NCBI GenBank assembly: GCA_014239555.1
Contig: JAAZYR010000007.1
Location: 67,141 to 131,140, forward strand
Length of the DNA stretch: 64,000 nt
Source: Acidimicrobiales bacterium
GTDB lineage: Bacteria > Actinomycetota > Acidimicrobiia > Acidimicrobiales > Poriferisodalaceae
Direction: 5' to 3'
Position numbers and translations under genes: made by a program. Positions within the stretch are counted from its first letter, which is position 1. Each line of letters begins with the position of its first letter. A model generated the notes under the pieces. The model worked only from the letters and a program-made list of their open reading frames with translations, was not told the origin of the DNA and ran no database searches. Below, piece by piece: positions 1 to 64,000 of the stretch.

Positions 1-35
1 CAACCATCCCCGCAGCCTAGATCAGCCAGCATCGT

Positions 36-1178
36 TCACATATCGAGAGAATCTAGATGCCGTGAAATGAGAATCTTTTGGATCTCTGACGTGCCTTCAT
101 AAATTTGATACACACGCACATCTCGATAGATCTTTTCGACTAGATGATCCTCTAAGAAACCCGCCCCACCATGAATCTGAATCGCCCGTGAGGCAACGCG
201 CTCAGCCATTTCCGAAGCGAATAACTTCGCCATTGAAGCAGCTGAAATCGAGTCCAAACCTGCGTCGTACAGCGTCGCGGCGTGCAAGTACATCTGACGA
301 CCAACTTCGACTTCCGTTGCCATCTCGGCAAGTTGAAAGGCGACAGCCTGATGCTCGATTATCGGCTTACCAAATGTTGATCTCTCTTGTGCGTACTGTT
401 TAGAAAGGCGCAGAGCTTGCCGTGCCCCACCCACTGATTGTGCCGCGCAACCTATTCGTCCAAGAGACAAACCACCCAATGCAATGGACAAACCGCGACC
501 TTCGGGGCCTAATAGGTCAGTTGAAGGTACCCGCATTGATTCAAAGCGCACCTGGCAAGTGTCGTTTGTTCGATGACCGAGTTTTCGCTCTTTGGTTAGG
601 ACTTGGTAACCAGGATTGTCGGTGGGTGTTATGAACGTGCTGATGGCTGACTTTTCCCCGCTTGGATCAGTTCTAGCGACGATCATTGCAACATCTGAAG
701 TTGATCCGGCGGTGATGAACGCCTTGTGGCCGTCAAGTACAAACTCGTCGCCATCACGCACTGCTCGGGTCGTGATAGAAGACGCATCAGAACCGGTATG
801 AGGTTCAGTGAGATGAATAGAACCGAGCCATTCGGCTGTGCACAGCCGAGGGAGAAAGCGATTTCGCTGGTCTGGTGTCCCGTACTTTTCAATGGCAAGC
901 GCGACGGGGGAGTTGTTGGCCGCCATGATGTTGCTGATACCGCCGTCGACAGCGGCGATTTCCTCAATCGAAAGTACATACGATACGAAATCCAGCCCCG
1001 ACCCACCGTACTTAGGGTCAATGGTCATTCCCATTAGCCCAATCTTCGCCATCTGTTGATACAACTCACGAGGGGGGCCGCCTGACGCTTCCCATTCGCG
1101 AACGTAAGGGGCGATCTTGGAAACGGCAAATTCGCGAGCGATTTGACGAATCTGCTCCTGTTCAGATGTCAAGATCAT
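36..1178 (-). CDS. Acyl-CoA dehydrogenase
   Basis: A complete 380-residue flavoprotein of the acyl-CoA dehydrogenase family, which makes the alpha,beta double bond in an acyl-CoA and passes electrons to ETF. The FAD/substrate-loop motif LTEPHTGSDAS lies near residue 120, and the C-terminal IYEGTSEIQ supplies the usual catalytic glutamate near residue 364. The arginine/glycine-rich FAD contact IQIHGGAGF is intact. Length is typical of the short-chain or branched-chain group, and acyl specificity cannot be read from sequence. The gene is divergent from the lumazine synthase gene, with only 30 bases between the two chosen starts. Confidence 0.93.
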   Translation of the reverse strand: MILTSEQEQIRQIAREFAVSKIAPYVREWEASGGPPRELYQQMAKIGLMGMTIDPKYGGSGLDFVSYVLSIEEIAAVDGGISNIMAANNSPVALAIEKYGTPDQRNRFLPRLCTAEWLGSIHLTEPHTGSDASSITTRAVRDGDEFVLDGHKAFITAGSTSDVAMIVARTDPSGEKSAISTFITPTDNPGYQVLTKERKLGHRTNDTCQVRFESMRVPSTDLLGPEGRGLSIALGGLSLGRIGCAAQSVGGARQALRLSKQYAQERSTFGKPIIEHQAVAFQLAEMATEVEVGRQMYLHAATLYDAGLDSISAASMAKLFASEMAERVASRAIQIHGGAGFLEDHLVEKIYRDVRVYQIYEGTSEIQKILISRHLDSLDM

Positions 1179-1208
1179 GCGAAGACGTTAGATGGTCGAT
1201 AGCAACCG

Positions 1209-1715
1209 ATGTCGCCCTTCGCTACCGTCTTACCCATGGCTAGTGGTGATGAACGTCCTGTTGCCCCAACAGCACTTAGCGGCGAGGGGCTCCGGATAGG
1301 GATAATTCGTGCGTCGTGGAATTTAACGATCGTGGATCGCTTAGTAGCGGGAGTTGAACGAGCCCTATCCGATTTTGACGTGGACATCATGGAACCAGTT
1401 TCGGTTCCTGGGTGTTTTGAAATTCCTTTGGCATGTCGGACACTTGCTCTTTCGGGCAAGTTCGACGCCCTGATCGCGACTGGCGCAGTAATACGGGGTG
1501 AAACCACGCACTACGAGATTGTTTCTAACGCAGCAGCGAACGGCATCCAGGCCGTGCAGTTGGAGACGGGGGTACCTATTGCCTTTGGTGTCCTCAGTGT
1601 CGAATCGCAAGAACAGGCACTGGCGCGTTCTCAGGGCGCCGACGGCCACAACGTCGGAGCGGAAGCAGCACGCGTAGCCGTTGAGATGGCGCAACTAACC
1701 GCAAATTGGCGGTGA
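1209..1715 (+). CDS. ribH: 6,7-dimethyl-8-ribityllumazine synthase
   Basis: Catalyses the penultimate step of riboflavin synthesis, condensing the ribityl-diaminouracil with dihydroxybutanone phosphate. Family motifs are clear: RASWN near residue 34, the VPGCFEIP turn, GAVIRGETTHYE with the catalytic His, and GVLSVES followed by QAL. At 168 residues it is near family length. An alternative ATG at 1239 would remove a non-conserved ten-residue extension and leave more promoter space; neither start has a good ribosome site. No other rib gene is nearby, so it stands alone here. Confidence 0.93.
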   Translation: MSPFATVLPMASGDERPVAPTALSGEGLRIGIIRASWNLTIVDRLVAGVERALSDFDVDIMEPVSVPGCFEIPLACRTLALSGKFDALIATGAVIRGETTHYEIVSNAAANGIQAVQLETGVPIAFGVLSVESQEQALARSQGADGHNVGAEAARVAVEMAQLTANWR

Positions 1716-1814
1716 GCGTGACGAAGCGATCTGTTTTGGGAACAGAACTGGGTTTGCCAAGTCGCTGCGGGGGAGTCTCTGAGAGTCAAGTAGCTAAGGG
1801 CTGATACGGTTTGA

Positions 1815-1828
1815 CCAGAACGTTCTGG
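1815..1828. promoter_or_regulatory. Perfect 14-bp palindrome, candidate operator
   Basis: CCAGAACGTTCTGG reads the same on both strands. It ends 23 bases before the amidohydrolase ATG in a 136-base intergenic stretch, a usual place for a repressor site. No regulator gene is adjacent, so the binding protein is unknown and the role is an inference from symmetry and position. Confidence 0.4.
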
Positions 1829-1851
1829 GCGAGCCGCTAGAAGGGGACTCT

Positions 1852-2994
1852 ATGCGCTATTTCTCGTGTGACTCACATGTAGTTGAAGCAGCTGAAATCT
1901 ATGACGGACTTACTGACAAGTTCGGTGATCGTGCGCCTTTCATAGAAAAGGACTACCGGGGGAAGCCCGGTACGTGGCTGGTTTTGCCGAATGATATGAG
2001 AGCGGTGCCTGTGGGGCGGCTAGGAATCGCGGGAGCTCGCCTGGATGACCCGGCCACGCACGAGCGAATCGCAATGGGTTACGACGGCTTTAATCCAGGG
2101 GTCATGAATCCGGCAGCACGGCTAGAGGAGCAGGCAACCGACGGCATCGTCGGGGAAGTTATGTATCCCAGTCTCAGTATGTTCACGTTCGCCGTAGCTG
2201 ACGATGAAGTACGTGACGTCGCCTTTCGACAACACAACGATTGGGTACTTGACTACTGCTCGGTAGATCGCAACCGGCTTATTGGCATTGGGTGCTTACC
2301 CTTGCCGGACATAGACCGGGCAATAGCTGAATTGGATCGTTCAGCTGAACATGGCGTCAGAGGGTTCGCAATCCCAACCCACGTGGACCCAAGTTTGCCC
2401 TACAGCGACCCCGCCTTCGATCCGTTCTGGGCCCGGGCTCAAGAATGTGGCGTCCCGCTAACGATGCACATTTTTACTGGCCAAACTCTCGATGGTGGCC
2501 TCCCGGAACATTGGGGCACACCTGGCGGGCATCTGAAGGGGTATACCCTTGCCCACACAACCGCTGTCAACACCATGATTGACCTCATCTGTGGTGGCGT
2601 AGTTGAGCGTTTTCCTGGATTAAAATTCGTTATTAGCGAGTATGAGACAGGGTGGGTGGCGCATACCTTGCAGCGACTCGATCATGCCGCGTACCGCACC
2701 CCCTGGGAAGTTTCTGACGAGTTGACCATGAAACCGTCGGAATATTTCGACCGGAATTTCTGGGTCACGTTTGAAGACGACAAAGAAGGGATAGCGACCC
2801 GGCACGCTATTGGTGTCAGCAACCTTCTCTGGGGCAACGACTACCCGCACCACGACTCTATTTGGCCTAATTCAAGACCGATTCTTGACGACATTCTTGA
2901 AGGGCTGCCTGAAGACGAGAAAGAAGCGTTGGTCTGGGGCAACGTGGTCGATCTGTACGAGATTGACCCAGGAACGCTGCCTGTCGCAGTGTGA
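1852..2994 (+). CDS. Amidohydrolase family protein (TIM-barrel metal hydrolase)
   Basis: A 380-residue member of the amidohydrolase-2 (ACMSD-like) group, metal-dependent TIM-barrel enzymes that hydrolyse or decarboxylate small carboxylates and ring-cleavage products. The N-terminus begins FSCDSHVVE, a D-x-H-type metal motif in which the second ligand of the common DxHxH is not a histidine. Later HIF, HTTAVN and the terminal NDYPHHDS (metal Asp/His strand) match the family. The start has an AGAAGGGGA ribosome site. Substrate is unknown; neighbouring hydrolases and oxidoreductases suggest catabolism. The stop is two bases from that of a convergent hydrolase gene. Confidence 0.85.
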   Translation: MRYFSCDSHVVEAAEIYDGLTDKFGDRAPFIEKDYRGKPGTWLVLPNDMRAVPVGRLGIAGARLDDPATHERIAMGYDGFNPGVMNPAARLEEQATDGIVGEVMYPSLSMFTFAVADDEVRDVAFRQHNDWVLDYCSVDRNRLIGIGCLPLPDIDRAIAELDRSAEHGVRGFAIPTHVDPSLPYSDPAFDPFWARAQECGVPLTMHIFTGQTLDGGLPEHWGTPGGHLKGYTLAHTTAVNTMIDLICGGVVERFPGLKFVISEYETGWVAHTLQRLDHAAYRTPWEVSDELTMKPSEYFDRNFWVTFEDDKEGIATRHAIGVSNLLWGNDYPHHDSIWPNSRPILDDILEGLPEDEKEALVWGNVVDLYEIDPGTLPVAV

Positions 2995-2996
2995 AA

Positions 2997-3833
2997 TTAG
3001 GCCAAAAGGTGAGTGAGAATGGCCTGACCGACACGCACTCCGTGTTCCATGGGGCCAAAGTGAGTTAAACCTTCCATCGGGACGAGCTTTCCGTCGCCGA
3101 GATTCGACGCAATAGGTTCAGCCATAGCCGGAGGTAACTCGTTCCCGGTGCCCACCAATTCACCGCGAGCCACCACCGTTGGGGTGCTAATCGAACTCAA
3201 GGTAGAGAAGTCGGTAGCGGTACCGGTGCCAAAAATTCGCGCTTCAGTATCGCCAGAACACGTAAGCGAAACTCCAGATGGGGTTTTACAGGTACCTAAA
3301 GTCGCGTATCCCCAAACAGCCGCGTCCTCGCATTCTGAATAAGGAGGTTTACCTCGGAGGCGTTCGACGAATGATTCAAGCGATGGAAATTGGTTCCTGC
3401 GCCGCCTCGCCGCAATAACGAGAGGGTGGTCTCCGTCGGGTCGTTCGTAACCCTCAGGGACCATTACTGGTTCGAACACCCACAACCGTCGAAAAGTTCC
3501 AGGGTTCTCAAGTTCTGAGCGAAGCAAAGTTGCTCCACCCAATGAATGGCCCACGGCATCTATGGGCCCTTGGGCGATGGTGGTGACTGCTTCCAAGACT
3601 TCGTTGACCAGATGCGACCGGTCGACGTCGAGTGGAGGTATTGCGACACGGGACGCGCCGTGCCCGCGAAAATCCAAGCCGAAACAACGGCGGTGCTCTT
3701 GAAGTACCGGTAGGACCGTGGTCCACATACCCGCATTGAGGCCGTTCCCGTGTGTCAACAAAACAGGTGGACCGTCGCCGCCAAAATCGTGAAGAACTCC
3801 ATGTTCGCCGTCAGAGCCGTTGAGAAGGTGCAT
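2997..3833 (-). CDS. Alpha/beta hydrolase
   Basis: A 278-residue alpha/beta-hydrolase-fold protein. It shows the oxyanion-loop LTHGNG near residue 27, the nucleophile elbow GHSLGG with the catalytic serine, and a late GLTHFGP histidine; the acid is probably the glutamate in ARGELVG. These are features of esterases, lactonases and C-C hydrolases, and the substrate cannot be told. The gene is convergent with the amidohydrolase (2 bases apart) and divergent from a second alpha/beta hydrolase whose start lies 17 bases away. Confidence 0.88.
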   Translation of the reverse strand: MHLLNGSDGEHGVLHDFGGDGPPVLLTHGNGLNAGMWTTVLPVLQEHRRCFGLDFRGHGASRVAIPPLDVDRSHLVNEVLEAVTTIAQGPIDAVGHSLGGATLLRSELENPGTFRRLWVFEPVMVPEGYERPDGDHPLVIAARRRRNQFPSLESFVERLRGKPPYSECEDAAVWGYATLGTCKTPSGVSLTCSGDTEARIFGTGTATDFSTLSSISTPTVVARGELVGTGNELPPAMAEPIASNLGDGKLVPMEGLTHFGPMEHGVRVGQAILTHLLA

Positions 3834-3850
3834 CGACGACGAGAATACCT

Positions 3851-4600
3851 ATGCGCGACAATGGCGTCATGGCCAGCTTCATATTTGACGAAACCGAAAT
3901 TCATTTTGATGAATACGGCAGTGGGTTCCCTGTCCTGTTAATCGCACCCGGTGGCATGCAATCCGCAGCATCGTTTTGGGAGTCGACACCATGGAACCCA
4001 ATTCCACAACTGAGCGAACAATTTCACGTAATTGCGATGGACCAACGAAATGCTGGCCGTTCTAGTGGCCCGATTACGGCGAATGACGGTTGGGATACCT
4101 ACACCCGGGACCAACTAGCGCTCCTTGACCACCTCGGCATCGAAAAATTCCACGCAGTTGGGATGTGTATTGGGGGCCCTTATGTCATGGGGCTGATCGA
4201 AGCCGCCCCTGAACGCGTCGCTGCTGGTGTTCTATTTCAAACCATTGGCCTCAGCCAGAACCGTGAAGTGTTTTATGACATGTTTGACGCCTGGGCGATG
4301 CCGTTAGCAAATACTCGCCGGGACATTGCTGCAGAGGTGTGGGCGCAGTTTCGCGGCAACATGTATGACTCGGACAAATTTTTGTTCAACCTCGACGAAA
4401 CCTTTGTGAAATCAGTCACAACACCGCTACTTGTGTTCGAAGGAAACGATCTTTACCACCCATCTGAAACGTCTATTGCAGTGGCTGAGTTGGCGCAGAA
4501 TGCAAACCTGGTGCGAGATTGGCAATCAGGGCCAGCCATGGCTTTGGCCGCGCAAATCTTTTATGACTTCCTGCTTAGCGAATCGGTCAAGCAAACTTAA
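3851..4600 (+). CDS. Alpha/beta hydrolase with cysteine at the nucleophile position
   Basis: A 249-residue alpha/beta-hydrolase-fold protein. The nucleophile elbow reads GMCIGG, so a cysteine takes the place of the usual serine, as in dienelactone-hydrolase-like enzymes. A downstream GNDLYHP would provide both acid and histidine close together. The oxyanion-loop APGGMQ and the Gx-type DQRNAGRS strand are intact. An alternative start at 3869 would drop six residues. The downstream SDR and luciferase-like genes on the same strand suggest one transcript. The reaction is unknown. Confidence 0.85.
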   Translation: MRDNGVMASFIFDETEIHFDEYGSGFPVLLIAPGGMQSAASFWESTPWNPIPQLSEQFHVIAMDQRNAGRSSGPITANDGWDTYTRDQLALLDHLGIEKFHAVGMCIGGPYVMGLIEAAPERVAAGVLFQTIGLSQNREVFYDMFDAWAMPLANTRRDIAAEVWAQFRGNMYDSDKFLFNLDETFVKSVTTPLLVFEGNDLYHPSETSIAVAELAQNANLVRDWQSGPAMALAAQIFYDFLLSESVKQT

Positions 4601-4619
4601 GACGCGGTAGCGTCCAAGA

Positions 4620-5408
4620 ATGAACGGTTTAGAAGGAAAAGTGGCGGTTGTTACCGGCGCGAGTCGAGGTATCGGTGAGTCGAGCGCACGAGCCTTAGAT
4701 GCGCTGGGGGCGCAGGTGGTTCTCACCGGTCGTACTGTCGCGGACTTGGAGCGCGTGGCCGGCGACCTGGGCAACAACCCGGTCGTTGTGCCGGCCGATT
4801 TAGCACAAGCGGGAGCAGGTACGGATCTAGCCAAAAGAATCCTTGAAGTGGTCCAAGGTGTCGACGTTTTGGTTAATAACGCTGGAATTCCGATGCGGAG
4901 ACTGCCCGAAAGCATCACCGAAGAGGAAATTGATCTGGTGTTCGCTGTCAACGTCCGTTCGTTACTCACTCTGTCTATCGGCCTTGCCGGGTCGATGAAA
5001 AGCCGTGGCGGAGGGTCGATTATCAACGTGAGTTCTGTGGCTGGCGTACGCGGCCCCGGTGCGCGGGTGGCTTACGCAGGTACCAAGGGAGCGGTTGACG
5101 CCATGACTCGCGCCCTTGCGTCGGACTGGGGCCCGGATGGAATAAGAGTTAACTCGATTGCTCCGGGTCTGATAGCCACAGCCATTTGGGAGGAAAGTAG
5201 GAACACCATCCCAGGGCTGATTGAAGACATGGAGGGCCAAATTGCGTTGAAACGATGGGGCTACGGCGACGATATCGCTGACGTCGTAGCATTTTTTGCT
5301 TCGGACAGTTCCAGATATGTAACGGGCGAAACGTTGGTCGTCGATGGCGGTTTGGCTCGCGTCTCCGCGTCTGCTGCGCCGCAAGTGTTACCGGAGTTAC
5401 TGGAATGA
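4620..5408 (+). CDS. SDR family oxidoreductase
   Basis: A 262-residue classical short-chain dehydrogenase/reductase. It has the nucleotide motif TGASRGIG at residues 12-19, the NNAG strand, a catalytic serine in VSSVAG and YAGTK for the Tyr-x-x-x-Lys pair. The C-terminal TGETLVVDGG is typical. It would oxidise an alcohol or reduce a ketone using NAD(P)H; the arginine after the glycine motif suggests NADP(H), though not firmly. Its stop overlaps the next start by four bases (ATGA), so the two are probably translationally coupled. Confidence 0.92.
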   Translation: MNGLEGKVAVVTGASRGIGESSARALDALGAQVVLTGRTVADLERVAGDLGNNPVVVPADLAQAGAGTDLAKRILEVVQGVDVLVNNAGIPMRRLPESITEEEIDLVFAVNVRSLLTLSIGLAGSMKSRGGGSIINVSSVAGVRGPGARVAYAGTKGAVDAMTRALASDWGPDGIRVNSIAPGLIATAIWEESRNTIPGLIEDMEGQIALKRWGYGDDIADVVAFFASDSSRYVTGETLVVDGGLARVSASAAPQVLPELLE

Positions 5409-6433
5409 CCGCAACGCTCGGTTATGCGTTATTCGATCAGCTTGAAAACGACGCATCGACATCATTCAGTGATTCTTATCAGAGTCACTTATCACTGGCG
5501 GAGCGAGCGGACGAAGCTGGTTTCACCCATTGGTTTAAGTCAGAACACCACCATGTACCACTAGACATTGCTCCGAGTATCAACGTTTTCCTGAGCGCAG
5601 TAATTCAGCGAACGACGCATATCCGGGTCGCTTCTTTGGTGCATTTGCTGCCGTTCTATGACCCCATGCGCCTATATGAGGAACTATGCATGCTCGACCA
5701 TTTGAGCAACGGGCGTCTCGAGATTGGTTTTGGCAAGGGGATAAGTCCGGCGGAACAGATGCTGTGGGGTGTTCCAAACGAAGAGGCAGCGGCCCAAACT
5801 GAGGAAATTTTGGATTATGTGCTGTCAGCAATGCGATGTGTTGCGGAGAGGGGCCTCGGCGGGCTGTTCAGCTACGACGGCAAATATTATTCGGCGACTG
5901 AACGGCCTTTGGAAATTGGCCCATACCAAGAACCTCATCCACCTCTGTGGCGGCCCGGAACGTTAAGTACTGCCGCCCAACTGGGCGTTAGTACAATTCT
6001 TCCCGGCCCGATCACCCTCATCGCGAAACAGGCAGACGCCTACCGCCAAGAAACAAGCGGTGGGGGAGCCGGAGGGCACACTCCGCTGCTTTCGACGTTA
6101 CGTAGGGTTGTGGTGGCCCCGACCGATGAAGAGGCGATTGCCATCGGGGAGCGGGCGTGGGGCCGTTTTGATAAAAATCTGACGAAGCTGATGCACAAAT
6201 ATGATTTGTGGCCTCCGTCTTTAGTTCCAAGTTTTCTAGGAGACGTTGAAAAGGCCTATGCAACTGAATCTCTTATTGTGGGATCCCCAAGCCGTGTTCG
6301 TGATTACTTTGACCGATTTCACGAGGAATCCGGAATTGAACATGTAACGATCAGCCCTGCCTGGGGGGATATCTCCGGACATGAGGCAATGCGCACGATG
6401 GAACTATTCGTAGAACACGTCGCGTCTGGTTAG
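5405..6433 (+). CDS. LLM-class flavin-dependent oxidoreductase (luciferase-like)
   Basis: A 342-residue bacterial-luciferase-like monooxygenase, an FMN-dependent TIM barrel. Family strands are visible: the FKSEHHH segment near residue 44, HLLPFYDPMRLYEE, then LEIGFGKG, and a mid-protein PPLWRPG. Such proteins hydroxylate or desulfonate organic substrates with reduced flavin supplied by a partner reductase. It overlaps the preceding SDR by four bases. At its 3' end it overlaps the convergent DddP-like gene by four bases, leaving no room for a terminator. Confidence 0.9.
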   Translation: MTATLGYALFDQLENDASTSFSDSYQSHLSLAERADEAGFTHWFKSEHHHVPLDIAPSINVFLSAVIQRTTHIRVASLVHLLPFYDPMRLYEELCMLDHLSNGRLEIGFGKGISPAEQMLWGVPNEEAAAQTEEILDYVLSAMRCVAERGLGGLFSYDGKYYSATERPLEIGPYQEPHPPLWRPGTLSTAAQLGVSTILPGPITLIAKQADAYRQETSGGGAGGHTPLLSTLRRVVVAPTDEEAIAIGERAWGRFDKNLTKLMHKYDLWPPSLVPSFLGDVEKAYATESLIVGSPSRVRDYFDRFHEESGIEHVTISPAWGDISGHEAMRTMELFVEHVASG

Positions 6434-7779
6434 CCCGATAGCTCCAGCGAGGAAAAATCGAGCCGTTCAGGACCATTCTCAGTAACAAGGGCCTGTATCT
6501 CGAGTTTTACACCCTCGCCTCCGTCTCGTCGGCCCACAAATGACTCAACTGTCAACACCATTCCTGCCTCGAGGGTCCCTTCGCAACCAAAGTCGGCCCA
6601 AGCGTCTGGCATCACGATGACCGGGAATTCATCGCATTGACCGACACCGTGAAAAAGACACGAATAATGCCTGTAGGAATCTGGATCCGGGAGCATCGCG
6701 TCGTACGTCAAATCTCGGAATGATCGACCTGGGGTGAGCAATGCGAAGTTGTGTTCGATCGCCTCAATGGCTATCGAATGAAGGTCCGATTGTTTTGTGT
6801 TCGGCTGGGCGTCGCCCACGATGAGTGTGCGCGAGATATCGCACATCATTCCGTAGGCACCAACTAAGTCAGTGTCGTAGGCGAGCAGATCGCCCTTTGC
6901 GATAGGTCGACTACTGGCTTCCTGCATCCATGGGTTAGTTCTAGGCCCCGATGTCAACAGTTGAGTTTCGATCCACTCACCGGCTCGTCGAATGTTTCCT
7001 GCGTGGAGCACCGACCAGACGTCGCGTTCAGTCATTCCCGGGCGTATGGCATCTCTCATATCTTTCATGCTCATTTCGCAGGCGTGTACGGCGCAACGCA
7101 TTGCTTTGACTTCCTCGGTTCCTTTGATGCGACGTGCTTCCTCCATCACCTCGTACCCAAACCCCACCTCAATTCCTAATTGAGCGAGGAGTTGGTGCCC
7201 TGGTCCGTGGAGCATGTCGACGGCGAGGCGAGAATTCCCTCTTTGGTGGTGCTTGACCACCGATGCGATTTCGTCCGCCCATCTGTTGGCAATTGCTTGA
7301 TACCTCGACCCACAAAAAAAATAGCTCACACCGACCGCCGGTCTTACCTCGTCAACAACATGACTGTGGCCATTCAAGAATTCAGTATTTGTGTAATCCC
7401 AAACAATTACATGTCCGTCAGTTGACACGTAGGCATATCTGGCGCCGTTGTGCATCACCCACAACTGCATGTTGGTGGTATCGGTGGCATATCTCACATT
7501 GAGCGGATCAAATAAAAGGATCCCTCCATAGTCGAACTTTTTGAGCTGTTAGACGACCCTGTCGAGACGGTACTGACGCATCGCTGGCAAGTCGGGTAGC
7601 GCTAACCCCGCCGCTGACCATTCCGAGATGCACGGCTCACCTGGACCGATGTTGAGATGGTGGCCTTCGTTTGCTGCGGCCTTGAATTCTTGTGACCCAT
7701 CTCCTACACGCTGAATCGTTTGTGACGCGGCGTGTCGTGACAGGGCACCTCGCATCCGCTCGGCCTTTGTTTCTGACAC
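6430..7779 (-). pseudogene. dddP: DddP-like DMSP lyase (M24 fold), split by an in-frame TAA
   Basis: One reading frame of 449 codons interrupted by a single TAA at 7549-7551. The first part (GTG at 7779, behind an AGGAG ribosome site) encodes 76 residues including EWSAAGLALPDL. After the stop, the same frame continues QLKKFDYGGILLFDPLNVRY and on to the normal end. The gap contains no ATG, GTG or TTG until GTG at 7497, which would remove the conserved start of the domain. Putative metal ligands in full-length numbering are Asp302, Asp304, Asp314, His377, Glu412 and Glu427. Their spacing closely matches the iron ligands I recall for DddP (295, 297, 307, 371, 406, 421). GEWIE and RLAVD, also conserved in DddP, are present. 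DddP cleaves DMSP to dimethyl sulfide and acrylate. A more general M24 peptidase or creatinase role is possible. The gene may be a recent pseudogene, a readthrough gene or carry a base-call error. Confidence 0.75.
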
Positions 7780-7780
7780 T

Positions 7781-10324
7781 TCAACTCCTCATACGTTCGC
7801 CGAGGGGGTCGAACAGTGGCTCCGTGATCATTACCGCGGTTCGCATCACGCCAAGGACTTCGATGTGCCAACCCTCCGAAAAAGACGATAATTCGGCGGG
7901 GATATACCCCAACGCCACCGATTGACCCGAATGATGGGCGTAACCCCCTGACGTCACCCAACCAACCACTTCACCCTCGTACCAAATCGGTTCGTCACCG
8001 ACGACATCAGCTGCCTCGGGGCCTTCGGGAACATTGACCACCCAAGTGCGCAAGGACTTTCTCGATTCGCGGTCGTGAACAGTTGACAGCGCCGCGGCGC
8101 CCACGAAGGCACGATTTAGATCGATAAAGCGATCCAGGCCCGCCTCAAAGGGATCGTAGATGGGGCGGTACTCGCGAGCCCATGAACCAAAGCTTTTTTC
8201 GAGGCGAAGGCTTTCTAAGGCGTCGGCCCCAAAGGGTTGAATTCCGAGATCACGCCCATTCTCCATCAGTAAGTCAAACAAGTAACGCTGGTAACTCGAA
8301 GGCACCCAGAATTCGTACCCAAGGTCGCCGGTAAATGTGAGTCTGCCCGTAATAGTTGGGGCGAGCCCAACTTCTAACCTCTGGAATTTCATGAACGAAA
8401 ACGAATCATTGGAAACGTCAACGGTGACGCACCGTTCAAGTAATTGCCGACTTTTAGGGCCAGCGATTGATAAACCCGCGAGCTCGTAGCCACACGTGCG
8501 GTACCAAGCCTCATCACCTGCCCATGTGGCAAGCATCGAGTCGAAATAACGTTCGTAATACCGTTCGGCGATTCCCGAACCGAAGACAAAAAATCGCTCC
8601 GAGACATCAGTGTTGGACGTGGCGCCACCCACGACTGTGTGCAGCGGTCCTTCTGGTTGACCAATGGCCGGAGCAAGACATCCAACAGTTAGATCCCCGA
8701 TCAGTCCGCCGTTCTCATTGACCATTGGAGTTAGCGACAGGCGGCTGTGTTGTGGGATGCGCCCAGCAAGAATCCATGCAAGGAAACCACGGGCTCCCGG
8801 CCCTCCAAACTCGAATTTAGAAAACCCAGACGTCTCGATGACGCCTACCCCGTTTCGAACGGCAGCGCTTTCTCTGGCGACGGAATCCCACGAATTAGAC
8901 CTGTGCCACGTGAGTTCCTCAACAGGCGGCGAACCCTTGTCTTGAAACCATCGGGGAGTTTCAAGGCCAAACGAGTTGCCCCAAACAGCATTTTGTTCGT
9001 CCCAGCGGTCGTGGGCTGCTGTTGTTTGCAGAGGCCGCGCCACGGGGAGGAATTCGTTTGGGTACGTGATCCGAAATCGCCGACCATAATTCTCTTTGAC
9101 TTTGGCCATAGTGAATGAAGAGGTCGCGAAATCACCGTAACGGCTGACATCCATTCCCCAAATATCGAATCCTGGGTCACCGCTGGTCATCCAATTAGCT
9201 AACGCTAACCCCACCCCACCGCCTTGGGATAGCCCGGCCATGACAGCGCAGGCACACCAGTACCCCGGAAGTCCGCGCACTGGTCCAAGAAGAGGATTTC
9301 CATCGGGAGAAAAAGTAAAAGGACCATTAACCACCTGCCGTAACCCAGCCTCAGCGAATATCGGAAAATGAGCGAATCCAACGTCGAGGTTCTCCGCGAT
9401 GCGGTCAAGATCGGGTGCGAGAAGTTGCATCCCGAAATCCCACGGAGTTTGCTGAGGCGACCAGGGGTGGCCATCATGTTCGTAGGTGCCGAGAAGAAGC
9501 CCGCCTCCTTCTTGTCGCATGTAGATTTCGCCACCGAAGTCAATGCTGTGAAGAATTTGGTGGCCGGTTGCTTCGTTGTAAGCGGCTACTTCGGGGAGGT
9601 CTTCGGTAAGAATGTAGGTGTGTTCCATCGCCAGCACAGGTAAGTCGATTCCGACCATTCGGCCGACCTCGCGTGCCCATAATCCACCAGCGTTGACCAC
9701 GTGTTCACATGAAATTGTTCCGAGGTCTTCGCCCGTGCTGGTACGAATCGTGTGGACTTGCCAAATACCGTCGGAGTTCCGCTCAAGAGCTCGCACCCAC
9801 GTGTCGCGGTGGACCTGCGCACCGTTATCGCGGGCCGCCTTAGCGAAGGCATGCGTCACGCCCGAAGGGTCGACGTGGCCTTCGTGAGCGTCGTACATCG
9901 CCCCAACAAAATATTTCTCATCAAAAATGGGCAGTAGTTCTTTCGCTTCTGACACCGATAGAAGTTCGGTCTCCATTCCTAAATACCGGCCACGAGCGTG
10001 AGCGTTGCGTAACCAATCCATCCGCCGTTCGTCATCAGCGAGCATGACTCCGCCAGTGATCGTGATCCCACAGTCTTGACCTGAGACTTCTTCAATTTCC
10101 TTGTACAACTCGATCGTGTACTGCTGGAGCTTCGCGACGTTCGGATCTCCGTTAAGGGTGTGCATCCCGCCCGCCGAGTGCCACGTCGACCCCGCAGTCA
10201 GTTCTGTCCGCTCAAGCAGCACCACATCGGTCCATCCGGCCTTTGTTAAGTGGTACAGCACGCTGGCTCCCACAACGCCGCCACCGATTACAACGACTTG
10301 CGTTTCGCGGGGAAGATCTACCAT
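7781..10324 (-). CDS. FAD-dependent dehydrogenase fused to GcvT domain (dimethylglycine/sarcosine dehydrogenase-like)
   Basis: An 847-residue two-part protein. The N-terminal DAO-type FAD domain (about residues 1-390) begins VVVIGGGVVGASV and has GSTWHSAGG, where the histidine is the expected site of covalent FAD attachment in the DMGDH/SARDH family. The C-terminal half (about 430-847) is a GcvT-like folate-binding aminomethyltransferase domain with TGDLGYEFWV and LRLEKSFGSW. Family members oxidatively demethylate N-methylglycines and pass the one-carbon unit to tetrahydrofolate. It lies 18 bases after the MttB-type gene, and its stop is one base before the dddP-like GTG, so all three are probably one operon. 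Confidence 0.9.
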   Translation of the reverse strand: MVDLPRETQVVVIGGGVVGASVLYHLTKAGWTDVVLLERTELTAGSTWHSAGGMHTLNGDPNVAKLQQYTIELYKEIEEVSGQDCGITITGGVMLADDERRMDWLRNAHARGRYLGMETELLSVSEAKELLPIFDEKYFVGAMYDAHEGHVDPSGVTHAFAKAARDNGAQVHRDTWVRALERNSDGIWQVHTIRTSTGEDLGTISCEHVVNAGGLWAREVGRMVGIDLPVLAMEHTYILTEDLPEVAAYNEATGHQILHSIDFGGEIYMRQEGGGLLLGTYEHDGHPWSPQQTPWDFGMQLLAPDLDRIAENLDVGFAHFPIFAEAGLRQVVNGPFTFSPDGNPLLGPVRGLPGYWCACAVMAGLSQGGGVGLALANWMTSGDPGFDIWGMDVSRYGDFATSSFTMAKVKENYGRRFRITYPNEFLPVARPLQTTAAHDRWDEQNAVWGNSFGLETPRWFQDKGSPPVEELTWHRSNSWDSVARESAAVRNGVGVIETSGFSKFEFGGPGARGFLAWILAGRIPQHSRLSLTPMVNENGGLIGDLTVGCLAPAIGQPEGPLHTVVGGATSNTDVSERFFVFGSGIAERYYERYFDSMLATWAGDEAWYRTCGYELAGLSIAGPKSRQLLERCVTVDVSNDSFSFMKFQRLEVGLAPTITGRLTFTGDLGYEFWVPSSYQRYLFDLLMENGRDLGIQPFGADALESLRLEKSFGSWAREYRPIYDPFEAGLDRFIDLNRAFVGAAALSTVHDRESRKSLRTWVVNVPEGPEAADVVGDEPIWYEGEVVGWVTSGGYAHHSGQSVALGYIPAELSSFSEGWHIEVLGVMRTAVMITEPLFDPLGERMRS

Positions 10325-10342
10325 AAATGTCGGTTTCCTTGA

Positions 10343-11869
10343 TCAGAAGTCCGTTTCAACTCCACCCTCCATTACTCGCCGCGCTAGGAACTCGTTGAGT
10401 TCATCCCGACGGCTTTCAGGCATCGGAGGCTCTTCGTGGGCGGCAATTATCTGGTGTGCCAGACGTTCGGCTCGCTGGTGTGCTTCCAGGCGGCCGTTGT
10501 CGTCCCACGTTTCATAGTTACTCCATGATGAAACCATCGGTTGAAAATGTTCAGTAGCGTAACGTTCTTGTGTATGAGATGAGCCGAAGAAATGGCCTCC
10601 TGGTCCGACTTCGGCGATGGCGTCAACCGCCAAGGCGGCATCGTCGACCGTGATCGGGCGCAGCATTTCAGTAACCATGTTCAAGAGATCGGCGTCGATC
10701 ACGAACTTTTCGTACGAGGTCAACAATCCTCCCTCGAGCCAACCTGTTCCGTGGAGAAGTAGGTTCACGCCGCCCATCACCGCGCCCCAGATAGCGATCA
10801 CGCTCTCGTATGCCGATTGAGCGTCAACGCTGTTGGAGGCGTTGACATTCGAGGACCGGTACGGGAGACCATAGCGACGGGCTAACTGGCCACCTAGAAG
10901 GCATGCTTTCCAATATTCCGGCGTCCCAAAAGCGGGGCTTCCCGATCTCATATCCACGTTGGAGGTAAATCCACCGTAAGCCACCGGTGAGCCGGCACGC
11001 ACTACTTGCGTATATGCAATACCAGCGAGCGCTTCTGCGTTTTGTAGAACCACAGCCCCCGCAATGGTGACTGGAGCCATTGCACCGGCCAAGGTAAACG
11101 GGGTGATAACGATGAGTTGGTTACGCGCCGACATCTCTTGGATGCCGTGGAGCATCACCGTGTCATAGCGCAACGGTGTGCTCGCGTTAATTACAGAATA
11201 AATGCATGGCTCATTGTCGAACTGAACGTCGTCAACTCCGCGGGCAATTCTGACCATCTCGATAGCGTCAAGGTTCCGCTGCCGGCCAAGGCTGTAAACG
11301 AATGGCGCCTTATCTGACAGCGTCAACATGTCATGTGTCGCTTCTAGATGTCTAATGGAGGGATGTATGTCCATTGGTTCGACCGGGTATCCGGCGACGG
11401 TGTGAACGGCATTCAACACTTGACCCATCTTGATCAAATTTCGGTAGTCGGTGCGGTTTCCGTCGCGTCGACCTCGACCTAGCCCGGTCACGAACGGGGG
11501 GCTAGCGACCGAGGTATAGATGATGTGCTCTCCGCCAAAGTTAAGGTCTCGGTGGGATTCCCGTCCGTGGAGGGTGAATTCGGATGGTGCGGTGCCGACG
11601 AGACTCTCAACTAGGTCCGGGTCGAACCTGACGCGGTCGCCCATGATCTGTGCTCCGGCTGCGGCGAGCTGAGAACGCGCAGTTTTGTCAAGGAAGTCGA
11701 TCCCTGTTTCACGGAGAACTCGAAGCGAAGCTTGATGGATACCTTCGAGTTCATCGTCCGATACTGCGCGGAGCGGATCGAACCGCATACGGGGTTGTTC
11801 CCACGGAGGCTGTTCTGAAACCAAGTCGCGAGTCTTGGGCCTCTTAGATCGTCTACCCCGTTCAGTCAT
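10343..11869 (-). CDS. MttB superfamily (trimethylamine/betaine-type) methyltransferase, no pyrrolysine codon
   Basis: A 508-residue TIM-barrel methyltransferase of the MttB family, which moves a methyl group from a quaternary or tertiary amine to a corrinoid protein. Recognisable segments include ETGIDFLD near residue 55, SGPxF-like FHGRES region, TPFTLAGAMAPVTIAGA near 255 and the late GPGGHFFGSSHT. There is no in-frame TAG, so it belongs to the pyrrolysine-free majority, of which characterised members act on glycine betaine and related quaternary amines. No corrinoid-binding protein is seen nearby. It sits between the betaine-type importer and the dimethylglycine-dehydrogenase-like gene, which fits methylated-amine catabolism. 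Confidence 0.88.
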   Translation of the reverse strand: MTERGRRSKRPKTRDLVSEQPPWEQPRMRFDPLRAVSDDELEGIHQASLRVLRETGIDFLDKTARSQLAAAGAQIMGDRVRFDPDLVESLVGTAPSEFTLHGRESHRDLNFGGEHIIYTSVASPPFVTGLGRGRRDGNRTDYRNLIKMGQVLNAVHTVAGYPVEPMDIHPSIRHLEATHDMLTLSDKAPFVYSLGRQRNLDAIEMVRIARGVDDVQFDNEPCIYSVINASTPLRYDTVMLHGIQEMSARNQLIVITPFTLAGAMAPVTIAGAVVLQNAEALAGIAYTQVVRAGSPVAYGGFTSNVDMRSGSPAFGTPEYWKACLLGGQLARRYGLPYRSSNVNASNSVDAQSAYESVIAIWGAVMGGVNLLLHGTGWLEGGLLTSYEKFVIDADLLNMVTEMLRPITVDDAALAVDAIAEVGPGGHFFGSSHTQERYATEHFQPMVSSWSNYETWDDNGRLEAHQRAERLAHQIIAAHEEPPMPESRRDELNEFLARRVMEGGVETDF

Positions 11870-12005
11870 GGAACGGCACGAGCGTTTTGTCCCTAACGGG
11901 AGACGATGATGTTGCCATACCGGCTATTTCAGATCAGTGAGACCGTGCGGTCAATGAATGCAGCGAAATACTGTCAGAGAAACGGGTCTACAGGCGGATA
12001 ACGCG

Positions 12006-12036
12006 TAGAGGGCGGGGCTTTTGGCCCCGCCCTCTA
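12006..12036. terminator. GC-rich perfect hairpin after the importer operon
   Basis: A 13-bp perfect inverted repeat (left arm 12006-12018, right arm 12024-12036) flanks a five-base TTTTG loop. It lies 49 bases beyond the stop of the substrate-binding protein gene and before the MttB gene, both on the minus strand. Neither side has a strong T-run, so it is a weak intrinsic terminator on paper. It could instead protect the importer transcript or attenuate readthrough into the catabolic genes. Confidence 0.55.
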
Positions 12037-12084
12037 CAAACGTTATTTGTCGGTCCCTGGAGGGATCCGACGGAAACTAACTAA

Positions 12085-13251
12085 TCAACCAGCTGAACGA
12101 GCAGCTTCTAGCCAAGGATCAACTTTGTCGCGATTGTCAGCGATCCAGTCAGTGGCGAGATCTTTTGGATCAGCGCCTGCTGCTTGGGCAACGTTGGCTA
12201 CGGAGACGTCCATGACCGAAAGCACGATTTGCTTGAACAGCTCTTCAGCCGCCGGGTTGGCAGCAAGGAAGTCGTTGTTCGCAGCAGCTTGGATATCGGC
12301 TGCCGCCCAACCAATTGGGCAGAGCCCTTCGGCGTTTCTGGCAGGACACATGTCCTCGCCAATAGCAGCTGAACCTGGACGTTGATCCCAAGCTTCGCCA
12401 CCGTCTTGATCATTCGGGTTGGAGTCATCGAGGATGTAGTCCATTCCGATCCAGTAGGAATTGTCGCCTGGGCGGATGGTGGTGATGTAAGCCGACGGTG
12501 TCCACGTGTAGGCGACGACTGGCAGGCCTTCGTTGACCATGTCAGTTGCCTGAGCCCACATTGGGTCGTAACCGGCCTTTACCTGAACGAGGTTCTTGTA
12601 ACCCCCACCTTTGAGCATCGAGTTGATGATGTTGTCGCAGGTCCAGTCCTCTGGGCAGCCCATGATGTCAACCATGCCGTTGCCAGGATTGGCATCGGTG
12701 GCGTCGTAGGCCGCGATGGCGTCAGCATTGTTGTCGAGGTCTTCCAAGGTGTAGACGCCGTATTCGTCAGCGAAGCCCTTTTCAATCAGGAAGCCTTGAA
12801 GACCGCCTGCGATCATTTCTTCACCGATAACTGTGACGTGGTCACCAACTAGCGATCCGTCGGTCATTTCGCCATTTAGCCAGCTTTGGTGACCTGGCAT
12901 CCAGGAGTTTGCCCAGAAGTCCATGTCGCCTTCAGCCATCGCCATGAAGGCGTTTTGTGGCCCAAGTTCCATGTCAGCAGATTCAGAGACGGTGTAACCC
13001 AGTTCACGTAGAAGGGCGGTGAAGATCTCTGCTTGTACGTAACCGGTGCTCCAGCTTGCTCGACCGGCAACAACATCGACACCGTCACCGGGTGTCATGT
13101 TCATTGCGGCTTCGGTAGTAGCAGGAGCGGCGGTTGTCGCAGCAGCTGACGAGCTACCGGAACTGGAGTCGTCGTCACTGCCACAAGCTGCGAGTAGTAA
13201 AAGGGTGGCTGCTGCAACAGCCACCATGCGAGTCAAAGAATTCGTCTTCAT
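12085..13251 (-). CDS. proX: Glycine betaine/proline-type ABC transporter substrate-binding lipoprotein
   Basis: A 388-residue OpuAC/ProX-type binding protein. The chosen ATG at 13251 follows an AGGGAGG ribosome site and starts a lipoprotein signal ending LLLLAAC, then a Ser/Asp/Ala/Thr-rich linker. The upstream in-frame ATG at 13317 would put 22 residues before the signal and is unlikely. Aromatic residues of the kind that cage quaternary ammonium groups occur in GRASWSTGYVQ, DFWANSWMPGH and YTWTPSAY. It would capture betaine, proline betaine or perhaps DMSP outside the membrane. It is the last gene of the importer operon, 105 bases after the permease gene. Confidence 0.9.
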   Translation of the reverse strand: MKTNSLTRMVAVAAATLLLLAACGSDDDSSSGSSSAAATTAAPATTEAAMNMTPGDGVDVVAGRASWSTGYVQAEIFTALLRELGYTVSESADMELGPQNAFMAMAEGDMDFWANSWMPGHQSWLNGEMTDGSLVGDHVTVIGEEMIAGGLQGFLIEKGFADEYGVYTLEDLDNNADAIAAYDATDANPGNGMVDIMGCPEDWTCDNIINSMLKGGGYKNLVQVKAGYDPMWAQATDMVNEGLPVVAYTWTPSAYITTIRPGDNSYWIGMDYILDDSNPNDQDGGEAWDQRPGSAAIGEDMCPARNAEGLCPIGWAAADIQAAANNDFLAANPAAEELFKQIVLSVMDVSVANVAQAAGADPKDLATDWIADNRDKVDPWLEAARSAG

Positions 13252-13356
13252 AAATGGGGCCCTCCCTAGAGTCCCTGAGTGCGCGACCCCGAGGTAAATG
13301 CCCTGGGACAGCCTCAACGAGGATAGTCCACAAACCTGCGATATAGGTACATCTAG

Positions 13357-15663
13357 CTAGGAACTGACCTCTTCGTACACTTGTTTTCGATCAAATTCGG
13401 AAAGCGTGCCACGGACGCTCCCTGCGCTGGTCACGCCGGCAAAAATAATGAACAAGGCTCCAACTCCGGACACGAGGTTTGTTTCCGCAACTCGGGAGAT
13501 TGTGGCTACCCAGGCGATTCCAAGTACAAGTAGACCCAAACCGAGGCCACATACGATGGAGCACCATTGGTAGAGAAATGTTTCCTCCTTGGAAATGAGA
13601 CCTGATGCCGGTACTGCCACGAGCAATGTTAGGAGACCTATTGCGAGGGCGACCCATCCAAGGCCAGCGCCCTCATCGTTGAAACCGTCATGGATAACGT
13701 CACCTGTTCGTTGTGCGTAGGCAATCAGGGCTGTGAATTCCGCTGCGAGGCTTCCGGCGAGAGCAAGATCACCACTAGCTTCAGCTTCTTCGGCCTGCAT
13801 GACGATGTCGTCGAGCTGGATTTGGAGTTCTGGTCCGATCACCGAGTCAGCGCGGGTGTCGAACGTCCAACCTGAATAACCGGCGATCACGATTAACAGA
13901 CCCGAGAACGCCACACCGAACAGACGACCCCACCTGATCCCAGAAGCTAACGGGCGCCGCGCCCCCATAGGGGCATTCCACACCCACAGCACACTTGAAG
14001 CGGCCATGACAATGCAACCGATGAGGGTTACATAGATGCCGCTCGATCGTGAAAATTCGTTAGCAACACTTGGGGGATCACCGAGTATCGCGCTGATGGC
14101 GGTCAGTAACGCTGCGATGCTGAAGATGGTTGCGCCATCGGGGCCAAGCCAGCGACTCTTTTGTCCGGGAGTGAAAACCGATGCGTACAAAGACACTGCC
14201 AAGGCGACGACGAAGAGCAAAATGATGATCCCGAACCAGGAGCCCCCTGACGCTGCTAATCCGTTGAAGCTCTGGTTGGTGAGGCTTTCATCCGCATATC
14301 GGGCGTAGGCCGATATGTGACCGGCTCCGCTGTTCCATGGGAGGAATATTCCCACCAAGACAATGATTGATCCGAGCGCGGCGCCACCCAATGCCATGCG
14401 TTCTCGATTGCCCAAAGGCTCATACATGGCGGCGACCAAGCCACCATCGTCAGTGTCAATTCCGGGGTCAGCTGGCTCCTCGGCCTTCTGCAACAGAAGT
14501 TCGGGTGTTTTGGTGTTCTTCCAAGCGTTGGAAATTCTTGAAAAAAGCCCGCCTCGGTCGGCATCATCGGGCTGTGTAAGACGGTCCAATACCACTGCGA
14601 CTATAAAGAAAGCGAGCCCTCCGGAACCGGCTAGAGCGATGTCTTGGTTGGCGATCGCGCGGTACAGAAGTCGACCTAGACCTCCTGCACCCATGATCGC
14701 GGCTATTCCGAGCATGGAAATTGCAAGGAGCAGGGTTTGGTTGATGCCCGTCATAAGGGCCGCTCTTGCGAGTGGTAGCTGGACATCTGTGAGGACGCGA
14801 CGTTCGGACGCGCCATAGGCGCGCGCGGCTTCAACAACATCTTCGGGCACTTGTCTGATGCCAAGATTCGTGAGCCGGATCAAGGGAGGAAGGGCGAACA
14901 CCATCGTCACCATGGTCGCCGACACAAACCCAACGCCGAAGAAGAAGACGAAAGGCAACATGTACACGAATGAATGAACGACCTGCATCGCGTCTAGGAC
15001 TGGCCTGACAACGCGCCAGACTCCGTCCATGCGTCCACAAGCAACCCCAACTGGGATGCCGATCATGACGCAGAGGATCACTGCCACTGCGATAAACCCG
15101 AGGGTGCGCGCTGTCTCTTTCCAGTATTCCTCCCCGAGTAAACCGCAGATGGTCAGCCCTAGAAACGAGCCGATCCCTACTTTTAACCCACGAAAAGCCC
15201 AGCCTGCGATCAGCACTGCAATGCAGACCGTGAGCCATGACAAGCTAAGGAGCCATTGGTCTACGACAATTTTGAGCATCGTGTGAAAAGGCCATTTGAT
15301 GACGTCGAGTGTCTCTTTCATGTTGAGATCAACCCAAATGGTGACCTGCTCGACCCAATCACCCACGGGAATCTGCCATTTGTCGAGAATAGAGTTCTGT
15401 CGTTGGTCCCAGTCGCCGATGCTTCGGTACCAAATCACACCTGCCGTGGCGGCGACACCGCCGAGAATGTTGACAGCCCTACGGCTCCTTAACCCACCAA
15501 GAAGCATCAAGATGGGTATGACAAACACCGCCGCGAGAACCAAGTACTCGATACCGGTTGCGACGGCATCAGCGACCTGGGTTCCTTTGTCTAGATCGGT
15601 AAGTTTTCCTACCGTACGGTCGACAAAGTGGCCGTCGCTGCTTGCTGCGTAAAGCGGTCTCAC
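13357..15663 (-). CDS. proW: ProW-type ABC permease with long C-terminal membrane extension
   Basis: A 768-residue inner-membrane protein, more than twice the usual permease length. The transport domain lies at about residues 135-362 and holds the EAA loop EAARAYGASERRVLTDVQLP (278-298), the contact with the ATPase. Membrane segments precede it from about residue 37. After a soluble linker (about 365-410), several more hydrophobic segments run to the C-terminus, with a long acidic loop near 610-650. I recognise no family for this part. The GTG start overlaps the ATPase stop by four bases (GTGA), showing translational coupling. Confidence 0.88.
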   Translation of the reverse strand: MRPLYAASSDGHFVDRTVGKLTDLDKGTQVADAVATGIEYLVLAAVFVIPILMLLGGLRSRRAVNILGGVAATAGVIWYRSIGDWDQRQNSILDKWQIPVGDWVEQVTIWVDLNMKETLDVIKWPFHTMLKIVVDQWLLSLSWLTVCIAVLIAGWAFRGLKVGIGSFLGLTICGLLGEEYWKETARTLGFIAVAVILCVMIGIPVGVACGRMDGVWRVVRPVLDAMQVVHSFVYMLPFVFFFGVGFVSATMVTMVFALPPLIRLTNLGIRQVPEDVVEAARAYGASERRVLTDVQLPLARAALMTGINQTLLLAISMLGIAAIMGAGGLGRLLYRAIANQDIALAGSGGLAFFIVAVVLDRLTQPDDADRGGLFSRISNAWKNTKTPELLLQKAEEPADPGIDTDDGGLVAAMYEPLGNRERMALGGAALGSIIVLVGIFLPWNSGAGHISAYARYADESLTNQSFNGLAASGGSWFGIIILLFVVALAVSLYASVFTPGQKSRWLGPDGATIFSIAALLTAISAILGDPPSVANEFSRSSGIYVTLIGCIVMAASSVLWVWNAPMGARRPLASGIRWGRLFGVAFSGLLIVIAGYSGWTFDTRADSVIGPELQIQLDDIVMQAEEAEASGDLALAGSLAAEFTALIAYAQRTGDVIHDGFNDEGAGLGWVALAIGLLTLLVAVPASGLISKEETFLYQWCSIVCGLGLGLLVLGIAWVATISRVAETNLVSGVGALFIIFAGVTSAGSVRGTLSEFDRKQVYEEVSS

Positions 15664-16880
15664 ATGTAAACCTCTCGCTCGAAGGCATCGGTTAGCGCTT
15701 CAACACGGCCGAGTTCCTCCAACACGGATGTGGGATCAACTCTGCCAATCAGGCGTCCATCGGAGTCAACTACCGCTATTGGGAGGCCTTTGCCCGCTTC
15801 GCCGTAAATATCGTTCAAAGTTTGCGAGGCTTTCGCCGTCGGTACGTCGCTTCGCATGGCGCTCGCGAGAGAAGGGGTGCCTTGCGTACTAACTCTTTCG
15901 ACATCGCTCCGGGTCACCAGTCCGCAGCACTTGCCTGCTTCGTCAACCACTAGACGTTCCGGAGAAGCCACAACTGCTCGTTTGACTTCATCGAATCCAA
16001 CCGACGACTGAATCGCATCAGGAGGCGCCATGATCTCTTCAACTTTGATCACGCGACCTTGGTCTACATCTTGAACAAATTCGGCGACGTACCCGGTTGC
16101 AGGTTCTGTGAGGATCTGTTCTGGGGTGCCTATTTGCACCACCACGCCGTCTTTCATGATGCAGACGCGGTCGCCGATCCGGAGCGCCTCATTGAGATCG
16201 TGTGTGATGAACAGAATGGTTTTGTGAACTTCGGCTTGAATGGCCATTAGTTCGTCTTGCATCTGGCGCCTAATCAACGGATCGAGGGCGCTAAAAGCTT
16301 CGTCCATTAAGAGAATGTCTGGGTCGGAGGCGAGAGCGCGGGCCAATCCAACTCTTTGCTGCATCCCGCCGGACAATTCGCTCGTGGCATTGCGGGCATA
16401 GGGCTCCAGCCCTACTAGTCGAAGGGCCCTAAGCGCAGCTTCTTCTCGCTCGTTTCTCGGGACCTTTTGAACCTTTAGGCCATACGCGACGTTGTCGATG
16501 ACGTTTCGATGGGGAAAAAGAGCGAAATGTTGAAACACCATGCCCATCTTTTCGCGTCGAAAGGCCTGGAGTTCTTTGCCCCCGAGCGTTTGTACATCCA
16601 CGCCATCTACCCATACCTGCCCATGGGTAACGTCATGGAGTTTGTTGACTGTGCGAATCGCCGTCGATTTGCCAGACCCTGATAGGCCCATTACGACGAA
16701 AATCTCGCCTTTCTTGATAGAAAATGACACGTTGCTCAACCCGACAACGTGGCCCGATTGTTGTTGCACATCATTTTTGTGCATTCCCGAACGAGCTAGA
16801 TCGAAGGCTCGCCCTCGAGGTTGCGGCCCGAAGATTTTGAACACCTCTTCAAGACGAATTATTTCTTCGTTCTCTGGCAT
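15660..16880 (-). CDS. proV: Glycine betaine/proline-type ABC transporter ATP-binding protein with CBS domains
   Basis: A 406-residue ATPase that drives betaine-type uptake. Walker A is GLSGSGKS, the signature is LSGGMQQR, Walker B is ILLMDEAFSALDP and the switch histidine is in FITHDLNEAL. The C-terminal roughly 120 residues form a CBS pair (GLVTRSDVERV, GRLIGRVDP), known in OpuAA/ProV to sense ionic strength. The ATG at 16880 was chosen because the protein there begins MPENEEIIRLEEVFKIFG, as in the family; the open frame runs 92 codons further upstream without similarity. It is first in the importer operon. Confidence 0.92.
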   Translation of the reverse strand: MPENEEIIRLEEVFKIFGPQPRGRAFDLARSGMHKNDVQQQSGHVVGLSNVSFSIKKGEIFVVMGLSGSGKSTAIRTVNKLHDVTHGQVWVDGVDVQTLGGKELQAFRREKMGMVFQHFALFPHRNVIDNVAYGLKVQKVPRNEREEAALRALRLVGLEPYARNATSELSGGMQQRVGLARALASDPDILLMDEAFSALDPLIRRQMQDELMAIQAEVHKTILFITHDLNEALRIGDRVCIMKDGVVVQIGTPEQILTEPATGYVAEFVQDVDQGRVIKVEEIMAPPDAIQSSVGFDEVKRAVVASPERLVVDEAGKCCGLVTRSDVERVSTQGTPSLASAMRSDVPTAKASQTLNDIYGEAGKGLPIAVVDSDGRLIGRVDPTSVLEELGRVEALTDAFEREVYM

Positions 16881-17242
16881 TGTGGTTGCTTCGCCCCCCG
16901 GTTGGGGCCCCCGCCGAACCCTGCAAGGCAACTGGAGGCACAGCCAACATAACAGCGGTGGGTGCGCAGAGGGTTCATCCCGAGCGGAATAGCGTATCTT
17001 GCTGTGTAGCGTACCTCTGGTCGCCGTTCGCTCATTTTGCCATTGGCTAAAGTTATGACGATCAGAGCAGACAGAACGCACTAATTGAAGCGCGGCTGTT
17101 CCCATCTGGTTAGCACTCGACCGAAGGCTCGTAGTTGTTGCAATCCGAACGCCCATGACCTTCGGAAATCCATAGACGCCTGTCGATGATCCAACCCGTT
17201 GAAATAAACGGCCAAGACAGGTCGATCGCCGGGACTAAGGGT
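16881..17242. other. Intergenic region before the importer operon
   Basis: This stretch of about 360 bases has no supported gene. It should hold the promoter of the importer operon, read to the left. A short GC stem (GCCCC/GGGGC, six-base loop, 16893-16908) lies 13-28 bases upstream of the ATPase start and could affect ribosome access, but it is too small to call a riboswitch. I saw no clear sigma-70 boxes. Confidence 0.4.
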
Positions 17243-17776
17243 CTAAGCGATGTCGGTTAGCGCTTGCTGACAATGCCGCAGGTTCTCGGAGTCGAAGCAG
17301 ACGAGTGTGACCGTGTCAACTGAAGTGTTTCGTTTGTTTTGACTAAGCCAGTTGAGGACCGTTGACACGGCTATTGGTGCGGCCAACTCTCGAGGAAATC
17401 GGTACACGCCTGTGCTGATCGCTGGGAAGGCAATAGTCGTGGCCCCGAGCTCCGCAGCGACGTCAAGCGACGAGCTGTAGCAGTTGGCGAGCAAGGTGCT
17501 GTTTTCGACTGGCTCGTGCTGGGTCCAAATCGGTCCGACAACATGAATGATCCAGGTGGCGGGCAGTGCGCCGGCAGAGGTAGCGACCGCCCGACCAGTC
17601 CGACATGGACCCTGGTTCGCAATAATGGCTTGGCACTCTTCTAATACCGTTGGTCCTGCGGCAGAATGAATCGCACCGTCAACACCGCCGCCGCCAGCTA
17701 ACGCCGCGTTCGCTGCGTTGACAATCGCATCGACCTCCATTGTGGTGATGTCACCCAAGACGGCGGTCAGTCCCAT
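17243..17776 (-). CDS. Macro-domain protein (ADP-ribose binding/hydrolase)
   Basis: A 177-residue stand-alone macro domain. The start GLTAVLGDITTMEVDAIVNA matches the fold, followed by NAANAALAGGGGVDGAIH, the TSAGALPATWIIHVVGP strand and AFPAISTGVYRFP for the phosphate loop. This is the MacroD/YmdB-like pattern of enzymes that remove ADP-ribose from proteins or deacetylate O-acetyl-ADP-ribose. The ATG at 17776 gives a standard domain length; the open frame extends further upstream, where it overlaps the lysine-rich small ORF in another frame. It lies 16 bases after that ORF. Confidence 0.9.
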   Translation of the reverse strand: MGLTAVLGDITTMEVDAIVNAANAALAGGGGVDGAIHSAAGPTVLEECQAIIANQGPCRTGRAVATSAGALPATWIIHVVGPIWTQHEPVENSTLLANCYSSSLDVAAELGATTIAFPAISTGVYRFPRELAAPIAVSTVLNWLSQNKRNTSVDTVTLVCFDSENLRHCQQALTDIA

Positions 17777-17792
17777 GAGTCTTACCTTGAGA

Positions 17793-17900
17793 TCAGTAGC
17801 TCTTTTTAGCTTGTTTGTCCTTCTTTGCCTGCCGCTTCTCTTTTGCGCTTTTCGCCGCGGGCGTTTTAGCAGCCCGGCCGCCTTTATCTTTACCGGCCAT
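17793..17900 (-). CDS. Lysine-rich small protein, 35 residues
   Basis: ATG at 17900 is preceded by a strong GGAGAGAGG ribosome site and opens 35 codons. The product starts MAGKDKGGRAAKTPAAKS and ends KKDKQAKKSY. Lysine makes up about one third of residues, with alanine and a few glutamines, so it is strongly basic and probably unstructured, as in nucleic-acid or ribosome-associated tails. The macro-domain gene starts 16 bases further on and may share its transcript. I do not recognise a named family. The basic composition and the good ribosome site argue for a real gene. Confidence 0.6.
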   Translation of the reverse strand: MAGKDKGGRAAKTPAAKSAKEKRQAKKDKQAKKSY

Positions 17901-18058
17901 GTTGGCCTCTCTCCGATCGGGTTTGAATACCGAACAGGCACCACTGTCTCACAGAATGCACCACCACCAGGTAGCACTTGGCTGCCTTAAGGGTCACATC
18001 GATATTGAACCTGGTGAGATCAGCTTTGTTTATCGTGAAGGCGTGTAACTCCGTTTGA

Positions 18059-19654
18059 TTAGGTCAAAACGAAGCCGCTGTACCCATTGGCAGCAACCTC
18101 TTCGCACTTTTCGGCGTAGGTGGGGAAACCGATTAATGGCATAAAAACACGAGTCTTTCCTGGAATATTGGACCCCAAATACCAAGAATTGCAACTGGGG
18201 TAGAGAGTTTGATCGGCGACTGTGTTGACGTGGTCCACCCAACTGTCTGCAGCAGCGTCAGTTGCTTCGATCGAGTGGTGGCCCTCACTTCTCATGCTGC
18301 GGAGGCAGGCGCAGATCCATTGGACGTGCTGCTCAATAGCCACAATCATGTTCGTGAGCACCGATGGGCTTCCTGGCCCGGTCACAGTGAACAAGTTTGG
18401 GAACCGCGGAACGCCGAGCCCTAGATAGGTGCGAGGCCCGGCTTCCCATGCGTCCTCGAGACCTAACCCGCCTCGCCCGGTGATGTTCATTCCCAGAAGG
18501 GCTCCCGTCATCGCATCAAACCCAGTTGCGAAAACAATGGCGTCGAAGTCGTACTGCGACCCGCCCGCGATGACTCCTTGTGGGGTGAGGCGCTCTATTC
18601 CGGAAGTTGAAATGTCGACCAATTGCACGTGATCACGATTAAAGGTTTCGTAGTAGTCGGTATCCAGGCAAGGCCGCTTGCAGGCGATGGTATTGGAAGG
18701 CGAGAGGAGGCCGGCTACGTCTGAATTGTCAACGACGTCAGCGATGCGGTCTCGAACGTAGTCGGCTACGCGTTCGTTCGATGTTGGATCGACGACAATA
18801 TCGGCGTATGACCGATAGAAGGAGAAACCGCCGTATTCCCACCTCTCGTCCATTCGAGAACGAAAGTCTGCTTCGTCGGCTTCTTTGGCGGAATCTTCGT
18901 TCAAAGGAAAGGTTGTCAGGATCCCAGAACGCTCACTGCGGGCAGCGCGCCGCAAATTCTCATAGTCGGCTTTCACATCGGCTTGGACTTGGGGCTCAAG
19001 TGGTTCATTGCGAGCCGGTACCGAATAGTTAGGGGTGCGCTGAAACACGGTAAGTTGTGCAGCCTGTTCAGCGATCACCGGGATGGACTGCACAGCGGAA
19101 GACCCGGTGCCAATGACGGCGACTCGCAGACCGGTGAAATCAACGCCTTCGTGAGGCCACTTGCCCGTGTGATAAATGGCGCCCTCGAAATCATTGACGC
19201 CCTCGAACTCGGGGCGGTTAGCGGTTGAAAGACAACCTGTAGCAGCAACCACGAATGGCGCTCGATACGTGGTGCCGTTAGTTGAAACTGTCCAAGTTGA
19301 AGTGTCTTCGCTGAAGTCCAACTGTTCGACGTTGGTATCGAACCGGATGTTTGGCTCTAAGTCGAATCTGTTTGCAACATGCTCTGCGTATTCTAAAATT
19401 TCCGGTTGCCCCGCGTATCGTTCGGTCCACTCCCATTCCTGTTCGAGCTCCTTGTCGAACGAATAGGAGTATTGAAGGCTTTCCACATCGCATCTTGCAC
19501 CGGGATAACGGTTCCAGTACCAGGTGCCCCCAACTCCGCTGCCTCTCTCCAAAGCGATGACGTCAAACCCTGAGTTCCGCAGAAGGTACGTCGCGTAGAG
19601 GCCGCCAAAACCTGCTCCAATGACAATTACCTCGTGCTCTTCGACCGTATTCAC
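18059..19654 (-). CDS. Flavin-containing (Baeyer-Villiger type) monooxygenase
   Basis: A 531-residue class B flavoprotein monooxygenase. The FAD motif is GAGFGG near residue 14 and the NADPH motif GTGSSA near 186. The Baeyer-Villiger fingerprint FxGxxxHxxxWP appears as FEGAIYHTGKWP just before the second Rossmann motif. It would insert oxygen into a ketone, giving an ester or lactone, or oxygenate a heteroatom. GTG at 19654 follows GGAGG at ideal spacing and starts at the conserved beta strand; the ATG 27 bases upstream lacks one. It is divergent from the enoyl-CoA hydratase gene. Confidence 0.92.
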   Translation of the reverse strand: MNTVEEHEVIVIGAGFGGLYATYLLRNSGFDVIALERGSGVGGTWYWNRYPGARCDVESLQYSYSFDKELEQEWEWTERYAGQPEILEYAEHVANRFDLEPNIRFDTNVEQLDFSEDTSTWTVSTNGTTYRAPFVVAATGCLSTANRPEFEGVNDFEGAIYHTGKWPHEGVDFTGLRVAVIGTGSSAVQSIPVIAEQAAQLTVFQRTPNYSVPARNEPLEPQVQADVKADYENLRRAARSERSGILTTFPLNEDSAKEADEADFRSRMDERWEYGGFSFYRSYADIVVDPTSNERVADYVRDRIADVVDNSDVAGLLSPSNTIACKRPCLDTDYYETFNRDHVQLVDISTSGIERLTPQGVIAGGSQYDFDAIVFATGFDAMTGALLGMNITGRGGLGLEDAWEAGPRTYLGLGVPRFPNLFTVTGPGSPSVLTNMIVAIEQHVQWICACLRSMRSEGHHSIEATDAAADSWVDHVNTVADQTLYPSCNSWYLGSNIPGKTRVFMPLIGFPTYAEKCEEVAANGYSGFVLT

Positions 19655-19804
19655 GAATCGCCTCCTTCGGACAGTAAGCAAATTTAGCTCCTATGAGAGC
19701 TGGGGGTGTCGTGAACTAAGACCCACAGGTCAAGCGAACATGAACGACCGCTCTTCACCGGAAGAAGAGATCTAGCATCAAGCGGAGACCTTTGGAGGCA
19801 GAAA

Positions 19805-20635
19805 TTGGAATACGAACGCATTCAATATGACCTTCCCGCAGACGGCGTCGCACGAATCACGCTCACTCGGCCTGAAACTGCTAACGCGCAGGATTACTTG
19901 ATGCTCTCCGAGTTGAACACCGCATTCGACGTAGCGGCGGGGGATGCTGATGTTCGAGTGATCATTCTCGCCGCTGAGGGGCGTCACTTTTCCTCAGGAC
20001 ATGATCTTGCGTCGCCAAACCCAGACATGGCGGATTTCCCGACGGTGGGAACCCAATGTCATTTCGACGCACCTGGCGCTGAGGGATACATGGCTCGCGA
20101 AGCGGAGATGTATTTGGGATTGTGTTGGCGGTGGAGAAATTTAGCCAAGCCGACGATTGCGCAGGTACAAGGCAAAGTCATCGCTGGAGGTTTGATGCTT
20201 GTGTGGCCGATGGATCTGATCGTGGCAGCGGACGACGCCACATTCAGCGATCCAGTTGTCGCTTTTAACGTCAATGGCATTGAATACTTCGCCCACCCCT
20301 TCGAGGCCGGGACCCGTTTAGCTAAGGAAATGCTGTTTACGGGGAGGCCCATAGGAGCAGATGAACTGCTCGCGCGCGGAATGGTTAACCAGGTGGTACC
20401 GCGTGAAGAACTCGAAAAAGCAACACTTGATTTGGCATCGCATATTGCGAAACGGCCAATGTTTGGCCTCACCCTCGCAAAACAAAGCGTCAATCAGGCT
20501 GTTGATTCGATGGGTATGTACAGTGCCCTACAAGCTGCCTTCAGCCTCCATCACGTCGGCCACAGTCACAACATGGAGATTCATGGACGAAGGGTTGACC
20601 CTTCCGGAATAGATGTCATCAGGTCAGAGGCGTGA
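19805..20635 (+). CDS. Enoyl-CoA hydratase/isomerase family protein
   Basis: A 276-residue crotonase-fold protein. The TTG start follows GGAGG with a seven-base gap. Fold markers are the GRHFSSGHDL oxyanion-hole strand near residue 60 and QGKVIAGGLML near 122. One usual catalytic glutamate position (after the second motif, in the WPMDLIVAADDATF stretch) is not occupied in the ordinary way, so whether it hydrates, isomerises or cleaves is uncertain. Its TGA overlaps the amidase GTG by four bases. Confidence 0.9.
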   Translation: MEYERIQYDLPADGVARITLTRPETANAQDYLMLSELNTAFDVAAGDADVRVIILAAEGRHFSSGHDLASPNPDMADFPTVGTQCHFDAPGAEGYMAREAEMYLGLCWRWRNLAKPTIAQVQGKVIAGGLMLVWPMDLIVAADDATFSDPVVAFNVNGIEYFAHPFEAGTRLAKEMLFTGRPIGADELLARGMVNQVVPREELEKATLDLASHIAKRPMFGLTLAKQSVNQAVDSMGMYSALQAAFSLHHVGHSHNMEIHGRRVDPSGIDVIRSEA

Positions 20636-22128
20636 CGCAACCATGTGACCTATCAGCGTCGGAGGCGCGTCGGTTGATAGGAAGTGGAGCGCTTTCACCA
20701 GTTGAGTTAACTCTGTCCTGTTTAGCGAGAATTGAATTGTTGAACCCAACGTTGAATGCGATCGTGACTCTGGCTGAGGATCGCGCTCTTGAAGAAGCCG
20801 AACTGGCAGCCAAAGCGGTCGTTCGCGGGGACTCGCTAGGTCTCCTGCACGGCCTACCAGTAGCGGTTAAGGATCTGCACGCTACAGAAGGCATTGTCAC
20901 GACCTACGGTTCCTCGTTCTACCGGGACCATGTTCCCAGTGAAGACGCAGGGATAGTTGCTCGAATTCGATCAGCGGGGGGAATCGTTATAGGCAAAACC
21001 AACATTCCAGAAATGAGTATCGGAGCAAACACCATTAATCGATTATTTGGGGCCACCGGGAACCCCTATGCGACCGACCTAACTTGCGGTGGTTCGTCAG
21101 GCGGTTCAGCGGTCGCTGTTGCGACCGGAATGGCGCCGCTGGCTACCGGGTCAGATCACGGCGGAAGTCTTCGAATACCAGCCTGCTTCAGTGGCGTTGT
21201 CGGCCATCGAGCCACGCCAGGAACCGTGCCGCACGAAGATCGGACGATCACCCAAACCAATTACAGCTTGCAAGGACCTATAGCTCGCAACATTGTCGAC
21301 GCTGGTTTGCTTCTCGCAACGATTGCACGCCGCGATAGGAATAGCCGGAAGGACCCAATGGCCTTTCCTCTCGATGTAGGGGCCTTTTTGGAGCCGTCTC
21401 AGATTGACATCAGTTCTTTGAAAATCGGTGTAACCACCGACTTCGGAGGGCTACTCGTCTCCAATCATGTGCGAAACGAATTCAGACAGCGAGTAGAAGT
21501 TCTCGAAAATGCCGGCGCCGAAGTAAGCGATCTGTCGCTTGATTTATGCGATGCCCTTGATGTGGATTGGCAGCTAAGGGCAGATGTGTTCGCCACCCAA
21601 TATCACCGCCAAATCGAGCACTTCGACGATACTTTTAATCCAAATGTGTTTCGAACGTACAAGACGGCGCTATCGACCACAGTTCTCGAAATCGCGAAAG
21701 CTCGACGCCGGCAAATTGAACTGTTCCAAGCCGTCGACGCAGTCTTCGATGATGTGGATCTTTTAATATGCCCCGGCGTCAGCGTGCCTCCGTTTCCATG
21801 GACCTCCCTCTATCCCACAGAAATTGACGGTGAATCGATAGACAACTACATGGCGTGGCTGGGCTTAACAGCTTGTTTAACTGTGGTCGGTCATCCAGTG
21901 GTTGCACTTCCTGCCGGTCTTGATGCCCTGCAATTGCCCTTCGGAATTCAGTGCGTAGGACCGATGTATCGAGACGCCGCATTACTGGGCATGGCACGCT
22001 GCATCGAGGAGTGCTTTGGCCGTTTCGACCTAACTCAACCACCTAAGCCTGACGTAGCTGCCATCGCGAAAACTGATCCTCAGTGCCGAGAGTTAGGGCG
22101 ATTAGCGGCCGTCGCTGCGGCTAAATAG
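20632..22128 (+). CDS. Amidase (amidase-signature family)
   Basis: A 498-residue amidase-signature enzyme that hydrolyses amide bonds. The Ser-cisSer-Lys triad is visible: lysine in PVAVKDLHA, the cis-serine region in CGGSSGGSAVA, and the nucleophile segment TGSDHGGSLRIPA. The last has His where Thr is common (GSDTGGS), a tolerated variation. The GTG start overlaps the hydratase stop (GTGA), implying coupled translation. The 3' end overlaps the convergent hydantoinase gene by eight bases. The substrate may be an acyl amide related to the nearby nitrogen-compound genes. Confidence 0.92.
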   Translation: MTQPCDLSASEARRLIGSGALSPVELTLSCLARIELLNPTLNAIVTLAEDRALEEAELAAKAVVRGDSLGLLHGLPVAVKDLHATEGIVTTYGSSFYRDHVPSEDAGIVARIRSAGGIVIGKTNIPEMSIGANTINRLFGATGNPYATDLTCGGSSGGSAVAVATGMAPLATGSDHGGSLRIPACFSGVVGHRATPGTVPHEDRTITQTNYSLQGPIARNIVDAGLLLATIARRDRNSRKDPMAFPLDVGAFLEPSQIDISSLKIGVTTDFGGLLVSNHVRNEFRQRVEVLENAGAEVSDLSLDLCDALDVDWQLRADVFATQYHRQIEHFDDTFNPNVFRTYKTALSTTVLEIAKARRRQIELFQAVDAVFDDVDLLICPGVSVPPFPWTSLYPTEIDGESIDNYMAWLGLTACLTVVGHPVVALPAGLDALQLPFGIQCVGPMYRDAALLGMARCIEECFGRFDLTQPPKPDVAAIAKTDPQCRELGRLAAVAAAK

Positions 22129-24142
22129 AAATCGCAGAAGGTCGCCCAGTTGCGGTCGTTGTAAGCACGGCCTCAACAAAAAGTGGGCGATCCGCAACCG
22201 CTACCTCTTTGGTTACCCAGTTGCTAGAAAGGTCATACGTGTTCGCTCCAGCGAGAGCCATCTTCGTTGCGAGTTCCTTACCGGCTGCAAATTCAGCGAA
22301 CTCTTGAGCTCTGGAAAGCTCGTAGAAAGTCTTGGGTTCTTCTCCGACATGAACTCTAAAGAGCCCACGCCGAGGTGCACTTACCGTGATGGTCGTCGAC
22401 AACTCAATCATGCCGGTTGCCGCTCCTAGGGCATTGGCTACTTCGAAGTGTTCCGGCACTATCACTTCGGTGTTAAGGAGTCGGCCGACCTCAGGAAAAT
22501 ACAGTGCCGCCGGAGCGCCGACGGCAATCAGGGGTCGATTGAGCCCCACACGGACCGACAGAACCCCGTCGCTTTGCGCGTCTGATGCCGATAAAGCCTC
22601 CGTTACTAAAGGACTCTCTATCTGATCGATTGGCAAACCATCGTGGTCGGCCGCGACCCTGAGCATTGTCATGGCGATCTGCCGGGCGAGGCCTCGATAG
22701 ACCAGCTCCGAGACCTCAACGCTGCTGGCTGCGAATAGCTGGCCGAGACGGTCTCGTTGTCGAGCGAGTAGATGGGCTCCGAGGAGTGCCGGTTCGGGTT
22801 CGTATCGGGCATCAAGGTCGAGCACGTGCATTGCATCCGTGGGCGTAAATCCTGCCATTGCTATAACGCCTGCATTCAGCAGACGATTAGTGGCATTTCG
22901 CTGGAGCCCTGAAGTGATCACATCCTCATATGCGCATCCGGAGGTCGAAGTTTTTAGCGTTTGTAGGATCTCCTCTTCGGTTTCTGAGCGGACCTTCCAT
23001 CTGGTGGCACCATCGCGAAGCCACAGATAAATACCATCGGTATCGCGCACAATTGGATTGCGGGCTTGCGATTCCAGCATCTGCCTAATGCCATCGATGG
23101 ATTGTGATGCGACGACAAGGGGAACAACGCGGCGGGGGCCAATGGAAAGTTGGGGAGTTTCGAACTCTGCGTTGTGTACGTGGCTATCGCCACCAACACC
23201 AGCCGTGTGAACACGAATAGCTCCGATCATCGTTGCCTGCCCTCCCACTAACGCTCCCTGGGAGTTGGACGCGGGCTTTCCATCCGCAAGTACCGCAACA
23301 TCGGTGGTCGTGCCGCCTAAGTCAGCGACTACCGCGTCACCAATACCAGCAAGCGCGAACGACCCAAGGACACTCGCGGCTGGGCCTGAAAGAATCGTCT
23401 CGATCGGTCGTTGCCTGACGAATGCAGCCGATACCAATGACCCGTCTCCCCGGACGATCATCAAAGGCGACTTGACTTTAAGCGCTGCCATGCTTGCTTC
23501 AACTGCGGAGAGGAGGTCATCTATAAGGGCGATCAAGCGAGCGTTCAACAGAGCTGTGACCGCGCGTTTCGGACCATCAAGTTGCTCGGACAATTCATGG
23601 CTGCAAGTAACTGGTTTTGATGTCACGTCCCGGATCAGGTCAGCAACCGCCGATTCGTGGGCCGAGTTCCGGACACTAAATGAACCCACGACCGCGTACG
23701 CGTCTACACGGCTGTCAATCTCATCCAACGCCGTCTCCAAAGGGGCCAACTCGAGAGGAGTCATTTCCTGTCCATGAGAGGAGTGCCCGCCTTTAAGAAA
23801 AATGACTGCGCCCTCATCAAGAACTTCTTTTAACCCGGCCCTTCGCAGAGCGGCATCATCAAAACCAATCGCCACAAGCGCTGCCGGCCTACCCACACCT
23901 TCAACCAGAGCATTCGTGGCGAGCGTCGTAGAAATGGAAACCAACGAGACCTGACTTGATGAGACCAGCGACCCATCGATGACCGCCTGTAACGCCGCTG
24001 AAACACAAGCCCCTAAATCGTCGTGGTTCGTTGGAACTTTCGCTTTGTTGACAACATCTGTGGTCGCTAGATCGCACGCGACCGCGTCCGTGTAAGTACC
24101 ACCTGTATCAATGCCCACAAGAAAACTGTGTGATGAGTTCAC
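22121..24142 (-). CDS. Hydantoinase/oxoprolinase family protein (HyuA-type)
   Basis: A 673-residue ATPase-fold hydantoinase A/oxoprolinase-like protein. The N-terminal phosphate loop is GIDTGGTYTDAV and the second is VADLGGTTTDVAVL, both typical of HyuA. Such proteins open cyclic amides such as hydantoins or 5-oxoproline with ATP, usually with a HyuB partner. No HyuB-like gene occurs here. GTG at 24142 puts the family start at the right distance; an ATG 39 bases upstream is the alternative. It is divergent from the CoA-transferase gene with about 80 bases between. Confidence 0.88.
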   Translation of the reverse strand: MNSSHSFLVGIDTGGTYTDAVACDLATTDVVNKAKVPTNHDDLGACVSAALQAVIDGSLVSSSQVSLVSISTTLATNALVEGVGRPAALVAIGFDDAALRRAGLKEVLDEGAVIFLKGGHSSHGQEMTPLELAPLETALDEIDSRVDAYAVVGSFSVRNSAHESAVADLIRDVTSKPVTCSHELSEQLDGPKRAVTALLNARLIALIDDLLSAVEASMAALKVKSPLMIVRGDGSLVSAAFVRQRPIETILSGPAASVLGSFALAGIGDAVVADLGGTTTDVAVLADGKPASNSQGALVGGQATMIGAIRVHTAGVGGDSHVHNAEFETPQLSIGPRRVVPLVVASQSIDGIRQMLESQARNPIVRDTDGIYLWLRDGATRWKVRSETEEEILQTLKTSTSGCAYEDVITSGLQRNATNRLLNAGVIAMAGFTPTDAMHVLDLDARYEPEPALLGAHLLARQRDRLGQLFAASSVEVSELVYRGLARQIAMTMLRVAADHDGLPIDQIESPLVTEALSASDAQSDGVLSVRVGLNRPLIAVGAPAALYFPEVGRLLNTEVIVPEHFEVANALGAATGMIELSTTITVSAPRRGLFRVHVGEEPKTFYELSRAQEFAEFAAGKELATKMALAGANTYDLSSNWVTKEVAVADRPLFVEAVLTTTATGRPSAISI

Positions 24143-24222
24143 GGACGCCAATTTTGACACTGTCCGAAACGATACGACCAATAACGGCGCATCGGGTTAA
24201 CGATCGGCCCTACTGTCAGCGA

Positions 24223-25428
24223 ATGCTGTTAGACGGAATACGCATCCTTGACCTGACCCAGTACCTGTCCGGGCCGAGCGCAACACGAATGTTGGCCGAA
24301 CTCGGTGCGGACGTCATCAAAGTGGAATACGGCCCGAGTGGCGACCCAAGCCGGACGTTGCCCTTCGTCTCGGGAAACAGTTCGTCCTATTACACCCAAC
24401 AAAACCGCGGGAAACGATCAGTGTGTATCGACCTGAGCGCCGATCGTGGGTGCGATTTAGTGCGCGACATGGCAGCGCGATGCGACGTAATAGTGGAGAA
24501 CTTCGGGCCAGGTGTGCTTGAGAGACGGGGGCTCTCTTGGGAACGTCTCACCAGCATTAATAGCGGCATCATCATGGCTTCCATTTCCGCCTTCGGCAAA
24601 ACCGGCCCTCTTTCGCATCTTCAAGGATTCGATCTAATGGGCCAAGCCCTTTCTGGCATGATGCACGTCACTGGAGACTCTGACGGGCCACCGCAGTTCA
24701 CCGGCTCACCAATCGCAGATTGTGCGGCTGGACTTACCTTATTTGGGGCTATTGGCCACGCCCTGTTCCATCGTGAACGTACAGGCGAAGGCCAATACGT
24801 GGAGGTCACGCTGGTCGACCCGCTGTTTGCAATGCATTCAATTGCAGTTCAGGGCCACAGTGCTACTGATGGCACATGGCGACAGGAACGCTCAGGTAGA
24901 CAATTCAGCATTGTGGTTCCATCCGGCACGTATCAGGGCCCAGAAGGCTGGATTGTCCTTCAAGTGCTGGCCCCCCAGTGGGAGCGACTATGCCAAGCAA
25001 TGGGGCGCAAGGCTCTCGCCACAGACGAAAGATTCGCCACAGCAGAAGCTCGTATCGCTAACGCAACAGAGTTGTTGTCCCTAGTTGAACAATGGATGCA
25101 AACATTCGACTCCGACGCAGCACTGTTGAAGCTCCTTGAAGACCATCGGATACCAGCTGCACCCGTTTTGAGCCCGGAGGAAGCGATGACCCACCCGCAC
25201 TTCGTGGAACGGGGAATGGCACGCACTGTGGAGGACCCAAATTTCGGTGACCTAACGGTCACCGGGCTCCCAATCCGATTCAGTTCTCACCAGCCTCCGA
25301 GCACTGAACCGTCACCACCAAGTTTAGGAGAGCACAATCACGAAATAATGCGCGAGTTACTGGCCCTGTCTGACACCGAAATAGCTTCGTTGGTTGCCGA
25401 CGGAATTCTCGTGCAAGAGGGAAAGTGA
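24223..25428 (+). CDS. CaiB/BaiF family III CoA-transferase
   Basis: A 401-residue family III CoA-transferase, which moves CoA between carboxylates through an aspartyl-CoA thioester. The start LLDGIRILDLTQYLSGP, the KVEYGPSGDPSR loop, RGKRSVCIDL, and LQGFDLMGQALSGMM with the catalytic aspartate are all standard. ATG at 24223 is the family start; the open frame extends 31 codons further without similarity. Donor and acceptor are unknown. It opens a plus-strand run with the rhodanese and dimethylformamidase-like genes. Confidence 0.92.
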   Translation: MLLDGIRILDLTQYLSGPSATRMLAELGADVIKVEYGPSGDPSRTLPFVSGNSSSYYTQQNRGKRSVCIDLSADRGCDLVRDMAARCDVIVENFGPGVLERRGLSWERLTSINSGIIMASISAFGKTGPLSHLQGFDLMGQALSGMMHVTGDSDGPPQFTGSPIADCAAGLTLFGAIGHALFHRERTGEGQYVEVTLVDPLFAMHSIAVQGHSATDGTWRQERSGRQFSIVVPSGTYQGPEGWIVLQVLAPQWERLCQAMGRKALATDERFATAEARIANATELLSLVEQWMQTFDSDAALLKLLEDHRIPAAPVLSPEEAMTHPHFVERGMARTVEDPNFGDLTVTGLPIRFSSHQPPSTEPSPPSLGEHNHEIMRELLALSDTEIASLVADGILVQEGK

Positions 25429-25506
25429 CACTATTCAGATATTGGGCAATGATCAGGGGCAGTAGGTTCAACTAACCGGTGAGAGCAAGTAACCAAAGGG
25501 CAAAGT

Positions 25507-25920
25507 ATGACAATCGAATCTGTAAAGAAGATGGTCGAAGCAGCCAAAGCCGAGATTGACAATATTTCACCGGCTGAAGCGTCACGCCGCGCCAATGACG
25601 AGGGCGCCTTGATTGTTGACATCCGCGACGTGCGAGAAATGCAACGTGATGGCGCCATACCTGGAGCGATGCACGCCCCGCGCGGGATGTTGGAGTTCTG
25701 GGTTTCTCCTGACTCTCCATACACGAAAGAAATTTTCGGCGAAGACCGAGAATTCGTTCTGTGTTGCGCCGGGGGTATGAGGTCAGCTCTATCAGCAAAG
25801 ACACTGAAAGACATGGGCATGGAAAAAATTAGTCACATCGAGACCGGCTTTGGAGGCTGGAAAGCCGACGACATGGCCATCGAAACCTACGAAGAATGGA
25901 AAGCCAATCGCAACAGGTGA
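25507..25920 (+). CDS. Rhodanese-domain sulfurtransferase-like protein
   Basis: A 137-residue single rhodanese domain behind a good AAAGGG ribosome site. The active-site loop is CCAGGMRS, where the second Cys is the sulfur carrier and the CxGxR-type loop fits sulfur chemistry. ALIVDIRD and IETGFGGW are the usual strands. The first 30 residues are a charged helix. Its end overlaps the following dimethylformamidase-like frame by 25 bases if that gene starts at its first ATG, or by four bases (GTGA) at the alternative start. Confidence 0.88.
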   Translation: MTIESVKKMVEAAKAEIDNISPAEASRRANDEGALIVDIRDVREMQRDGAIPGAMHAPRGMLEFWVSPDSPYTKEIFGEDREFVLCCAGGMRSALSAKTLKDMGMEKISHIETGFGGWKADDMAIETYEEWKANRNR

Positions 25921-28088
25921 CTGGGCAAATCTTGACGCAGATATTCAATCTCCACCAAACACCTACAGATAATCAACCCGGAGACGCCAAACAGGTCACG
26001 GGCTACTGCGAACCGCTATCTCTGCGGGCAGGCGAGCAAATCCAATGGTTTGGGTCTAGTCACGTGCCAACCAATGGCCGTCTGGATCTTGTCCGTTTGG
26101 AATGTGGCGACCCCACGCGATCCGGCCCCGGGTTCTCTGAACATCCTCTGGACAGCGTGTCGCCTTGGAATATCGAACTTGTCGAACAACCGTTAGCTCC
26201 CGGGTCCTTCGCAGAAGCGATCCTGCCAGCAGATGACCCAAAGAAGGTGTCAGTCGGCTTCTGGTTTCAACCAACTCTTCTCAAGCGAGATGGCGTTATT
26301 GCGTCGATGCGGTCCGATGACGGAATCATCGAAATTTTAAACAAAGGCGATTACCTGTGCGGCCGATTCGGTGGCGCCGAATTCCGACTGCGTGAACGTC
26401 CTCTTGAGAGACGCCGGTGGTATTTCCTCCACCTCGATATCCAGTTACCTGACCGCCGAGTGACGGCGTTAGTGACCACCGAGCGAAGCGCGTCGCCGGG
26501 CCGAGACCTCCTCCAACTGGGCGATGATACGAAAGAGTTCGAGATACCCGCTATCGCGTTTAACGGGATTGTTTTCCGACTTGCAGCCGGGATCGACAGC
26601 GGTCGCTGGGACGGCAGAATTGCCGCACCCAAAATCGTCATCGACGACGCGACTCACATCTGGTCCTTCGCTGACGACATGGAATCCGCGGTCGTCAAGC
26701 CAATCAGCGGAGACATCGAGTTGGCTTTCTACCAGTTACCCGCTCGCGGGGTGACCGGGCCACATTGGAGTGGAGAACATCAACGTTGGACCGACGCTCC
26801 GGAGCAATGGAATGCGGCTCACTTTCATCACGACGATCTTTATGATGCTGGCTGGACGCCGACGTTGACACTCGATCTTCCCGAAGAGTTACCGAGCGGC
26901 ATCTACTGCTTTCGGTACCAAGGTGATGCTGGCACGGACCGGGTTCCTTTCTTTGTTCGGCCCGCAGTCTCCGCGAACCATTCAGATATAGCCCTCCTCA
27001 TGCCGACGTGTACCTATATGGCTTATGCCAATCACCGAATGCTTATTGAAGGGGCCGATTTCGTTGGGGCACGAAACAACCTGAGGCCCGAACATCAGTA
27101 CGTTGCCGAACATCGCGAACTGGGTCTGAGTCACTACGAGAAACATCCCGACGGAAGTGGGGTGATGTTCAGTTCGCGACGACGCCCCGTGCTTCAGCTC
27201 CGACCCGGCGCCGACGGATGGAACTTCACTCCTGATACCGATCTGAATGCGTTTTTGACCCACTTGCAGGTGGATCACGACATTGTGAGCGATGAGGATG
27301 TACATACCGAGGGATTACCGGCGTTAGCTCCTTATCGGGTCATAGTGACAGGCACGCATCCGGAGTACTGGTCAACCGCAATGTTGGACGCTTTGGACGA
27401 GTGGCAGCGCAGCGGGGGCCGTTTGATGTACTTAGGCGGAAATGGGTTCTACTGGCGGGTGTCTTTTAGTGATTCTTGGCCTGGGGCGATAGAGCTGCGC
27501 CGGGCTGAAGATGGTGTTCGCAACTGGCAAACAGGTGATGGTGAGAGTTATCACGCTTGGGGAGGCGAATATGGTGGTCTATGGCGGCGAAACGGCCGAG
27601 CTCCGAACCAGTTGGTAGGAGTTGGGTTCGCAGCGCAAGGTTTTGAAAAGGCGACACATTACGTTCGCGACCCTGAAGCTCTCGAGTCGCGGGCTGCTTG
27701 GGTTTTCGAAGGGGTAGAGGAGGAACAGATCGGAACCTCAGGCCTTGGCGGCGGTGCTGCTGGGCAAGAGGTTGACCGTTTCGATGTCAAACTTGGGTCG
27801 CCATCTCATGCAGTGGTCTTGGCATCTGCCACGGATTTCGGACCGGACATGCTTCGCACTAAAGAAGAATTCGAAGGAACGGTTGCGTTTCCAAATCCTG
27901 ACCCATTGGTCCGGGCTGACATGGTTTTTTTTGAAACGCCAGGCGAAGGGGCGGTGTTCAGCGTCGGATCCATTTCATGGTTCGGAGCCTTGTCGCGAAA
28001 CGGCTATGACAACGATGTAGCGCGAATAACCGAGAACGTCGTACGGCGATTTTTGGACCCAGCGCCGTTCGAAGCGTTTCCGAGCTAA
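25896..28088 (+). CDS. N,N-dimethylformamidase large-subunit-like protein
   Basis: A 730-residue protein resembling the large (beta) subunit of N,N-dimethylformamidase, an iron enzyme that splits DMF to formate and dimethylamine. An N-terminal beta domain (about 30-260, laminin-G-like) begins VTGYCEPLSLRAGE. The C-terminal catalytic domain includes LMPTCTYMAYANHR, GLSHYEKHPDGSG and TGTHPEYWS. Tyr374, Tyr414 and Glu490 are candidate iron ligands; their spacing (40 and 76) is close to the published Tyr-Tyr-Glu site as I remember it (41 and 81). GTG at 25917 is an alternative start that would give a four-base overlap. No small subunit is seen. The natural substrate is unknown. Confidence 0.78.
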   Translation: MESQSQQVTGQILTQIFNLHQTPTDNQPGDAKQVTGYCEPLSLRAGEQIQWFGSSHVPTNGRLDLVRLECGDPTRSGPGFSEHPLDSVSPWNIELVEQPLAPGSFAEAILPADDPKKVSVGFWFQPTLLKRDGVIASMRSDDGIIEILNKGDYLCGRFGGAEFRLRERPLERRRWYFLHLDIQLPDRRVTALVTTERSASPGRDLLQLGDDTKEFEIPAIAFNGIVFRLAAGIDSGRWDGRIAAPKIVIDDATHIWSFADDMESAVVKPISGDIELAFYQLPARGVTGPHWSGEHQRWTDAPEQWNAAHFHHDDLYDAGWTPTLTLDLPEELPSGIYCFRYQGDAGTDRVPFFVRPAVSANHSDIALLMPTCTYMAYANHRMLIEGADFVGARNNLRPEHQYVAEHRELGLSHYEKHPDGSGVMFSSRRRPVLQLRPGADGWNFTPDTDLNAFLTHLQVDHDIVSDEDVHTEGLPALAPYRVIVTGTHPEYWSTAMLDALDEWQRSGGRLMYLGGNGFYWRVSFSDSWPGAIELRRAEDGVRNWQTGDGESYHAWGGEYGGLWRRNGRAPNQLVGVGFAAQGFEKATHYVRDPEALESRAAWVFEGVEEEQIGTSGLGGGAAGQEVDRFDVKLGSPSHAVVLASATDFGPDMLRTKEEFEGTVAFPNPDPLVRADMVFFETPGEGAVFSVGSISWFGALSRNGYDNDVARITENVVRRFLDPAPFEAFPS

Positions 28089-28095
28089 TTAACCG

Positions 28096-28773
28096 TCATT
28101 CGGAGCGGACGGAGGAAAGAAGGTCCGCGATTCGATTGTTGGGCGGGTAATACCCATCGGGCACCTCAACCAATGCCGGAGCGCTGTCTTGCGCAGGTTC
28201 GGCAGCAGAAATGGCGTCAAGTTGGTCAGCGCTGTCCTGCGGTTCGTCGCTAGTGACATCTTCGGTGGTCTCGTTGGCGGCCGCTTCAGCATCGACGTCC
28301 ACCCCGGCCGCTTTGCGTGCGTCACGAGATTTAGCAGTTAGCGCCGCCAGGCGATCATCTGCCGCTGCACTACTTGCGGTAGTTGCAGCCGGCGGTTCAA
28401 CCGGTGCGGTCTTCGGGACCGGCGCTTGAGTGGGAGCGTCCCCCGCGGGCTGTGTAGCTGGTCCGGTGGACACAGCGGCCGCAGCAGGTGGCGTCACTCC
28501 CATTGGAACCGCAGCCGCAACGCCGCTACTTTTTTGGCCGTTGCCTGGGTCAACGGCGTTTTTTTGTATGTAAGCCCACGCTGCAGGTGAGACGAGTTTT
28601 CCTTCCGCAACCGACATCGATTCGACCCCGTTGTCGAAACTGACGCGGTACCGAGTGGTCTTGACACCAATAGCTCGTCCAACCCGGCCCGCCGTGCCCG
28701 CGCCCACTCCAGGAAGGTCGGCGATGAGAACCACGCGGGTTCCCTTTTTCAGGGTCGAACTCTCAGGTGCCAT
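28096..28773 (-). CDS. Hypothetical protein with N-terminal SH3-like domain and disordered tail
   Basis: A 225-residue protein I do not recognise. Residues 5-65 (KKGTRVVLIADLPGVGAGTAG) look like a small beta-barrel of KOW/SH3 type. Residues 80-200 are Ala/Pro/Thr/Asp/Glu-rich low-complexity sequence and probably disordered. The C-terminus is a short conserved-looking tail, VPDGYYPPNNRIADLLSSVR, which may be a docking peptide. It is convergent with the dimethylformamidase-like gene (7 bases apart). Confidence 0.6.
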   Translation of the reverse strand: MAPESSTLKKGTRVVLIADLPGVGAGTAGRVGRAIGVKTTRYRVSFDNGVESMSVAEGKLVSPAAWAYIQKNAVDPGNGQKSSGVAAAVPMGVTPPAAAAVSTGPATQPAGDAPTQAPVPKTAPVEPPAATTASSAAADDRLAALTAKSRDARKAAGVDVDAEAAANETTEDVTSDEPQDSADQLDAISAAEPAQDSAPALVEVPDGYYPPNNRIADLLSSVRSE

Positions 28774-28812
28774 GAGAACTGAGCGTAGACGTTCGCGGCG
28801 CTCACACCTCAG

Positions 28813-30204
28813 TCATCTCAAAGATTTGAGGTCGGTTTCAGAGCGCCAGCCAAGAGCAACCGCTTCGCGTTGCGCCGATGATCCATCGCCACCGGTGGCG
28901 TCAATCGCCAATGCTTGCCAGATCTTGGCTTGAGGAGATCTGGGGCGGGCATTAACTCGTTGCATCGCGTGATCATTTGATTGATCCATTCGACAGTTTA
29001 TTTGAGCCCGGATTAGTGCCTGACTGAATAAATCACGTTGCGCGGCGCTTCCACCAAGACGCCACCAAGAGTCGGCTGCTTCTGTGAGTTCAGCGCATGC
29101 GAGGTGGCTATCGCCGGAGCCGAGAGCAGCCATGCCTTTGGCGACGCGGAAGCCGCATGCCTGGAGGACGTAACTGGAATGCAGTTCTTGATCAAACCCA
29201 GACCACAATTCCATTCCCTGGAGGAGGGCCTCCAGTTCGTTCGCTTTATTGAGACGCCCCAAAGCGAACGCATAATGGCAATCATTAAAAGGATGGCTGT
29301 GATGTCCCAAACGGTAAACGAGGCCTTCGGCGAGTCCTTGCCAGCGTTCCGCTACGTCAACACCAACAAACTCGAGCCGGCACAAAAGGGAAATGGCGTT
29401 GGACAAAACCAGGCCTTCTAGCGAGGGATTTGGATAGATCACTTCATCGAACAAGGCGAGGGCGTCATCGTGACGACCGCTTTCAAGGAAATACAACGCA
29501 AGATGCCACCAGACATGCCCAGCGAAACTTCCGCCTGCCTGTAGGGCGCTCTCGCTCTCATGTATCCACTGAATTCCTGCCTCCCATCGCCCTTGCATTT
29601 CCAAGACGTGAGCCACTGCATGCACGGACCAAAGGTCGTTTGGGTTACTTAAGACGGCTTCACGCCCCAAGGGTTCCGCAGAAGAAAACTCCCCGGTTTC
29701 GCAGAGAGCAAAACTGAGCATCCCGTCAAGAAGAGACTTTCGGGGTAAAGCGTCATCCCAATTTTCCCTAGCGGTTCTTACCGAGTTCACCATGTCGGTG
29801 ATCCGGCCTTGATTAAAGAGAGAAAAATGTAAAAGCCTCAGAGCAACAACATCTGATGGTGTCTCACTGACACATTCCGCCAACACGTTGGAAGCTCCGA
29901 TCGAGTCACCCATAATTTGCCGACTGAGAGCATCAAAATGCCTGCGTTCGCGATAATTGAGTGACCGGCTGTCCACCTCTTCTAACAGCGTCGAAGCGCC
30001 AGCTAGCGTCTCGCTGCTGTTCGCCATTAGGAGTAGTTGCCCGACCAAACATTTACTAAGAGGCGCTGCCGAAAGGGACGCCGACTCCATCGTCTGCGCC
30101 AAGCTGGGAGCGAACATCAGGTAATCGTCGACCAGACGATTGTGGAGCCTGATTTCATCTGAGTCGCCCTGCATCGACAGGCCCCAGGCGTCGGTGGAAT
30201 TCAC
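28813..30204 (-). CDS. TTC38-like tetratricopeptide repeat protein
   Basis: A 463-residue all-helical protein with TPR-type repeats, matching the TTC38 family known from animals and some bacteria. Recognisable parts are the YRERRHFDAL helix, VHAVAHVLEMQGRWEAGIQW, the HVWWHLALYFLESGRHDDAL repeat and NDCHYAFALGR. GTG at 30204 follows an AGAGGA ribosome site at good spacing and is preferred to the ATG 84 bases upstream, whose leader is not repeat-like. Function is unknown even for the family. It is divergent from an epimerase-like gene with about 70 bases between. Confidence 0.75.
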   Translation of the reverse strand: MNSTDAWGLSMQGDSDEIRLHNRLVDDYLMFAPSLAQTMESASLSAAPLSKCLVGQLLLMANSSETLAGASTLLEEVDSRSLNYRERRHFDALSRQIMGDSIGASNVLAECVSETPSDVVALRLLHFSLFNQGRITDMVNSVRTARENWDDALPRKSLLDGMLSFALCETGEFSSAEPLGREAVLSNPNDLWSVHAVAHVLEMQGRWEAGIQWIHESESALQAGGSFAGHVWWHLALYFLESGRHDDALALFDEVIYPNPSLEGLVLSNAISLLCRLEFVGVDVAERWQGLAEGLVYRLGHHSHPFNDCHYAFALGRLNKANELEALLQGMELWSGFDQELHSSYVLQACGFRVAKGMAALGSGDSHLACAELTEAADSWWRLGGSAAQRDLFSQALIRAQINCRMDQSNDHAMQRVNARPRSPQAKIWQALAIDATGGDGSSAQREAVALGWRSETDLKSLR

Positions 30205-30275
30205 CAGTCCTCTTTCTGCCCATACGTCGGTTTTCTCGACCCTATGCTGCTCAGGCACCGTTGGGAGGACATTGA

Positions 30276-31400
30276 ATGAACACAGCACTCGTCGTCGGCG
30301 GCACAGGACCTACCGGACCTCACATCGTTAACGGACTACTTGAACGTGGATTCCACGTCACCATCCTCCATACGGGGGCGCACGAGTCGGATGAGATCCC
30401 TGACACCGTTGAACACATCCACACCGACCCTTTCGACTCAGAAAAAACATCGGACGCCCTTGGCAACAGAACTTTCGATTTAGCGATTGTGATGTACGGG
30501 CGTTTACGGGAAATAGCTGCCTTGCTTGAAGGTCGGACGGAGAAGTTCGTGAGTGTTGGAGGCGTGCCTGCCTACACCGGTTGGGGAGACGCTGATGCCT
30601 TGTGGCCCGCAGGTATGCGGGTTCCCACTCGAGAAACGGCTCGCCTTGTTGTCAATGAACCAACAGACTTTGCGGTTAACAGGAAGGTGGCCAACATTGG
30701 CCGATCTGAGGTAGTGGTATTGGAACATCATCCCACCGGCTCACACCTTCGATATCCGTGGATTTACGGACCGGGACAGGTAGCAAGCCTTGAGTGGTCA
30801 ATCGTGCGTCGCATCCTTGAGGGTCGTAAACATTTGATACTTCCCGATGGCGGAATGACGCTTCAGTCCAGGGCCTACGCCGTTAACGCGGCCCAAATGC
30901 TTCTAACCATTGTCGACAACCCCGATGTCGCTGCGGGCGAAATTTACAACGCTTCAGATGAGTGGACGCCCACTTTGCTGCAGTGGGTCGAAATCATTGC
31001 CGATGCTCTGGGCCATGAATTTGAGATTGTCAGCGTTCCCTGGGCATACGCGACACTCGCACAGCGCCTTACAGTTCGAGGCACGCCTCATCACCGGGTT
31101 ACCTCGTCCGAGAAAGCTATGTTCGACCTTGGTTATCGGGACGTAGTGGACCCTGTTGAGGGTCTGTCAGTAACGGCGCGACATTTAGCTGAAAATCCGT
31201 TAGAACGCGGTGGATCTGCAGAACGTTCTCTTTCCGATCTCTTCGATTACGAAGGCGAAGATCGCTTGATCGAGGTGTGGAAAAAAGCGATGACGCAAGT
31301 TGCAGAGGTCGCATTTGAGGTGGACAAAGGCCTAACAGACAGGTATTCGGCGGCCTTCGACGATAGTGAGCGAACGGGATGGACCACTATCCGGAAATAG
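30276..31400 (+). CDS. NAD-dependent epimerase/dehydratase (extended SDR)
   Basis: A 374-residue extended short-chain dehydrogenase. The N-terminal nucleotide motif is GGTGPTGPHIV, followed by a second strand with ILHTG. The region RYPWIYGPGQVA fits the C-terminal part of this fold. The catalytic Tyr-x-x-x-Lys is not obvious: the expected position reads without a clear YxxxK, so activity is uncertain. Such proteins modify nucleotide sugars or act as NADP-binding redox enzymes. Confidence 0.83.
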   Translation: MNTALVVGGTGPTGPHIVNGLLERGFHVTILHTGAHESDEIPDTVEHIHTDPFDSEKTSDALGNRTFDLAIVMYGRLREIAALLEGRTEKFVSVGGVPAYTGWGDADALWPAGMRVPTRETARLVVNEPTDFAVNRKVANIGRSEVVVLEHHPTGSHLRYPWIYGPGQVASLEWSIVRRILEGRKHLILPDGGMTLQSRAYAVNAAQMLLTIVDNPDVAAGEIYNASDEWTPTLLQWVEIIADALGHEFEIVSVPWAYATLAQRLTVRGTPHHRVTSSEKAMFDLGYRDVVDPVEGLSVTARHLAENPLERGGSAERSLSDLFDYEGEDRLIEVWKKAMTQVAEVAFEVDKGLTDRYSAAFDDSERTGWTTIRK

Positions 31401-31420
31401 ACCTCGGAGCAGACAATTAG

Positions 31421-31978
31421 CTATGGGGTCGTGCCCGGCCACTGCTTGCTATAAACCAAAACCTGATCCACCCATAAGCGCACAGCGTTCTCGGCGGCCT
31501 CAGGCAACCGGTTATTCGCCAGTTGCGACACTTTCGGTATTCCAAGGGTTTCTGGGTAGACCCGTTCGCTGAGCACCCCACAAATTCGGAGCAACTCTTC
31601 CCGAACATTCTCACCACCACGCGAGCTCGGTCCCACGGCGACGATCCCTACAATCCGATCCGTTAAACAACCGTTCCCGAACGGCCGCGAGAGCCAATCA
31701 ATCGCATTTTTCGTTACGGCGGGTACCCCAAAGTTGTATTCCGGCGTAAAGATCAAAATGATTTCGCTCACGGCGACAGCGTGCTTCAGCGCGACGACCG
31801 CTGGAGGGTCACCTACTTCTTCTACATCTTGATTAAAGAACGGCACCAGTGATAGATCCGGCCAACTTACGTCGGCTCTGCCGGAAAGATACCTTTCAGC
31901 GACTTCGGCCGCTGCATAGTTGAGCGACCCTGCCCGGAGACTTCCGACCAGAATGGCCACTCCAGGCCCATCACCCAT
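31421..31978 (-). CDS. NADPH-dependent FMN reductase
   Basis: A 185-residue flavodoxin-fold reductase. The phosphate loop VGSLRAGSLN near residue 13 and TPEYNFGVPAVTKNAIDW near residue 80 are hallmarks. It reduces free or bound FMN with NADPH and could serve flavin-dependent enzymes such as the luciferase-like oxidoreductase, though that is speculation. Its ATG lies inside the end of the SDR gene (8-base overlap), so the two are probably translated from one message. Confidence 0.9.
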   Translation of the reverse strand: MGDGPGVAILVGSLRAGSLNYAAAEVAERYLSGRADVSWPDLSLVPFFNQDVEEVGDPPAVVALKHAVAVSEIILIFTPEYNFGVPAVTKNAIDWLSRPFGNGCLTDRIVGIVAVGPSSRGGENVREELLRICGVLSERVYPETLGIPKVSQLANNRLPEAAENAVRLWVDQVLVYSKQWPGTTP

Positions 31979-32753
31979 GTGTTGAGATTCCTCCGTCGAC
32001 CGGAATAGTGACGCCCGTCAACCACGAACTCGCACGGCTCGAAAGGAAGATCGTCGCACCAACGATATCTTCGGGCTCGCCGATCCTTCCCCGGGGGGTT
32101 GCCGCCACGACACCGGCTCTGCGTTCAGGATCATCGAGCATGTAACTCATCATTTTCGACTCGAACGGTCCGGGCGCTATCACATTGACGTTGATATGTT
32201 GTCGCACCAAATGGTGGGCCAGATGACGCGAAAGCATGTGAATTCCGGATTTAGACGCCGAATAAGAGTAATTGTCTCCGAATGGCACCCGTATACCGTC
32301 GGCTGACCCGATCATGATGACTCTCGCTGGATCATCTGGCTCCGCGGACGACTTCAGTAAATCAAGAAAGGCCTGAGTCAACATGAAAGGAGCTTTGACA
32401 TTGACGTCAAATACCTTGTCAAATCCGCTTGCCGGAAACGACCCCAGCGGAGCGCCCCAAGCGGCGCCTGCATTGTTAACCAAAATATCGAGGCGAGATT
32501 CACGCTCTTCGATGTCGCGCACAAACGCAGCCATGCTGTTCTCATCGCTCAGATCAGCTGGCAAGGAAATGCACTCACCAAAGCGGCTCAATTCCTTAGC
32601 CGCGTTATCGCACGCTTCCGCTTTCCGCGCGGTGATGTACACCCGGACGCCGTTGCGTACAAGCCCCTCGCTGATCATGTAACCAATCCCGCGACTTCCT
32701 CCGGTGACTACGGCGACTTTGCCTTCTACGTTGAAAAGTTCTGAGATGTGCAT
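31971..32753 (-). CDS. SDR family oxidoreductase
   Basis: A 260-residue classical SDR with VTGGSRGIG near residue 13, NNAG, IGSADGI, YSASKSG for the catalytic Tyr/Lys, and the C-terminal LTGVTIPVDGG. The second ATG at 32753 is chosen because the family begins just before VEGKVAVV; the first ATG at 32777 adds eight non-family residues. The gene precedes the FMN reductase gene and may share its promoter in the 173-base gap beyond modC. Confidence 0.9.
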   Translation of the reverse strand: MHISELFNVEGKVAVVTGGSRGIGYMISEGLVRNGVRVYITARKAEACDNAAKELSRFGECISLPADLSDENSMAAFVRDIEERESRLDILVNNAGAAWGAPLGSFPASGFDKVFDVNVKAPFMLTQAFLDLLKSSAEPDDPARVIMIGSADGIRVPFGDNYSYSASKSGIHMLSRHLAHHLVRQHINVNVIAPGPFESKMMSYMLDDPERRAGVVAATPRGRIGEPEDIVGATIFLSSRASSWLTGVTIPVDGGISTHG

Positions 32754-32926
32754 CCGGCAGACCGTACTCAAACCCATCGCACGCCGCGAGCCCTACTGCC
32801 AATCCGCCTTGACGAAGGCCAGGTAGTACAAGCTATTTCCCCGAAAAGACCAAGGATTAGCCACCAGCAGCAGACGGCAAGTGTGATGAGCAGGGGGCAC
32901 TAACCATCGGATGGCAGATCTCACTG

Positions 32927-33985
32927 TCAGCCCTGGAGCGGTTGAATTCCTACTTCAGTCGCTTTCAGCGAAGCCCAAACCGCGCTGCCGGTGTCGATGC
33001 CAAGCTCCGCCACGGCTGCTCTCGTAACGTCAGCGCTGATAGCAAATGGTCCGACCAACGACACTCGGGCAACATCGGCAACGAACTCAATTGATTCGAC
33101 GTGACAGTGCCAACTATTTCGTGGGCTCCCCGTTGGCTCCTGCGTGTAGAGAGCAACGGCAGTTGGATTGATCGTTACTGCGACAGGTCCGTCGAGGCCT
33201 CTATGGGCAGTCGCGATTTCGACGCCATCTGCCAGCTCGACGAGCGAACCATTGCCGTCGCCTTCAAAAAAATTCCACCCAACTAGTTCGGCCACCCATT
33301 TCGTTGCTGGCCGTGTTCGAATTTGATCAGGAGGCGCGCACTGAGTGACACGTCCGCCTTCTAGGACGAGGATTCGGTCGGCGAGAGCGAAAGCATCCGC
33401 AGGGTCGTGAGTCACTACTAAGGCTCCCGCGCCGTTGGAACGTAAAACGTTGCCGATCAATTTGCGGGCAATAACGCGACCTGTGACATCCAATGCACCA
33501 AGGGGTTCGTCTAACAGCACCAATTTCGGGGCAGTGGCTAACGTTCGAGCCAGGGCAACCCTTTGTCGTTGTCCGGCTGAAAGCTCTTCCGGATACCGAT
33601 CAACAAGGTTTGTTATCTCTAATGGTTCGAGTAGTTCGCTGACGTGTGTCGACGACGATCCGGTTCCGAATTCAATATTTCGCATGACATTAAGGTGTGG
33701 AAACAGCAAGCCGTCCTGGAATACCATGCCGATCTCGCGCTCATGAGTCGGAACAGTTCTATTTTCGCCGTGGACTTCTAGGGTCTGGCCGTCCAGTAAA
33801 ACTTGTCCGTCGGCTAGCGGTAGCCATCCAAGGATTGCTTCTAAAAGAGTGGTTTTGCCGGCGCCATTCGGACCCATAAGTGCCACAATCTCAGCTTGTT
33901 TTACGTTTACTTCGGCGTCGAGTTTGAAAGGACCACGTTCGACGACAATGCGACCTTCCAAGAGAAGCTTGAGTTGATCGTTCAT
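32927..33985 (-). CDS. modC: Molybdate ABC transporter ATP-binding protein
   Basis: A 352-residue ATPase with Walker A GPNGAGKT, signature ELSAGQRQR, Walker B LVLLDEPLGALD and switch histidine VVTHDPADA. The C-terminal part is a TOBE/MOP-like domain that binds oxyanion. Its ATG at 33985 overlaps the permease stop by four bases (ATGA), showing coupled translation; the upstream in-frame ATG is internal to the permease gene. It is the last gene of modABC. Molybdate or tungstate is the likely cargo. Confidence 0.9.
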   Translation of the reverse strand: MNDQLKLLLEGRIVVERGPFKLDAEVNVKQAEIVALMGPNGAGKTTLLEAILGWLPLADGQVLLDGQTLEVHGENRTVPTHEREIGMVFQDGLLFPHLNVMRNIEFGTGSSSTHVSELLEPLEITNLVDRYPEELSAGQRQRVALARTLATAPKLVLLDEPLGALDVTGRVIARKLIGNVLRSNGAGALVVTHDPADAFALADRILVLEGGRVTQCAPPDQIRTRPATKWVAELVGWNFFEGDGNGSLVELADGVEIATAHRGLDGPVAVTINPTAVALYTQEPTGSPRNSWHCHVESIEFVADVARVSLVGPFAISADVTRAAVAELGIDTGSAVWASLKATEVGIQPLQG

Positions 33986-34764
33986 TTCGCTGGCCACCAC
34001 CTATCGCGAAGGCAAACGAGCACTATCAGGGAAATAAACACAAGTACCAGGCTCATTGCTAATGCAGCGTCGCGATCCGCTTCCATTGCTACGAAAACGG
34101 CGAGGGGAAGCGTTTGGGTTCGCCCTGGAACGTTGCCAGCAAAGGTGATAGTCGCTCCAAATTCACCTAACGCTCGTGCCCACGCGAGAAACGCGCCAGC
34201 CACAATTGAAGAACGAATCATTGGCAGGACTACGCGAAGCGTTGACCTCAAAGGACTGGCGCCAAGCGAAGCGGCAGCAAGTTCATAACGTGGATCGAGT
34301 GCCCTCAGGCCTGATTCGACTGTTAACACCACAAAGGGAGTGGCGACAAAAGCGTTAGCTATGACAACACCGGCGGGCGTGTATGGCAGCACCAACCCGG
34401 CGGCGTTATCGAGCGTCTCACCGATTAGGCCCCTACGCCCGAAAGCGAACAGAAGTGCTGCGCCGCCAACGACTGGCGGTAACACCATCGGCAACGTCGC
34501 CACGGCTCGAAGGGTTGACGCTGATATCCCCGTCATCCTTGACAACTGAAATGCGATCGGAATTCCTATGAGAAGGGCCAACAATGCCGCTACCAAGCTG
34601 GTCACCAGAGAAAGGAAAAGGGCGTCTACTACGACTTCAGTGCTTAGAAGTCGCGGCAGCTCCGACCAAGGAATCCGCCATAGCAGCGAGAATAATGGAG
34701 CGGCTACAACTGCTACCGCAACGAAGGCAGCAAGCCGGAGCAGGCGGGGGAGTTGCGGCGTCAT
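33982..34764 (-). CDS. modB: Molybdate ABC transporter permease
   Basis: A 260-residue inner-membrane permease with about five or six hydrophobic segments. The EAA region reads LAAASLGASPLRSTLRVVLP, and EFGATITFAGNVPGRTQTLP is characteristic of ModB. It would form the channel dimer with ModC. Stop-start overlaps of four bases join it to modA upstream and modC downstream. Confidence 0.92.
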   Translation of the reverse strand: MTPQLPRLLRLAAFVAVAVVAAPLFSLLWRIPWSELPRLLSTEVVVDALFLSLVTSLVAALLALLIGIPIAFQLSRMTGISASTLRAVATLPMVLPPVVGGAALLFAFGRRGLIGETLDNAAGLVLPYTPAGVVIANAFVATPFVVLTVESGLRALDPRYELAAASLGASPLRSTLRVVLPMIRSSIVAGAFLAWARALGEFGATITFAGNVPGRTQTLPLAVFVAMEADRDAALAMSLVLVFISLIVLVCLRDRWWPAK

Positions 34765-35531
34765 GGAAGTTGAAACCCAAAGTGAGTGAGAGCCGATTGT
34801 CCCACTGGTTCCGCGAACAACGCTGCAAAGTTTTCGGCTGCTCGCCGTGCCTTTGAGTCTGTTGTCACCGCCAGAGGGTACGACGTTGAATACTGATCCG
34901 CCCGTGCGTTCGCAAGATGCCCCAACTGTTCGCGACTCGTGCGGAGATCGGACATATAGACGATGCCGACATCGACCTCGTCGCGTTCCACCTTGGCCAG
35001 TACAGCCTTGACATTGGATTCATGTGTAGCCGATGACAGATCCAGCCCTACAGAAGATGCATATGCCCACGCCAATGCTCCGCAGGGGGAGGATTTCACG
35101 CACACTGCGATTTGGAGTGCAGTTCGTCGAACATCATCTATGGAACCGATGTCTTTTACTAGTTCCGGAGACACTATGACGGCAAGCGAATTCTGAGCTA
35201 TTTGTTTGGGAGCCCGCACCAAACCGATGTCTCGTAACTGATCCATGTGGGAGCGACTCGCAAGTATCACTAGGTCAGCGTCAGCACCCTCCTGTAACTG
35301 CATGACGAGAGTGCCACTTCCGGCGATATTGAGTTCGACATCAGTGTTCGGGTAACGAGTTTCGTACTCTTCCGCCAAATGCTGAACGACCTCAGTCAAC
35401 GACGACGCTGCGAAGACGCGTATTGAGTGTGACCCCGAACCGCATCCGTTGAGAAAAACAGCGATCAGAACTGTCACTGTTGCGAGCAAAATCCGCATTG
35501 ATCGGGCTGACGGTATCGACTGCTGACCCAT
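34761..35531 (-). CDS. modA: Molybdate ABC transporter substrate-binding lipoprotein
   Basis: A 256-residue periplasmic-type binding protein of the ModA family. The N-terminus has a lipoprotein signal ending VFLNGC (lipobox Cys near residue 30). VFAASSLTEVVQHLA, the SGTLVMQLQEGADADLV loop and GIVYMSDLR are family regions; serine and threonine side chains there should grip the oxyanion. ATG at 35531 or the internal ATG at 35498 are both possible, with no clear ribosome site for either. It is divergent from the metallo-hydrolase gene, about 40 bases apart. Confidence 0.9.
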   Translation of the reverse strand: MGQQSIPSARSMRILLATVTVLIAVFLNGCGSGSHSIRVFAASSLTEVVQHLAEEYETRYPNTDVELNIAGSGTLVMQLQEGADADLVILASRSHMDQLRDIGLVRAPKQIAQNSLAVIVSPELVKDIGSIDDVRRTALQIAVCVKSSPCGALAWAYASSVGLDLSSATHESNVKAVLAKVERDEVDVGIVYMSDLRTSREQLGHLANARADQYSTSYPLAVTTDSKARRAAENFAALFAEPVGQSALTHFGFQLP

Positions 35532-35573
35532 TTCTACAAAGTCTCACTTTTCATGGTCGTCTAGGTTTCATAT

Positions 35574-36470
35574 ATGACCGCTCTTTTGGATTGGTACGGT
35601 TGCGCCACTTTCTCACTTCGCACGGCCGGCATAACAATATTCCTGGACGCATACATCGACCGACCTGAAGGAGCCGAAGGAACGGGGCTCACGGCTTCGG
35701 ACATAACGGAAGCGGATTGGATTCTGATCGGCCACAGCCATTTCGATCATCTTTGGGGAGCCGAACGCATCATTGCTAATACAAACGCAATGTTGATTGG
35801 TTCCTATGAATCCGTACGAGTTCTGGAACGTTTAGGTGTCCCTCTCGACAGAATGATTTGCGTAGCAGGGGGCGAAACAATTGATTTATCTCCGGAGGTG
35901 ACCGTTTCGGTGTACCCGAGCCAACATTCGTGTGTCTGGTCCCACGCTGAGATGCAAGCACCCGATTCGGTCTGTTTAGGCGATCTAGGCATTCATTGGC
36001 ACGAACAACAAAACCGATTACAGAATTTGATGCAATACCTCGCTACAGAGACCGGTGAGGCAACACAGGCTCACCTCGTCGAGTCGAAGCCCGGTCATAG
36101 CGAACGAGGCGATGGTGGAGCGCTCATATATTTGATTGAATCCCCTGACGGGAAAGTGCTGTTTCAGGATACTTCTGGACGTTATGACGGGATTATGGAG
36201 CGCATTAAGCCCGATGTCGCGCTTTTGGCGGCTGCGGGTCGCGGAAACATAAATGGGGAACCGATTCAGGGTTCGTTGGCGCAATTCGTTGCTCAGCAAG
36301 TGGAATTATTGCGTCCCACCAAGGTCGTGTTCGGACATCATGATAATTGGATGCCAGGGTTTTCGATTCCAGTCAACACAAAACCTCTCATTGAAGCGAT
36401 ACGGCAAATTGACGGGGATGTCGAAGTGCTAGAGCCTGGCTATCTAGCGGCGACAAAAATATTGCCTTGA
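35574..36470 (+). CDS. MBL-fold metallo-hydrolase
   Basis: A 298-residue metallo-beta-lactamase-fold protein. The zinc motif is HSHFDH near residue 48, and later histidines in PSQHSCVWS, DTSGRYDG (Asp ligand) and FGHHDNWMP complete a binuclear site. The start LLDWYGCATF fits the UlaG-like branch that acts on small esters or phosphates. Substrate is unknown. A lactate-dehydrogenase-like gene follows on the same strand after about 25 bases. Confidence 0.88.
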   Translation: MTALLDWYGCATFSLRTAGITIFLDAYIDRPEGAEGTGLTASDITEADWILIGHSHFDHLWGAERIIANTNAMLIGSYESVRVLERLGVPLDRMICVAGGETIDLSPEVTVSVYPSQHSCVWSHAEMQAPDSVCLGDLGIHWHEQQNRLQNLMQYLATETGEATQAHLVESKPGHSERGDGGALIYLIESPDGKVLFQDTSGRYDGIMERIKPDVALLAAAGRGNINGEPIQGSLAQFVAQQVELLRPTKVVFGHHDNWMPGFSIPVNTKPLIEAIRQIDGDVEVLEPGYLAATKILP

Positions 36471-36494
36471 GCCGGTCAGACTAAGGTTCAAAGC

Positions 36495-37583
36495 GTGACG
36501 ATATTTCATCCGGATCAGATTCGCGAATTCATTTCTCATACCTGTCGGGCCTTAGGTAGCGAGCAGGACGAGGCACGGCTGGTGGCACACCAGTTAGTTG
36601 AAGCCAACCTCGCTGGCCACGACTCCCACGGTGTTGGCATGCTCCCTTCTTATGTGGACGGCGTGGTCAACGGCAAACTTCAGGTAAACGCCCATCCGAC
36701 TGTTGTGACCGACCGTGGACCACTTCTGACCCTTGATGGCCAAGCAGGATTCGGTCAAGTAAACGGGTTCGAAGCCATGCAGATGGGCATTGAGCGCGCA
36801 CAACTTCACGGCGCAGCGATCGTAGGGTTGCGCAATAGTTACCACATTGGACGAATCGGGCATTGGGCAGAACAGTGCGCAGCGGCTGGATTCGCGTCAT
36901 TTCATCTAGTGAATGTGATCGGACACGCGCCGTTGGTAGCCGCATACGGAGGGGCTGATGCTCGCTTCGGAACGAACCCGTTCTGCGCGGCGGTACCTGG
37001 GCGCGACGGTCGCCCAGGCTTCCTGTTGGATATGGCGACCAGCATCATTGCGGGAGGCAAGGCGCGAGTCGCGGCCAACAAAGGCGTAAAGGTCCCCCCA
37101 AACACCATCATCGATTCAGAAGGCCACTTAACCGACGATCCCAACGCATTGTGGTACACGTCAAAAAGCGACGAACGTGGTGGCGCTTTAGTCGCTTTTG
37201 CGGACCACAAAGGGTCAGGTTTAGCGATCATGTGCGAGCTTCTTGCAGCGGCATTATTAGGCGGAGAGACAGCTCACCCAGACAACGCACGGGACGGTCG
37301 GATCATCAACAACATGTTGTCGGTGATCATCGACCCGGCATCGGTGGGCCAAGCCGAGGCCTACTTCGATGAAATCGAGCGTTACCGGGAGTATTTGCTG
37401 GAGTCACGTTTAAGAGCCGACTGTGAAGAGATGTTTGTTCCGGGCCAGCCGGAACAAATAGCTAGGAGAGATCGAGCAGAAGGGTTCGAGATAGACACCG
37501 TGACCCTTCAGCAACTAAGGACATGCGCCGCTCGAGCAGGAGTGGCTGAGATCGAAATTGCGGAAATGCTTGGCGAACATTAG
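36495..37583 (+). CDS. Malate/L-lactate/ureidoglycolate dehydrogenase family oxidoreductase
   Basis: A 362-residue NAD(P)-dependent dehydrogenase of the Ldh2/YlbC/AllD family, which is not related to ordinary malate dehydrogenase. Diagnostic features are HDSHGVGMLPSYVD near residue 38, the GLRNSYHIGRIGHWAE catalytic-histidine region, NPFCAAVPG and DHKGSGLAIMCELL. It oxidises 2-hydroxy acids such as malate, lactate or ureidoglycolate. Start is GTG with a weak AAGG site. The convergent alcohol-dehydrogenase gene ends about 60 bases away. Confidence 0.9.
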   Translation: MTIFHPDQIREFISHTCRALGSEQDEARLVAHQLVEANLAGHDSHGVGMLPSYVDGVVNGKLQVNAHPTVVTDRGPLLTLDGQAGFGQVNGFEAMQMGIERAQLHGAAIVGLRNSYHIGRIGHWAEQCAAAGFASFHLVNVIGHAPLVAAYGGADARFGTNPFCAAVPGRDGRPGFLLDMATSIIAGGKARVAANKGVKVPPNTIIDSEGHLTDDPNALWYTSKSDERGGALVAFADHKGSGLAIMCELLAAALLGGETAHPDNARDGRIINNMLSVIIDPASVGQAEAYFDEIERYREYLLESRLRADCEEMFVPGQPEQIARRDRAEGFEIDTVTLQQLRTCAARAGVAEIEIAEMLGEH

Positions 37584-37640
37584 ACAGTCGGAACTGTTGA
37601 TCGCCATCTGGTTTATCGCGGTTATTTGAAGTTCGAGGTA

Positions 37641-38735
37641 TCAGGCGTCGAAGGAGATAACCGTCCTCGCGACCGTACCTGCCTTCATCCACTCGTAGCC
37701 CTCGTTGATCTGGTCAAGACTTATTGTGGCTGAAACCATCTCGTCCAAAAGAAGATTGCCGTTGAGGTAAAGGTCAATCATCTGGGGAATGTCGGTCCGA
37801 AATTGATTCGACCCCATCATGGACCCTTGAAGTTTCTTCTCGCTAAGCAGCTCGATACCCCGGATCTCTAGTTTGCTATTCGAAGGCACCATCCCGATAA
37901 CAGTCGCCGTGCCGCCCATGTCAAGCATCTCGAATGCCTGTTCCGCAGTTCGTTTTAAGCCAATCGCCTCAAAGCTGTATTCAACACCGCCCGCAGTCAT
38001 TTCTTTTACCGCAGCCACAACGTCATCAACTTCGGACGCGTTAACGGTGTCCGTTGCACCCATCAATCGGGCTGTGTCCAATTTTTCTGTACTCATATCG
38101 ACCGCGATGATTCGTCCGGCGCCTGCGACACGAGCTCCTTGAATAGCGGAAAGCCCTATTCCTCCGCAGCCAATGACGCAAACCGTTGCTCCTACCGGAA
38201 CTTTGGCCGTGCGAACTGCCGCACCAAAACCAGTCGTCACCCCGCAACCGATCAGGCACGCCTTCTCTAAAGGGACGTCGGGCGTTACTTTGACCAAGCC
38301 GTTCTGATGTATCAACATTTCTTCGGCAAAACCACCAAGGCGTGCCATTTGATCTACAGGGGTTCCATCCGCTCGTTGAAGACGCGAGGCTGCTTCTTTA
38401 TCTCGAGACGTAGCCCGACCGTTTGTGCACCGATGAGGATTACCAGACAGACATTGTCTACATTGACCGCAAAAAATGGAAAGACACGCGACAACCGGGT
38501 CGCCTGGTTCAACGTATGTCACGTCCGTGCCTACTGCTTGCACAATGCCCGCTGACTCGTGTCCCATGACGGCCGGAACACGAGTTCTGAACAGCCCCTC
38601 CATGAAATGTAAGTCCGAGTGGCAGAGACCCGCTCCAACGGTTTGGATCAAAACTTCTTGCGGCCCCGGTTTGTCAATTACGAGGTCTTCGATAACCAAC
38701 TCGCCGGGCTGTTCGCATAGCACTGCAGCTTTCAT
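37641..38735 (-). CDS. Zinc-dependent alcohol dehydrogenase
   Basis: A 364-residue medium-chain dehydrogenase. Catalytic zinc ligands are in GLCHSDLHF, GHESAG and LIGCGVTTG. The structural zinc lobe shows four cysteines in FCGQCRQCLSGNPHRC. The NAD motif is IGCGGIGLSAI. The long lobe and GCGVTTG resemble class III and mycothiol- or NDMA-dependent alcohol dehydrogenases. It would oxidise primary alcohols or hydroxymethyl adducts, and a role in formaldehyde from demethylation is possible but unproved. Confidence 0.9.
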   Translation of the reverse strand: MKAAVLCEQPGELVIEDLVIDKPGPQEVLIQTVGAGLCHSDLHFMEGLFRTRVPAVMGHESAGIVQAVGTDVTYVEPGDPVVACLSIFCGQCRQCLSGNPHRCTNGRATSRDKEAASRLQRADGTPVDQMARLGGFAEEMLIHQNGLVKVTPDVPLEKACLIGCGVTTGFGAAVRTAKVPVGATVCVIGCGGIGLSAIQGARVAGAGRIIAVDMSTEKLDTARLMGATDTVNASEVDDVVAAVKEMTAGGVEYSFEAIGLKRTAEQAFEMLDMGGTATVIGMVPSNSKLEIRGIELLSEKKLQGSMMGSNQFRTDIPQMIDLYLNGNLLLDEMVSATISLDQINEGYEWMKAGTVARTVISFDA

Positions 38736-38822
38736 ATCGTCCCCTTGTGTAAAACACGACCTACGAAGAGCCTATGCATCTCACGTCAGTCGCGTCTAGC
38801 GGGGCGTTCTAAGATCGTAGTA

Positions 38823-39545
38823 ATGGGGGTTCCTCAAAGGCCTGCTCGTTTGGGCTTACTGATACTGGATTCGATAGACCTACCGCATCGCGCCATAGCG
38901 GGCGACTATGAGCAACTGTTTCGCAATTTGTTCAAAGCAGGTGGTCACGAGATCGTTCCCGTTGACGTTAAGCGTCAAACATTACCTGCCCACGATGAGT
39001 GCGACGGATGGATCATTCCTGGTTCGCGACAATCGGTGGTGGATGACGATAGTTGGATCGCTCAACTACGAACTTGGACCCGACAGGCTCTCGAAGCTCA
39101 AGTGCCGTTAGCCGGTGTGTGCTTTGGTCACCAACTGATTGCCGCGGAAGTCGGTGCTCAAGTCGGTCCCGCCCCAGGTGGATGGAATATCGGTGTGGTC
39201 GACTACGAAGTAACAGACAGCCCTCCGTGGCTTACTTTGCCCAGTCACTACAGTCTGATTGCAAGCCACCAAGACCAAGTTCTGACCGTTTCCTCCGATA
39301 TGGAGTTAATGGCCACTGCCGCTACTTGCCCAGTTGGCGCCTTTACTGTCGGGAGCAACGTGATGTGTATTCAAGGCCATCCTGAGTTTGTTCCCCCGCT
39401 TGCCGCATCGCTTTATAAGTCTCGCATCGAACGCATCGGATTAGATGCCGTAGAGAAAGCGCTCGCAAGCCTCGAACAACAGTTGGATCGACACGATGTC
39501 GCTCATTGGCTTTTACAAACGATCTACCAAGGCTCCCCGGCCTAA
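38823..39545 (+). CDS. Type 1 glutamine amidotransferase
   Basis: A 240-residue class I GATase domain. The nucleophile cysteine is in AGVCFGHQLIAAE near residue 95, and QGHPEF provides the histidine and glutamate of the triad. Such stand-alone domains hydrolyse glutamine or gamma-glutamyl amides, for instance in polyamine or amine breakdown. ATG at 38823 begins MGVPQRPARLGLLILDS, the family strand; the open frame extends 26 codons upstream without a family match. The CMD gene follows after 20 bases, so an operon with the next three genes is likely. Confidence 0.88.
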   Translation: MGVPQRPARLGLLILDSIDLPHRAIAGDYEQLFRNLFKAGGHEIVPVDVKRQTLPAHDECDGWIIPGSRQSVVDDDSWIAQLRTWTRQALEAQVPLAGVCFGHQLIAAEVGAQVGPAPGGWNIGVVDYEVTDSPPWLTLPSHYSLIASHQDQVLTVSSDMELMATAATCPVGAFTVGSNVMCIQGHPEFVPPLAASLYKSRIERIGLDAVEKALASLEQQLDRHDVAHWLLQTIYQGSPA

Positions 39546-39565
39546 CATGGCTTCCAGGAGTAGCA

Positions 39566-40138
39566 ATGACAAATGACCTTGGACATCTTCCCAAAATGGG
39601 CGAACTGGATGACCGTAACCTTGACCGGCTCGAAACTTGGTATGCCAAGGCCTACCAAGATGACAATTTATTTCGAACGTTGGCTAATGACGAAGTAACC
39701 CTCAACATGTTCCTTGATTGGGTTGCTTTGATGTACGGCGGTGCATCCGGGCTCGATCGACACATGATCGAACTTTGTCGAATACGCATGGCGAACGTCA
39801 ATGAATGTTTTCATTGAAGCATGGTCAAAAGCGCATCGTTGGTGCGCACCGGCTTAACGGATGAGATCATCAAACAATTGGATGATTACAGGTCTTCCGA
39901 CCTCCCGGCAGCATGGAAATCGGCGTTAGCCTTTACCGACCACTTGGCGGGCAACCCTAAAGGGCCAATTCCAGAGACGCTTTACGCAGAGTTGGGAGAG
40001 CACTTCAGTCAGGCAGAAATTCTTCGGCTCGGAGCCTTACTGGCTGTCGGCAGCGGCTGGCAGCGGATGATCGAGGCTTTCGGGATACGTCCCGACCATT
40101 TTGAGCCTGGTCAAGACGGCCCCTGGAAGTTTGATTGA
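39566..40138 (+). CDS. CMD/AhpD-like protein with in-frame TGA at the second active-site Cys (candidate selenoprotein)
   Basis: One frame of 191 codons with a single internal TGA at 39815-39817. The start (ATG 39566) follows AGGAG with five bases. The protein matches carboxymuconolactone-decarboxylase/AhpD-like folds. The active-site helix reads IELCRIRMANVNECFH, then TGA, then SMVKSASL. The family's redox C-x-x-C therefore reads Cys-Phe-His-TGA, so the stop replaces exactly the second cysteine. The following 106 residues continue the family, ending GWQRMIEAFGIRP. A stem-loop lies 13 bases after the TGA. Readthrough as selenocysteine would give a 190-residue peroxidase-like protein. Without it the gene is two fragments. 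The alternatives are a Cys-to-stop mutation or a base-call error. Confidence 0.7.
39823..39850 (+). promoter_or_regulatory. SECIS-like stem-loop after the TGA
   Basis: GCGCA (39831-39835) and TGCGC (39843-39847) form a 5-bp stem around the loop TCGTTGG. GGT (39823-39825) and ACC (39848-39850) can extend it past a five-base bulge. The apical loop starts 18 bases after the TGA and has G within its first positions if a U-G pair closes it. This fits the published bacterial SECIS rule (short hairpin 16-37 bases downstream, G in the loop). Chance stems of this size are common. Confidence 0.45.
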
Positions 40139-40186
40139 GTTCCGTCTAGCAGGGCGCTTCTAGCAATTTTGATAAGGCGACGAACA

Positions 40187-41014
40187 TTGGCATCTAAAAA
40201 CGGGCCCTCGACTTCACTCCAACCAGGTTCCTCACTTCCTGATCTCTTGGATTTGCGTCCCGGGAGTCGACAGAATTCTTGGCTGCTCCACGTCACGAAA
40301 GAATTGGGAGGGGCAACCGGCACTTTGCATGGTGGGTGTGCGCTGGCTGCGGTGGCGGTGGCGATGGAAACCACAAGCGACCGGCCTGTGTCGTTTATCA
40401 GCGGACAATTTCTTTCGCGCGCTCCGCTTGGCTCAACGGTCACCATTGATGTTGATCAACTTGTTGTTGGCAACCGAATTACCCAGGCCGCAGCAACATG
40501 CAGTTATGACGACGCCGTGGTGCTTCGGGCTTCAGCTGGCCTCGGAGGCCGCGAACTCGGAGTCGATAGGAGTTGGCTCTCTGCCCCCAACGTGCCGCCG
40601 CCTGAAGAATGCCCTCCCAGAGGCCCGACCTCTGAGACCGGGTATTCCTTCACGGACCAAGCAAATATCCGTCTTGCTGGGCAGGAGCCGGGCCAGAGAA
40701 CCGTTCGCTACTGGGCACGGTTACCCGGAAGCCTCGCGTCGACGGCACCTGGACTAATTGCGTTGGCAGACCTGCTCCCCAGTGGCATGCGGGTAAGCCT
40801 TGACAGTGCGTTTCGTGGCTCCAGCCTTGACCACACGGTCCGTATTGCTTCTCTCGTTACATCTGAATGGGTGTTGATGAACATCGAGGCAGCCACCATT
40901 CAAAACAGCATCGGCCATGGGGCGATTCAGTTGTATGCCCAAACAGGGGAACTGCTGGCTATCGGTAGCCAATCGTTCGCTTTGTCGAAGTTGACGGGGG
41001 ATCTAGATCGATAG
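40187..41014 (+). CDS. Acyl-CoA thioesterase-like double hotdog protein
   Basis: A 275-residue two-hotdog-domain protein of the acyl-CoA thioesterase (TesB-like) type. Domain 1 (about 25-130) has TGTLHGGCALAAVAVAME, and domain 2 (about 150-270) has STAPGLIALADLLPSG and later ATIQNSIGHGAI. It would hydrolyse acyl-CoA thioesters. The chosen TTG at 40187 follows an AAGG site; another TTG at 40169 is possible. It follows the CMD gene by 48 bases, with DUF1330 downstream. Confidence 0.8.
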   Translation: MASKNGPSTSLQPGSSLPDLLDLRPGSRQNSWLLHVTKELGGATGTLHGGCALAAVAVAMETTSDRPVSFISGQFLSRAPLGSTVTIDVDQLVVGNRITQAAATCSYDDAVVLRASAGLGGRELGVDRSWLSAPNVPPPEECPPRGPTSETGYSFTDQANIRLAGQEPGQRTVRYWARLPGSLASTAPGLIALADLLPSGMRVSLDSAFRGSSLDHTVRIASLVTSEWVLMNIEAATIQNSIGHGAIQLYAQTGELLAIGSQSFALSKLTGDLDR

Positions 41015-41043
41015 GAACACCGCGTGAGCAGGGAGAGGAACTG

Positions 41044-41328
41044 ATGACCGCTTACATAATTTTCCAAGGTGACGTAACCGACCCAGACGGTTACGAAACC
41101 TATAAACCACTCGCCGCTCAGTCGGTCGCGGAACACGACGGCAGGTACCTAGTGCGCGGAGGCTTATGTGTTCCTCTCGAAGGAGCGGCCCCGCGCTCAA
41201 GAACAGTAATTTTGGAGTTCGATTCCACCGACGCGGCTACACGATGGTACGAAAGCGCCAGCTATTCATCAGCGCGGCCGATTCGCCAGGCTGCCAGCGA
41301 GGGCTCCATGTACCTCGTTGAGGGTTGA
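41044..41328 (+). CDS. DUF1330 domain protein
   Basis: A 94-residue protein of the DUF1330 family (dimeric alpha/beta-barrel, antibiotic-biosynthesis-monooxygenase-like). It begins AYIIFQGDVTDPDGYETY and contains RTVILEFDSTDAATRWYES, both characteristic. Function is unknown; these small proteins are thought to bind small molecules. A GGGAGAG ribosome site precedes the ATG. It ends 19 bases from the convergent SDR gene. Confidence 0.85.
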   Translation: MTAYIIFQGDVTDPDGYETYKPLAAQSVAEHDGRYLVRGGLCVPLEGAAPRSRTVILEFDSTDAATRWYESASYSSARPIRQAASEGSMYLVEG

Positions 41329-41347
41329 AGCGAGATACCAAATGCTC

Positions 41348-42103
41348 TCAGCCGCGCCCAACTAGGGGCATCCCATTGGCCATTACGGTCATCGTCAAAA
41401 CATTTGCCTCTGGAGGTAGCTCGGCCATCATCAACACGGCTTTGGCTACTTCTTCAACGTCCATGGTCGACTCGACTTCTATCGAGCCGTCAGGCTGAAG
41501 CACGCCTTCGGTCATCGCTGCCGTAAGTGGTGTCAGGGCGTTTCCGATATCAATTTGCCCAACGGTAATTCCGTGCACCCTGCCTTCAAGGGCCAGCGCC
41601 TTAGTCAGACCCGTAATGGCATGTTTAGTCGCGGTGTAAGGAGACGAAAATGGGCGAGGCGTTTGCGCCGAAACTGACCCATTGTTAATGATGCGACCTC
41701 CGGTGGGGGACTGACGCTTCATTTGAGCGAAGGCAGCGCGAGCGCAGAGCCATGAACCAGTTAAGTTCGTGTCCACGACCCGTCGCCACGCGTCGACCGA
41801 AAGTTCCTCGATCGGCAACGGAGGTGCGCCTATCCCGGCATTATTAAACAAAAGGTCGACCCGTCCGAACGTTTCAACTGCAAGTTCGAAGAGTCGATCT
41901 ACATCTGATGGGTCACCAACATCGACTCGAGCAGTTAGGCCGGGCTCGTCGAATCCTGCAGCAACGCTTTCCAGTATTTCTAGGCGTCTACCACAAATTA
42001 TTGTCGACCAACCTGTCGATGCAAGTGCCCTGGCCACGGCCGCACCGACCCCCGTACCGCCACCGGTAACTACAGCAACCCGTGAATCTTTAACCTCTGG
42101 CAC
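41348..42103 (-). CDS. SDR family oxidoreductase
   Basis: A 251-residue classical SDR with VTGGGTGVG near residue 13, NNAGIG, NNGSVS and YTATKHA for the catalytic pair. GTG at 42103 follows a GGGAGG site with eight bases between and is preferred; the longer frame begins inside glnS. It overlaps the 3' end of glnS by 14 bases, so it is probably cotranscribed with it. Substrate is unknown. Confidence 0.9.
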   Translation of the reverse strand: MPEVKDSRVAVVTGGGTGVGAAVARALASTGWSTIICGRRLEILESVAAGFDEPGLTARVDVGDPSDVDRLFELAVETFGRVDLLFNNAGIGAPPLPIEELSVDAWRRVVDTNLTGSWLCARAAFAQMKRQSPTGGRIINNGSVSAQTPRPFSSPYTATKHAITGLTKALALEGRVHGITVGQIDIGNALTPLTAAMTEGVLQPDGSIEVESTMDVEEVAKAVLMMAELPPEANVLTMTVMANGMPLVGRG

Positions 42104-43853
42104 CTTGTGGACCTCCCGTTTGGCGCTGCTGTAATTTCGCCCATTCGTCTCGCAATCCAACGGTTCGATGAAACAAACGCGGATCGTTTTCATCTACAGC
42201 GAAGTATCCAAGCCGTTCGAACTGAACCACGTCGTCGTTGGGAAGTTCACCCAATTCCGGTTCGAATTTGCAACCTGTAATGAGTTCTCGCGACGCTGGA
42301 TTCAAGTCATCAATCGGTTCACCGGTTTTTTCACCGGGTACTTCTGCCGTGAAGAGCCTCTCATACAACGCGACGGCCCCGTCTAGGGCGTGATTAGCCT
42401 CAACCCAGTGGATAGTCGCCTTCACCTTGCGGCCGTCGGGCGCAGCGCCTCCCGCGGTTAGAGGGTCATATGTGCAGTGGACTTCCGTTATGTTGCCATC
42501 GTCGTCTCGGACATCTCCGGTACAAGTCACTAAGTAGCCGCCCCGTAAGCGAACTTCGCGACCAGGTGACAGCCGAAAATATTTGGGCGGCGGTTCCTGC
42601 CGGTAATCGTCGTCTTCGATCCATAGTTCGCCGCTGAATGGGGCCTGTCGGGTCCCATCTGCCTCATTCTCCGGGTTATTCATCAAGGAGCGATATTCGA
42701 TAACCGGCTGCCCATTGCCATCCGCGGGCCAATTTGTGATGATCAATTTCAGTGGCCGCAGAACTGCCATTCGGCGCTGAGCCTTCGCATTGAGTTCTGT
42801 GCGCACGAAGGATTCAAGTAGCTCTATCGCATGCCTTGAATTTGTTCGCGAGACCCCAACAAACGAACAGAAATCCCGAATCGCTGAAGGTGGGTACCCG
42901 CGGCGGCGTAAAGCTTTGAGCGTCGGCAGGCGGGGATCGTCCCAGCCATCGATGTCGGCCCGATCGACCAGCTCTTTTAACTTTCGTTTCGACGTCACGG
43001 TATGCGTGAGTTCAAGCCGAGCGAACTCTGTTTGGTAAGGCGCCGGCCTATTAAGAGGGAGATTGTCCAGGAACCATTCGTAGAGGGCTCGGTTGTCTGA
43101 AAATTCAAGTGAGCAAAGCGAATGCGTTACTCCTTCTATGGCATCTCCTTGACCATGTGCCCAATCGTATGTTGGGTAGATGGCCCAATCCCGGCCGGTC
43201 CGGTGGTGTTCTTCTGTTCGAATCCGATACATGATGGGATCGCGTAGCTGCATGTTTTCATTCTGCATGTCGATCAGAGCTCGCAGCACCCGGCTTCCTT
43301 CAGGGAATTCTCCGTCCTTCATCCGCCGGAAAAGGTCGAGGTTTTCGGCAATTGATCGACTCCGAAACGGACTGATCACACCAGCCTTTCCGAACCCGCC
43401 GCGTTGCTTCGAGATAGTGGCGCTGTCTTGATCATCGACATAGGCAAGGCCTGCCTGAATCAAGTGTTCCGCCCATTCATAAAGCTGGGGGAAGTAGTCC
43501 GAACTGTGATGGATGTCATCCGGGCTGAAACCAAGCCATCTTAAATCTTCGAGAATTGCTTCTACGTAGCGTTCATCTTCTGTCTCGGGGTTTGTGTCAT
43601 CGAAACGGAGTTTGCAAATTCCGTTGCTTTCCTCCGCGAGCAAAAAATTCAGACAAATCGCTTTGGCATGTCCAATATGAAGGTACCCATTGGGTTCTGG
43701 AGGAAAACGGGTCTGTACTCGGCCGTCAAAACGGCCTGACTGAACATCAGATTCCACCAGGGTTCGAATGAAATCCGTCCGGCCTCTTGCCTCGCTTCCC
43801 TCTTCGTCAACAAGCGATTTTTTGTTATTCTGCGACACAACTGGCCTCGTCAT
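42090..43853 (-). CDS. glnS: Glutaminyl-tRNA synthetase
   Basis: A 587-residue class I tRNA synthetase that charges tRNA-Gln. The HIGH motif is in PPEPNGYLHIGHAKAICLNF near residue 55 and the KMSKS equivalent is TSKRKL near 275. YPTYDWAHGQGDAIEGVTHS and SLEFSDNRALYEWF are GlnRS/GluRS-family signatures, and the C-terminal beta-barrel anticodon domain is present. The length fits GlnRS rather than GluRS. Many actinobacteria instead make Gln-tRNA through GatCAB amidation, so a GlnRS is of taxonomic interest. Confidence 0.93.
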   Translation of the reverse strand: MTRPVVSQNNKKSLVDEEGSEARGRTDFIRTLVESDVQSGRFDGRVQTRFPPEPNGYLHIGHAKAICLNFLLAEESNGICKLRFDDTNPETEDERYVEAILEDLRWLGFSPDDIHHSSDYFPQLYEWAEHLIQAGLAYVDDQDSATISKQRGGFGKAGVISPFRSRSIAENLDLFRRMKDGEFPEGSRVLRALIDMQNENMQLRDPIMYRIRTEEHHRTGRDWAIYPTYDWAHGQGDAIEGVTHSLCSLEFSDNRALYEWFLDNLPLNRPAPYQTEFARLELTHTVTSKRKLKELVDRADIDGWDDPRLPTLKALRRRGYPPSAIRDFCSFVGVSRTNSRHAIELLESFVRTELNAKAQRRMAVLRPLKLIITNWPADGNGQPVIEYRSLMNNPENEADGTRQAPFSGELWIEDDDYRQEPPPKYFRLSPGREVRLRGGYLVTCTGDVRDDDGNITEVHCTYDPLTAGGAAPDGRKVKATIHWVEANHALDGAVALYERLFTAEVPGEKTGEPIDDLNPASRELITGCKFEPELGELPNDDVVQFERLGYFAVDENDPRLFHRTVGLRDEWAKLQQRQTGGPQGARG

Positions 43854-43884
43854 CCGAGACCCAAACCTACAGCGCTGTGAGCAA

Positions 43885-44760
43885 TTAGGCGGAACCCATT
43901 TGACCTAAATGCTTTGGAGGCCAAGAGCCAGGCACCACATTCGTTTCGATAAGAAACGCGGCTACCCGCTCAAGAACTTCAAGTACCTCGCCCGAGCGTT
44001 CATCGCCGAGATTCGCGACGATTAATGTCGCGTTTTGATCGGTGGCCAATTCCACTCCTCGTCGCACTGACCGGCCCAATGGCGTATGTCGACCGTCATC
44101 GGTTATCCATCCACGGGACCGTAATTCCTCAGCTTCCCGTTCCCATTCCTGGTGGTTCCACCCGCGGATCTTCTGAATGACCGTCGGAGTGCCACGACCA
44201 TCTGCTGCCATCATGAGGTGGCAACCCAACCCCGATAGGTTGGCCTCGCGTAGGGCACTGTTGTGCCCATCGAATCGGTACTCGCGTAACAGAGTTGTCG
44301 CGTGCCAAAGATCCAATAATGGCGAATCTGGCCAGGGTTCTCCTGCCCAGGCCGCGTACAACGGGCGTTCCATTGCGTCGAATTCCGGAACTGACGTTTT
44401 TAGTATTTCGGCCGCGAAAACAAGTTCTCGCTGCGACTCGAAGTTCTCGAATATGCGATGAAGCGCACGATCCACTAGGTCCAGTTGAGTTTGCCTGACC
44501 TGGGAAGGTGACATGATTTCCCAACAGTTTGGGACGGCTTTGCCCACCATTCGCGGTGCAAAATTGTAAAAAGCGTCCGTAACTTGCTGGGCAGTAGCTT
44601 TCCCCATCGGGGCGGATCGGTAAGCGAAGTAGGCGTGCCACCAACCGCTGTAACCCAATTCGGTGAATTGGTTGATTTCCTTCGCATAATAAGCACAGGA
44701 ATGGAGCGGCTCGACGGCCCTTGCAAATCGTCGTGTGAGGGCTGTCTGTGGGTCGGTCAC
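43885..44760 (-). CDS. SCO6745 family protein
   Basis: A 291-residue protein of the actinobacterial SCO6745 family, whose function is not known. It begins RRFARAVEPLHSCAYYAKE and continues GWWHAYFAYRSAPMGKA, as in the family. Residues 180-240 (REYRFDGHNSALREANLSG) and a C-terminal winged-helix-like segment (LRSRGWITDDGRHTPLG) suggest a role in regulation. GTG at 44760 overlaps the cupin gene's stop by four bases (GTGA), so the two are coupled; the longer open frame is not family-like. Confidence 0.75.
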   Translation of the reverse strand: MTDPQTALTRRFARAVEPLHSCAYYAKEINQFTELGYSGWWHAYFAYRSAPMGKATAQQVTDAFYNFAPRMVGKAVPNCWEIMSPSQVRQTQLDLVDRALHRIFENFESQRELVFAAEILKTSVPEFDAMERPLYAAWAGEPWPDSPLLDLWHATTLLREYRFDGHNSALREANLSGLGCHLMMAADGRGTPTVIQKIRGWNHQEWEREAEELRSRGWITDDGRHTPLGRSVRRGVELATDQNATLIVANLGDERSGEVLEVLERVAAFLIETNVVPGSWPPKHLGQMGSA

Positions 44761-45209
44761 GAATGGCGCTGATGTCGGGACGCCTGTTTTGCGATACCAC
44801 GCCGAAAGTCGGTAGCCGAAGAGACACGGTCGACCAGCATGTCGTCGTTGTAGGTCTCCCAAACATCACCCCCAACCGTGGTCATTGATAACAAAATGAC
44901 GGCGCCTTCGGCCCCTCCGCCCTCAATGTGGGCCTCATCGCCGTCGTGGCTAGAAAAAGTGCCAGCTGGCCGGCAGTCGGTTTGCTTATTTTCATCCGTC
45001 ACATCAAAAAGTTGGTGTTCACCCTCAATAACTAGGGTTTTGACCGGGCCGATATGGCGGTGTGGAACGCATTTGATCCCCGGGTCGAACTTCATGAGCA
45101 TCTCTACGGACCTGTCATTCTCATCCACCGCAAGAACGTTGTAATAGAGCCCTTCGAAACCTGGGAAGGGCACCCAATCGATTGCGTCGGCCAGTAATTG
45201 AGGCGCCAC
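44757..45209 (-). CDS. Cupin domain protein
   Basis: A 150-residue single-domain cupin. The first metal motif PHRHIGPVKTLVIEGE (HxH, then Glu) lies near residue 55, and SSHDGDEAHIEG gives the second. It may be a metal-dependent dioxygenase, a small-molecule sensor or an acetylacetone-cleaving-type enzyme. It overlaps the SCO6745 gene by four bases and ends a short gap after the acyl-CoA dehydrogenase gene. Confidence 0.83.
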   Translation of the reverse strand: MAPQLLADAIDWVPFPGFEGLYYNVLAVDENDRSVEMLMKFDPGIKCVPHRHIGPVKTLVIEGEHQLFDVTDENKQTDCRPAGTFSSHDGDEAHIEGGGAEGAVILLSMTTVGGDVWETYNDDMLVDRVSSATDFRRGIAKQASRHQRHS

Positions 45210-45274
45210 GGATCCTCCCGGTGTAATCAGAAGCGTGCACCGAGACTAGGCGCACTCCGTGCTTTGGTTCACAG

Positions 45275-46477
45275 TTATTCGTTGCTGGGTTCTTTGGGTA
45301 ACCCCAAAACGCGCTCTCCTAGGATGTTTCGTTGAATTTCATCAGTGCCGCCAGCTATCGATTGCGCCGGCGTTGAGACCAGCACTTCGGCGATCAGTCC
45401 GCCGCCGGGGCCTTCATCGCCATTCAACATTCCATAGGCCCCAGCGATCGAAGTGTGGGCTTTATGGCTCGCCCTGGCTGTAACGCTCATGTTCAGTTTG
45501 GCTACTGATCCCTCGGCACCTGGTGGCCGACCCGCGATTCTCGCTGCTCGTGCTCTTTGGTTCGTCCAATTCGAGGTTCGTTGTAGCTGTTCGATTTGGG
45601 CCGCCTGTTGTCTTATTAGGCGCTCAGAGCCGCGACCGAGTCGTTCTGCTTCGGAGCGAACCATGCGTGGCCTTCCGGCCCGCTGCGGATACCAGCGGTA
45701 TGTCGAAAAGTATTCGTCGGCTTCCTTTTGGGCGCGTTGCACCATTGACCCGCCATGGGCAGGGAAACGAGGGCGAGGTGTTCCGACTGCGCTTCTCTCA
45801 TGAGCGAGGGTTGTTAACGCTACGCGCCATCCCTGACCAGCATCTGCGATGAGGTTTTCGTGGCGGACGCGAGCGCCGTCGAGGAAGACTTCATTAAATG
45901 ATGAGTGCCAGTTCATCTGCCGCAGTGGCCGTACCTCAATGCCAGCCTGGTCCATGGGTATCGCAAAGAAGGAAATCCCTTGGTGTTTAGGTGATTCCGG
46001 GTTTGTTCGCGCTAAGAGGATGCCGTAGTCAGCTTTGTGTGCCCCGGAATTCCAGACTTTTTGGCCGGTAACCAGCCACTCATCGCCATCTCTGTCTGCC
46101 CGAGTGGCTAAGCCCGCCAAGTCGGATCCAGCCCCTGGTTCGCTGAACAACTGGCACCACTTATCTTCGCCGGTGAGTATCGGACGCAGAAAGCGTTGCT
46201 TTTGGTCGTCGTTGCCCCATTCGAGGAGTGTTGGAGCGACGAGATACATACTGACGCCAGCGGCAACTCCTACCGCTCCGATTTCGGAGAACACTTTCTT
46301 CACGGTGGCGTCTGCTGTTAAGGGAAGTCCCCGTCCGTACCAGTCTTGGGGCCACGACGGGCATCCCCACCCGCTGTCAGCAAGAAGCCCTCTCCACTCA
46401 ATTAAGTCGGCGGTTGGGTCCCAATGTTGAGTCAGCCACGACCGAACCTCGCTCTCAACGTCTGCCACCGAAGTCAT
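45275..46477 (-). CDS. Acyl-CoA dehydrogenase (FadE-type subunit)
   Basis: A 400-residue acyl-CoA dehydrogenase related to the FadE subunits of sterol side-chain breakdown in mycobacteria. The FAD loop is SEPGAGSDLAGL and the strand VTGQKVWNSGAHKADY is typical. The C-terminal family position usually YEGT reads AGGTDEIQRN, so no glutamate is there; the base may sit elsewhere or in a partner subunit. The second dehydrogenase at 52344-53603 has the same change, so they may pair. It lies one base after the nitroreductase gene. Confidence 0.9.
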   Translation of the reverse strand: MTSVADVESEVRSWLTQHWDPTADLIEWRGLLADSGWGCPSWPQDWYGRGLPLTADATVKKVFSEIGAVGVAAGVSMYLVAPTLLEWGNDDQKQRFLRPILTGEDKWCQLFSEPGAGSDLAGLATRADRDGDEWLVTGQKVWNSGAHKADYGILLARTNPESPKHQGISFFAIPMDQAGIEVRPLRQMNWHSSFNEVFLDGARVRHENLIADAGQGWRVALTTLAHERSAVGTPRPRFPAHGGSMVQRAQKEADEYFSTYRWYPQRAGRPRMVRSEAERLGRGSERLIRQQAAQIEQLQRTSNWTNQRARAARIAGRPPGAEGSVAKLNMSVTARASHKAHTSIAGAYGMLNGDEGPGGGLIAEVLVSTPAQSIAGGTDEIQRNILGERVLGLPKEPSNE

Positions 46478-46478
46478 G

Positions 46479-47132
46479 TCACCAGCCGTTTATGTGAACG
46501 AACTTGCTGTCTGGTTTTCGTCGACCGGGGCGAAAGTTGGTCCCATCGGTGTACGCGATTGGGCTCAAGGCAACTTGTTGGACTTCGTCGTAAGGGATCC
46601 CAAGCACCTCCGCCACCTCTCGCTCACGCTGAAGATGAACGGTCGTCCAACATGTGCCGAGGCCCCGTTCTCTGGCGGCGAGCATGAAACTCCACGCAGC
46701 CTGAATTATTGAACCCCACTTGACTGCTTGGGTCATTGCATCGGCGCCATCAAGCCTCCCGCTGATGCAGGGAACGAAAATCGCTGGCACATCCGGAAAT
46801 ACTTCGGCCAGATGGCGGGCCGAGCCCATCATGTTCAACCAGGATTCTTGGTCGCCTTCAGTTCCCTGATGCGACACGGACGATGACAGATAGTCATCGG
46901 TGACCATGGACTTCCAAACTTGTTGGTATATCAAACCGACCTCATGGCATTGCTCGCGATCGGTCGAGACAACAAAATGCCAATCCTGTCGGAGTGAACC
47001 GGTTGGCGCCTGGAGGGCCAGCATGAGGCACTCTCGAAGGACTTCCTCACCCACCGCTCGTTCGAGGTCGAGTCTTTTTCGCACCGACCGGGTTGTGCTG
47101 AGCAGCTCGTCGGCTCCCAACTCAAGCTTCAT
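46479..47132 (-). CDS. Nitroreductase family protein
   Basis: A 217-residue FMN-dependent nitroreductase-like protein. TTRSVRKRLD is the phosphate-binding start, followed by LQAPTGSLRQDWHFVVS, and the later WGSIIQAAWSFMLAAR and GLGTCWTTVHLQRE are family regions. ATG at 47132 follows GGGAGG with eight bases between. It may reduce a ring or enone substrate of the adjacent catabolic genes. The stop lies one base before the dehydrogenase start. Confidence 0.88.
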   Translation of the reverse strand: MKLELGADELLSTTRSVRKRLDLERAVGEEVLRECLMLALQAPTGSLRQDWHFVVSTDREQCHEVGLIYQQVWKSMVTDDYLSSSVSHQGTEGDQESWLNMMGSARHLAEVFPDVPAIFVPCISGRLDGADAMTQAVKWGSIIQAAWSFMLAARERGLGTCWTTVHLQREREVAEVLGIPYDEVQQVALSPIAYTDGTNFRPGRRKPDSKFVHINGW

Positions 47133-47158
47133 TGGACAACCCTCCCGGACCAAAGGTC

Positions 47159-47575
47159 CTATTCGGGGAACTCCACTGTGGCAGTTCCTATAACGCCGGT
47201 GCGACCATCTTCGGCGATGATCGTCAGATCTAGTTCAATACGACGATGTTCTTCATCTGTGTCCGTCACTGCCCCAGTCATAACGATTTCTGAGTCAACA
47301 AGTAACGAACCCCGAAATACGGTGTCGATAATTTTGATGTTACAACCCGGTGCCCAACGGTGAACCATTGCAGCTAGAAGACCTTGACTCATGATCCCAG
47401 GAACAATGGCTCCCGGGAAGCCTTCGGCGCGTGCCGCCTCATGGTCGGTAAATCGTTCAAACGAATGTTTGGCCGCATTGCAGAATTTTGTGACAGCGGC
47501 CATCGATACGTCCGGATGAGCCTCAGAAAGCTCGTCACCGAGTTCTATGTCTTCGAAGGAAAGTGAGTGCACCAT
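47159..47575 (-). CDS. MaoC-like dehydratase
   Basis: A 138-residue single hotdog domain of the MaoC/R-specific enoyl-CoA hydratase type. FTDHEAARAEGFPGAIVPGIM fits the hydratase-2 segment, although the usual catalytic Asp/His pair is not certain from sequence. It lies six bases downstream of a second hotdog gene, and they probably form a heterodimer, as ChsH1/ChsH2 do in sterol side-chain degradation. It would hydrate an enoyl-CoA made by one of the dehydrogenases. Confidence 0.85.
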   Translation of the reverse strand: MVHSLSFEDIELGDELSEAHPDVSMAAVTKFCNAAKHSFERFTDHEAARAEGFPGAIVPGIMSQGLLAAMVHRWAPGCNIKIIDTVFRGSLLVDSEIVMTGAVTDTDEEHRRIELDLTIIAEDGRTGVIGTATVEFPE

Positions 47576-47580
47576 TCGTA

Positions 47581-48033
47581 TTAGGCCTTTTTAATCATTT
47601 TCCAGTCGACGGTGGAAACCAACTCATCATCATCGTTCCGAAATTCCATCCGCTGCACGATGAAGATCATGGTGCCGCTTCTTCCTGTTTTGTCGAAGAC
47701 GTCGGCAATGGTGGTTGTGGCGTGAAGGGTGTCTCCTGCGCGGATGGGGGCATGCACTTGCACATTCTTGCCTCCATCGATTCCAAAGCCACCGCCAATT
47801 TGAGGGAAGTCATCGGGAAGAACTCGGCCCGACATGCAATGAGTAGTGAACCCTGGGTGGGCTTGAAAATCTGCGTGACTTGGATCGATGAATCGAGGGT
47901 CTTGTTCGCCGCAGGCCTTTGCCCACGCAACCATGTCCTCGACGCGCATGTCAAAACTCGCCCAGTCGAATTCAACACCCATCCAACGCTCTCGAACTGC
48001 CACAAGGTCTACCGGGGCCTCACTGTTTCCCAT
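47581..48033 (-). CDS. MaoC-like/FAS1-type dehydratase domain protein
   Basis: A 150-residue hotdog-fold protein. It begins VRERWMGVEFDWASFDMRVED, then CGEQDPRFIDPSHADFQAHP, where Asp/His act as in N-terminal MaoC domains. A later IRAGDTLHATTTIADVF is the second half of the fold. It is paired with the MaoC gene just downstream (6 bases). In mycobacterial ChsH2 the N-terminal domain of this type is fused to a DUF35 domain; here DUF35 is a separate gene 2 kb away. Confidence 0.83.
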   Translation of the reverse strand: MGNSEAPVDLVAVRERWMGVEFDWASFDMRVEDMVAWAKACGEQDPRFIDPSHADFQAHPGFTTHCMSGRVLPDDFPQIGGGFGIDGGKNVQVHAPIRAGDTLHATTTIADVFDKTGRSGTMIFIVQRMEFRNDDDELVSTVDWKMIKKA

Positions 48034-48132
48034 GAATACCTCTCATTAGAAGCGACTTTCGGTGGCTGACATAGGAACCGTCGGTCCCAGGGCGAAGGTA
48101 ACACTTGCACGCAATCGTCGTCATAGCGAGTA

Positions 48133-49203
48133 ATGATTACCTGTATGTCAAAGGACGAAGTTTCACACCGGTCGCGAATTCGTAACGCATGGGTTGGCCG
48201 AGTAAGCGGATGCATGCTCGGTAAGCCAGTTGAACAGTTATCTATGCGCAAGGGGAGAGAGGCGCTGCACAATTATCTCGATGGGGCTGGGGCTCTACCA
48301 CTTCGCGATTATGTGCCTCTTGTCGAAGGATTGGAATCGGAACTCCAAGACCATGCTGCGTGTCGTGGACACATCGAGAGAGCGATCCCAGATGACGACA
48401 TCAATTACACATTGATTTCGCTTCTAATTCTGGAGCAATATGGCCGCGATTTCAGTACCGCCGATGTGGGGCGTGCTTGGCTTCGATTTCTCCCCGGAGC
48501 GATCGTATTCACAGCGGAACGTGCGGCTTACTCGAGACTCCTTGCAGATGCTGGCATGGGTTTCCCTTTCGGCGCACCGCCGGTGTTCGACATACAGGAA
48601 TGCAGCGACAATCCCTACAACGATTGGATCGGTGCTCAGATTCGGGCCGATTTATATGGTTGGGTTTCTCCGGGGGAGCCAACCGAAGCTGCTTCTCTTG
48701 CCAGAACTGACGCTGCTCTTAGCCATCGTGGTGAAGGCGTGCATGGTGCTGTAGTTATAGCGGTGACGGCGTCCTTGGTAGGAGCGGGTTGGGATCCGGT
48801 CAGGGCGTGTGAAGAAGCTGCGTCCTACATTCCCAGTGATTCCGCGTCCGCTCGCGCCGTTTCACTAGGACTTTCGTGTGGCAAGGACACCGATGCGTCT
48901 CAATTACATACCGAGTATGAGGGAATGTCACCGGTGCACACTGTCAACAACTTGGCGCTGGTCACTTGGGGCTTGACACGAAACCCTGATGATTTTGGGG
49001 CTGCTATTGGCGACACAGTGAGTGCCGGTTGGGATACTGACTGCAACGGCGCCACCGTGGGCGGGTTGTGGGGCTTGAGCGGTCGCGAAATCCCGACGAG
49101 TTGGTTGTCGGGGTGGAACGGGTTGGTAGAAACAAGCCTCTCGGGTCACGCAGTGTTACATCTAGATGAGCTCGTTGATCGGACGGTCGCCCTGAGTGGT
49201 TAG
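48133..49203 (+). CDS. ADP-ribosylglycohydrolase family protein
   Basis: A 356-residue all-helical protein of the DraG/ADP-ribosylglycohydrolase family, which removes ADP-ribose from proteins or other substrates using two metal ions. The N-terminal acidic site is PDDDINYTLISLL and the C-terminal one is GWDTDCNGATVGGLWG, typical of the binuclear centre. It is the only plus-strand gene inside a long minus-strand catabolic block, and it overlaps the convergent PHP gene by four bases. ATG at 48145 is an alternative start. Confidence 0.88.
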   Translation: MITCMSKDEVSHRSRIRNAWVGRVSGCMLGKPVEQLSMRKGREALHNYLDGAGALPLRDYVPLVEGLESELQDHAACRGHIERAIPDDDINYTLISLLILEQYGRDFSTADVGRAWLRFLPGAIVFTAERAAYSRLLADAGMGFPFGAPPVFDIQECSDNPYNDWIGAQIRADLYGWVSPGEPTEAASLARTDAALSHRGEGVHGAVVIAVTASLVGAGWDPVRACEEAASYIPSDSASARAVSLGLSCGKDTDASQLHTEYEGMSPVHTVNNLALVTWGLTRNPDDFGAAIGDTVSAGWDTDCNGATVGGLWGLSGREIPTSWLSGWNGLVETSLSGHAVLHLDELVDRTVALSG

Positions 49204-49847
49204 CTTCCGGCCTGTCCACCTCGCAGAGAAACTGCCTGGAAGGTTCCGCCCTTCAGTGCGCTCACGAGGCCGTCAACTGATGTGATCGTCTGCTCCGGAA
49301 ATTCCGTAGCGCAAAATCCGATCCGGCTGACGACGTGACTGTCGCTCCCGCCAAAACCGAGATAGCCGTGCTTCTCTGCCATTTCCACGGATAGCTCATC
49401 TTCTCCGGGAATAGAGCCACCGTTGAGTGTCTCAACGGTGTGCACGGCGTCGACCGCACCGCGCTCTTCGTAGTGGGAGAAAAGCCCGACTCGTTTTCGA
49501 CCCGGATGACACGGGGCAGCGAAAGCTCCGCATCGATCTGACTCAGCTAAGACCTGCTGGATGGGTAAGCGAATGTTTGAAAAATCTAAAGCAGCTAGGA
49601 GGTCCTCATTCACACCAAATACAAGAACGTGTCCAAAATCGGTCTCCACTTCGCTCGCCTTAAGAATCAGCAGGTCATACTCGTCTTCAAGATGTCGGTA
49701 ATCAGATTCACCGTCAAACTGCCGGTGTTCTGTCAACACGAAGCCATCTAACGGAAGCTCTTTCTTCCGGATCCATTTGCAGTAGTTCTCGACCTTCGCC
49801 CGTCCGTCATCGGATTTGATTGAGTGGGTGTGAAGATCTAGGAGCAT
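49200..49847 (-). CDS. PHP-domain metal hydrolase
   Basis: A 215-residue PHP-fold protein, a family of phosphoesterases with a three-metal site. The first motif is DLHTHSIKSDDGR near residue 4, then TEHRQFDG, ASEVETDFGHVLVFG and the late GGSDSHV. ATG at 49847 starts at the conserved strand; ATG at 49898 would overlap the upstream DUF35 gene by 41 bases. It may act on a phosphate or nucleotide. It ends the operon that contains the thiolase. Confidence 0.85.
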   Translation of the reverse strand: MLLDLHTHSIKSDDGRAKVENYCKWIRKKELPLDGFVLTEHRQFDGESDYRHLEDEYDLLILKASEVETDFGHVLVFGVNEDLLAALDFSNIRLPIQQVLAESDRCGAFAAPCHPGRKRVGLFSHYEERGAVDAVHTVETLNGGSIPGEDELSVEMAEKHGYLGFGGSDSHVVSRIGFCATEFPEQTITSVDGLVSALKGGTFQAVSLRGGQAGS

Positions 49848-49857
49848 GAATTTGTCT

Positions 49858-50280
49858 TCAGGCAAGGCGGAAGACGGGGATCGCAAATCGCTCGTCATCG
49901 TCGCGCTCTTGGCTTACGAAATCAGCTACGACAGACATTCCGATCTCCACCGCATCTGGTTCACAGTCAACAATTACGGTCAAAAGTCGGGGGCCTTCAT
50001 CCAACGTGACATAGGCCATGGTGTACGGGCATGCCTCCGCGAATCCTTTAGCTTGGTTCTGTTCAGTGACGGTGTAGCTATAGATCGAGCCACGACCACT
50101 AGCGACGAAATGGACGAGCGAGCTGCTGTCAAGGCAGTGAGCGCAAACGCCGCGTGGTCGATGCTGAATCAGCCCACAGGTGTTGCATTTTTGCAAAACG
50201 AGTTGGTCACGGCCTGCGCCCTCCCAAAAGCCGCGCGTTTCCCATGATGCGTACGGGTTGGGGTGAGTAATTGAACTCAT
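49858..50280 (-). CDS. DUF35 OB-fold/zinc-ribbon protein
   Basis: A 140-residue DUF35 protein. A rubredoxin-like zinc ribbon CNTCG and CAHC is at residues 33-50, followed by an OB fold (GRGSIYSYTVTEQNQ). Such proteins partner thiolases and help in aldol or acyl transfer reactions (for example with Ltp2-type lyases). Its ATG overlaps the thiolase stop by four bases (ATGA), a coupling common for these pairs. Confidence 0.9.
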   Translation of the reverse strand: MSSITHPNPYASWETRGFWEGAGRDQLVLQKCNTCGLIQHRPRGVCAHCLDSSSLVHFVASGRGSIYSYTVTEQNQAKGFAEACPYTMAYVTLDEGPRLLTVIVDCEPDAVEIGMSVVADFVSQERDDDERFAIPVFRLA

Positions 50281-51449
50281 CTGTCCGCTCCTAACACCAA
50301 GGTAGCTCCGCTGTGTTTGTCTCCGATAGTGCCGCCGGTGCCATGTGCGATGGCAATTTCAGCACCGGCGACCTGTCGATCTCCGCATTCTCCGCGAAGC
50401 TGTTTTGCGGCTTCGATAACGAGAAAAATGCCACGCATTCCTGGGTGATTGGAGGAAAGTCCGCCTCCGTCTGGATTTACCGGTAACGGACCTCCTAAGC
50501 CAATCCCACCGTTGCTCACAAAATCTCCACCTTCTCCGGGCTCGCAAAAACCGAGGTTCTCTAACGTAGCTAACACTGTGATTGTGAATGAGTCGTACAC
50601 CATGGCTAGATCCACGTCCGAGTGTTTGATTCCGGCCATTTCCATGGCTGTTTGACCAGACTGTTTGGCAGCGATCGTCAGTAAGTCGCTGTCCCCAACG
50701 CCCTGATGTTGAACTGCCTCACCGCAACCGAGCAGGTGAACGGGTTTGGTTCTGAGATCTTTCGCCCGCTCAAGTGAGGTCACGACAACTGCTCCTCCTC
50801 CATCGCTAATGATGCAGCAATCCAATAGATGTAGCGGCCTTGAGATCAGCCGGCTCTCCAGCACGTCGTCAACCGTGATGGGTGTCCTCATCTTTGCTAA
50901 CGGATTGAGTCCGGCGTGTCGACGCATCGTCACCGCTATCTCCGCTAATTGCTCACTGCTTGTGCCGTATTTGCTCATATGGAGATTCGCGTACATTGCG
51001 TAACTCCCAACCGTGGTCATGCCATAGGGCGCAGAGAACGCTGAATCAGGGTTTTTCGACCCGTCGGTGCCACCGGTTCCGATTGCCATGGCGTTCGAAG
51101 CTGCGGTTGAGCCATAGAGCACCAATGCGGTGGAGCACAACCCTGCATGAATGGCTGCGGCTGCATGAGTCACATGGGAAACGAACGACGAACCTCCGAT
51201 ATTCGTACCGTCAAGGTAGTCAGGGCGCACGTCCAGATATTCAGCGAGATCCACTATCCCCATCATCCCCATAGACATCGACGCACCAAACAGCCCGTCA
51301 ACGTCGTCCCGTGTGAGGCCGGCGTCATCTAGGGCCCCCTTGGCGCACTCAGCCATAATCTGAAATTCTGTCTTGTCGGGAGAGAACCGGCTTGGGTGCT
51401 CGTAGACGCCCGCTATGGCTGCGCTGTTTGGAAAATCGGCAGTACTCAC
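50277..51449 (-). CDS. Thiolase-like protein lacking the nucleophile cysteine (Ltp2/SCPx-like)
   Basis: A 390-residue thiolase-fold protein. Where thiolases have the nucleophile Cys near residue 90, this one reads NIGGSSFVSHVTHAAAAIHAG, with no Cys. The late motif SNHPGMRG keeps the His. The final AHGTGGTIGDKHSGA lacks the second Cys. This pattern is known for SCPx- and Ltp2-type members that cleave side chains by retro-aldol chemistry with a DUF35 partner. The following gene (alpha/beta hydrolase) overlaps by four bases upstream and DUF35 by four downstream. Confidence 0.88.
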   Translation of the reverse strand: MSTADFPNSAAIAGVYEHPSRFSPDKTEFQIMAECAKGALDDAGLTRDDVDGLFGASMSMGMMGIVDLAEYLDVRPDYLDGTNIGGSSFVSHVTHAAAAIHAGLCSTALVLYGSTAASNAMAIGTGGTDGSKNPDSAFSAPYGMTTVGSYAMYANLHMSKYGTSSEQLAEIAVTMRRHAGLNPLAKMRTPITVDDVLESRLISRPLHLLDCCIISDGGGAVVVTSLERAKDLRTKPVHLLGCGEAVQHQGVGDSDLLTIAAKQSGQTAMEMAGIKHSDVDLAMVYDSFTITVLATLENLGFCEPGEGGDFVSNGGIGLGGPLPVNPDGGGLSSNHPGMRGIFLVIEAAKQLRGECGDRQVAGAEIAIAHGTGGTIGDKHSGATLVLGADR

Positions 51450-52261
51450 TTCGTTACCTCTAGTTCATTGGAGAACGCGTCAATGACAAGGCTGAGTTCG
51501 GCCGGGTTTTCGATGGCCCCCCTGCGCGCCGCGCCGTCAAGTCCTCGCGTAGCCCCAAAGGGCAGCTCATCGGCGAGTCGTTCGGAACTTTGACGATATT
51601 GATCTTCGGTCTCCTCGCCGATAACTACCAATGTCGGCGTGTTTACGTGGGAGACCTCTGCTTCAGCGTTCCACATTTCCTGGGCTCGCCTAGCCCCCAA
51701 GGCTGCTCTAGGGTCCGTCTTAACCCACTCCGCAAATGCTTTCCGAAAGACACTTTCGTCGGTATCAGGGGCATAACCGGTTGAGTCGAACTGTCGTCGG
51801 GCTTTTCCCGAAGCAATCAGCGCTAAGTCACTAATTTCCTGACTTAAGTCCACCGACCGCCCCACAGCGCCGAGACAGACAACGCCTGCGACCTTGATGA
51901 CTGCGCGACTGGCAAGCTCTAGAGCCACTGCCGCCCCCATGCCTTCGCCGACGACAATTAGGCTGTTCAAGCCCCAGTCGCCGACCAGGTTTTCAGCATG
52001 AACCGCCATGGCCTCAATTGACGTGAGGCTGTCAAGCTCACCACTCCGCCCGTGGCCAGGCAGATCAAAACTTACTGGCGAATGTTCGACAGCTAACCGA
52101 TCCATAACATCACGAAACGAGTTCCCGTTGGTCCCGGCGTCATGTAGTAGCAGCAAGCTGTAGCCGTTACTTAAGTCCGGGGGAGCGCCGGGGAGAGTGG
52201 ACTCGCCTCGGTGGTGGACCAGAGTCGCAACGCCGTCTACCTCAAAGTATTTGTCAGGCAC
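51446..52261 (-). CDS. Alpha/beta-hydrolase-fold protein with degenerate catalytic residues
   Basis: A 271-residue alpha/beta-hydrolase-fold protein. The nucleophile elbow reads VVGEGMGAAVALE, so glycine occupies the nucleophile place (GxSxG expected). The usual C-terminal histidine of GAGH reads DGAARRGAIENP. Both catalytic residues are therefore missing, although the fold and DLPGHGRSGELD loop are conserved. It may be a structural or binding subunit, or a decaying gene. It is coupled to the thiolase gene by a four-base overlap. Confidence 0.8.
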   Translation of the reverse strand: MPDKYFEVDGVATLVHHRGESTLPGAPPDLSNGYSLLLLHDAGTNGNSFRDVMDRLAVEHSPVSFDLPGHGRSGELDSLTSIEAMAVHAENLVGDWGLNSLIVVGEGMGAAVALELASRAVIKVAGVVCLGAVGRSVDLSQEISDLALIASGKARRQFDSTGYAPDTDESVFRKAFAEWVKTDPRAALGARRAQEMWNAEAEVSHVNTPTLVVIGEETEDQYRQSSERLADELPFGATRGLDGAARRGAIENPAELSLVIDAFSNELEVTK

Positions 52262-52343
52262 GCAGCGAACGGTAACTCACGCGGGGCCGGAGTGCTGGTT
52301 CAGTGCCTAATCGCGTAAACGGAGAGCGGCTGTTGCGCTCCCG

Positions 52344-53603
52344 TCACCCTTTCAACACCTCTCGAAACGGCGCGCCTTTATTAGCTTCGGGCTCTTTCGG
52401 TAGGCCAAGGATCCGCTCACCAATGATGTTGCGTTGTATCTGGTCAGTCCCGCCTCCGATAGAAGTGAAATACGCGTTAAGCATCGCGTATGTTGCGTCT
52501 CCTGCTTCTGGCGAGGACTCAGCCCCGAGCATTGCTTCAGGACCCAAGATTTCTGCCTGAAGACTGCCAGCGAAGTGAAGCATCCTCGACATTGCGAGCT
52601 TTCCTAAGGAGACAATCGGTGTCGTCGTTCCTTGCTCGATAGCGGCCTTAGCACGACGGTTATTCCATTCATTTAGTGTGCGCCACGCGTACAAACGCAT
52701 CAGATCCTGCCGGATAGCAAGGTCCCCAGAACGCCCACGCGTTTGAGCGAGCTCTAAAAGCGCCAAATCAGGGACGGGTGCCGGCGCTTCACTAGTTGAA
52801 TCGCGAGTCTGTGTGGTGGAACGGACGCTTTGGCTTCTCTGTTGTGTGGCGCCCATAGCTGCTCGTTCATAGGCCAATGCGGAGGTGAGTACCCCCCATC
52901 CGCCGTTTAGTTCTCCGAGCATGTTCGCAGCGGGAACACGAGCATCGGTGATGAAAACTTCGTTGAAACGTGCGTCGCCCGTGGCTTGGCGAAGCGGCCG
53001 TACCTCAACCCCTGGTTGTTTCATCGGAAAGAAAAAGAAGGAGATACCACGATGCTTCGGTTGATCTAAATCAGTTTGGGTAATAAGGAGGGCGTAATCC
53101 GCGTTACGGCCTCCAGAGGTCCAGACTTTCTGTCCGTTGATGATCCATTCATCACCGTCACGCACTGCGGACGTTCTAATCGCGGCTAGATCCGATCCGG
53201 CTCCAGGTTCGCTATAGAGAAGACACATCGAAAGGCTTCCTGTTAGCAAATCCCGAAGAATGTCGCTTTTTAACCCAGGGGTCGCGTGCGAAACAATTGT
53301 CGCGGCCCACAAGTTCACGACATCTTGCCCCCAGCCCTGAGGCGCGTCACCTCCAAATACTGAATCCGTCTGGACTGTGTCAGGCTCGCCGGAGTCTTCG
53401 AAGCGGGCCTCTCGAAATACAACGTCAGTCGCGCGCGCCACCTCTGGCTCTAGTCCACGGCCAAACCATTCCTCAGGCCAGCTTGGCGCCGCCCACCCGG
53501 AGTCAACCAATTTCTCCAACCAGGAACGCTTGCTCCCCGTAAGTGGATTTTCTTCCAGCCACGCACCTGCTTCGGCCACAGCTTCCGCCGCCGTTTTTGT
53601 CAT
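52344..53603 (-). CDS. Acyl-CoA dehydrogenase (FadE-type subunit)
   Basis: A 419-residue acyl-CoA dehydrogenase. The FAD loop is SEPGAGSDLAAI, with IINGQKVWTSGGRNADY following. The position of the usual catalytic glutamate reads GGGTDQIQRN, as in the second dehydrogenase at 45275-46477, and their C-termini both end with LGLPKEP. They may be partners of a heterotetramer, as ChsE1/ChsE2 are. It overlaps the SRPBCC gene by four bases (ATGA) and lies 82 bases before the alpha/beta hydrolase gene. Confidence 0.9.
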   Translation of the reverse strand: MTKTAAEAVAEAGAWLEENPLTGSKRSWLEKLVDSGWAAPSWPEEWFGRGLEPEVARATDVVFREARFEDSGEPDTVQTDSVFGGDAPQGWGQDVVNLWAATIVSHATPGLKSDILRDLLTGSLSMCLLYSEPGAGSDLAAIRTSAVRDGDEWIINGQKVWTSGGRNADYALLITQTDLDQPKHRGISFFFFPMKQPGVEVRPLRQATGDARFNEVFITDARVPAANMLGELNGGWGVLTSALAYERAAMGATQQRSQSVRSTTQTRDSTSEAPAPVPDLALLELAQTRGRSGDLAIRQDLMRLYAWRTLNEWNNRRAKAAIEQGTTTPIVSLGKLAMSRMLHFAGSLQAEILGPEAMLGAESSPEAGDATYAMLNAYFTSIGGGTDQIQRNIIGERILGLPKEPEANKGAPFREVLKG

Positions 53604-54061
53604 CCTTCGGCGCTTGCTTTGATGCCCGCGAGAGTTGCTTCAATCGTTCCTTGGACCGCCGCCTTTCGGCCAGCGAGTTGTTCTTCTGTCATTTTGGCCA
53701 GGCTTGGCGGCAAATCCATGACATCCCAAATTTCAGTAACGCGGGTCGCCATTTCGAGAGGCTCCAAGCGATAAGTCCACCTGACGTAGGGGCCCTCGTC
53801 AGGGGCCGCTACAAATTCGAAACAAGCATCTGGCTCAGCGACGGTAATTTCGACAGGAACTGACCACTCAAAGGATTTAATGCGATTTGTTCCAAGAAAG
53901 CGTGATCCGACAGTGCCGGGTGTCCCACTGATCCATTCCCCACCGATATTTTCAGTGCTCCACTCGCCCATACGGGGAAGATCACTAATTAGCGCGTAGA
54001 TGGCGGCAGCATCAGCTTCGATAGTTTCGGAAATTTCTAGGTGCATATCGCGAACAGTCAT
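53600..54061 (-). CDS. SRPBCC (START-like) family protein
   Basis: A 153-residue START-domain-type protein with a hydrophobic cavity for lipid-like ligands. It begins EISETIEADAAAIYALISDL, typical of polyketide-cyclase/SRPBCC proteins, with GSRFLGTNR and WTYRLEPLEMATRVTEIWD following. Function in this family is usually ligand binding or cyclisation. Coupled to the dehydrogenase by ATGA and 9 bases from the APH-like gene, it may carry a hydrophobic intermediate. Confidence 0.85.
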   Translation of the reverse strand: MTVRDMHLEISETIEADAAAIYALISDLPRMGEWSTENIGGEWISGTPGTVGSRFLGTNRIKSFEWSVPVEITVAEPDACFEFVAAPDEGPYVRWTYRLEPLEMATRVTEIWDVMDLPPSLAKMTEEQLAGRKAAVQGTIEATLAGIKASAEG

Positions 54062-54070
54062 ATGGCAACG

Positions 54071-55492
54071 CTATCTCTCTCGTGAAGACTCTGTCGCGAA
54101 TTGAAAGCCCGAATATTTCGGCTGGTCGATGCCCACCTGATTGACTACCGTTTCGCGCAGATACTCGTGAAGGTCGACTCTCGCGATGTCCATGGAGCCA
54201 TCACGAAGAGTGTTCACCAACTGCCAGCGAAGCTCATCGACAGTGCCCTCTTGCTGAAGCAACGCCTCAAGGCGTCTATGTTCTTGACGTCGCAACTGTG
54301 GTCCGATGGTCAATTCACGTTGCACCACGTCAAGGCTGTTACCGGCAACTCGCGCCAGAAAATTGATCCGGCCAGAGGTTTCATTCATCACATCTGCATG
54401 TAAAAAGTCGCGCACGCTGGTCAGTAACTCGTCGAGGCGGGGCATATCCGATGACTGTTCAGTCGACGCTGGGCGAATCAACTGCACAGGCCCGGGGACC
54501 AACAGATTGACGCAATCCACTTGGCACTCAGACGATCGACGGCCGATCGCCGGGCGCTCAACCGTTGCATCGGGACCTACGCGGTATTGGTCAGCCATGC
54601 CCAGACAACCAATCGCCCACCAGAAAGATCCGAAAACTTCCCAAAACTCGACGCGCGCTCTATCCACTGTTTCGCCGCTCTCGGCCTCGTACCCGGCAAT
54701 CAAGTCATCAAGATGTCCGAAACCTCCAACAGCGAGGTCGCGCCGCCCAAACCGCCAAGAGTTCGTACAAATCCACCCAAGGTCGCGCATTGGGTCCCCG
54801 ATGTGTGCTGTCTCCCAATCCAGCACAGCTGAGAGACCAGTCACCGAGTCCACCATCAAGTTGCCATTTCGGAAATCGTTGTGGACAAGGCGGTAGTCGC
54901 TTAAGTCAGGGAGATTTTCTGCCAACCATCGCCCTGTGAAATCGATCATCGGTTGTGCTGTGTTCCACTCCTTGTAGCGGTCCCATGTTTGGTGAAGATA
55001 TGAACTCGGATCCAATGTCGGCAGGTGTTGCTTCAGTCCCAAGGTTTCAACATCAATCGCATGAATTTTCGCTAGTTCTCGGCCGCATTGTTCGGCCAAC
55101 CCGCCGCGAACAGAATCCAATTTCTCGGACCTAACTATTCGGGCACCAAGTGTTTCTCCATCGAGCCATTCCATAATGAACCCGACACCGACCTCGTCTT
55201 TTGTTTCCAAGACGTAATGAATTTCTGGCTCAACGACGCCGTAGTCACGGGCCGTGCGCATAAGGAGTGCCTCGGTAGCTAAACCTATGGCGCTCACCGA
55301 CTCGCGGTCGATCCCGCCAGCTCCTCGGCGCATACACAGAACGGTGTCACCTTCGAGCCTTCTCACGACAAGCTGGTAAGTCTCCATGCTTGCCCCGCCC
55401 GAAAGTCTTTCAATTCTTTCCAACTTGACGCAGCCGGCTATTTCCCGAACTAGCACCGTTTCCAACGCGTCGAAGAAATCTGGCTCTGTCAC
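54071..55492 (-). CDS. Aminoglycoside-phosphotransferase-like kinase
   Basis: A 473-residue APH-fold protein. The nucleotide loop is LSGGASMETYQLVV near residue 40, the catalytic loop is LVHNDFRNGNLMVD and the metal motif VLDWETAHIGDPMRDLGW. The C-terminal 150 residues are an extra helical part. Similar proteins sit beside acyl-CoA dehydrogenases (as in eukaryotic ACAD10/11) and phosphorylate hydroxyacyl-CoAs. GTG at 55492 follows GAGG at five bases. The PhyH stop is eight bases upstream. Confidence 0.88.
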   Translation of the reverse strand: MTEPDFFDALETVLVREIAGCVKLERIERLSGGASMETYQLVVRRLEGDTVLCMRRGAGGIDRESVSAIGLATEALLMRTARDYGVVEPEIHYVLETKDEVGVGFIMEWLDGETLGARIVRSEKLDSVRGGLAEQCGRELAKIHAIDVETLGLKQHLPTLDPSSYLHQTWDRYKEWNTAQPMIDFTGRWLAENLPDLSDYRLVHNDFRNGNLMVDSVTGLSAVLDWETAHIGDPMRDLGWICTNSWRFGRRDLAVGGFGHLDDLIAGYEAESGETVDRARVEFWEVFGSFWWAIGCLGMADQYRVGPDATVERPAIGRRSSECQVDCVNLLVPGPVQLIRPASTEQSSDMPRLDELLTSVRDFLHADVMNETSGRINFLARVAGNSLDVVQRELTIGPQLRRQEHRRLEALLQQEGTVDELRWQLVNTLRDGSMDIARVDLHEYLRETVVNQVGIDQPKYSGFQFATESSRER

Positions 55493-55499
55493 CCTGACC

Positions 55500-56387
55500 T
55501 CAGGTGTCTTGTTGTTGGGACCCAAAAATCGTGGGCGCTCCACGTCGTGACCAATCTGGGGCGCCCGGAATTTCGCGCCCGTCTACCACGATTCGTTGGC
55601 GTGAATCCCCGCCGATTACTGAACCGCTGAGGGCTCCAGTCGAACCGTTAGCTCCGATATGAGCAATCGGGTACGAATCCGCTCGCGAGTACGTTTGAAG
55701 CAGCAACGGCCGCGGACGTGGAGAATTATTCGGTAGGGACCCGTGCACCATGCAGCAATTGTGCACCGTGACCGATCCAGCGGGACCAGAAAGCCACTTC
55801 ACGTCGGTGAGATCGAGAGTTTCAAGATCGTTTGCCCCGATAGCGCCGTCCCATGCCCCGTCAGGCCGATACTGATCGAAGAGAGTCCCGCGATGGCTTC
55901 CGGGTAAGACGCCCATCGGACCCATTTCCTGGTCTACGTCGGCGAGGTAAACACCAATGGTCAAAGGGCTGAAATCTGTATGTGGCCAGAATTGAATATC
56001 CTGATGCCACCTCACTTCTTCGCCACCATCGGACCACTTGAAGTTGAGCTTCGAGTGGTGGTATCTGACCGGTCCGCCGAGCAACGCGCAAGCAAGCTCT
56101 GCCGCTGCTCCTACGAAACTAAAGTCTCTGAACGTTTCATGGTGATCCACCGGTGAATTTAGACGTCTGATCCGTGGTTCTTCCTCCGTATGCCCAGGTT
56201 CCAGATCCAAAATCTTCCCGGACGTGCGTAACTCGCGGCTTAATTCGACAAACTCGTCCGATGCCTTTTTCAGGCCAGCAAGCGTGTTCGAATCAATGAA
56301 CCCAGGAAGCTGTAAATAGCCGTCACGTTCGTAACTCTCACGATGCTCAGTGCTGATGACCTGGTGATACCCAGCAACGTCAACCAT
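55500..56387 (-). CDS. Phytanoyl-CoA dioxygenase family protein
   Basis: A 295-residue Fe(II)/2-oxoglutarate dioxygenase of the PhyH type. The iron site is WHQDIQFWPHTD (HxD) near residue 125, and the distal His is in VHNCCMVHGSLPNN. The arginine for 2-oxoglutarate is probably in the SPRPRPLLLQTY stretch. It would hydroxylate an alpha carbon in a CoA ester or a related acid. It starts the minus-strand operon that runs to the PHP gene. Confidence 0.9.
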   Translation of the reverse strand: MVDVAGYHQVISTEHRESYERDGYLQLPGFIDSNTLAGLKKASDEFVELSRELRTSGKILDLEPGHTEEEPRIRRLNSPVDHHETFRDFSFVGAAAELACALLGGPVRYHHSKLNFKWSDGGEEVRWHQDIQFWPHTDFSPLTIGVYLADVDQEMGPMGVLPGSHRGTLFDQYRPDGAWDGAIGANDLETLDLTDVKWLSGPAGSVTVHNCCMVHGSLPNNSPRPRPLLLQTYSRADSYPIAHIGANGSTGALSGSVIGGDSRQRIVVDGREIPGAPDWSRRGAPTIFGSQQQDT

Positions 56388-56453
56388 GTCGCGATCTTAC
56401 CTCTCGATGGGAAGTTACGCCCCGACCACGCAATGGCGTCATAGGGTTGGACT

Positions 56454-57752
56454 ATGGCCAGTCCCATTGTGATTGCTGGGGGAACAGTCGTCGACCAGCT
56501 GTCTGAACGGAAAGTTGACTTACTGCTGATAAACGGCGTGATTGCTGACAGCGGAGCACCGGGTGCCTTTGATGGGCAGGGAGAAAGCGTTGACGCGTCA
56601 GATGCCATAGTCATGCCCGGACTCGTAGACATACAAGTCCACTTTCGTACACCGGGGGGCGAGGAAAGTGAGGACATTTCTTCCGGGGCCGCTGGAGCGG
56701 CTCTTGGCGGTGTTACCGCTTGCGTAATGATGCCCAACACAATCCCGACAATCGACAACGTGGAAATAGTTTCGGATGTACTTTCACTTGCGCGTGATGC
56801 GGCTTGCGACGTACGCACCTCGGCCGCAATTACCGTAGAAAGAGCCGGTGAGCAATTAGTGGATTTCGCCGCGCTGCACCGGGCCGGAGTGCGCGTGTTT
56901 ACCGATGACGGCTGGGTTGTCGATGACGCGAAGCTTATGGAAGCGGCCCTTCGGGAAACCTTGGAGCTACCTGGTGCTGTCATCAGTCAACACGCGGAAC
57001 ACTCAGAGATGGTCGCAGGCGGTGTTTTAAATGCGGGAACCGTGGCTGAACGCCTAGGCCTGCCGGGCCGGCCACGCGAAGCGGAAGCCGTAATCGTTGA
57101 ACGCGACATAGCGCTTGCCGCCAAGACGGGTGGCCGCTATCACGTTCTTCACATGTCGACGTCACTGGCCACTGAACAGGTTAGGAGAGCCAAACAAGCT
57201 GGCCTTCGAGTAACAGCTGAGGTGACCCCTCAGCATCTGATTCTTACTGAAGAGGACGTCGAACGGCTTGGGTCGGCTGGGATAATGAACCCACCGTTGC
57301 GTCTTGCAACGGACGCTTCTGCCCTTCGCGCCGCATTGCTAGATGGGACCGTTGATGCTGTTGCCACAGACCATGCACCCCATCACCCGCGACTCAAGCA
57401 GATGCCACTAGCCGAGGTACCTCCCGGAATGCTCGGAGTCGAAACGATGGCTTCCGTTATTTGGGACACCTTCGTCAATGGGGGATCGATGTCGAGACAG
57501 CAGTTTGTGGCCGTTACATCGTCCCAACCTGCGCGTATTGCCGATATTCATGAACATGGCCAACCTCTAACACCGGGTAACCCCGCCAACATTGCAGTAT
57601 TCGATCCGAATAAGGCTTGGGCTATCGAGGGCTCATCTTTACAAAGCAAGAGCACGAACACGCCGTGGCAAGGGCAGCAGTTCATCGGAAAGGTGCGCCA
57701 CACTATTTGTCGAGGGTCGCTCGTCGTACAGGATGGTCTGCTCGTTCATTAA
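56454..57752 (+). CDS. Dihydroorotase-like amidohydrolase
   Basis: A 432-residue amidohydrolase of the dihydroorotase/allantoinase type. Metal motif is VDIQVHFRTPGGEESED, where QxH replaces the common HxH, as I recall for a known dihydroorotase subfamily. Other ligand strands are ISQHAEHSEM, VLHMSTS, and the catalytic Asp in TDHAPHHP. It would close or open a cyclic ureide in pyrimidine or purine metabolism. Other pyrimidine genes are not adjacent. Start follows a 66-base gap from the divergent PhyH gene. Confidence 0.85.
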   Translation: MASPIVIAGGTVVDQLSERKVDLLLINGVIADSGAPGAFDGQGESVDASDAIVMPGLVDIQVHFRTPGGEESEDISSGAAGAALGGVTACVMMPNTIPTIDNVEIVSDVLSLARDAACDVRTSAAITVERAGEQLVDFAALHRAGVRVFTDDGWVVDDAKLMEAALRETLELPGAVISQHAEHSEMVAGGVLNAGTVAERLGLPGRPREAEAVIVERDIALAAKTGGRYHVLHMSTSLATEQVRRAKQAGLRVTAEVTPQHLILTEEDVERLGSAGIMNPPLRLATDASALRAALLDGTVDAVATDHAPHHPRLKQMPLAEVPPGMLGVETMASVIWDTFVNGGSMSRQQFVAVTSSQPARIADIHEHGQPLTPGNPANIAVFDPNKAWAIEGSSLQSKSTNTPWQGQQFIGKVRHTICRGSLVVQDGLLVH

Positions 57753-57862
57753 GTCACGGCTAATTGTGGACTGTTTGCTGAAATAGCGTGACAGCCCTAT
57801 CGTCGGCGGCTCTAAGCCTGCACTTGCTGCGGCTGTTGATCACAGCTTCGAAGGGTCACCAT

Positions 57863-58699
57863 ATGCCATTCACTTTTGCCAACGTTGAGGACAGAGCATG
57901 TCTGGTCCACGGTGACAAATTTTACGACCTCAACCGAATCTCTCACGACGCCATCGCAACGGATCCGGTCGACGCCCTTGCTGATATCGACGCTCTTCAC
58001 GAGATCAACACCAATTTGACGAACATTGACCCTGATGGCTCTTTGGCTGAGGTGAAACTCGGCCCGCCCGCGCCCCGACCTCGTAACTCGTTTGGCGTAG
58101 GTCTTAACTACAAGGATCACGCTGAAGAGTCCAAAATGGACCTACCGGAATCGCCGGTCGTTTTTTCAAAATTCCCATCGTGTATTGCCGGACCGTTTGA
58201 CGACGTGCATCTACGGGCCACTCGTGGCGACTACGAAGCCGAACTGGTCGTGGTCATCGGGCGTGTTGCTCGCGATGTGCCTACTGAAGACGCCTGGTCC
58301 TTTGTCGCTGGTTTGACTGTTGGTCAAGACATTTCAGATAGGAAACTCCAGCTTGGAGCCCGGCCGCCTCAATTCGGACTCGGCAAGTCGCGAGACACCT
58401 ATGGCCCGACTGGTCCATTGCTAGTCTCGCCAGATTCGTTTCCAGACGCAGACGATTTACATATCACCTGCGCCATCAATGGAGAACCTCGCCAAGACGC
58501 AAGAACGAGTGCTTTGATCTTCGATGTCCCCTTCCTTGTGAGTTACCTATCTGAGGTCATGACCTTGCTACCTGGAGACCTCATCTTTACTGGCACTCCT
58601 TCAGGAGTCGGTATGCCGGACAAACGTTTCTTAGTTGCTGGCGACGTCATCACCACAACCGTGGAGGGAATTGGCACCATGGTTAATACTTGTCGGTGA
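57863..58699 (+). CDS. Fumarylacetoacetate hydrolase family protein
   Basis: A 278-residue FAH-family enzyme. Metal-binding GVGLNYKDHAEES near residue 80, DYEAELVVVIG (two Glu ligands) and GQDISDRKLQ with Asp, plus FTGTPSGVG at the end are standard. These enzymes cleave C-C bonds or hydrate dienoates in aromatic and acid catabolism. ATG at 57863 follows AAGGG with eight bases between; an upstream start at 57788 gives a non-conserved leader. The MFS gene follows with a GTGA overlap. Confidence 0.92.
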   Translation: MPFTFANVEDRACLVHGDKFYDLNRISHDAIATDPVDALADIDALHEINTNLTNIDPDGSLAEVKLGPPAPRPRNSFGVGLNYKDHAEESKMDLPESPVVFSKFPSCIAGPFDDVHLRATRGDYEAELVVVIGRVARDVPTEDAWSFVAGLTVGQDISDRKLQLGARPPQFGLGKSRDTYGPTGPLLVSPDSFPDADDLHITCAINGEPRQDARTSALIFDVPFLVSYLSEVMTLLPGDLIFTGTPSGVGMPDKRFLVAGDVITTTVEGIGTMVNTCR

Positions 58700-60090
58700 A
58701 CACCTCGCGACAATCTTTTCCTACCGCAGTAACGATTCTCATCGCTGGCTGTTTCGCGACGGCTGTGTCCATGGGCGTGCGAGCGACAATGGGCGTCTAC
58801 CTGGACCCAATAACGGAGGGTCTCTCAATAACGACGAGTTCATTTGGGCTCGCAGTTGCACTACAAAACCTTATTTGGGGTTTAGGTCAACCCATAGCCG
58901 GCGCCGTTGCTGATCGTTTCGGAACTGGACGAGTGCTGATTGTTGGCGGCGTGTTGTATGTCGCCGGACTAGCCACTACTGGGCAGGCCGCAGGGACCGG
59001 AACGCTCACTTTGGGGTTAGGTGTCCTGGTTGGTTTAGGTCTGGCTGGACTCAGCTTCAGCGTGATCCTTGCAGCCATTGGACGCAGTGTCCCTGACGAA
59101 AAACGATCAATGGCCCTCGCTACTGCAAGTGCCTTCGCATCGGTCGGCCAATTTGTTTTGGTTCCCTTGAGTCAGGTTCTGATCGACTTCGTCGGTTGGA
59201 GGCAAAGCCTGATCTTTGGCATTGTCTTGCTCGTTGCCGCAATGGCGGCTGCCAGCCCCCTGCGCACGCGAGAACGCGCTGCGTCAGATCAAGTTCCGCA
59301 ACAAGCCCTAGGTGACGCCCTCCGGACGGCGTTCGGTCACAGAAGCTACGTGTTGCTCTTGTTGGGTTTTTTCGTTTGCGGTTTTCACGTGACTTTCGTG
59401 GGTGTTCATTTACCGAAATACCTCGAAGATGTCGGCCAAACGGCACGCGTCGCTGCGTTGGCGCTCGCGACCATTGGCCTTTTTAATATTGCGGGCACTA
59501 TCGGCGTTGGTTGGCTAGGGGGGCGTTTCAACAACGCGAAGCTGTTGAGCGTCCTTTACGCTGCACGAGCCTTTGTCTTTGCAGCATTTGTGGTTCTGCC
59601 CATGAGCCCCCAAATAGCACTTGGGTCCGCTGCGGTAATGGGACTGGTCTGGTTGTCAACCGTTCCGTTGACCTCGGCCATCGTGCTTAAACAATTCGGC
59701 CCTGCACATGCTGGCAGCCTCTTCGGGTTCGTTTTCTTGAGTCACCAGATCGGCGCATTCATCGGGACTTACGGGGCCGCTTTGGTGCGCGATGCCTACG
59801 GTTCGTATGAAGTTTTTTGGTGGCTGTCTGCCCTATTGGGATTGGTCGCCGCTGTCATTCATTTGTTCATTGATGAAAGTCCCCACGACGCTCCTACTCC
59901 CAAAGCAAAAAATAGGCCGCTGTCACTGTTGCGACGCCGACCGGCAGTTACGGGTTCACTAGCGACGACGACTTTGATCGTGGTTCTAGCGGGGTGGACT
60001 TACTTGAGAATTTCCAACAATCCAGATGTCGCATTGGAACAGGCCGCACTCGTTTGCACCTTACATTTACCAGGTGGGCCACTCGGCTAA
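58696..60090 (+). CDS. MFS transporter
   Basis: A 464-residue major facilitator superfamily permease with about 12 hydrophobic segments. The A-loop-like AVADRFGTGRVLIVGG follows segment 2. A long C-terminal tail after about residue 395 carries an extra hydrophobic stretch (SLATTTLIVVLAGWTYL), so the protein may have a thirteenth segment. The GTG start overlaps the FAH-family stop by four bases, suggesting that it imports the FAH enzyme's substrate or precursor. The TTG start six bases upstream is the alternative. Confidence 0.9.
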   Translation: MNTSRQSFPTAVTILIAGCFATAVSMGVRATMGVYLDPITEGLSITTSSFGLAVALQNLIWGLGQPIAGAVADRFGTGRVLIVGGVLYVAGLATTGQAAGTGTLTLGLGVLVGLGLAGLSFSVILAAIGRSVPDEKRSMALATASAFASVGQFVLVPLSQVLIDFVGWRQSLIFGIVLLVAAMAAASPLRTRERAASDQVPQQALGDALRTAFGHRSYVLLLLGFFVCGFHVTFVGVHLPKYLEDVGQTARVAALALATIGLFNIAGTIGVGWLGGRFNNAKLLSVLYAARAFVFAAFVVLPMSPQIALGSAAVMGLVWLSTVPLTSAIVLKQFGPAHAGSLFGFVFLSHQIGAFIGTYGAALVRDAYGSYEVFWWLSALLGLVAAVIHLFIDESPHDAPTPKAKNRPLSLLRRRPAVTGSLATTTLIVVLAGWTYLRISNNPDVALEQAALVCTLHLPGGPLG

Positions 60091-60099
60091 TGCCGCGCC

Positions 60100-61290
60100 T
60101 TACCAGGCTCCTCTCGCTCGAAGGTCTTCGAGTTCTTCCCAGTCGTAGCCGGCCTCGACTAAAACAATTTCGGTCTCTTGGCCCAGTTCGGGCACATCGG
60201 TACCAAAACGCGTCGGCGTATCCGACATCTGAATCGGGCAGCCAACAAAGTTGGTGGTGCCCCAATCAGGATGATCAAATTCGACGATGTACCCGTTTGC
60301 GTATGATTGCGGGTCCGCTGCGACTTGGTCATGGGAGCGAACGGGGGCGAAACGTTGGGCTTCTGTCTCCAGCCGGGCCGCCCATTCATCGGTGGTTCGC
60401 TGCGCGAAGATAGGTAGAAATTCTTCCCGCATCTCGGCAGCTATCTCTTTCGTTGTGAAGTAGGTATTGAAACGCGGGTGATCAACCCAATCGGGTCGTT
60501 CGATGGCGCGGCACATTCCTTCCCAAAGGTGTTCAGGACAGCCGGCCATAGCGATCGCCCCATCAGAGGTGGGGAATACGCCGTACAGCGCGTGGACCAG
60601 AGGGTGGCCGCCGTTGGATTTGCCTGCCAGTTCCCCTGTGAGAAAATAATGGGTGTACTCGGTTGCCTGCATCCAGATCTGCCCTCCGAGCAAGCTGACA
60701 TCAACACGTTGACCGCGTCCCGTCTTTTCGCGAGCAAACAGCGCGGCCAAAATTCCTGTCTGTAGATTCTGAGATCCGCAATGATCAGCTAAGAGCGAAG
60801 CAACGGTGGTGACCGCTTCTCCGTCGTTGCCTATTCCCGCCACTACGCCGCCATAGGCTTCGCCGGCAATATCAGCACCTTCGCGAAGCGCATCTGGGCC
60901 TGTCGGACCAAGAAAGCTTCCTGCAGCCCAGATTATTCGCGAGTTCACCGCAGCTAAGTCCTCATACCCCAACCCCCATTCATCCAGAGTGCCTGGTTGA
61001 AAATTCGACAAAACTACATCCGATGTCTCGACAAGTTTCAGAAAGGCTTCTCTCCCACCGTCGCTACGCAAATCCAAAGCCACCGAACGCTTCCCTCGAT
61101 TGTTTGCGATGAAGAACGAAGAGGTCCCTACTTCGGGGATTATGCCGACGTGGCGTCCCATGTCTCCGATTTCGGGAAGCTCAACTTTGATTACCTCAGC
61201 TCCCAGATCGTGCAACATCGCGGCCGCTTGAGGGCCTTGAACCAATGTCGATAAATCCAAGACTCGTATACCGTCGAGTGCACCAACCAT
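60100..61290 (-). CDS. CaiB/BaiF family III CoA-transferase
   Basis: A 396-residue CoA-transferase of family III. It begins ALDGIRVLDLSTLVQGP, then RGKRSVALDLRS and GADIAGEAYGGVVAGIG with the catalytic aspartate. ATG at 61290 follows GAGG with five bases between; the open frame extends 38 codons upstream without similarity. Acyl partners are unknown. It is convergent with the MFS gene (9 bases apart) and divergent from the lipid-kinase-like gene. Confidence 0.92.
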   Translation of the reverse strand: MVGALDGIRVLDLSTLVQGPQAAAMLHDLGAEVIKVELPEIGDMGRHVGIIPEVGTSSFFIANNRGKRSVALDLRSDGGREAFLKLVETSDVVLSNFQPGTLDEWGLGYEDLAAVNSRIIWAAGSFLGPTGPDALREGADIAGEAYGGVVAGIGNDGEAVTTVASLLADHCGSQNLQTGILAALFAREKTGRGQRVDVSLLGGQIWMQATEYTHYFLTGELAGKSNGGHPLVHALYGVFPTSDGAIAMAGCPEHLWEGMCRAIERPDWVDHPRFNTYFTTKEIAAEMREEFLPIFAQRTTDEWAARLETEAQRFAPVRSHDQVAADPQSYANGYIVEFDHPDWGTTNFVGCPIQMSDTPTRFGTDVPELGQETEIVLVEAGYDWEELEDLRARGAW

Positions 61291-61378
61291 TTCAACCTCG
61301 TCTCGAATTGGGCTTCTGTCTGGCGGGGCACCGTTTGCCTCACCAGTCTCCGTCACCGTAGTCAACCTAAGGAACCAT

Positions 61379-62320
61379 ATGGAACAAGTGCCTTTCGATT
61401 CCACAACGTCAACCTTGGTACTTGTAAATCCCGCCGCTAATCGTGGACGCGCTCAACGTGTGGGCGAAGTGATCACCAACGTTCTTCTTGACCGTGGAGT
61501 TCCTGCCAAAAAAGTTTTGCCTTCCTCGATTTCCGCAACTCGTGAACTGGTCAAAGAAGCGATAAATCGAGGGGTCCGCGTAGTTGCAGTCGGGGGTGAC
61601 GGGCTCGTTCACCATGTCGTTCAGGAGATCGCCCAAACGTCAGGAACGTTGGGAATTGTTCCCGCAGGAACAGGTAACGACTTTGCTGCAGCGCTGGGAC
61701 TCCCCACAAGCGTTCAAGAAATGGCTACCGCCGTAACAGATGCTGCAACTGCTGTCGACGTACTCAAGATGACCGATGGGGAAGGGTCCGTGCGGTACGG
61801 CACCACCATTGCAACAGCCGGTTTTTCGGCAGCAGTCAACGTCCGAGCCGAACGATTGCGATGGCCTCAGGGACCAAGTAAGTACACGGTAGCAACGCTG
61901 ATGGAGATAACTCGTCTTCCGCGCTACCGCGTCGAAATAACGATTGACGGGGCCGAGAGATCATGCACCTGTCTCCTTGTGGCGGTCGCTAACACTGCAT
62001 TTTTCGGTGGCGGAATGAAAATTGCGCCGGAGGCAAGTCCGACTTCGGGTTCAGTCGAAGTTGTGCTGATTCATGACACTTCAGCTCTGCATCTTCTCCG
62101 TGTTCTTCCGAAAACATTTTCTGGAGCCCATGTAACGGATCAGGCAGTCGAGATCATTCGCGGTAAAAAAATAGAGATGCAAATGATTCCTGTGAACGGG
62201 CATGAATCGTGCGATTTCCGGTCAGATGGGGAAGCTGTGGGTTCTCTTCCACAAACCATTACGGTGGTGCCCGGAGGATTACAGGTTGCCGGCGTCACAG
62301 TTGCGGATGTATCGAATTAG
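61379..62320 (+). CDS. Diacylglycerol/lipid kinase family protein
   Basis: A 313-residue DAGK-catalytic-domain protein. It begins LVLVNPAANRGRAQRVGE, has the ATP-binding GGDGLVHHV near residue 72 and the GTGNDFA loop near 95. The later CTCLLVAVANTAFFGGGMKIAP is the second-domain strand. It phosphorylates a lipid alcohol or a related substrate. The next gene starts about 20 bases on. Confidence 0.9.
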   Translation: MEQVPFDSTTSTLVLVNPAANRGRAQRVGEVITNVLLDRGVPAKKVLPSSISATRELVKEAINRGVRVVAVGGDGLVHHVVQEIAQTSGTLGIVPAGTGNDFAAALGLPTSVQEMATAVTDAATAVDVLKMTDGEGSVRYGTTIATAGFSAAVNVRAERLRWPQGPSKYTVATLMEITRLPRYRVEITIDGAERSCTCLLVAVANTAFFGGGMKIAPEASPTSGSVEVVLIHDTSALHLLRVLPKTFSGAHVTDQAVEIIRGKKIEMQMIPVNGHESCDFRSDGEAVGSLPQTITVVPGGLQVAGVTVADVSN

Positions 62321-62341
62321 TCGTCGAAGGCAACCAACCAG

Positions 62342-62662
62342 ATGAGTAACTCGCTAGCTCCTTTAGCAAACGACGTTGACACACGCGTGTTCAGCACGTC
62401 GATGGTGATTTCCGGCGTTCGATGCGCCCTTACATATGTGATTCTGCCTTTCTTGGCACCCCTGGCTGGGGTCAGCTCGGGAGTGGGGCCCTGGATAGGT
62501 CTACCCCTTGGACTGGTTGCCATTGCCGCCAACGTTCTGAGCATCCGCCGATTTTGGAGGTCCAACCACCGTTGGAAATGGCCGATGAGCCTAATCAACG
62601 GCGCCGTAATCGGTTTGTTGACCGTCCTTGTCATGATGGATCTTCTCGACGTCTTAGGGTGA
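62342..62662 (+). CDS. Small conserved-looking membrane protein
   Basis: A 106-residue protein with three hydrophobic segments (about 20-43, 49-68 and 82-104) and a basic loop SIRRFWRSNHRWKWP between the second and third. I do not recognise a family with a function; similar small membrane proteins of this length are common in actinobacteria. The spacing and order (after the lipid kinase) suggest cotranscription. No motif allows a role to be assigned. Confidence 0.7.
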   Translation: MSNSLAPLANDVDTRVFSTSMVISGVRCALTYVILPFLAPLAGVSSGVGPWIGLPLGLVAIAANVLSIRRFWRSNHRWKWPMSLINGAVIGLLTVLVMMDLLDVLG

Positions 62663-62770
62663 TCGGCGATGTGGTTGTGATACGGGGTCAGCAGTCAGAT
62701 TGTGGTTGTGGAATAGTTCGCAGCGGGGACCTCGGGGCAACTTCAGTTCGACAACACCGAGGGAGAGCAC

Positions 62771-63985
62771 GTGCACATTGTCTTTGCTGACGAGATCGAC
62801 GCCCCCTTTATCGAAAGTCTCGAAAACGACGGCCATCGTTGCAACGTATTGCACGTCTCTGCCGCACAGGGTTTAGATCAACTCATCGGAGACGCCGACG
62901 TGCTGGTTGTACGCAGCACGCCCGTCACACGTTTAACTATCGAAGCTGCCGCTCACTTAGGGCTGATTGTTCGTGCCGGAGCGGGCACCGACACCATTGA
63001 CACCCAAGCCGCAAGTGAGAACGGTGTCTATGTCTGCAATGTTCCCGGACAAAACGCAGCCGCTGTTGCAGAATTAACGATGGGCTTGCTCTTAGCAGTC
63101 GACCGTAATATTCCGGCTTCAACCGCAGACCTGCACAACGGTAAGTGGGCGAAATCTGAATATTCAGCAGCGCGGGGACTCAAAGGACGCACAATGGCGA
63201 TCCTAGGTCTGGGAGAGATTGGCCTGGCGGTGGCCGAACGCGCGACTGCGTTCGGCATCAAGGTACGGGCTTTGAGCCGATCGGAACGGGCTTCTGGTCT
63301 CTTGGATCGAATTAATCGCTTAAACATCGATTTCTTCGATGACGTTAAAACGCTTGTGAATGGTGCTGACATTATTTCGCTTCACCTTCCCCTGACCGAT
63401 CGAACGCGCAACATCGTGGATGATCACTTTCTTAATCAGATGTCGCACGGGGCAATTTTGTTGAATACTGCTAGAGGCGGCCTCATTGATGAAGCCGCTC
63501 TTCTCAAAGCGATGGAAACCAAAGCGATTCGGGTGGGACTCGACGTGTACGAGGAGGAGCCTTCAACACCGGTGGGGGACTGGGATAGTTCTTTCGTTGA
63601 GCATCCAAATATTGCAGGTACCCATCACATTGGCGGGTCGACTCAGCAGGCGCGAGAAGCAGTTGCGTCCGGTGTTGTTCGAGTTATCAAAGCCTATGTA
63701 GAGGGCCGGATGCTGAATTGTGTGAACCTGGCGGACCGTCCGCTCGGGGCGTGCACTCTTAAGGTGACGCACAGAGACGAAGTGGGCGCACTTGCGGCGG
63801 TCCTCGCGTGTCTTCGAGGCGCCGGCATCAACGTGCAACAGATGCAAAATGAAATTTTTGCAGGTATTTCACCGACAGCTGCAGTCGCAACGATTCGCGC
63901 TTCAAGGCCTCCTACAGCCGAAACAGTTACTGACCTACGTCAGTTGAAAAGTGTTATCCGAGTTGAGGTTGCGGAGCAGGCCTGA
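62771..63985 (+). CDS. serA: D-3-phosphoglycerate dehydrogenase-like 2-hydroxyacid dehydrogenase with ACT-type C-terminus
   Basis: A 404-residue D-2-hydroxyacid dehydrogenase. The NAD motif is LGLGEIGLAVAE near residue 145, catalytic Arg is in LNTARGGLIDE, Glu in GLDVYEEEPS and the His in THHIGGST. The last roughly 80 residues form an ACT-like regulatory domain (THRDEVGALAAVLACLRGAG). The arrangement is that of short SerA without the extra intervening domain, so 3-phosphoglycerate and serine synthesis is the likely role. GTG start follows GGGAGAG. Confidence 0.83.
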   Translation: MHIVFADEIDAPFIESLENDGHRCNVLHVSAAQGLDQLIGDADVLVVRSTPVTRLTIEAAAHLGLIVRAGAGTDTIDTQAASENGVYVCNVPGQNAAAVAELTMGLLLAVDRNIPASTADLHNGKWAKSEYSAARGLKGRTMAILGLGEIGLAVAERATAFGIKVRALSRSERASGLLDRINRLNIDFFDDVKTLVNGADIISLHLPLTDRTRNIVDDHFLNQMSHGAILLNTARGGLIDEAALLKAMETKAIRVGLDVYEEEPSTPVGDWDSSFVEHPNIAGTHHIGGSTQQAREAVASGVVRVIKAYVEGRMLNCVNLADRPLGACTLKVTHRDEVGALAAVLACLRGAGINVQQMQNEIFAGISPTAAVATIRASRPPTAETVTDLRQLKSVIRVEVAEQA

Positions 63986-64000
63986 CCGAAGCAAGTCTGC

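Follow-up and report, generated by a model that had tools for sequence, protein, structure and literature searches.

The window, by which we mean the whole stretch of 64,000 nucleotides that was analysed, contains a single forward-strand frame that runs from the ATG at 39566 to a TGA ending at 40138 and is broken only by another TGA at 39815-39817, exactly at the coordinates given in the preliminary description. The sequence AGGAG (39556-39560) lies 5 nt ahead of the ATG. Around codon 84 the frame reads NECFH-TGA-SMVKSAS, which would give the redox pair C81-F-H-U84 with the TGA read as selenocysteine. Ordinary ORF calling splits the gene into 39506-39817 and 39821-40138, and standard annotation would give two broken ORFs in its place. 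TGA codons flanked on either side by 50 or more open codons occur seven times in the 64 kb, and only the one at codon 84 lies within a single family, the remaining cases being, by inspection, ordinary gene ends or chance frames. The features of the locus are:

39566..40138, + strand: putative selenoprotein gene of the AhpD-like type (CMD superfamily), encoding 190 residues including Sec84, preceded by AGGAG at 39556-39560
39770..39772, + strand: Glu69 codon, invariant, matching the relay Glu36 of PA0269 in the alignment (role described in PMC3141380)
39806..39808, + strand: Cys81 codon TGT, the proposed partner of Sec84, invariant in the ortholog alignment
39815..39817, + strand: TGA predicted to be read as selenocysteine (Sec84), present as TGA in all orthologs and lying opposite the second Cys of PA0269 in the alignment
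39830..39844, + strand: codons S89-V93 (AGC GCA TCG TTG GTG), showing no synonymous change across 31 distinct orthologs
39831..39847, + strand: candidate SECIS hairpin whose first stem base is 13 nt past the UGA; the stem is GCGCAUC/GGUGCGC and the GUU loop has a leading G
40136..40138, + strand: second TGA of the gene and its real stop, with TAA or TAG in this place in several orthologs

One protein family continues on both sides of the TGA, as had been claimed from the translation: the read-through protein matches TIGR01926 (peroxidase-related enzyme) across the TGA, over residues 8-176, with an E value of 8.5e-10 and 38.7 bits against a cut-off of 81.8. Other members of the clade reach 29.5-55.3 bits with this model, also below 81.8; the Pfam CMD match (21.4 bits) falls slightly under its cut-off of 23, and the clade lies below the curated cut-offs of all NCBIfam models matched. 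The best PDB matches are structures of PA0269 (2IJC, 2O4D and 7XW1), with a Foldseek E value of 3e-5 and a VIA-align Z of 16 over about 130 residues, where the predicted structure is of moderate confidence (mean pLDDT 69, with both ends and residues 25-39 poor). Sequence profile and predicted structure agree and point to an all-helical AhpD-like CMD fold. Profile alignment to PA0269 (2IJC, 7XW1; motif C-A-Y-C) places the TGA on the second cysteine of the C-x-x-C motif, as the first reading of the sequence had it, and pairs Sec84 with Cys51, Cys81 with Cys48, Glu69 with Glu36, His83 with Tyr50 and Lys/Arg88 with His55. The roles of the active-site residues of PA0269, including that of the relay glutamate, have been described (PMC3141380).

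The genome to which the window belongs (2.72 Mb in 68 contigs, 95.6% complete) encodes the machinery for selenocysteine insertion, and the search for selA, selB, selC and selD proposed at the outset found all four. The tRNA-Sec scores 65.5 bits, above its cut-off, and ARAGORN agrees, with anticodon TCA; selA (399.4 bits) and selB (288.7 bits) adjoin on one contig; and selD (369 bits; L018, contig C44) contains one in-frame TGA (GAGUACK), so that SelD of this genome is probably a selenoprotein itself. More widely, selA is above the cut-off in 39 of the 39 genomes of the GTDB family and was found in 200 of the 296 sampled genomes of the class. A UGA read as some other residue (for example Trp), or reassigned genome-wide, would equally leave the frame open past codon 84. 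However, tRNA-Sec, SelA, SelB and SelD are all present, the last TGA of the gene serves as a stop, with TAA or TAG in its place in several relatives, and related proteins carry Cys, not Trp, at position 84, all of which leaves such a decoding a very slim chance.

The TGA is a constant property of the gene. Strong orthologs were found in 30 genomes of the GTDB family (264-435 bits, 65-99% identity, the 99% being the window's own gene, which is counted among the 30), and every one of them carries a single in-frame TGA. Named genomes, when scanned, contributed 22 loci with 46-96% identity, labelled as Acidimicrobiia or other actinobacterial MAGs, several of them from the same genomes as in the set of 30. 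In every translated ortholog the TGA aligns at the Sec84 position, after N-[EQ]-C-[FV]-H, and no ortholog found, at identities as low as 46%, replaces it by Cys or any other codon or shows a disrupted frame. Cys81, Sec84, Glu69 and His83 are invariant across the clade alignment. The expectation that Cys would occupy the TGA position in most homologs was therefore borne out for the wider CMD family and failed within the ortholog clade, where no Cys form was found. A sequencing or assembly error at 39815-39817, which would make the TGA an artefact, is very unlikely because the TGA recurs in genomes that were assembled separately, dozens in number and drawn from many studies, and the probability left to an error is vanishing.

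In a class-wide profile search the window gene scored 346 bits and its relatives in two further genomes 293 (G265) and 186 (G315), with a TGA in all family members, while below them, from 77 bits downwards, came other CMD proteins, most of which have Cys and two a TGA. A search of 396 genomes of the phylum returned nothing above 75 bits except the window's own gene, and within the sampled genomes searched the clade is apparently restricted to Acidimicrobiia. In a tree of 30 rows, 22 Sec rows form one group with support 93/89, although branches near this group are long and the deep order is unsure. Elsewhere in the CMD superfamily Sec and Cys have been exchanged, since another TGA-bearing gene (L080) groups with a Cys gene with support 99/94.

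The part of the gene beyond the TGA is constrained at least as strongly as the part ahead of it. For the two closest pairs, dN/dS is 0.15 and 0.14 ahead of the TGA and falls to 0.05 and 0.03 past it; the estimate is limited to these pairs since synonymous sites are saturated in more distant ones. This purifying selection speaks against the alternative raised in the preliminary description, namely that a Cys codon has decayed to TGA by a nonsense mutation and that the two halves are remnants of a pseudogene. A one-base change of TGT or TGC would indeed give a single TGA at a cysteine, but the same TGA is found in every ortholog, across many genera and with no further damage to the frame, the Sec machinery is complete and the codons of the hairpin described below are frozen, and we consider decay of the gene extremely improbable. 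The selenoprotein reading of 39566-40138, as originally proposed, is in contrast very well supported by comparative sequence evidence: the Sec machinery, the TGA in all orthologs and the frozen hairpin codons all favour it. Two of the conditions named beforehand as refuting it, a genome lacking the Sec machinery and homologs lacking Cys at this position, were examined, and neither applies.

Bacterial SECIS elements have been described as hairpins with a small apical loop containing a G, directly downstream of the UGA (PMC1088965), and the candidate hairpin at 39831-39847 fits this description. GCGCAUC-GUU-GGUGCGC is predicted to form in nearly all of the 31 distinct sequences. Codons 89-93, for Ser, Ala, Ser, Leu and Val, are identical in these sequences except for one Met in place of Val, and among 58 conserved degenerate columns Asp33 is the only other one with a single codon, while four- and six-fold columns outside the hairpin mostly have four to six codons in use. 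Synonymous diversity at codons +5 to +9 is zero, compared with a median of 0.57 for windows of five codons, and the four windows of lowest diversity in the gene each include part of the hairpin. In a check of seven sequences, picked to include variants, 49 of 49 pair cells were standard, including G-U, U-A and one C-G exchange on both sides, the latter coming from L080, another CMD gene with a TGA. When the partners are shifted by 1-3 columns, pairing falls to 12-53%. The stem is nearly invariant, so there is little true covariation. Folding energy was considered as a further line of evidence and was not relied on, since the hairpin in the window is unremarkable against shuffled sequences (z -1.5); the case for a putative SECIS rests on codon freezing and on position. 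The frozen codons would also offer a clear case, found in nature, of synonymous sites being constrained by RNA structure. L080 has a hairpin of the same shape in the same place as in the window gene.

Selenoproteins of this general kind are already known. AhpD-like selenoproteins with CxxU (COG2128, now TIGR01926) were reported in 2005 with 27 sequences from the Sargasso Sea (PMC1088965), the GOS data contained 299 Sec and 902 Cys members (PMC2398784), and AhpD-like 1 is among the families in a 2026 list of prokaryotic selenoproteins (PMC13188914). The Sargasso and GOS proteins share with the window gene the superfamily, TIGR01926 as best NCBIfam match, the CxxU motif, an origin in marine bacteria and a SECIS directly after the UGA, and by predicted fold, motif and recoding the window gene is of the same kind. 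The published GOS family has many Cys members, while no Cys form was found in the window clade, which scores 30-55 bits against the TIGR01926 cut-off of 81.8; the comparison with these sets is by description, and the clade may be among them. NF041238 (AhpD_rel_CFYUT) and NF053654 (YciW-related) are CMD-fold (seleno)protein models with weak similarity to the window gene, which lies far under their cut-offs (15.6 against 175 and 33.6 against 310 bits, respectively). The namesake CFYUT motif of NF041238 is borne by a separate gene of the same genome (L099, NECFYUTAAH). What our analysis adds is a clade, apparently restricted to Acidimicrobiia, for which no Cys form was found, which lies below the NCBIfam cut-offs and in which the relay histidine is replaced by Lys or Arg. 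Our literature search on selenoproteins of Acidimicrobiia or MedAcidi found nothing on the point, and the poorly studied marine Acidimicrobiia gain here a well-documented AhpD-like selenoprotein clade. As no Cys form was found, this clade could serve to ask why Sec is retained.

With PA0269 of Pseudomonas aeruginosa and AhpD of Mycobacterium tuberculosis the window protein has in common the fold, the position of C-x-x-C and the relay glutamate, and it differs from them in Sec for the second Cys and in Lys/Arg for His55/His137; its N-terminal region is longer than that of PA0269. The relay histidine, four residues after the second Cys, is invariant in the structures compared in PMC3141380, whereas all aligned orthologs of the window gene have Lys or Arg at this position. 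We considered whether Sec permits the loss of this histidine and rejected the idea, as several Cys relatives have Arg there too and two other TGA-bearing CMD genes of the same genome (L097 and L099) keep His. Lys/Arg at the relay position is a trait of the subgroup, not linked to Sec, because Cys relatives share the Arg, and since the histidine is replaced, AhpD-like peroxidase activity may not carry over.

We propose that SelB with Sec-tRNA(Sec) decodes the UGA at 39815-39817 as selenocysteine, that the hairpin at 39831-39847 directs this insertion, and that translation stops at the second TGA (40136-40138). Once the all-helical protein is folded, Sec84 and Cys81 would sit as a selenol-thiol pair beside Glu69, His83 and Lys/Arg88, reacting through a selenenyl-sulfide intermediate, and this pair would most likely reduce peroxides or feed electrons to a peroxiredoxin, as AhpD does. 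The recoding, the fold family and the active-site residues are supported by the sequence comparisons. By analogy of fold and active site, from which catalysis, substrate and partner are all deduced, the protein is likely to be either a selenol-thiol peroxidase or an adaptor that donates electrons to a peroxiredoxin. Taken as a whole, the explanation that combines SelB- and hairpin-directed recoding at Sec84, an AhpD-like fold and likely selenol-thiol peroxide or peroxiredoxin chemistry appears highly probable to us.

A different function for the same selenoprotein has to be weighed. The Sec84/Cys81 pair may work on halogenated compounds or other organic molecules, as in the reductive debrominase Bmp8, which is among the better fold matches (6OHI/6OHJ, Z 13.7); the replacement of the relay histidine by Lys/Arg would agree with this, and the neighbours in the window read like a thioesterase and a dehydrogenase rather than ahpC. 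The sequence matches are, however, to AhpD and peroxidase-related proteins, PA0269-type structures outscore Bmp8, and no halogen-related genes were seen near the window gene, so that we regard a non-peroxidase function as unlikely. The more specific proposal of an AhpD-like lineage restricted to Acidimicrobiia that has fixed Sec, lacks any Cys form and uses a Lys/Arg-assisted selenol for a non-AhpD reaction such as Bmp8-like reductive dehalogenation, seems to us quite improbable.

The gene neighbourhood gives no strong link to function and was set aside as a clue, synteny being absent in deeper branches: it is kept in the nearest relatives only and is lost in L065-L071. In near relatives the neighbours, named from their translations, are a molybdate-type transporter, a metallo-beta-lactamase, a malate/lactate-type dehydrogenase and an alcohol dehydrogenase, with further conserved neighbours that are thioesterase-like, DUF1330-like, an SDR and GlnRS. 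No peroxiredoxin-type gene was seen beside the selenoprotein gene at the locus. In the window itself, three genes at 32927-35531 on the minus strand resemble a molybdate-type ABC transporter (binding protein, permease and ATPase), and the nearest relatives keep putative transporter genes of this type upstream of their selenoprotein gene.

Judging from in-frame TGA codons in other genes, the genome of the window appears to be rich in selenoproteins. Peroxiredoxin/AhpC-TSA-type genes carry an in-frame TGA at redox positions, as TPGU in L085 (contig C22) and L086 (contig C1); L087 (contig C3 of the same genome), of the same type, has the TGA in WUPPC, and a fourth match, L088, also bears a TGA. 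Two CMD-type genes of the genome, L097 (contig C4) and L099 (contig C44), have the CxxU motifs CHYU and CFYUT, and other CMD-type genes of Acidimicrobiia also bear a TGA in CxxU, as in L078 (CGYU) and L080 (CVVU).
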